A DNA stretch of 23,095 bases, taken from Prevotellaceae bacterium UBA2852 (GTDB lineage Bacteria > Bacteroidota > Bacteroidia > Bacteroidales > Bacteroidaceae). Below the pieces are notes generated by a model. It saw nothing but the letters and a program-made list of their open reading frames with translations. It was not told where the DNA came from and ran no database searches. A program made the translations under genes and the position numbers. Positions 1 to 23,095 of the stretch are shown one piece after another (positions within the stretch are counted from its first letter, which is position 1; each line of letters opens with the position of its first letter). The stretch spans positions 1 to 23,095 of the forward strand of contig DEFM01000010.1 in assembly GCA_002350855.1 (NCBI GenBank), read 5' to 3'.

Positions 1-2
1 TT

Positions 3-1529
3 ATGAGAAAGATTATGAGTTGGGTGATGGCCGCCACCCTCGTTTGCGGCGCAAGTGTAATGACATCGTGCTCGTCGAACGACGACAACCCCGCCCCACA
101 GTCCAACATTGCCGAGAAGATTATCGGTAAGTGGATGGTGGAAGAACTGGATGGAGAACCGTGCCCCACAAACTGGAAGACGGTGCTGACCTTTGTGTCG
201 CCCACCAAAGCCTACGGCAGCCTGTCGGACTTCAGTACCCCCATGTGGAACGTGAAGGTGCTGGCCGACGTGAAGATCGACGGCAACAAGGTGAACGTCA
301 TCAATACCGACGGCAACATCCGTCAGGTGCTGGACTGCACCATCCTCTCCATCACGGACAAATACTTGCTGATGAGTTCCGACTGGAACATCTATGAGGA
401 CGGTGAAAAAATTTACCAGGAGACCTATGGCAAGGAGCGCTATGCCCGCATCACCGCCGACTACAGCCAGAACATCCTCGGCACGTGGGAGGGCAAGGTG
501 ACCAGCGCGGAGGACGAGCACACCGACGGCGAGATGCACCGCTGGGAGTACAAGGCCGACGGTACCTACGCGTATTATAATAAGGTAGGCACCGAGTGGG
601 TGGCGAACAATGACGCGCTGGCTGAATACTTCGTCGACGGCACCCTGCTCTGCACCCGCTGGAAGAAGACCTCCGACAGCGAGGAACTGCGCGAGTGGTG
701 GGAGATTGAGAGCATCAGCGACGGCGTGATGAAGTGGACTGCCCTGCGCCAGCGCGAGGACGGCAGCACCTACACCGCCACCTTCGAAATGAAGAAAGTG
801 CCCGTTCCCACCGAGAAAGAGATTGTGCAGAACATTATCGGCAAGTGGATAACAGCCGACGCCGACGGTCAGCCCGTAGTGACAAACGAGAAGGTGGTGC
901 TTGATATCGTGTCTACCACCAACGCCTACATAAGCGCATCTTTCAACCATAATCCGGCAGCGGGAAAGGCCTGGTTTCATATGCTGGGAACCGATGTAAT
1001 CATCGACGGCAACAAGATGGTCCTCACTACCCAGTACGGCGAGAACACGACAGCGGAGTATGAATTAACCATCGCCGATATCAGCGCCAGCGAGTTCACT
1101 GCCTACCTCAAGTTTAGCATGAAGGTCGGCGGCAGCGTGGTGCGCACGAAGGAGTACCCCGTCCGTTACGTCAAGATGGCTGCCGACTACAGCCAGGACA
1201 TCCTCGGCACCTGGGAGGGCAAGGTGACCAGCGAGAATGATGAGCACACCGACGGCGAGTTGCACCGCTGGGAGTACAAGGCCGACGGTACCTACGCGTA
1301 TTATAATAAGGTAGGCACCGAGTGGGTGGCGAACAATGACGCGCTGGCTGAATACTTCGTCGACGGCACCCTGCTCTGCACCCGCTGGAAGAAGACCGCC
1401 GACAGCGAGGAACTGCGCGAGTGGTGGGAAATAACCATCGAGAACGGCGTGATGAAGTGGACAGCTTTACGCAAGAAGACCGACGGCAGCACCTACACCG
1501 CCACCTTCGAGATGACCAAGGTAAAATAA
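3..1529 (+). CDS. Surface lipoprotein with four lipocalin-like repeats (A-B-A-B)
   Basis: 508 aa. The N-terminus is a lipoprotein signal (residues 1-22) with Cys23 in MTSC, followed by SSNDDN, an acidic stretch typical of Bacteroidetes lipoproteins sent to the cell surface. The mature part is two tandem modules. Each module has an A unit opening with IIGKW (about residues 36-150 and 275-393) and a B unit opening with ILGTWEGKV (residues 152-266 and 394-507). The repeated G-x-W opening and beta-rich, Trp/Tyr-rich pattern resemble the lipocalin-like domains common in Bacteroidales lipoproteins. B1 and B2 are nearly identical at the DNA level. The ligand and function are unknown. The ATG lies at the window edge, so its promoter is outside. 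A related signal-peptide coding sequence starts the next gene 33 nt after this stop. The lipoprotein call is strong; the lipocalin-like assignment is an inference from motif pattern. Confidence 0.8.
   Translation: MRKIMSWVMAATLVCGASVMTSCSSNDDNPAPQSNIAEKIIGKWMVEELDGEPCPTNWKTVLTFVSPTKAYGSLSDFSTPMWNVKVLADVKIDGNKVNVINTDGNIRQVLDCTILSITDKYLLMSSDWNIYEDGEKIYQETYGKERYARITADYSQNILGTWEGKVTSAEDEHTDGEMHRWEYKADGTYAYYNKVGTEWVANNDALAEYFVDGTLLCTRWKKTSDSEELREWWEIESISDGVMKWTALRQREDGSTYTATFEMKKVPVPTEKEIVQNIIGKWITADADGQPVVTNEKVVLDIVSTTNAYISASFNHNPAAGKAWFHMLGTDVIIDGNKMVLTTQYGENTTAEYELTIADISASEFTAYLKFSMKVGGSVVRTKEYPVRYVKMAADYSQDILGTWEGKVTSENDEHTDGELHRWEYKADGTYAYYNKVGTEWVANNDALAEYFVDGTLLCTRWKKTADSEELREWWEITIENGVMKWTALRKKTDGSTYTATFEMTKVK
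456..800 (+). repeat. Intragenic direct repeat, copy 1 (B1 unit)
   Basis: This codes for residues 152-266 of the lipoprotein. It repeats at 1182-1523 with an offset of 726 nt. The core 535-671 is identical over 137 nt to 1261-1397, while both ends of the unit differ by scattered substitutions and one codon. Confidence 0.95.
1182..1523 (+). repeat. Intragenic direct repeat, copy 2 (B2 unit)
   Basis: Second copy of the 456-800 unit, coding for residues 394-507. It is one codon shorter than copy 1 (ITIENG in place of IESISDG). The 137-nt identical core suggests recent duplication or gene conversion. Confidence 0.95.
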
Positions 1530-1562
1530 ACATTTATAAACAATTTTAATTTCAAGACAATT

Positions 1563-1984
1563 ATGAGAAAGATTATGAGTTGGATGCTTGCCTCCATCTT
1601 CATTTGCGGCGCAAGTGTGTTGAACTCGTGTAAGGATGCCCATGTGCAGGAGGACAATCCCGCGCCGCAGGTGGTGAGCACCGAACTCATCCGCACCTCG
1701 CAGAGCTGGTGGCGGTGAAGTACGTGTTCCCCGCCGGGCAGAAGCTGGGCTGGCACCACCACCCCGTGATGAACTACGGCATACTGGTGCAGGGCGAGCT
1801 GACCATCATCGGGCAGGACGGCCAGGAGAAGGTGGTGCACGAGGGCGAGGCCGTCGTGGAGATGGTGGGCACCATCCACCACGGCGAGAACCGCGGCACG
1901 AAGGACTGCATCCTCTACATGTTCTACCTCTCGCAGAAGGACCTGCCGCTGGCCGTGCAGCATCCGGAGATTCCGCTGGAGTAG
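1563..1984 (+). pseudogene. Cupin-domain lipoprotein, frameshifted by an apparent internal deletion
   Basis: The ATG at 1563 opens a lipoprotein signal peptide (MRKIMSWMLASIF..., lipobox LNSC, then KDAHVQED). It reads to TGA at 1716-1718 after only 51 codons. A second frame then continues as a clean cupin domain from about GTG 1709 to the stop at 1984 (AVKYVFPAGQKLGWHHHP..., with metal-type His residues in GWHHHP and TIHHGEN). From memory, intact Bacteroidales homologues have about a dozen residues between TSQSW and ELVAVKYVF. Here those two motifs overlap at the 7-nt string gagctgg, as a microhomology deletion would leave them. The GTG at 1709 could start a cytoplasmic 91-residue cupin, but export would be lost. 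A sequencing or assembly error is the main alternative. Confidence 0.75.
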
Positions 1985-2036
1985 TGAGTATTGTTCTGCC
2001 ACAAAGGTAGAAAGATTTTCTGGGTAACATGAACGG

Positions 2037-2072
2037 GCCTTCCCGCAGTGCAGACTGTAGGGGAGGCTTTTT
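2037..2072 (+). terminator. Rho-independent terminator after the cupin gene
   Basis: GCCTTCCC pairs with GGGGAGGC (8 bp with one G-U), with an inner CAGT/ACTG pairing, and is followed directly by TTTTT. It lies 53 nt past the cupin stop. Confidence 0.75.
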
Positions 2073-2125
2073 CGTTATATGGAATGGGGATATTCCCAGA
2101 TAACAATTTAATCAATTACAAAACA

Positions 2126-2296
2126 ATGAAGCATTTATCATTGATTGCGTCGGCCCTGGCGGTGCTGGGGCTGACGGCGTGTGAGAAAGGGCTCGAGGAC
2201 GAGACGGCAGTCTCGCCGACGGGCCAGGTAGGTAACTCGATGCTGCAGGTGCCTGTTAGGTTGGCTGATGATGGAACATTCTTTCGTTTGTTTTAA
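2126..2296 (+). CDS. Short, probably truncated lipoprotein
   Basis: 56 aa from the ATG at 2126. MKHLSLIASALAVLGLTAC is a textbook lipoprotein signal with the lipobox LTAC at Cys19, followed by EKGLEDE, an acidic export-type stretch. Only about 37 residues follow the Cys, and the reading frame ends in the low-complexity string TFFRLF. No fold is recognisable. The most natural reading is the 5' remnant of a longer surface lipoprotein, possibly fimbrillin-like, cut off close to the long hairpin at 2301. An in-frame start at 2048 would place 26 extra residues before the signal, so I reject it. It is on the opposite strand from, and convergent with, the GH53 gene. Confidence 0.5.
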   Translation: MKHLSLIASALAVLGLTACEKGLEDETAVSPTGQVGNSMLQVPVRLADDGTFFRLF

Positions 2297-2300
2297 GTAG

Positions 2301-2349
2301 TTGAAAGACTGCTGCAAGGGTACGCATTTCCCTTGCAGCAGTCTTTCAA
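2301..2349. terminator. Perfect 20-bp hairpin between convergent genes
   Basis: ttgaaagactgctgcaaggg (2301-2320) is followed by a 9-nt loop and its exact reverse complement (2330-2349). It sits 5 nt after the short lipoprotein stop and 25 nt before the GH53 stop codon, so it probably terminates both convergent transcripts. There is no long U-tract on either strand, and the stem is unusually long and perfect for an ordinary terminator. Confidence 0.65.
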
Positions 2350-2373
2350 TGTTGAAGTATTCGGATGAACTAA

Positions 2374-3420
2374 TTATGGATTTCCATTCTTCTCTATAAA
2401 TCCATCCATGATGGCGGTGGGAGTTCCCTTGCTGTCGAAAGCACCTAACTTGTAACCGCCAGGCAGGCACTGCGGTTCCCAGTAGAACACACCGCGGCAG
2501 TGTCCGCCTGTTTCGTTGCGACCCTCACGGATTACGCGCGCCAGCTGGCGCCGTCCTTCTTCCATAATCTCAGGATGCTGCTCGTTCACCTCGTAGCCTG
2601 TCTCGACAATCATCACATCGCACTTATACTTCTCGCTGACATGGCGGATATTTTTGATGCAGTCGGTGATTATGTCATCGGCTTTCAATTCGGGATGGTC
2701 CTCCATCGCCCAATAGGGATAGAGCGACATGCCCACCATGTCGAACCGTCCACCGTACTTTAATATAGTGTCAAGGTTCCAGTCGTAGATGTCCTGCCGA
2801 TGACCACGATCCAGATGCACGATAACGATGGTTTCGGGAAAGACCTCCTTCACGGCATCATATCCGGCACGGATGAATCCGGCGTACTGCTTGGGATTCT
2901 TCTTGATGTGTCCCATATCCCAAAGCAAGCCGTTGGTAGTCTCGTTGCCAACCTGCACCCATCTCGGTGTGATGCCATTCTCCTTAAGCAGCGATAGCAC
3001 TTCGATGGTATGGTTGCGTACATCCTTTTTCATTTCCTTATATGAGTGCCCTTCCCATGCTTTCGGTATAGGTTGCTTGCCTGGGTCCGCCCATGAGTCG
3101 CTGTAGTGGAAGTCTACCATAAAGTCCATTCCCAGAGCCTTCACACGCTTCGCCATCGCCAGAAGCTCGTTTTGGTCGCACGATCCGCCACGGGGATTCA
3201 CCCAAACGCGCATACGGATGGCTCCGATCTGATAGTCGTTCTTCAGTAACTCCAGACACTCACGCTCATTACCGTTGACATCATGGAATTTCTGTCCACG
3301 TCGTTCCTGACCTATAAGGAATCCCACGTCGGCACCCTTAATAAAATCGTTGGTGTTCTGTGCACCAACCAGGATAGTCTGAAATAGCAGACATACCGTC
3401 AGCAGTATTCTCGTATTCAT
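2374..3420 (-). CDS. Arabinogalactan endo-beta-1,4-galactanase (GH53), secreted
   Basis: 348 aa. The signal peptide runs to about residue 20 (ILVGA/QN). The rest matches glycoside hydrolase family 53: FIKGADVGFL near the start, RVWVNP at 71-76, DFHYSDSWADPGKQ at 103-116, the acid/base Glu160 in VQVGNE, and the nucleophile Glu273 in IVETGY. Length is normal for a single-domain GH53. The family cuts the beta-1,4-galactan backbone of type I arabinogalactan and rhamnogalacturonan side chains. It lies 50 nt downstream of the carboxylesterase on the same strand and is probably last in that transcript. I see no TAnnTTTG box in the 50-nt gap. Confidence 0.95.
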   Translation of the reverse strand: MNTRILLTVCLLFQTILVGAQNTNDFIKGADVGFLIGQERRGQKFHDVNGNERECLELLKNDYQIGAIRMRVWVNPRGGSCDQNELLAMAKRVKALGMDFMVDFHYSDSWADPGKQPIPKAWEGHSYKEMKKDVRNHTIEVLSLLKENGITPRWVQVGNETTNGLLWDMGHIKKNPKQYAGFIRAGYDAVKEVFPETIVIVHLDRGHRQDIYDWNLDTILKYGGRFDMVGMSLYPYWAMEDHPELKADDIITDCIKNIRHVSEKYKCDVMIVETGYEVNEQHPEIMEEGRRQLARVIREGRNETGGHCRGVFYWEPQCLPGGYKLGAFDSKGTPTAIMDGFIEKNGNP

Positions 3421-3470
3421 AGTTGATGGTTTTTACATAATAAAGCCAGATAAAAGCCTGTCTATTTTTA

Positions 3471-4898
3471 TTATCTTTCTTTATAAGTGATAACACATTT
3501 CGGTGCATCGAAGCGCATGGTTGCTTCGGTTTCTGGCGTGAACGCAGGCCATTGGGGTAAGCCTTTCGAGTTGGGGTTGCCTGTACGGGCGAAGTTCAAT
3601 AAGGCACTGCTCATTTTCTCACCCAGCGCGATTCCTTCCTTGGTGGCTCCAGTCATCTGGGCGCTTTTCACGACATTGTTGAAGAAGAAAGGGATATCGC
3701 TGTTGTGGCAGGCATGATTGCGACCATCGAGCGTCGGTGTCTGATAGGCTGATAGATAGACATAGACGGGAGCGCCTCCGTCCTTACAGCGGATGGTGGC
3801 TTGCTGTATGACAGCTGGTCGTACCATTAGGTCTTCTTTTGGTGTAGAAAATTCGTTGAGTGTGGAGCCGATAAGTAGTGGAATGTCATTTGAGATGAGT
3901 TCGCTGCCATTCTCAAAAATGCCAGGCATGATATCACCGTCATTTACAGGTCCCCAACCGAGTCGGATGCCATGACCACTCTTTCTGTCGCGATGCCGGT
4001 TGCTCACATCCCTGAATGCCTTGTTGGATGCTTCCAGCAGGCGGTCGTATGGCACATGCTTGATGCTGTCGATATTTTCTGCTGTCAATCCCAGGTGTGA
4101 AGCTGTGAGCTGACCTACTTCGCGGGCTTCAGCCTGCGGAGTGCTGCCGAGAAAAGAGCCGCTCATCACCATGGCACGATGGAACAATCCTTTAGCAGAA
4201 GGCATGCAAAGCAATGTTGAGACCTTTCCGCCACCTCCTGACTGACCAAAAATTGTGACACAATCGGGATTGCCGCCGAAATAAGAGATATTATCTTTCA
4301 CCCATCGTAAGGCAGCCACAATGTCTGTCATTCCGACATTAGCTGATTCTTTGTATTTATCACCAAAAGAAGAGAGGTCAAGAAAACCAAGCACGTTCAG
4401 GCGGTGGTTGATGGTCACCACCACCACGTCGCCTTTCTCAGCCAGATTACGACCATCGTAGCCAGGATGCTCTTGTCCGTTTCCTGAGGTGTATCCTCCA
4501 CCGTGCAACCAGAAGAGGACAGGTCGTTTCTTGCCATCGTTGACTCCTTTTGTCCAGATGTTCAGGCGTAGGCAGTCTTCACTTTGATAGCCATCGTTCC
4601 ATTGGTAGAAGAAAGCCCCTTCGTCATTACGCCATCCGCGGTTGGGGGCTTGTGGACAGACGGGTCCCCAATGGCGTGAAGAGCGCACTCCATCCCATGG
4701 CTTGGGTGGTTGTGCTGGCATGAAGCGTTCGGCTTGGGCATAGGGGATACCCTTGTATGTATAGACGCCACGCTCGATGTAGCCTGCCACTTGTCCGTAT
4801 TTCGTTGTGGCTTTTGTGGCTGCGGTGGAACTGTCGAAGAGCTGCGCACTGCCTGTCAGTGGCAGTGAAAGCAGCAGTAAGAGGATGGTTTTTTTCAT
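3471..4898 (-). CDS. Type B carboxylesterase, secreted
   Basis: 475 aa. The signal peptide is MKKTILLLLLSLPLTGSAQ. The alpha/beta-hydrolase hallmarks of the carboxylesterase type B family are present: YKGIPYAQ (48-55), SEDCLRLNIW (106-115), the oxyanion motif WLHGGGYTSG (130-139), the nucleophile Ser220 in GQSGGG, the probable acid Glu349 in STLNEF, and the probable His398 in ACHNSDIPF. The acid-to-His distance is only 49 residues, against about 90 in typical members, so part of the lid region seems to be missing in frame. The substrate cannot be read from sequence. Its place between GH3 and GH53 genes suggests removal of acetyl or feruloyl groups from pectic side chains (inference). Confidence 0.9.
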   Translation of the reverse strand: MKKTILLLLLSLPLTGSAQLFDSSTAATKATTKYGQVAGYIERGVYTYKGIPYAQAERFMPAQPPKPWDGVRSSRHWGPVCPQAPNRGWRNDEGAFFYQWNDGYQSEDCLRLNIWTKGVNDGKKRPVLFWLHGGGYTSGNGQEHPGYDGRNLAEKGDVVVVTINHRLNVLGFLDLSSFGDKYKESANVGMTDIVAALRWVKDNISYFGGNPDCVTIFGQSGGGGKVSTLLCMPSAKGLFHRAMVMSGSFLGSTPQAEAREVGQLTASHLGLTAENIDSIKHVPYDRLLEASNKAFRDVSNRHRDRKSGHGIRLGWGPVNDGDIMPGIFENGSELISNDIPLLIGSTLNEFSTPKEDLMVRPAVIQQATIRCKDGGAPVYVYLSAYQTPTLDGRNHACHNSDIPFFFNNVVKSAQMTGATKEGIALGEKMSSALLNFARTGNPNSKGLPQWPAFTPETEATMRFDAPKCVITYKER

Positions 4899-4918
4899 AA
4901 CTTTCTATATTTATATAT

Positions 4919-5111
4919 TTATTTGTTGACTTTTACCCGCATGATGGTGAATGACATGGATGGGAACTCATAATCGAACTGCTTGCCGAACTTGCCGAAG
5001 AGGGTGGTGCGGGGGGCGAGTTTAGTGGGCTGGACGGGCAACGGTCATCTCCTGACCATCAACATAGAGCGTAACGGCCATCGGGGTAACTACGATTTTT
5101 AGTACGCATTG
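4919..5111 (-). pseudogene. Decayed arabinofuranosidase-like gene remnant
   Basis: This fills most of the 375-base gap between the esterase and GH3 genes. On the minus strand, one frame from about 5111 to 5022 reads VLKIVVTPMAVTLYVDGQ..., like the LYVDG strand of a LamG/concanavalin domain, then stops at TAA. A shifted frame from 5038 to the TAA at 4919-4921 reads PVQPTKLAPRTTLFGKFG... and ends SMSFTIMRVKVNK. That matches the C-terminal beta-sandwich ending of Bacteroidales GH51-type alpha-L-arabinofuranosidases. The simplest reading is a LamG-arabinofuranosidase gene reduced to its two ends by deletion plus frameshift. Family assignment rests on short strings, so it is tentative. I recognise nothing in 5112-5239. 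Confidence 0.5.
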
Positions 5112-5239
5112 TTAGGAGGCGTGGCGGGAACTGTTGGTGTAAAGGAAGAGTCTTTCCCTCCCATCTAAAGAGATCTCAGCCTTTTAATTCTTCAATCTTT
5201 TCATCAGGAATTTCACGATATGCTCAGGTATGGTCGATA

Positions 5240-5265
5240 CATCCGAACCGCAAGCGGCTCGGATG
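5240..5265 (-). terminator. Hairpin after the GH3 gene
   Basis: catccgaaccgc / gcggctcggatg forms a 12-bp stem with one non-Watson-Crick pair and a 2-nt loop. It starts 8 nt beyond the GH3 stop codon. There is no clear U-tract on the minus strand, so it may be a weak terminator or a 3'-end stabiliser. Confidence 0.5.
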
Positions 5266-5273
5266 AAAAGATA

Positions 5274-7484
5274 TCAGAGTTTTACCTTTTGTTTCTGATG
5301 GATGTTGGCTGAGGAGGAACCGATGGAGAGGGTGTAGGTGCCTGGGTTGGTGCGCCAGGATTTGGAGGCTTCGTCGTAGAAAGCGAACTGAGTGGATGGT
5401 TGAAGCTCGAAGGTGACGACTGCTTCCTCACCGCTCTGGAGATGAATCTTGCGGAATGCTTTCAGTTCCTTGACAGGACGAATGACTGACGGATGGTCTT
5501 CACCGACATAGAGCTGAACGACTTCGCTACCGGCTACCTTGCCTGTGTTCTTTACGGGAATAGAAACTGTGATTTTGTCGCCTTCCTGACGTACAGACAT
5601 TTTTCCATATTGGAAGGTAGTGTAGCTCAGTCCGTAGCCGAAAGCGTAGCGCGGACGGATGTGCTTTGTGTCGAGCCAACGATAGCCGACAAGGATGTCC
5701 TCCTGATATGTCTCCTTGCCATCTACTCCAGGGTAAGAGCTTTCTCCGAAACTGTGTGCGCCGTTGTCGCTTAGCTGCATAGGAATGGAGAAGGGCAGAC
5801 GGCCGCTTGGATTTACGTTGCCAGTAAGGATGTCGCAGAGAACGGTTCCGCTTTCGCTTCCCAAATATGAGGTGAAGAGGATTGCAGGCACTTTGTCTGC
5901 CCATGGCATTGCCACAGCGTTTCCGCTGATGAGGATGCAGACGAGTCGTGGGTTGGCTTTTGCCAGAGCCTCAATTAGTTCCGGCTGACCAAACGACAGG
6001 TCGTAGGTAGTGCGGTCGCTGTCTTCGCAATCCTGATGTTTGTTTTTGTTCAGACCACCTACAAAGATTACCAAATCTGCACGGCTGGCTGCTTCTGCTG
6101 CTTCGTTGCGCAGGGAGTCAATCACGCTTTGGTCAACTTTATGCTCAACACTATAGTCTGTTCTGCCAGGGAGATAACCCTGGGCAAAGGTGATGTTGTC
6201 TGCACCGAAGGTTGTTCTCAAGGCTTCGAGAACAGAGGTTTCGTGGTCAACTTTCAGTTCAGACGAACCACCGCCTTCGGTGAGACGGCGAATGGCATTG
6301 TCGCCAACAACCAGAATCTTCTTGCCTTTCATGTCGCCAAGAGGCAGCAGCGGACTGCCTTTTGCCTTGCTGTTCTTCAGAAGAACCACACCTTCACTGC
6401 CTATCTCATGTGCAATTGCAGAGTGGGCTGCATAGTCCATGTTTCCATGACGGGTATTGCCGCTATAGGCTGTGCGGAAAATGAGGCGAAGCACTCGGCG
6501 TGCTTTATCATCAACTACAGACTGTGACACTTCACCGTTTTTCAGGGATGTAAGGAAATCGCCGCCGAGATAGCAGTCATCCCACTTGAACTTATTGCCA
6601 CCGATTTTCTTGTCGGGACGATGGCTCGTTCCCATTTCTATGTCGAGACCGTTGAGGGCAGCCTCACGTGCATTGTGGGTTGCATCCCAGTCGCTGACTA
6701 CAGCACCGTCCCATCCCCATTCATTCTTGAGGATAGTCTGGAGGGTGTAGCTGTTGTGGCTGGCGTGAGTACCACGAATCTTGTTGTAAGAACCCATCAG
6801 ACTCCATGCTCCACCTTCGGTAACTGCGGCGTGGAAAGCTGGAAGGTAGATTTCGCGCAAGGCACGTTCGCTACATTCCACATCGATGCTCCAACGACCC
6901 ACTTCCTGATTGTTGAGCGCATAGTGCTTGACACAGGCTGCCACTCCGTTTGACTGCAAACCTTGGATATAGGGAACACACATCTTTGAGCTGAGCAGAG
7001 GATCTTCGCCCATGTATTCGAAATTACGTCCACAAAGAGGGGTGCGGCAGATGTTCACACCTGGCCCAAGCAGCACATTCTTGCCTCTATAGGCAGCTTC
7101 CTCACCGATGGCACGTCCGTATTTCTCTGCCAACGACGGATTCCAGGTTGCAGCCAGACATGTGAGTGCAGGGAATGCAGTACAGCGGTCGATGCTCCAA
7201 CCTGCATCGCGCCAGGTATTCCAGTCCATTTCTGCACGAACTCCATGAGGACCGTCGCTCATCCACAGCCCGGGAATTCCCAAACGTGGAACGCCACCGC
7301 TGTAGAATTTGCCATGGGCATGGCAGATACTTACTTTCTCCTCAAGAGTCATTCGCTTGAGTGCATCTTCAATTCGCTCCTCGACAGGTTTTGTTACATC
7401 CTGATAAACTGCTGTCTGTGACTTGGCTTCAGAAGCCCCAATAGCCAGAGTAAGAATAAGGAAAATTTTAGTTAGGTGTTTCAT
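5274..7484 (-). CDS. GH3 beta-glycosidase (beta-glucosidase/beta-xylosidase type), secreted
   Basis: 736 aa from the ATG at 7484. An in-frame ATG 24 nt upstream would put eight polar residues before the signal peptide, so I chose the later start. Domain order is a signal peptide (1-23), the GH3 N-terminal barrel with RLGIPGLWMSDGPHGVR (67-83), KHYALNNQE (186-194) and the nucleophile Asp265 in VVSDWDATH, then the GH3 C-terminal domain with EGGGSSELKV (403-412) and the candidate acid/base Glu487 in CEDSDR. A fibronectin III-like domain follows (about 655-725). The family removes terminal beta-linked glucose, xylose, galactose or arabinose residues; the exact sugar is not readable. It heads the group with the esterase and GH53 genes and starts 57 nt after the PagL-like stop. 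Confidence 0.95.
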   Translation of the reverse strand: MKHLTKIFLILTLAIGASEAKSQTAVYQDVTKPVEERIEDALKRMTLEEKVSICHAHGKFYSGGVPRLGIPGLWMSDGPHGVRAEMDWNTWRDAGWSIDRCTAFPALTCLAATWNPSLAEKYGRAIGEEAAYRGKNVLLGPGVNICRTPLCGRNFEYMGEDPLLSSKMCVPYIQGLQSNGVAACVKHYALNNQEVGRWSIDVECSERALREIYLPAFHAAVTEGGAWSLMGSYNKIRGTHASHNSYTLQTILKNEWGWDGAVVSDWDATHNAREAALNGLDIEMGTSHRPDKKIGGNKFKWDDCYLGGDFLTSLKNGEVSQSVVDDKARRVLRLIFRTAYSGNTRHGNMDYAAHSAIAHEIGSEGVVLLKNSKAKGSPLLPLGDMKGKKILVVGDNAIRRLTEGGGSSELKVDHETSVLEALRTTFGADNITFAQGYLPGRTDYSVEHKVDQSVIDSLRNEAAEAASRADLVIFVGGLNKNKHQDCEDSDRTTYDLSFGQPELIEALAKANPRLVCILISGNAVAMPWADKVPAILFTSYLGSESGTVLCDILTGNVNPSGRLPFSIPMQLSDNGAHSFGESSYPGVDGKETYQEDILVGYRWLDTKHIRPRYAFGYGLSYTTFQYGKMSVRQEGDKITVSIPVKNTGKVAGSEVVQLYVGEDHPSVIRPVKELKAFRKIHLQSGEEAVVTFELQPSTQFAFYDEASKSWRTNPGTYTLSIGSSSANIHQKQKVKL

Positions 7485-7541
7485 TGTCAGATAGGAGACA
7501 TCCTCCACTTATAATTTATAATTTGTATTTTTAATATCTTG

Positions 7542-8804
7542 TTATATATCAACCGGCATTCCGATAACGAATTCGGTGAAGTTGGCTTTGCCCAAATGAG
7601 CATGCACGTTAGCACCTATTGTCAATCCGTTTAACTTGGGAATGTGATAGTGGATACCTATGCGTTCATAATAAGGAGTTTCGTTGCTGCGCATCTCCTT
7701 TCCCATGTGACGATAGAGGTAGAATCCCAATGCCATGTTTGCCGACCAGTTGCGGTAATATACATTGTGCTTGAGGGCAAAACCAACCGACACAGGCGAA
7801 TAGGTAGATTCCTTGTGCCCGTAGAACTTGTCGATTTCCTTTGAACGCTTGTAGTATGTGCCGTAGAATAGGTCTAAGCCTGCACCCGAAGCCCAGCGGC
7901 GGGCATAGCGGCGCATGACGTCGGCTTGCAGCGAGTATGCTGCATAGAGCTTGAAATGAGAAGTGCGGTAGTCGGGTGCCTCCGGATCGGTATAGAACTG
8001 AGTAATTATCCAGTCTTCGTGGAGAGCCTTGGCTCCTGCTCCCACGCTGAAGTTCATGAACCATTTCTTCTCTGTAAATGGCTGGCGTTGAGTGCGAGTG
8101 CTGCTTAGAGTCTCGTAGTAAGGTGTATAAACTACTGCCAAGGAAGGACCGAATGTGTTGCTGCCTTTGTTAGGACGATGGAGCGCACCGTTGCTGTGGT
8201 GGAAGAAATCCAAACCTGCACGGATTCCCCATTCGGGAACGGGGTGCCAGGTGAGGTGCAGTCCCGCACCGAAATATATTAACAGATGTGCACCGATAAG
8301 CTCGTTGTCGATGTCATTATGGGTGTTGTATTTCATATGACTGTAACCCAAACCGATGCTGAGAGAATAGTCTGTTTCCCAGTGCTTGTTGCGGGAGAAC
8401 GGACGACTGAAAGTGGCGTATGCGGAAAGTGTGTTGCCAAGAGGCGAGTCATAATCCACCGGCTGCAGCAGCCCCCATTCAGGATCGCTGTAACGGTGCA
8501 TACGAACATTGTCGTTGAAGGTGTAGCGCAGCGATGCCGAGAAAGTAGGGTAGGCGAAGTCTGCTGCATAAGCATCGCTGTCGGAGGGGAGAGTCACGTG
8601 GTTCCAGTCTGCAGTCATGGAGAAAGCCGAGGCATTGTCCATAATCTTCTTGATTCTACGGTCCATCGCAATTTGCACGCATGGGTTTATACTTATGCTA
8701 AAACCATTGCGCTGCACAGAATCCGACGGAGTCTGTGCATGACTAAGAATGCTGGTGATTAATGCTATTATGAAACAAAGTAGGCGCATAAAATGATTAT
8801 TCAT
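7542..8804 (-). CDS. PagL-like lipid A deacylase, outer-membrane beta-barrel
   Basis: 420 aa. The signal peptide is about residues 1-24 (LSHAQ). The body shows alternating amphipathic beta strands rich in Tyr, Trp and Phe, with a C-terminus (NFTEFVIGMPVDI) compatible with an outer-membrane barrel. DFFHHSNGALHRPNKGSN at 199-216 matches the PagL signature: His202 and Ser204 in HxSN with a downstream PN-G. In PagL, this His/Ser pair with a Glu removes the 3-O-acyl chain of lipid A. The first ATG follows the ftcD stop codon with no gap (TAAATG), so translation is probably coupled. ATG 8789 (residue 6) is an alternative start. At about 420 residues it is much longer than Proteobacterial PagL (about 170), so substrate and activity are inferred. 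Confidence 0.7.
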   Translation of the reverse strand: MNNHFMRLLCFIIALITSILSHAQTPSDSVQRNGFSISINPCVQIAMDRRIKKIMDNASAFSMTADWNHVTLPSDSDAYAADFAYPTFSASLRYTFNDNVRMHRYSDPEWGLLQPVDYDSPLGNTLSAYATFSRPFSRNKHWETDYSLSIGLGYSHMKYNTHNDIDNELIGAHLLIYFGAGLHLTWHPVPEWGIRAGLDFFHHSNGALHRPNKGSNTFGPSLAVVYTPYYETLSSTRTQRQPFTEKKWFMNFSVGAGAKALHEDWIITQFYTDPEAPDYRTSHFKLYAAYSLQADVMRRYARRWASGAGLDLFYGTYYKRSKEIDKFYGHKESTYSPVSVGFALKHNVYYRNWSANMALGFYLYRHMGKEMRSNETPYYERIGIHYHIPKLNGLTIGANVHAHLGKANFTEFVIGMPVDI

Positions 8805-9875
8805 TTACGAAGCTTTGTCTTCCATCTGATATTCTATGACTTTCTCTCTGGGGTTGAACGGACGTAAATCGTCAAGCACCATGCTTTTGATTGCCACATC
8901 AATAATGTCAGCTTCGGATATGTCGGTGGATTTTTTCTGCTTATTCAGAAAATATGTTCCTGCATCATAGAGTGCCTTCTTGGGAACAAGACCGATGATT
9001 TCGGTTCCTGTCACCTGCACTCCGCGTGCTTCGGCAGCCCGGCAGACTTCTTCGTAGGCGATGTGGAGCGGTGTTACATGCATATTGGTGATGTTCATGG
9101 AAACCTGGGCAATGCCGTATTCGTCAATATACCAACCAATAGCCTTGACTGCTTTCAATGTGCCTGGCTTCATCAGCGGTTTGCCGTTGTCTCCCATGAT
9201 GATGTTTCCTGTAACAGGATCTCCCTCACGCAGAGGACGTCCTTTCTCACGAACATCGCAGGCTATCTCTGTGGCTACCTGTGTGTCGGTAGTGTTGAGG
9301 TTGAAATTTACCGCAATGAGGAAATCGCGTGCTCCTACAACGCTGGCTCCTGTCTTGGCGATGCGTTCATCCATTGCACGTGCACCAAAATCCGGTTTCT
9401 TGGTCTCGCTGACGAGTTTGGCAGCAAGTCCCTCGTATTCTCCTGCACGACATACGGCAAGGTTCTTTCTTTCTGGTTTGAATGCAGCAGCCTCGTAACA
9501 ATACACAGGAATCTGCAGTTCTTCGGCAATGCGTTTTGAGAGTCCGCGTGCCAATTCTGCACACTCTTCCAGTGAGATTCCGCTAACGGGAATGAGTGGA
9601 AGTACGTCTGTAGCTCCGATACGTGGGTGAGTCCCGTGGTGCTGGCTCATGTCTATAAGCTCTCCAGCTGTCCTAACAGCACGAAATGCAGCCTCAACAA
9701 CAGCCTCGGCTTCGCCAACAAACGTGTAAACAGTACGGTTTGCAGCTTCACCTGGATCTATGTTGAGCAGGCTTACATTTTCGACACTCTTGATTGCTTT
9801 TGCAATCTGCGCCAGAACTTCCTTGTTGCGTCCCTCACTGAAATTGGGAACACATTCCACTAATCGTTTATACAT
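8805..9875 (-). CDS. ftcD: Glutamate formimidoyltransferase
   Basis: 356 aa, cytoplasmic. It starts MYKRLVECVPNFSEGRN, the formiminotransferase N-subdomain signature, and carries HHGTHPRIGATDVLPL (79-94) with His83 aligned to the catalytic His region. GARDFLIAVNFNLN (about 201-214) and NMHVTP (about 263-268) belong to the substrate and folate-binding C-subdomain. There is no cyclodeaminase domain. The enzyme moves the formimino group from N-formimino-glutamate to tetrahydrofolate in histidine breakdown. No other hut genes lie in the window. Some standalone members also process 5-formyl-tetrahydrofolate, which is an alternative role here. It is the first gene of a tight pair with the PagL-like gene, and a hairpin plus U-tract lies just before its ATG. 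Confidence 0.93.
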   Translation of the reverse strand: MYKRLVECVPNFSEGRNKEVLAQIAKAIKSVENVSLLNIDPGEAANRTVYTFVGEAEAVVEAAFRAVRTAGELIDMSQHHGTHPRIGATDVLPLIPVSGISLEECAELARGLSKRIAEELQIPVYCYEAAAFKPERKNLAVCRAGEYEGLAAKLVSETKKPDFGARAMDERIAKTGASVVGARDFLIAVNFNLNTTDTQVATEIACDVREKGRPLREGDPVTGNIIMGDNGKPLMKPGTLKAVKAIGWYIDEYGIAQVSMNITNMHVTPLHIAYEEVCRAAEARGVQVTGTEIIGLVPKKALYDAGTYFLNKQKKSTDISEADIIDVAIKSMVLDDLRPFNPREKVIEYQMEDKAS

Positions 9876-9885
9876 ATTTTTAAAG

Positions 9886-9923
9886 AAAAAGGGATACAGA
9901 GTAGCGTATGTTCTCTGTGTCCC
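9886..9923 (-). terminator. Intrinsic terminator or ftcD leader attenuator
   Basis: On the minus strand, gggacacagag pairs with ctctgtatccc (11 bp, one C-A mismatch) and is followed directly by TTTTT. It lies between the M23 gene stop (9962) and the ftcD ATG (9875), ending only 10 nt before the ATG. It could end the M23 transcript or act as an attenuator in an ftcD leader. Confidence 0.7.
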
Positions 9924-9961
9924 CTGTATTGTTTATGTGCGGAGCACTATTTATCGATGAA

Positions 9962-10999
9962 TTACAGTTTGAGTTTCTGACCCTCACGGATAGTAGCAGT
10001 TGACTTGATTCCGTTTGCACGGCAGAGAGCGTCTACTGTTGTTCCATTGCGACGAGCAATAGTTGTGAGGTTGTCACCGGAACGAACTACGTATGAGCGG
10101 CTGCGCTGCTGGCGTGTTGAACGTGTGCTGTTGCGGCTGCTACGTGTTGACTGCTTCTTGACAGGAGTGACAACTGTTGAAGTGCTTGCTGTCTCTGTTG
10201 CAGTGTTAGAAGCCAAAACTGCAGTTTCTGCTGTGTTGTCATCCTCTTCCTCAACATTCATCTCGCTTGTCATGCGGTGTGTTGTTGCTGCAACTGCGCT
10301 GTGAGTACCGTAAGAAGCAGTGGTTGTGAAGAAGTCTGCTGTAACGTCCTGATGTGGGAAGTCGAACATGAGAGCAGGATTGATTGGAGTGCCGCAGATG
10401 CGAGTCTCGAAGTGGAGGTGAGAACCGAATGAACGACCTGTGTTTCCACCAAGTCCGATAGGCTCTCCTGCGCGGACAATCTGGTTTGACTTAACGAGGT
10501 GCTTGCTCATGTGACCGTAGAGAGTCTCAAGTCCGTTTGGGTGACGGATTACAACGTAGTTTCCGTATCCGTTTGCATTGAAGTCAACGATACGGACCTT
10601 GCCGTCGAATGCTGCGCGGATGGTATCGCCTACATAGACTTTGATGTCGAGTCCTGCGTGGAGGCGTCCCCAACGATGTCCGAAAGGAGATGTTACCTTA
10701 CGGCTTGGAGTTGGCATCGCAAAGCCGCGGAGGTCAATCTTAGTGCGTGCAGGTGCATAACCTGAAGCGTTCTTGACACCCTTGCTGTTCCAGTCTGTGT
10801 AGATGTCAGCAGCTGGGTTGTTGAGGTTGGCATTCATGGCTGTTGAAGCCATGGTGCTGGAAATATAAATGTTTGTTACGTCTTTGAGTCTGCGGTCGAT
10901 TGGGGCCTGGCGTGCTATGAGGTCTTGTGCTGTTGCACTGACTGCTACTGCTGAAAGGATAGCAACGCTGAGGGTTTTTGTTAACTTTGAAAAAATCAC
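9962..10999 (-). CDS. M23 zinc metallopeptidase with C-terminal LysM
   Basis: 345 aa. A signal peptide (1-24, VSATA/Q) is followed by an M23 LytM-type domain at about 95-215. Zn ligands are His114 and Asp118 (HAGLD) and His196, with catalytic His163 (YGHMS) and His194 (HLHFE). A Ser/Thr/Arg-rich linker (about 270-302) leads to a LysM domain at 303-345 (YVVRSGDNLTTIARRNG). The expected role is periplasmic peptidoglycan endopeptidase or an activator-type factor bound to glycan by LysM. All active-site residues are present, so it is probably catalytic rather than a degenerate EnvC/NlpD-type protein. It begins 28 nt after the ndk stop and may be co-transcribed with ndk. Confidence 0.93.
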   Translation of the reverse strand: MIFSKLTKTLSVAILSAVAVSATAQDLIARQAPIDRRLKDVTNIYISSTMASTAMNANLNNPAADIYTDWNSKGVKNASGYAPARTKIDLRGFAMPTPSRKVTSPFGHRWGRLHAGLDIKVYVGDTIRAAFDGKVRIVDFNANGYGNYVVIRHPNGLETLYGHMSKHLVKSNQIVRAGEPIGLGGNTGRSFGSHLHFETRICGTPINPALMFDFPHQDVTADFFTTTASYGTHSAVAATTHRMTSEMNVEEEDDNTAETAVLASNTATETASTSTVVTPVKKQSTRSSRNSTRSTRQQRSRSYVVRSGDNLTTIARRNGTTVDALCRANGIKSTATIREGQKLKL

Positions 11000-11027
11000 G
11001 ATTATCTGGTGTTTATTAGTTTAAGAA

Positions 11028-11489
11028 TTAGTATTCGTCGTTTGCGTAGAGGAACTGGAATGGAGCCTGGTTGTAGTCGAAGATTTCTTCAGACTTGAAG
11101 AATCTTGCAAGTTCTACTTCAGCATTTTCCGGTGAGTCGCTGGTGTGGATGATGTTTTCCTGGAAGCTCATACCGAAGTCACCACGAATAGTTCCTGGAG
11201 CAGCTTTACGTGCGTTGGTGACGCCCGTCATAGCACGAACGGTTTCTACTGCGTCTACTCCTTCGTAACAGCAACAGATTACTGGAGCAGCCATCATGGA
11301 ATTCTTGATGCGTTGGAAGAAAGGCTTTGATGCGAGGTGTGCATAGTGCTCGTTGAGCAGTTCGTCTGTCAGTTGCATCATTTTCATTCCTGCCAGGCGC
11401 AATCCTTTGCGTTCAAAGCGTGCGGTCACTTGTCCTACGATGGCGCGTTGTACTGCGCATGGCTTGAGTATGACGAGGGTTTTCTCCAT
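11028..11489 (-). CDS. ndk: Nucleoside diphosphate kinase
   Basis: 153 aa from the ATG at 11489. An upstream in-frame start at 11570 would add 27 non-conserved residues overlapping the promoter, so I reject it. It shows the family pattern from MEKTLVILKP through GTIRGDFG (99-106) to the phospho-acceptor His115 in NIIHTSDS. The enzyme transfers the gamma-phosphate between nucleoside triphosphates and diphosphates in the cytoplasm. Length matches the single-domain family. It has a TAnnTTTG box about 90 nt upstream and a small leader hairpin. The M23 gene follows closely. Confidence 0.97.
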   Translation of the reverse strand: MEKTLVILKPCAVQRAIVGQVTARFERKGLRLAGMKMMQLTDELLNEHYAHLASKPFFQRIKNSMMAAPVICCCYEGVDAVETVRAMTGVTNARKAAPGTIRGDFGMSFQENIIHTSDSPENAEVELARFFKSEEIFDYNQAPFQFLYANDEY

Positions 11490-11509
11490 GTTTTTTTGTT
11501 TATGTGAAA

Positions 11510-11532
11510 AGAACGGTTTAGACGTCCGTTCT
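11510..11532 (-). other. Small hairpin in the ndk leader
   Basis: agaacgg / ccgttct gives a 7-bp stem with a 9-nt loop, followed on the minus strand by TTTT. It lies about 20 nt before the ndk ATG and downstream of the predicted -7 box. It may be a leader structure. Confidence 0.4.
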
Positions 11533-11578
11533 CTATGATCTAATACTGATTTTATTTTCGTTCGCCACAAAATCGGTA

Positions 11579-11586
11579 CAAAGTTA
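11579..11586 (-). promoter_or_regulatory. Bacteroidetes -7 box for ndk
   Basis: TAACTTTG on the minus strand matches TAnnTTTG exactly. No clear TTG is seen at the -33 position. It implies a leader of roughly 80 nt for ndk. Confidence 0.5.
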
Positions 11587-11655
11587 GGAAAAACTTTTCA
11601 TTTGACCATAAATCTTAATGGCCTTTTAGTTTTATTTCACATTTTAAAGAACTTT

Positions 11656-12990
11656 TTAGCCTTTATATGTTAAAGCATGAATAGTTCTCTTTGCAAATCG
11701 ATGATAAATAATGGTTTGTGTCACACCACGCATGAAGAGATAGCTAATAAAGGCGAGCCAAAGGATGTGATTGGTTGGTATTGAGCAAAATAGAGGTAAG
11801 GAATAATATATGCCGAAGAAGGTCACGGCACCGATAAAAGTGGTAAGGAGCATCTGTCGTGTTGCGGTGCATCCGATGAAAATTCCGTCCCAGATGAAAG
11901 CCGCGATTCCTGCGATGGGAACAAGTCGCAGCCATGGCATATAGGTGTGTGATAGCTCAAGTATATGGCAGTCGTCGGTGAGAAGCGAAGCAAGTGTGGT
12001 GTCTGCTGTAATAAATAAGAGCACGAATGCTGCGGAAATCACAATTCCCATGCGGAAAATGCGATTCTTGGCTTTGTTCAGCAACTGCCAGTTTTTCCCA
12101 CCGTAGGCTTTGCCGCAGAGTGCTTCGCCAGCATAGGCAAACCCGTCGGCAAAATATGAGAAAATTAGGAAAAACTGCATAAGCAGGGCGTTTGTGGCAA
12201 GGATTTCATCGCCCTGCCATGCTCCTGCACTGGTGATGAAGAAATTAACGGCAATGAGGAAGAATGTGCGGAGAAAGATGTCGCGGTTGACGCTGAAGAA
12301 ACGGTGCATTGCCTGGTGCTGGAATAATCCTTTTCTCGAAAACCATTTGCGCAGACGATAGTAGTAGCGGTGCCACAAAACCAGCGAAATCAGCAAACCT
12401 GCATATTGTGCAACCAATGTTCCTAAAGCCACTCCTTCCACCTTCATTCCTAAACCGTAGACAAATAGAAGGCTTGCCGCGATATTTACTAGGTTCTGAG
12501 TTATCGCCACCGTCATTGGCGTTCGTGAGTTTTGCATACCGATGAACCACCCGTTGATGCCGTACATACACAATACTGCCGGTGCTCCCCAAATACAGAT
12601 GTTGAAATATGTATGTGATAGCTCTGAGACCTCAGGAGTCGGTTGCATTATCTTCATTGCAAGACTAAACAGCGGTACTTGTAATGCGATGAGCAGCAGG
12701 GCAATAGCTGTGGCAATGGATAGCGAGCGAACCAACATGCGCATGCTCTCGTCAAGACGGTGGGCACCAAGCGACTGACTTGTCATGCCACTCGTCCCCA
12801 TCCGTAAAAAGGCAAACAACCAGTACATCACATTGAACACCATGCTTCCTACAGCAATGGCTCCAATGTAGGCTGCAGAACCAAGATGTCCTACGATGGC
12901 AAGGTCGATGATGCCAAGCAATGGAACGGTGATATTGCTTGCAATGGCTGGTAGTGCAATATGTAGAATTTTGCGGTCAAGAGGCTGCAT
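11656..12990 (-). CDS. MATE family efflux transporter (DinF-like)
   Basis: 444 aa, strongly hydrophobic, with about 12 membrane segments in two similar halves. The N-terminus (RKILHIALPAIASNITVPLLGIIDLAIVGHLG) and the GTSGMTSQSLG segment are typical of multidrug and toxin extrusion proteins, and nearest in pattern to the DinF branch. It exports small molecules by Na+ or H+ antiport at the inner membrane; the substrate is unknown. No truncation is seen. It is divergent from the cyclophilin gene, with both -7 boxes in the 86-nt gap. I found no strong terminator in the 166 nt before ndk. Confidence 0.93.
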   Translation of the reverse strand: MQPLDRKILHIALPAIASNITVPLLGIIDLAIVGHLGSAAYIGAIAVGSMVFNVMYWLFAFLRMGTSGMTSQSLGAHRLDESMRMLVRSLSIATAIALLLIALQVPLFSLAMKIMQPTPEVSELSHTYFNICIWGAPAVLCMYGINGWFIGMQNSRTPMTVAITQNLVNIAASLLFVYGLGMKVEGVALGTLVAQYAGLLISLVLWHRYYYRLRKWFSRKGLFQHQAMHRFFSVNRDIFLRTFFLIAVNFFITSAGAWQGDEILATNALLMQFFLIFSYFADGFAYAGEALCGKAYGGKNWQLLNKAKNRIFRMGIVISAAFVLLFITADTTLASLLTDDCHILELSHTYMPWLRLVPIAGIAAFIWDGIFIGCTATRQMLLTTFIGAVTFFGIYYSLPLFCSIPTNHILWLAFISYLFMRGVTQTIIYHRFAKRTIHALTYKG

Positions 12991-13010
12991 AACTTTTTTT
13001 TATATAAAAG

Positions 13011-13044
13011 TTGTGCAAAGTTATGTTTTTTATTACTAATTTTG
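13011..13044 (+). promoter_or_regulatory. Promoter of the cyclophilin lipoprotein gene
   Basis: TAATTTTG at 13037-13044 matches TAnnTTTG, with TTG at 13011-13013. The 23-nt spacing is slightly long. The ATG is 33 nt past the -7 box. It overlaps the divergent MATE promoter. Confidence 0.6.
13016..13023 (-). promoter_or_regulatory. -7 box for the MATE gene
   Basis: TAACTTTG on the minus strand is an exact TAnnTTTG match 26 nt upstream of the MATE ATG. No TTG is seen at -33. Confidence 0.5.
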
Positions 13045-13076
13045 CCACATCTGAATATCGAAATAACTATAGACTT

Positions 13077-13901
13077 ATGAAAAGTTTTCTTTTTGCCACG
13101 CTTATCTTCTGTTCGATGCTCGCTACAAGCTGCAACGGACAGAACGACAATCAAACGATAGTCCTTCTCCATACTACTGCTGGTGACATCCGTATTGCGC
13201 TCTATAACGATACTCCTATCCATCGTGATAACTTCATCAAGAACGTGAAAGACGGAATGTACAATGACGTTACCTTCCACCGTGTGATTCGTAACTTCAT
13301 GATTCAGACTGGTGACCCTGACACTCGGCAGGGAAATTTCCCGAAAGTGGAACCGACTGACAGCAATGAACTTGGTCCGTCGATTGAGGGTGAGATTCTC
13401 TTTCCTCGTTACATCCATCAGAAGGGTGTGGTTGCAGCAGCTCGTGAGGGCGATGACATCAATCCTGACAAGCGATCGAGCAAATATCAGTTCTACATAG
13501 TTACTGGCAAGTTCCAGACCGACGAGCAACTTTCTGAATTAGAATATACACGTGAGCAGACTGCTGTGGCTGTGATTTATGATAAGCTCCTTAAACAGCA
13601 TGCTGCAGAATTGGAGAATTTCCTGCGTCTGCGTCAGACTACAAAATACGAAGACGCTCTCAGCAGACTGCGTGACCAGGCTCAGGATTCCGTTGACAAC
13701 AATCCACCGGCACGCATCAGCAAGGAGCAGCGTCGTCTCTACCGCTCTCGCGGCGGTGCACCTTGGCTTGACGGTGAATACACCATTTTCGGTGAGGTAA
13801 TTGAAGGCATGAAAGTCGTTTCCGATATAGAGAAAACCCGTACAGACCGCAACGACAAGCCTTTGCGCGACATACGCATCATCAGTGCAAGCATAGAGTA
13901 A
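13077..13901 (+). CDS. Cyclophilin-type peptidyl-prolyl isomerase, lipoprotein
   Basis: 274 aa from the ATG at 13077, where MKSFLFATLIFCSMLATSC is a lipoprotein signal (Cys19). An in-frame start at 13011 falls on the promoter and is rejected. Cyclophilin motifs are HTTAGDIRIALYNDTPIHRDNF (32-53), FHRVI with catalytic Arg69, QTGDP (77-81), YQFYIVTG (137-144) and WLDGEYTIFGEV (230-241). About 80 residues rich in Lys, Arg, Glu and Gln, probably helical, are inserted between YIVTG and GGAPWLDG. That insertion is a familiar feature of Bacteroidetes cyclophilins. It is probably a periplasm-facing foldase for envelope proteins. Confidence 0.93.
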   Translation: MKSFLFATLIFCSMLATSCNGQNDNQTIVLLHTTAGDIRIALYNDTPIHRDNFIKNVKDGMYNDVTFHRVIRNFMIQTGDPDTRQGNFPKVEPTDSNELGPSIEGEILFPRYIHQKGVVAAAREGDDINPDKRSSKYQFYIVTGKFQTDEQLSELEYTREQTAVAVIYDKLLKQHAAELENFLRLRQTTKYEDALSRLRDQAQDSVDNNPPARISKEQRRLYRSRGGAPWLDGEYTIFGEVIEGMKVVSDIEKTRTDRNDKPLRDIRIISASIE

Positions 13902-13982
13902 CTTTGCTGTAGAAATTGCAGAATGACAAGAATCAATAATTGAGTCTTCGTGACAGAAGGAAATATTTTTGACGTTTTTTTG

Positions 13983-14013
13983 TTGATATATTGTTGTTTT
14001 TTATGTAATTTTG
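13983..14013 (+). promoter_or_regulatory. Promoter of the secreted protein-mrp pair
   Basis: TTG at 13983-13985, 20 nt spacing, then TAATTTTG at 14006-14013. This is an excellent match to the Bacteroidetes sigma-ABfr consensus. The ATG is 54 nt past the -7 box. Confidence 0.75.
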
Positions 14014-14067
14014 CATCCATCAGTGAGATAATTAATCGTTTTACTAACTATAATACCATTCATTATT

Positions 14068-14841
14068 ATGAAAAAAATCTACTTAGTGGCAATTATGATG
14101 CTGGCTGCAACATTTGCAAATGCTCAGCAGAGAGTGTTCCTTAACTCTTATTCAGGAACCAATTTGGAAAAGTATGACAATCAGGAATGTGTGGTGTCAA
14201 TCTCACGCTATGTGTTCACTGGATGGAACACACTGGTACTTCCATTTGCAGTAAGTGAATCAGAACTGAATGAGGCTTTTGGCTCTGACTGCCGTCTGGA
14301 ACGCCTCGTTGGTGCAGAACAGACTGCCGGAGGTATCACTCTTAACTTTATGGACTGCAAGTCTGAAGGCATGAGCGCCGGAGTACCTTACATTCTCTAC
14401 TACTCAGGTGAATCTGCAAGCAAAAACTTGAAGAAGACCGCTCTCATATCCAAGGCACAGAACGACCTCTCGTTTGTTGCAGGTGGTGTTACTGTGACTA
14501 TGTTTGGAGCGAATCTCAAACAAGATGCTGCAGGTGCTTATGGCGTTTTGGTTAAGGACAATGCAGAGGCTCAGTTCGTAAATACTGATGATGTGAAAGG
14601 CGGATTCTATGCTACCCGCTGCGGTGTGCGTCTGTCGAATGGCAATATCTCTCAACTCTACACTCGTCACCTTGCAGCAGGCGAAGTAACTGCAATCAGC
14701 GAAATCGGTCGTGCAAGCGAGAAAGTTGAAGTGTACAACCTCTCCGGACAGCGTATTGCTGCAAACATCCGCATTGCTGATATTAAGAATCTCCCAGCTG
14801 CAATTTATGTAGTCAAGGGAAGAAAAGTAATTGTTAAGTAA
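14068..14841 (+). CDS. Secreted protein with Bacteroidales C-terminal tail, function unknown
   Basis: 257 aa. The signal peptide is MKKIYLVAIMMLAATFANA. The mature part has WNTLVLPFAV (54-63) and a later AGVPYILYY segment, a pattern recurring in uncharacterised Prevotella surface and secreted proteins. It ends with VEVYNLSGQRI, a spacer, then LPAAIYVVKGRKVIVK, similar to the short C-terminal beta tails of Bacteroidales secreted proteins and reminiscent of type IX sorting tails. No enzyme motif is seen. Its TAA stop is directly followed by the ATG of mrp, so the two genes are almost certainly one transcript with coupled translation. That pairing is functionally unexpected. Confidence 0.75.
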   Translation: MKKIYLVAIMMLAATFANAQQRVFLNSYSGTNLEKYDNQECVVSISRYVFTGWNTLVLPFAVSESELNEAFGSDCRLERLVGAEQTAGGITLNFMDCKSEGMSAGVPYILYYSGESASKNLKKTALISKAQNDLSFVAGGVTVTMFGANLKQDAAGAYGVLVKDNAEAQFVNTDDVKGGFYATRCGVRLSNGNISQLYTRHLAAGEVTAISEIGRASEKVEVYNLSGQRIAANIRIADIKNLPAAIYVVKGRKVIVK

Positions 14842-15945
14842 ATGACACTTTATCCCAATCTCATCAAGGATGCACTTGCAACAGTGCGCTATCCCGGCAA
14901 CGGAAAGAACTTGATTGAGAACGACATGCTTGAAGACGACATACGCATTGACGGAATGCGTGTGTCGTTCTCTCTGTTGTTCGACAAACCAACCGATCCG
15001 TTCCGCCGTTCTTTAGTCAAAGCTGTGGAATCAGCTATTCATACCTGCGTCAGCCCCGACGTGGAAGTGATTATTAATACCAAATCCAGGACAGAATTGC
15101 CACCAGAACCCGAAAAACTGCTTTCGGGTGTGAAGAACATTATCGCTGTGTCAAGCGGAAAGGGTGGAGTAGGAAAGAGCACGGTGACGGCAAACCTTGC
15201 TATAGGACTTGCAAAGCTCGGCTACCGTGTGGGTCTTCTGGATACAGATATTTTCGGACCTTCCATGCCAAAGATGTTTCAGGTGGAGGAAGAAAGAGTA
15301 TATTCCCAGAATGTGGACGGACGCGACTTTATAGTTCCGATGGAGAAATATGGAGTAAAACTGCTCTCCATAGGCTTCTTCGTTAGTCCGGACCAGGCAA
15401 CGCTCTGGCGCGGAGGTATGGCGTCTAACGCACTCAAGCAACTTCTCAGCGACACACTTTGGGGAGACCTTGATTATTTTATTCTCGACACACCTCCAGG
15501 CACAAGTGACATTCATCTGACTCTCTTGCAGAATATCGACATTACAGGGGCTGTCATTGTCTCAACCCCACAGGAAGTGGCTCTTGCTGATGCTCGCAAG
15601 GGTATTAATATGTATATGAATGACAAGGTGAATGTTCCTATTCTCGGACTCGTTGAGAATATGTCGTGGTTCACTCCAGCTCAGCATCCTGATGAGCGCT
15701 ATTACATCTTCGGACGTGATGGAGTGAAGAATCTGGCAGACAGCCTTAACGTGCCTCTTCTTGCTCAGATTCCTCTGATTCAGGATGTGTGTGAGAGCGG
15801 TGATTCTGGAGTTCCCGCTGTCCTTGATCCAGCTTCACCTGCAGGCATCGCCATGATGGGATTGGCTGCACGAGTTGTTACTCAGGTTGACAAACGCAAC
15901 ATGGAACTGCCGCCTACAGAGCATGTACATGTAAGTAAACACTAA
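14842..15945 (+). CDS. mrp: Mrp/NBP35-family P-loop ATPase (Fe-S cluster carrier type)
   Basis: 367 aa, cytoplasmic. An N-terminal MIP18/DUF59-like domain (about 1-85) precedes the ATPase domain. The deviant Walker A is SSGKGGVGKST (104-114), switch residues lie in LLDTDIFGPSMP (132-143), and the Walker B region is ILDTPPGTSD (214-223). VENMSWF (271-277) is the conserved family segment. The CxxC pair that usually follows it and binds the bridging cluster is absent (FTPAQHPDERYYIFG). From memory, Bacteroidetes members commonly lack it, so this looks lineage-typical rather than a defect. The proposed role is Fe-S cluster assembly or transfer. It starts immediately after the upstream stop (TAAATG) and ends at a strong terminator. 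Confidence 0.93.
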   Translation: MTLYPNLIKDALATVRYPGNGKNLIENDMLEDDIRIDGMRVSFSLLFDKPTDPFRRSLVKAVESAIHTCVSPDVEVIINTKSRTELPPEPEKLLSGVKNIIAVSSGKGGVGKSTVTANLAIGLAKLGYRVGLLDTDIFGPSMPKMFQVEEERVYSQNVDGRDFIVPMEKYGVKLLSIGFFVSPDQATLWRGGMASNALKQLLSDTLWGDLDYFILDTPPGTSDIHLTLLQNIDITGAVIVSTPQEVALADARKGINMYMNDKVNVPILGLVENMSWFTPAQHPDERYYIFGRDGVKNLADSLNVPLLAQIPLIQDVCESGDSGVPAVLDPASPAGIAMMGLAARVVTQVDKRNMELPPTEHVHVSKH

Positions 15946-15949
15946 AAGA

Positions 15950-15986
15950 AAAACAGTTCTTCTCAATCGAGAGGAACTGTTTTTTT
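15950..15986. terminator. Bidirectional terminator between mrp and the SGNH gene
   Basis: aacagttc-t-tctc / gaga-g-gaactgtt forms a 13-bp stem (one G-U) with loop aatc and T7 on the plus strand. The minus strand has TTTTT after the stem. It lies between convergent genes. Confidence 0.9.
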
Positions 15987-15988
15987 GT

Positions 15989-17404
15989 TTATTGCTGTGA
16001 AAAGAGGACTGCTGCAACAGCTTCAGCCAGGAACAAGGCACCGTGTTCGTTGGGGTGAAGCAAATCCTTGGTCTCTTGTGTCGGAACATCGTAGCGGTAA
16101 GGCTGACGTTTGGTGCCCTTGCCGGCAGCGTGGGAGTTGTTGAACACAAACGACAGACGGCCATTGCGGTCCCAGTCTATGGTGCTTAATCCCAAAATCT
16201 TTGACGCTTTGCGTATCTGACGGGCTTTGTCTATATAGGCAAAAGGTGCGTCGGTGTGTCCGTAGTAGAGTCCGCTAGGCGTAACCACAAAGATTTTGGC
16301 ATTAGGATAAATACTCTTAAGTGCCGATGAGAGATATGCAATTGACCCGACAAACGTGGTGCGGTCTGCTTGTACTGATGACTGATGATACAGTTTCTCT
16401 GTGGCATCAGAATCGGCATTGTCGTTCGTTCCGCCTTCTATAAGGATGATGTCGGGACTGTAGTTAAGTGGCAGAGCCTGCTCAAGTGAATCAGTCTCAC
16501 CGCGTTGCAGACGTTTCAGCTTTTCTATCTGACAGGCGAGAGTGTTGTGATTGCCTGCATTGTCAGTCTTCACGGGATGAGCCGAGTAGGGATAGGTGTG
16601 GAAGTCGAAACGGTCACGCAGTGTGGCGCTGCCTACAGCCAGGTTAACGATATTGTAGCCGGTGATTCTCTGAAGATGGTCTGTCCATAAGTGCTGCTCG
16701 CTGTAGCTGTCTCCAAGGATGAGAATGTTGCATGCTGCAGACGGACACACATTTTTATTCCAAATAAACTGGAACGGAGCGAGGTCTTTGCAGATATCCG
16801 TCACATAGGGAATGCAGAACAACTGTGCTGCAGCTGCCAGCTGACCGTCGAACTTGCTGGAAAGTACAGAGGAAGAGCTTCTGCCAGTTTGTATAATGGG
16901 CGAAAGGATGAATATCCGTGCCTGTGGCAGCAGTTTGCGTACAGCAGATATAGCATTGTAAAACACACCGACTACATCATTGTTTGTCACTTCCTTTCGT
17001 GACACCGCCATGCGTTTATGCTGATGCCGCTCGCCTTTCAGATTGCATACATAGGCAAAAGGAAAATGGAAAAGGGTTTGCTCTGCGGATATGCAAGGAT
17101 GCAGTTTGTTGAGGCCGGAGCCGTTGCAACCGATTTGCAGAAGCACCACCGATACATCGTCCGAAGGGTTCTTCCGTAGATAATTCTCGATTCCATTGCC
17201 AACGGAGGCTGTCGATTCTATGCCCACTTTTATGCATTTGTCGGCAGAAAGATGAACACCCGCTTCTTTGCTAAGAGACTCTATAAGCAGGGGATCTTCA
17301 GCGGAATTGTCCGTGAAGAGAATCGAAGTTTGGCTGTGGCCTGACAGTGACGTGAGCATTATGATTGTGCAGGTGATGATGCGGTGAAATAGATTTGATG
17401 TCAT
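15989..17404 (-). CDS. Secreted tandem SGNH-hydrolase protein with degenerate N-terminal half
   Basis: 471 aa with an N-terminal signal (about 1-24). The C-terminal half is an intact SGNH/GDSL hydrolase: Ser233 in ILGDSYSEQ, block III GGTNDN (324-329), and Asp447/His450 in DLLHPNEHG. The N-terminal half (27-210) runs parallel to it. ILFTDNSAED matches ILGDSYSE, VVLLQIGCNGSG matches IILIEGGTND, and LLPQARIFILSPI matches IYPNAKIFVVTPS. The nucleophile and DxxH motifs are not retained. The intact half may deacetylate glycans or other esters; the dead half may bind substrate or stabilise the fold (inference). It follows the nucleotidyltransferase on the same strand, 161 nt away. Confidence 0.8.
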   Translation of the reverse strand: MTSNLFHRIITCTIIMLTSLSGHSQTSILFTDNSAEDPLLIESLSKEAGVHLSADKCIKVGIESTASVGNGIENYLRKNPSDDVSVVLLQIGCNGSGLNKLHPCISAEQTLFHFPFAYVCNLKGERHQHKRMAVSRKEVTNNDVVGVFYNAISAVRKLLPQARIFILSPIIQTGRSSSSVLSSKFDGQLAAAAQLFCIPYVTDICKDLAPFQFIWNKNVCPSAACNILILGDSYSEQHLWTDHLQRITGYNIVNLAVGSATLRDRFDFHTYPYSAHPVKTDNAGNHNTLACQIEKLKRLQRGETDSLEQALPLNYSPDIILIEGGTNDNADSDATEKLYHQSSVQADRTTFVGSIAYLSSALKSIYPNAKIFVVTPSGLYYGHTDAPFAYIDKARQIRKASKILGLSTIDWDRNGRLSFVFNNSHAAGKGTKRQPYRYDVPTQETKDLLHPNEHGALFLAEAVAAVLFSQQ

Positions 17405-17424
17405 AGTTGTTGCTTTAAAGAAAT

Positions 17425-17455
17425 GGGGTTACATTCTATCGCAGAATGTAACCCC
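17425..17455 (-). other. Perfect 13-bp hairpin in the SGNH gene leader
   Basis: ggggttacattct / agaatgtaacccc is a perfect inverted repeat with a 5-nt loop, 20 nt before the SGNH ATG. On the minus strand it is followed by atttctttaaag, a poor U-tract. It is either a 3' end for the upstream gene or a leader structure. Confidence 0.55.
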
Positions 17456-17463
17456 TCGAAAAA

Positions 17464-17486
17464 ACTTGCGTTTCCTTATTGGAAAC
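17464..17486 (-). terminator. Weak terminator after the nucleotidyltransferase gene
   Basis: On the minus strand, gtttcc-aataa-ggaaac (6-bp stem) is followed by gcaag and T6. It lies about 80 nt past the nucleotidyltransferase stop. The stem is short, so read-through is likely. Confidence 0.35.
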
Positions 17487-17565
17487 AGATTCCGGGTTAC
17501 TAACGCACGCCTTCTCCTTCTGGGAGATGTTTGTGAATGGTATGCCGTTCGCCCGGTTTATGTTT

Positions 17566-18483
17566 CTACCAAAGTTTTTCGGGGTAAACGCCGTCCTTAA
17601 CGAGCTGGGCAATGCGTTCTACAGTTGCCTCGCGGTCGGCAGCGTAGGTCACACCGAACCACTTGCTGGTTGTGTCGAGTACTTCAACGGTGCTTGTTCC
17701 GTCGTTGATGAGTTTGTTCACCATCAGAGGAATAAAGAACTCAGCTTTGAGGTTCTCCATGTTCTTTGGGTCGCTGAGGAACTCACGGAAGTAAGCTTCT
17801 GAGTGCTCAAAGTAGTCAGGAGTGAAGCCCCACATGTTCATGGATACAGGTACGTTGTCGTCAACTGCAACCCATTCACCGTTTTCGTCTTTGTAGCAGA
17901 TTGGTCCGTCAGCTGGCACGCGCATGATTTCGGTACGCTCTACCACGTCTGTCAAGTGATGCTTGTCGTTGTAAACGCATACACCACGTGCTACAGATCC
18001 GTTCTCGCTGAGAGTGTTGCAGCAGCGGAATCCTACCATTGCGTAGGTGTTCTTTGAACCCTCTGGCAGATTGCTCAGGAACTTGCCGATAGTCTGGAAT
18101 GCGTCGCGTCCGTAGAAGTCGTCGCAGTTGATAACGCAGAATGGCTCCTTGATTACGTCCTTACCCATGAGTACTGCGTGGTTGGTACCCCAAGGCTTAA
18201 CTCTGCCTTCAGGACAAGTGAATCCTGCAGGAAGTGCGTCGATGCTCTGGAAGCAAAGTTCGCAAGGCACTGTACCTTCGTATTTAGACAGAATCTGTGT
18301 GCGGAACTGCTCTTCAAAGTCCTTACGGATTACCCATACGATTTTGCCGAAGCCGGATTGTATGGCATCGTAAATACTGTAGTCCATGATGGTTTCACCG
18401 TTTGGTCCAAGACCGTCGAGTTGTTTCAGACCGCCATAGCGGCTTCCCATTCCTGCTGCGAGGAGAAAAAGAGTAGGTTTCAT
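17566..18483 (-). CDS. Sugar-phosphate nucleotidyltransferase family protein
   Basis: 305 aa from the ATG at 18483. The upstream in-frame extension to 18606 crosses the promoter and is rejected. The N-terminus LLAAGMGSRYGGLKQL (7-22) is the nucleotide-binding signature of the NTP_transferase fold, with KPWGTNHA (96-103) and metal-binding Asp121/Asp122 in VINCDDFYG. The family joins a sugar-1-phosphate to a nucleoside triphosphate to make NDP-sugars for envelope glycans. The sugar is not readable, and MurU-like or CDP/UDP-sugar roles are possible. It has its own well-spaced promoter. Confidence 0.88.
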   Translation of the reverse strand: MKPTLFLLAAGMGSRYGGLKQLDGLGPNGETIMDYSIYDAIQSGFGKIVWVIRKDFEEQFRTQILSKYEGTVPCELCFQSIDALPAGFTCPEGRVKPWGTNHAVLMGKDVIKEPFCVINCDDFYGRDAFQTIGKFLSNLPEGSKNTYAMVGFRCCNTLSENGSVARGVCVYNDKHHLTDVVERTEIMRVPADGPICYKDENGEWVAVDDNVPVSMNMWGFTPDYFEHSEAYFREFLSDPKNMENLKAEFFIPLMVNKLINDGTSTVEVLDTTSKWFGVTYAADREATVERIAQLVKDGVYPEKLW

Positions 18484-18528
18484 AGTTCTAATTATTGTTA
18501 TGTTATGATAGTAGTTGTTTCGGGTTAG

Positions 18529-18558
18529 CAAAATTACACTATTTGCTTCAATGGGCAA
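18529..18558 (-). promoter_or_regulatory. Promoter of the nucleotidyltransferase gene
   Basis: On the minus strand, TTG (18558-18556), 19 nt spacing, then TAATTTTG (18536-18529). The ATG lies 45 nt past the -7 box. A strong consensus match. Confidence 0.75.
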
Positions 18559-18582
18559 AATAATTTGCCGGTTTTTTGCTTT

Positions 18583-18624
18583 AAAAAGCACAGACGGCAA
18601 CCACAATGCTTAGTGATTGCCGTC
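18583..18624 (-). terminator. Terminator of the rubredoxin gene
   Basis: On the minus strand, gacggcaatca pairs with tggttgccgtc (11 bp with G-U) around a 10-nt loop. tgtgcTTTTTaa follows. It starts 12 nt past the rubredoxin stop. Confidence 0.8.
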
Positions 18625-18635
18625 CGTAATGCTTG

Positions 18636-18797
18636 TTATTCTGCTGGAGCAAACTGGTCTTTGCCTACGCTGCAGAGAGGACATTCAAAGTCATCGGGAA
18701 GTTCCTCGAATGGAGTGCCAGGAGCGATTCCTGCTTCAGGAACACCTACTTCGGGATCATATTCCCAACCACATACTTCACATACGTATTTTTGCAT
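18636..18797 (-). CDS. Rubredoxin
   Basis: 53 aa, [18 protein letters not shown]... to ...QFAPAE. Two CxxC pairs are present, Cys6/Cys9 in [11 protein letters not shown] and Cys39/Cys42 in [13 protein letters not shown], with the conserved aromatic and Pro positions of the family. It binds one iron and carries single electrons in the cytoplasm, usually to oxygen- or peroxide-detoxifying partners in anaerobes. It is a monocistronic unit with its own promoter (18850-18879) and terminator (18583-18624). Length is exactly typical of small rubredoxins. No partner reductase lies nearby. Confidence 0.97.
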
Positions 18798-18849
18798 GGC
18801 TGTTTTGGTTTTGAGGGTTAATAATTAGTTTTAATTGATTCTCTAAGGG

Positions 18850-18879
18850 CAAATATACATACTTTTTTCCGAAAATCAA
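18850..18879 (-). promoter_or_regulatory. Promoter of the rubredoxin gene
   Basis: On the minus strand, TTG (18879-18877), 19 nt spacing, then TATATTTG (18857-18850). The ATG is 52 nt past the -7 box. Confidence 0.75.
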
Positions 18880-18898
18880 TTATTTCTCAATTTTTTTG

Positions 18899-18906
18899 TA
18901 TTTTTG
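18899..18906 (+). promoter_or_regulatory. -7 box for the RNA methyltransferase gene
   Basis: TATTTTTG matches TAnnTTTG 23 nt before the chosen ATG (18930). No TTG at -33. It supports the 18930 start over a GTG at 18909. Confidence 0.55.
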
Positions 18907-18929
18907 CGGTGATTTTTCACCTTAAATCT

Positions 18930-19730
18930 ATGGAACAGATAATAACAAGTGTGCATAATGCACGAGTAAAACTGTTGGCGCAGCTCCAGCAGAAATCGTC
19001 AGAACGCCGTCACCAGCACAAATTCGTGGTTGAGGGACAGCGTGAGTTGCGCCAGTGCATCGATGCCGGACTAACTGTGGAATGTGTCTTTTTCTGTCCT
19101 TCGCTCATGCAGCAGGTTGACGGCAAGGATGTCATGTCGCTTCTGCCGCCTACAGTGCTGAAGTTCGAAGTGTCGCAGCCTGTATATTCCAAAATTGCTT
19201 ACAGGGCAACGACTGAAGGCATTATTGCGGTGGTTCATGAGCCAAAGCGCAGACTTGAAGACCTGCATCTGGGCGATGATGCCTTGGTTGTGGTGTTGGA
19301 AGGTGTGGAGAAACCCGGCAATGTGGGTGCTGTGCTGCGTTCTGCCGATGCAGCAGGTGCTGATGCCGTGATTCTCTGCGATGCACGTGCAGATCTTTAC
19401 AATCCCAATCTCATCCGTGCTTCCTTGGGAGCTGTGTTTAGCGTGCCTTGTCTGGCATGCAGTTCAGAGGAGTGCATAGACTACCTGCAAGATGAAGGAG
19501 TGCAGATTCTCACTGCTCAGTTGCAGGATTCAGAATACTATTATGATTGCGACATGACTCGCGCTACCGCACTTGTCATGGGAACGGAGTCCACTGGTCT
19601 CACCGAACCATGGCGTCATGCAGCCAATGCCCATATCCGCATCCCTATGCTCGGCCGTGTTGATTCGCTCAATGTCTCCGTCAGCACCGCCGTCCTCCTC
19701 TACGAAGCAGTAAGGCAAAGGCAGGATTAA
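18930..19730 (+). CDS. SpoU/TrmH-family RNA 2'-O-methyltransferase
   Basis: 266 aa from the ATG at 18930. A GTG at 18909 sits right after the -7 box and is unlikely. The N-terminal substrate-binding domain contains HKFVVEGQRELRQCIDAG (30-47). The SPOUT domain carries the three SpoU motifs: motif 1 EKPGNVGAVLRSADAAG (127-143, with Asn131 and Arg137), motif 2 MGTESTGL (217-224), and motif 3 IPMLGRVDSLNVSVSTA (238-254). Members methylate ribose in rRNA or tRNA using S-adenosylmethionine. RlmB-like or TrmH-like specificity cannot be told from this sequence alone. It is a single-gene unit ending at a strong shared terminator. Confidence 0.93.
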   Translation: MEQIITSVHNARVKLLAQLQQKSSERRHQHKFVVEGQRELRQCIDAGLTVECVFFCPSLMQQVDGKDVMSLLPPTVLKFEVSQPVYSKIAYRATTEGIIAVVHEPKRRLEDLHLGDDALVVVLEGVEKPGNVGAVLRSADAAGADAVILCDARADLYNPNLIRASLGAVFSVPCLACSSEECIDYLQDEGVQILTAQLQDSEYYYDCDMTRATALVMGTESTGLTEPWRHAANAHIRIPMLGRVDSLNVSVSTAVLLYEAVRQRQD

Positions 19731-19773
19731 AAAAAACTCAGGCACGAACATCGGTTCGTGCCTGAGTTTTTTT
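19731..19773. terminator. Bidirectional terminator between the methyltransferase and mdh genes
   Basis: A6 + ctcaggcacgaac pairs with gttcgtgcctgag + T7 around loop atcg. The perfect stem has U-tracts on both strands, between convergent genes. Confidence 0.95.
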
Positions 19774-19781
19774 GTTTGAGA

Positions 19782-20780
19782 TTAGAGATTTGGATTGATT
19801 TCTTTCCACTTGTCGATTGATGGAATGATGCCGAGAGTTACGAGTTCGTCGCGCATCTTGCAGAGGTGCTCGTATGAAGCGTCAAGCTTGGCAAGTTCCT
19901 CAGCAGTGCCGGTTGGCATCTTGTAAGTGCAGCCGTTGGTGTCGAGGGTAGTGTCCATTGCCATCATGATGTGGTTGTACTTCTCGTTGCAAACGTATGT
20001 ACCTGCTGGCCAGCGGAACTTTTCACCGCCCATAACCGAACGGATCATTTCTACTGCACAGTAAGCAGGGCTTTGCCATGAAGAGCGTCCGCGAAGTTCG
20101 ATAATCTTCGCACCACCCTTGGTAACAGCAACCTTCAGAGCTTCCCATTCCTCTTCTGGGAATTCAGGAGTACCGATGAGTTCGTTCAGAGGCTTGCCTG
20201 CCACCTTCACTGCGCTGCCGAATACAGCCATCTGTTCACCGTGGCCGCCGTATGTAGCGCAACCGGTAACTTCGTACTGCTTAACACCGAATTTCTTGGC
20301 GAGGGCAGACTGCAGACGAGTAGAGTCGAGAGCTGCGAGAGTAGTTACCTGACCTGGTTTCAGACCAGAGTAGAGCAGGGTAACCAGACCAGTCAGGTCG
20401 GCTGGGTTGAAGATAACAGTTACGTGCTTCACGTCTGGGCAGTAAGTCTTGATGTTCTTACCCAGTTCCTCAGCGATTTTGCAGTTGCCAGCGAGCAGGT
20501 CTTCACGGGTCATGCCGGCCTTACGTGGAGCACCACCGCTGGAGATGATGTATTTAGCGTCCTTGAATGCCTCAGCCACGTCTGTAGTAGCTGTGAGGTT
20601 CACTCCGTCGTAGCCGCAGTGGAACATTTCTTCCATCACACCTTCCATACCAGGAGCGTAAACGTCATAAAGACATACGTTTGGAGTCAGCTTCATAGTG
20701 AGAGCCAACTGCACCATAGTTGAACCGATAGCACCACCGGCTCCAACAATAACAAGTTTGTCGTTAGTTAAGAATCCCAT
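19782..20780 (-). CDS. mdh: Malate dehydrogenase
   Basis: 332 aa from the ATG at 20780. The in-frame extension to 20870 runs through the promoter and is rejected. The NAD-binding start is KLVIVGAGGAIGS (8-20). APRKAGMTREDLL (84-96) carries the malate-type Arg86 and Arg92, LDSTR (151-155) the substrate Arg155, and YGGHGEQM (177-184) the catalytic His180. The enzyme interconverts malate and oxaloacetate. In fermenting Bacteroidales it serves the reductive branch from oxaloacetate to fumarate and succinate. It is monocistronic, with a -7 box at 20837-20844 and the shared terminator downstream. Confidence 0.94.
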   Translation of the reverse strand: MGFLTNDKLVIVGAGGAIGSTMVQLALTMKLTPNVCLYDVYAPGMEGVMEEMFHCGYDGVNLTATTDVAEAFKDAKYIISSGGAPRKAGMTREDLLAGNCKIAEELGKNIKTYCPDVKHVTVIFNPADLTGLVTLLYSGLKPGQVTTLAALDSTRLQSALAKKFGVKQYEVTGCATYGGHGEQMAVFGSAVKVAGKPLNELIGTPEFPEEEWEALKVAVTKGGAKIIELRGRSSWQSPAYCAVEMIRSVMGGEKFRWPAGTYVCNEKYNHIMMAMDTTLDTNGCTYKMPTGTAEELAKLDASYEHLCKMRDELVTLGIIPSIDKWKEINPNL

Positions 20781-20836
20781 AGTAATAGTATAATATAAAT
20801 TGTTTAATGTGAATAATGCAAAAGCAATGTGACTTG

Positions 20837-20870
20837 CAAATATAATAAATATAGTTCGAAGATAATGCAA
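20837..20870 (-). promoter_or_regulatory. Promoter of mdh
   Basis: On the minus strand, TATATTTG (20844-20837) matches the -7 consensus. The nearest TTG (20870-20868) is 23 nt upstream, slightly long. The ATG is 56 nt past the box. Confidence 0.6.
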
Positions 20871-20919
20871 AATATACAGAAAATTTTCATAAGTTTTTCC
20901 CCAGTCTTAAGAAAATGGT

Positions 20920-20927
20920 TATCTTTG
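20920..20927 (+). promoter_or_regulatory. -7 box upstream of the HExxH gene and kinases
   Basis: TATCTTTG matches TAnnTTTG, with no TTG at -33. It is about 90 nt before the ATG at 21019. It is the only good promoter box I see before the three rightmost genes, so they may share it. Confidence 0.45.
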
Positions 20928-20977
20928 CAAAACCTAATGAACAAAATTATGTTATGATAGGTCTCGGCCCGCTCTCT

Positions 20978-21012
20978 TATAATTTATAATTTTTAATTTA
21001 TAATTTATATAT
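20978..21012 (+). repeat. AT-rich short repeat (taatttataattt)
   Basis: Overlapping copies of ataattta/ttataattt make a near-palindromic A/T tract. The 16-mer ttataatttataattt also occurs at 7509-7524, upstream of the GH3 gene. Confidence 0.5.
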
Positions 21013-21018
21013 TGTGGT

Positions 21019-21336
21019 ATGATAGTTGTCAACCGATGGCTGCCAGTGCGAGGATTCAGCGCAATCAATCTGTTCGGGATAATCTTTGTGCGCAAAGGCG
21101 TTGCAATCACCCCCGTCCTCCTAAGGCACGAACATATCCACACGCGTCAGCAGCGGGAATTGCTCTGGCTGGGATTCTACCTCTGGTACATTCTCGAATA
21201 CCTATACAATATTATAATATACAGAAACCGTTGGAAGGCTTACCGCAACATCCGCTTCGAACGCGAAGCCTATGCACATGAAGCCACACCAGACTATCTC
21301 GAACACCGGAAAGCCTACGCTTTTCTAAGGGGTTAA
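21019..21336 (+). CDS. Small membrane-associated HExxH protein, putative mini-metallopeptidase
   Basis: 105 aa. It carries HEHIHTRQQ with His37, Glu38 and His41 in HExxH, followed by a hydrophobic segment (about 48-67, LLWLGFYLWYILEYLYNIII). A second conserved-looking block, IRFEREAYAHE (78-88), has Glu81 or Glu83 as a possible third zinc ligand in gluzincin style. The tail is PDYLEHRKAYAFLRG. Homologues of this pattern, as I recall, are widespread in Bacteroidetes and unnamed. The HExxH-then-QQ arrangement resembles DUF4157-type peptidases. No activity is established. A second frame starting at 21012 is a shadow. It is followed 14 nt later by repeat element E1 and then the kinases. Confidence 0.8.
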   Translation: MIVVNRWLPVRGFSAINLFGIIFVRKGVAITPVLLRHEHIHTRQQRELLWLGFYLWYILEYLYNIIIYRNRWKAYRNIRFEREAYAHEATPDYLEHRKAYAFLRG

Positions 21337-21349
21337 AAGCACCAGCCTA

Positions 21350-21555
21350 ACAAGCCCCCCAGTCAGTCCACCTTCCCTTCGGTCACCAATCGCTTGAACG
21401 CGAACGCGCGATTGCCCTGCGAGGGAGGGGAGTGGTTACAATCCATCCGGATGGAGAACTTAAACTTATTAAACCATTAAACTCATAATCCCTTAACCCG
21501 CAGTAGGTAATTACTCCCCTCCCTTGGGAGGGGCAAGGGGAGGGTCTTTTTCATT
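21350..21555 (+). repeat. Palindromic repeat element E1
   Basis: About 206 bp filling the gap between the HExxH gene and the first kinase ATG. The left arm begins acaagccccc and ends catccgga (21444-21451). It contains the 34-bp module at 21383-21416. An AT-rich centre follows, then the right arm (21497-21536: cccgcagtaggtaattac, then a cccctccc-tt-gggagggg hairpin). Finally agggtctttttcattatgca (21541-21560) runs into the start codon. The same architecture recurs at E2. Confidence 0.85.
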
Positions 21556-22170
21556 ATGCACATAGGAATAGCAGGAAATATTGGTAGCGGAAAGACCACT
21601 CTGACACAGATGCTGGCTAAGCATTACGGGTGGACGCCTTTCTTTGAAGCAGTGGACGACAATCCATATATCGAAGACTATTACTCCGATATCAAGCGAT
21701 GGTCGTTCTGCCTTGAGGTGTTCTTCCTCAAGCACCGCTTCCAGGACCTGCTCAAGATATCCAATTCCCAGCAGACCTTCATTCAGGACCGCACCATCTT
21801 CGAGGGTGTGTACGTGTTCACCGAGAACAACCGTCGCATGGGTAACCTCTCCGACCGTGACTTCCAGACCTACATGGATCTCTTTGAATCCATGATGATG
21901 GTAGCGCGCATGCCCGACCTCATGATTTACCTCCGTGCCAGTGTCCCACACCTCGTCGGCAACATCCAGAAACGTGGACGTGAGTATGAACAGTGCATGA
22001 AACTTGAATATCTCGAAAACCTTAATAACCTTTACGAGGAATTCATATACAAGAAGTACAAGGGACGAGTCCTTACCATCGATGTCGATAATCTCGACTA
22101 CGAACACCGTCCTGAAGACTTTGCATCAATAATCAATCGTATCGACTCCCTCCTCTTCGGATTGTTCTAA
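21556..22170 (+). CDS. Deoxynucleoside kinase (dAK/dGK type), copy 1
   Basis: 204 aa. P-loop GNIGSGKTT (7-15), the DRT variant of the ERS motif in IQDRTIFE (76-83) with Asp78-Arg79, the conserved SDRDFQTY segment (99-106), and the Arg-rich LID KRGREYEQ (139-146). This is the deoxyribonucleoside kinase family that phosphorylates deoxyadenosine or deoxyguanosine (also deoxycytidine in some members) for dNTP salvage. The next gene is a same-length paralogue. Tandem dAK/dGK genes whose products pair as heterodimers are known in lactobacilli, so a heterodimer is plausible here. The gene is bounded on both sides by related repeat elements, and a 34-bp inverted repeat lies outside each end. Confidence 0.92.
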   Translation: MHIGIAGNIGSGKTTLTQMLAKHYGWTPFFEAVDDNPYIEDYYSDIKRWSFCLEVFFLKHRFQDLLKISNSQQTFIQDRTIFEGVYVFTENNRRMGNLSDRDFQTYMDLFESMMMVARMPDLMIYLRASVPHLVGNIQKRGREYEQCMKLEYLENLNNLYEEFIYKKYKGRVLTIDVDNLDYEHRPEDFASIINRIDSLLFGLF

Positions 22171-22179
22171 AGAAGACCC

Positions 22180-22391
22180 ACAAGCCCCCTCCCGACCTCC
22201 CCCGTATAGGGGAGGAGTACCATCCGGAAGAGAGGAATTCAACTATTAAGCAATTATATTTCTTAAACTTTTAAACTATAGCCCCCGCAGTAGGTAATTA
22301 CTCCCCTCCCTTGGGAGGGGCAATCGCGCGTTCGCGTTCAAGCGATTGGTGAAGCGAAGCGGAAGGTGGACGGGGAAGGGTCTTTTTCATT
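22180..22391 (+). repeat. Palindromic repeat element E2
   Basis: About 212 bp filling the gap between the two kinases. It has the same ends as E1: acaagccccc (22180-22189) and catccgga (22221-22228) on the left, an AT-rich centre, then cccgcagtaggtaattac... (22284-22323, identical over 40 nt to 21497-21536), and agggtctttttcattatgca leading into the ATG. The 34-bp module is in its right arm (22319-22352), in the opposite orientation to E1. Confidence 0.85.
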
Positions 22392-23006
22392 ATGCATATA
22401 GCAGTAGCAGGAAATATCGGATGTGGCAAGACCACACTTACACGAATGTTGGCAAACCGTTACGGATGGGAGCCACGTTTTGAACCAGTAGACAACAATC
22501 CCTATCTGGCAGACTTCTATGCCGACATGAACCGTTGGGCGTACAATCTTCAGATTTACTTCCTTAACAAGCGTTTTAAGGAAGTGGTAGAGATAGCGCA
22601 GACCGATAAGGTCATTATCCAGGACCGCACTATCTTTGAGGATGCACGTATCTTTGCCAAGAACCTTCACAACCAGGGCATGATGTCAGACCGCGACTTC
22701 CAGACCTATGAGGAACTCTTCGACCTCATGCTCTCGCTTGTCAAACTTCCCGATCTCATGATTTATATCCGTTCGTCCATCCCCACACTCGTGGCGCAGA
22801 TCCAGAAACGCGGACGTGAGTACGAACAGACCATCCGCATCGACTACCTCAAGGGACTCAGCGACCTCTACGAGTCATGGATAGAGACCTACAAGGGTCC
22901 CCTCATCATTGTCGACGGCGACAACATCAAGTTCGGAGAGAATCCCGAACACTTCCAGCAAGTCACCGACATGATTGACGCCAAACTCTTCGGTCTCTTC
23001 TCGTAA
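22392..23006 (+). CDS. Deoxynucleoside kinase (dAK/dGK type), copy 2
   Basis: 204 aa, colinear with copy 1 without gaps. P-loop GNIGCGKTT (7-15, Cys in place of Ser11), IQDRTIFE (76-83), SDRDFQTY (99-106) and LID KRGREYEQ (139-146). Substrate-pocket regions differ clearly (for example RWAYNLQIYFLNKRF against RWSFCLEVFFLKHRF at 48-62). That fits different base preferences, such as deoxyadenosine versus deoxyguanosine, but does not say which is which. It shares the 5' leader (GGGTCTTTTTCATT then ATG) with copy 1 through element E2. No feature is seen in the last 89 bases of the window. Confidence 0.92.
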   Translation: MHIAVAGNIGCGKTTLTRMLANRYGWEPRFEPVDNNPYLADFYADMNRWAYNLQIYFLNKRFKEVVEIAQTDKVIIQDRTIFEDARIFAKNLHNQGMMSDRDFQTYEELFDLMLSLVKLPDLMIYIRSSIPTLVAQIQKRGREYEQTIRIDYLKGLSDLYESWIETYKGPLIIVDGDNIKFGENPEHFQQVTDMIDAKLFGLFS

Positions 23007-23095
23007 TTCTTAGAATTCGGAAACCGTCCGGCGATAGGCATCTCATACGAAGAGTGCAGAATCAGTTTGCTGTAAAGGTAGGTTCTATAAATTAT

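Follow-up and report, generated by a model that had tools for sequence, protein, structure and literature searches.

Two palindromic elements beside a deoxynucleoside kinase gene pair, probable members of a mosaic repeat family dispersed in Prevotella-like Bacteroidaceae

The tandem deoxynucleoside kinase pair (Pfam dNK) at the end of the stretch analysed here (the window, 23,095 nucleotides of Prevotellaceae bacterium UBA2852) is accompanied by two palindromic elements, E1 and E2, which are very probably two extragenic copies of a dispersed, mosaic family of palindromic repeats of Prevotella-like Bacteroidaceae, occurring as doublets in the manner of REPINs and BIMEs; copy number was counted in relatives, and the window itself shows two copies. 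An earlier examination of the sequence without database searches (the sequence-only reading) had suggested a REP/BIME- or MITE-like family, and this is borne out in related genomes, where copies are scattered by the tens both within unrelated genes and close to them; the copy search was made in those relatives rather than in the genome of the window. The outcome that it had named as speaking against a repeat family, no trace at the kinase loci of relatives together with no further copies in the genome, is not what the relatives show.

As had been noted, an element fills the gap 5' of each kinase ATG, and the ATG of kinase 1 (21556) directly follows E1 (Table 1; the module names REP-A, REP-B and REP-C are labels coined in this analysis). 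Three further observations of the sequence-only reading were reproduced: a 40 nt identity (21497–21536 = 22284–22323), a last 20 nt common to both elements and including the ATG (AGGGTCTTTTTCATTATGCA; 95.7% over 23 nt by BLAST) and inverted arms in E1 (21422–21439 with 21507–21524, 89% complementary). The core 20-mer occurs twice in the window and in none of 100 shuffles. The description of E1 and E2 as two like elements holds for these shared blocks but not in the sense of colinear copies, since a direct BLAST match of 77% over 105 columns is accompanied by an inverted match (21366–21439 with 22371–22294, 87% over 78 columns). The latter includes a perfect 35 nt inverted repeat (21383–21417 / 22318–22352, REP-C), which had been overlooked, as had the distinct unit (REP-B) that serves as the left arm of E2. 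Modules are mixed between the elements, with REP-C lying in opposite arms and in opposite orientations in E1 and E2. E1 is thus a mosaic of an inverted REP-A cut by REP-C, an AT-rich centre and REP-A, and E2 a mosaic of REP-B, an AT-rich centre and a REP-A fused to REP-C. A profile built from a relative matched only the right-hand units of the two elements (43.0 and 29.6 bits) and neither left arm; the left arms were assigned from inverted repeats, BLAST and dispersed matches in other genomes.

Table 1. Coordinates of the kinase genes, the two elements and their modules in the window
Feature	Coordinates	Strand	Evidence
E1, composite palindromic element before kinase 1	21350..21555	+	sequence, repeat search, BLAST
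REP-C module (inverted), E1 left arm	21383..21417	-	perfect inverted repeat with 22318-22352; near-copies in other genomes
Truncated inverted REP-A arm of E1	21418..21439	-	inverted repeat with 21507-21524; below the profile's 20 bits
E1 AT-rich centre	21440..21506	.	sequence
REP-A unit of E1 (hairpin + G-rich tail)	21507..21546	+	profile 43.0 bits; dispersed copies
Deoxynucleoside kinase 1	21556..22170	+	Pfam dNK, E 1.3e-52
E2, composite palindromic element between the kinases	22171..22391	+	sequence, repeat search, BLAST
REP-B arm of E2	22182..22218	+	dispersed matches to query positions about 12-48, several genomes
E2 AT-rich centre	22219..22293	.	sequence
REP-A unit of E2, fused to REP-C	22294..22323	+	profile 29.6 bits
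REP-C module, E2 right arm	22318..22352	+	inverted repeat with E1; nine matches in G005, one in G004
E2 right tail, ends GGGTCTTTTTCATT before ATG	22353..22391	+	sequence
Deoxynucleoside kinase 2	22392..23006	+	Pfam dNK, E 3.8e-57

The kinases have indeed diverged further than the element blocks they accompany (72% over a 272 nt block starting at 21537, and in a protein alignment also made), and this divergence is explained by the presence of the tandem pair in all 80 relatives fetched. The earlier suggestion that the repeats are being homogenised or have moved recently is compatible with the data. Kinase translation starting within the elements was rejected, as in-frame stops at 21508–21510 and 22350–22352 leave 15 and 13 codons. 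Upstream of E1 lies a 105-aa ORF (21019–21336) without a Pfam match.

The main unit of the family is about 45 nt in length, close to GTAACTACTCCCCTCCCTnCAnGGGAGGGGCAAGGGGGnGGGTC, and comprises a hairpin and a G-rich tail. E2 had matches in 10 of 16 related genomes, and the E1 unit matched at least 43 times in G001 (the nearest genome searched), at least 50 times in G005 and at least 21 times in G033, these being lower bounds based on scoring 40 of the 63, 62 and 55 first-look candidates respectively. A tight hairpin pattern (CCCCTCCC-N2..8-GGGAGGGG) was present in 20 of 101 genomes of the family Bacteroidaceae, at least 10 copies being found in 12 of these, compared to one of 101 for the same pattern run backwards. 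The relatives thus hold a short palindrome in tens or more dispersed copies, as REPs do. Spread across the phylum was rejected, a stricter pattern matching G001 and, among 147 further genomes from the phylum, only 4 (1–2 matches each). A phage or plasmid origin was also rejected: one phage and one plasmid record align to kinase 1 and not to the elements, and the exact 22-base core pattern had no hits in viral contigs. REP-C is rare; it occurs without the hairpin at three of the sites viewed (L088, L098 and L105), and its exact 16-mer in one of the 101 Bacteroidaceae genomes, a sample that does not include G005. We found no description of this family in the literature searched, which comprised open-licence papers.

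An iterated profile gave 77 hits at E 0.01 on 40 regions of G001, which cover the E1-unit matches and all but one of the E2 matches in that genome, with about nine strict hairpins lying outside. Neighbouring units less than 130 bp apart (20 bits) face outward in 40 of 41 cases from six genomes (18/18 in G001, 13/13 in G005, 3/3 in G036, 3/3 in G092, 2/2 in G070 and 1/2 in G105), the regions from genomes other than G001 having been picked around hits. The gaps between neighbours range from -5 to 120 nt and are mostly 14–82 nt. Paired inverted units of the kind seen in REPs and REPINs are therefore present in the family, those in the window having left arms recognised by inverted repeat and BLAST only. 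Inverted arms, a variable centre and dispersed copies would also be expected of a MITE derived from a DNA transposon, a reading we consider improbable: single units are common (31 single clusters compared to 13 paired in G001 at 30 bits), the modules recombine, and neither a parent element nor a target duplication came to light in the loci viewed. For target sites the kinase spacers of relatives were of no help, having diverged too far for a clean empty site to be visible.

The kinase locus itself was compared in relatives by means of a protein scan that confirmed 281 stretches, of which the best 80 were kept. Both kinases are present in all 80 of these best relatives, at a median distance of 50 bp (3 kb in one, L031), and in the nearest (L001) the spacer is 52 bp of unrelated sequence. 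The profile, run at E 0.01, detected no E-type unit in any of the 79 spacers searched and such units upstream of kinase 1 at one of 80 loci (L043, an inverted pair scoring 16.9 bits at best); at some loci the contig ended so close that fewer than 300 bp of upstream sequence were available. The elements do not belong to the conserved make-up of the kinase locus, and a conserved leader regulating dNTP salvage, which the sequence-only reading had offered as an alternative, is unsupported because of these counts. In L043 the 300 bp before kinase 1 contain an independent E-like inverted pair, ending just 5' of the ATG as E1 does. The spacers of L008 and L016 carry a different palindromic repeat (AGACCCCCACCCCCCTATGTTAGGGGG and similar) in several copies.

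That E1 and E2 might still act as regulatory leaders (attenuators or riboswitch-like RNAs) controlling the kinases is suggested by their position, each directly 5' of a kinase ATG with the last 20 nt in common, by the pair in L043, by one terminator-like site (21520–21540) and by predicted RNA folds somewhat better than those of shuffles. We regard it as highly improbable and rejected it as the main reading, given the orthologous loci, where E-type units are missing from 79/79 spacers and 79/80 upstream regions, and the lack of any Rfam match in the window at gathering score. Moreover, terminator-like sites are equally frequent in shuffles (mean 1.1), and the same units lie within and near many unrelated genes. 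The large hairpins that had been envisaged in the mRNA leaders are only modestly favoured over shuffles (z -1.98 and -2.37; 7 and 2 of 200 shuffles as good for E1 and E2 respectively). As to covariation, the stem is nearly invariant, with two-sided changes in 2 of 8 pairs (3 cells), and its score exceeded 500/500 shuffles and all slides, but relatedness alone can give such a score.

The doublet geometry brings to mind REPINs mobilised by a RAYT (Y1 transposase), here either lost or located in unassembled DNA, and Y1_Tnp matches do occur in 11 of the 16 genomes searched. However, G001 and G005, the richest in E2 matches among the 16, have none, and among 101 genomes Y1_Tnp is found in 5 of 12 with high copy number compared to 30 of 89 others (Fisher p 0.75); G070 has 43 hairpins and no Y1_Tnp match. 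E-type units occurred at 3 of the 12 Y1_Tnp loci fetched (from 21 matches), about 0.6–1.0 kb away, and no cognate Y1 transposase flanked by the E-type repeat was found in the genomes searched, which as drafts may lack genes. A RAYT thus seems unnecessary for the family, none being detected in G001 and G005 and Y1_Tnp presence not following copy number, and mobilisation by one is in our view unlikely. Palindromic repeats of a different sort border several Y1 transposase genes (L111–L122). Nor does the unit consensus (57 units chosen from 114) end in GTAG or CGTC; GTAG does lie just outside the unit in both E1 and E2, yet is not part of the consensus.

The intergenic location reported earlier holds for E1 and E2, while copies inside genes had not been foreseen. 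Using a naive ORF map (80 codons or more), 24 of the 44 G001 clusters at 30 bits lie wholly within an ORF, 12 extend over an ORF end and 8 are intergenic; as the regions surveyed are 91% ORF, genes hold fewer copies than chance would place in them, though copies there are still frequent. Fourteen of the 24 have at least 60 codons on both sides, and the corresponding counts for strict hairpins are 5/19 in G001, 7/24 in G005, 4/12 in G036, 4/12 in G092, 3/21 in G070 and 0/12 in G105. In 12 of the 24 in-ORF cases in G001 the profile hit has a length not divisible by three, indicating that the frame is kept by the whole insert and not by a fixed unit. Among 45 units located in open frames at least 200 codons long, all six frames are represented, most often sense frame 0 (20 units). 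In G001 a mean of 4.62 of the six frames are open compared to 4.10 after shuffling, more than in 200/200 shuffles, but no excess was seen in G005 (4.03 compared to 4.32), G036, G092 or G070. Six-frame openness as an adaptation was therefore rejected, being confined to G001 and weak evidence given that the units are mutually related.

Hosts scoring above the curated NCBIfam cut-off include PriA and MnmA (G001), TruA and a CobB-CobQ fusion (G005), and QueA and LeuC (G036), the copies in MnmA and LeuC being N-terminal, where a later start is possible. Clear matches below the cut-off in G001 identify a TonB-dependent receptor (with two inserts), a ribonuclease H-like protein and an alpha-glucosidase/xylosidase-like protein, and matches to solved structures identify RNase R and FeoB (G001), Mfd (G005) and Tex (G070). 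Predicted insert peptides, which would be translated as part of these proteins, include VTTPLPTREGQGGGS and RTHPLAPPYREGSGY. In L005 an 832-aa ORF located 3' of kinase 2 also contains an E-like palindrome pair, in frame (5220–5252).

In-frame coding palindromes have already been reported from Rickettsia and a few other genomes, and by analogy the family would work like the Rickettsia palindromic elements, the intragenic GTAG and CGTC REPs and REPINs, while carrying no GTAG or CGTC end tag and showing no RAYT association. Rickettsia palindromic elements, with 44 insertions in metabolic genes of R. conorii (PMC10969869), likewise occur in frame in unrelated genes, as copies of our family do in related genomes. 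They belong to another phylum, however, and measure about 150 bp, in contrast to about 45 nt and frequent outward doublets here, and many copies of our family, E1 and E2 included, are extragenic; the likeness is one of described features. Some GTAG and CGTC REPs lie in ORFs and encode 20–30 residues, dimers included (PMC3733652), and as short palindromes, single or dimeric, with DNA/RNA enzymes among their hosts they resemble the present family, which differs in its consensus without GTAG or CGTC end and in having no RAYT link. REPINs and BIMEs (PMC3116915, PMC2817692) share the paired, opposite palindromic units, the many copies and the mosaic structure, whereas our family is often intragenic and no RAYT was found for it. 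In Bacteroidetes, atypical hairpins flank TnpA genes (PMC6006769), and those of subclass 2.6 are likewise palindromes with dispersed copies; they differ in flanking a transposase gene, the Y1_Tnp loci seen here adjoining other repeats.

Taking E1 and E2 as members of a dispersed repeat family, we propose that the doublet is propagated at the DNA level, possibly as a hairpin, by means of an agent other than a resident RAYT. The element may be selfish or near neutral, with copies surviving where harm is small, namely in spacers, at the ends of genes and in the linkers and loops of proteins. Copies would have arrived in the leader and the spacer of the kinase locus, E1 and E2 may have exchanged or shared modules via local copying or recombination, and any effect on kinase expression would be incidental. 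A bolder proposal is that a RAYT-independent palindrome of the Bacteroidaceae, equally at home in and between genes, poor in stops in six frames and moved by an undescribed agent, supplies flexible linkers to housekeeping proteins. This we hold to be speculative and doubtful, the more so because only 12 of 24 in-ORF profile hits are multiples of three in length and openness exceeds shuffles in G001 only, which slightly lowered our initial estimate. An abundant Prevotella family would make RAYT-free palindrome movement testable in culturable anaerobes, and the same carriers could be used to determine whether insert peptides are merely tolerated or are useful parts of proteins. For annotators, inserts such as TTPLPTREGQGGGS in Prevotella proteins would be repeat-derived.

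Host by host, several comparisons are consistent with insertion. The element falls in a length gap relative to a solved chain or homolog in RNase R (aligned blocks end at 395 and resume at 460, compared to 378 and 399), Tex (455/535 compared to 402/417), TruA (163/205 compared to 168/183) and QueA (325/412 compared to 267/280), and the alignment of Mfd to its solved homolog also gaps at the element. A relative of the RNase R (P0122, 86% identical) is 29 residues shorter and lacks the element, although among the 28 of 120 listed relatives that were aligned the loop is variable and the exact site unsharp. In PriA a unit occupies the linker after the N-terminal part in G001 and G005 and is absent in G003 (71% identical). 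The FeoB pair occupies the linker that joins the FeoA-like domain to the G domain; its motif pattern recurs in 4 of 120 relatives listed, all at least 97% identical, and looks degraded in a relative at 83%. Neither an empty site at strain level nor a target duplication was observed, the Tex pair being kept in 120/120 relatives listed (93–97% identical), from a search that returns intact proteins of similar length only. Between fixed anchors the Tex stretch varies from 76 to 93 residues, in 39 variants. In the TonB-receptor ORFs L189 (G005) and L126 (G001) the units occupy much the same site, following INIVT, which could reflect either an old insertion or a hot spot. The Tex (L210) and QueA (L214) ORFs each show a second length gap relative to their solved homologs, away from the element.
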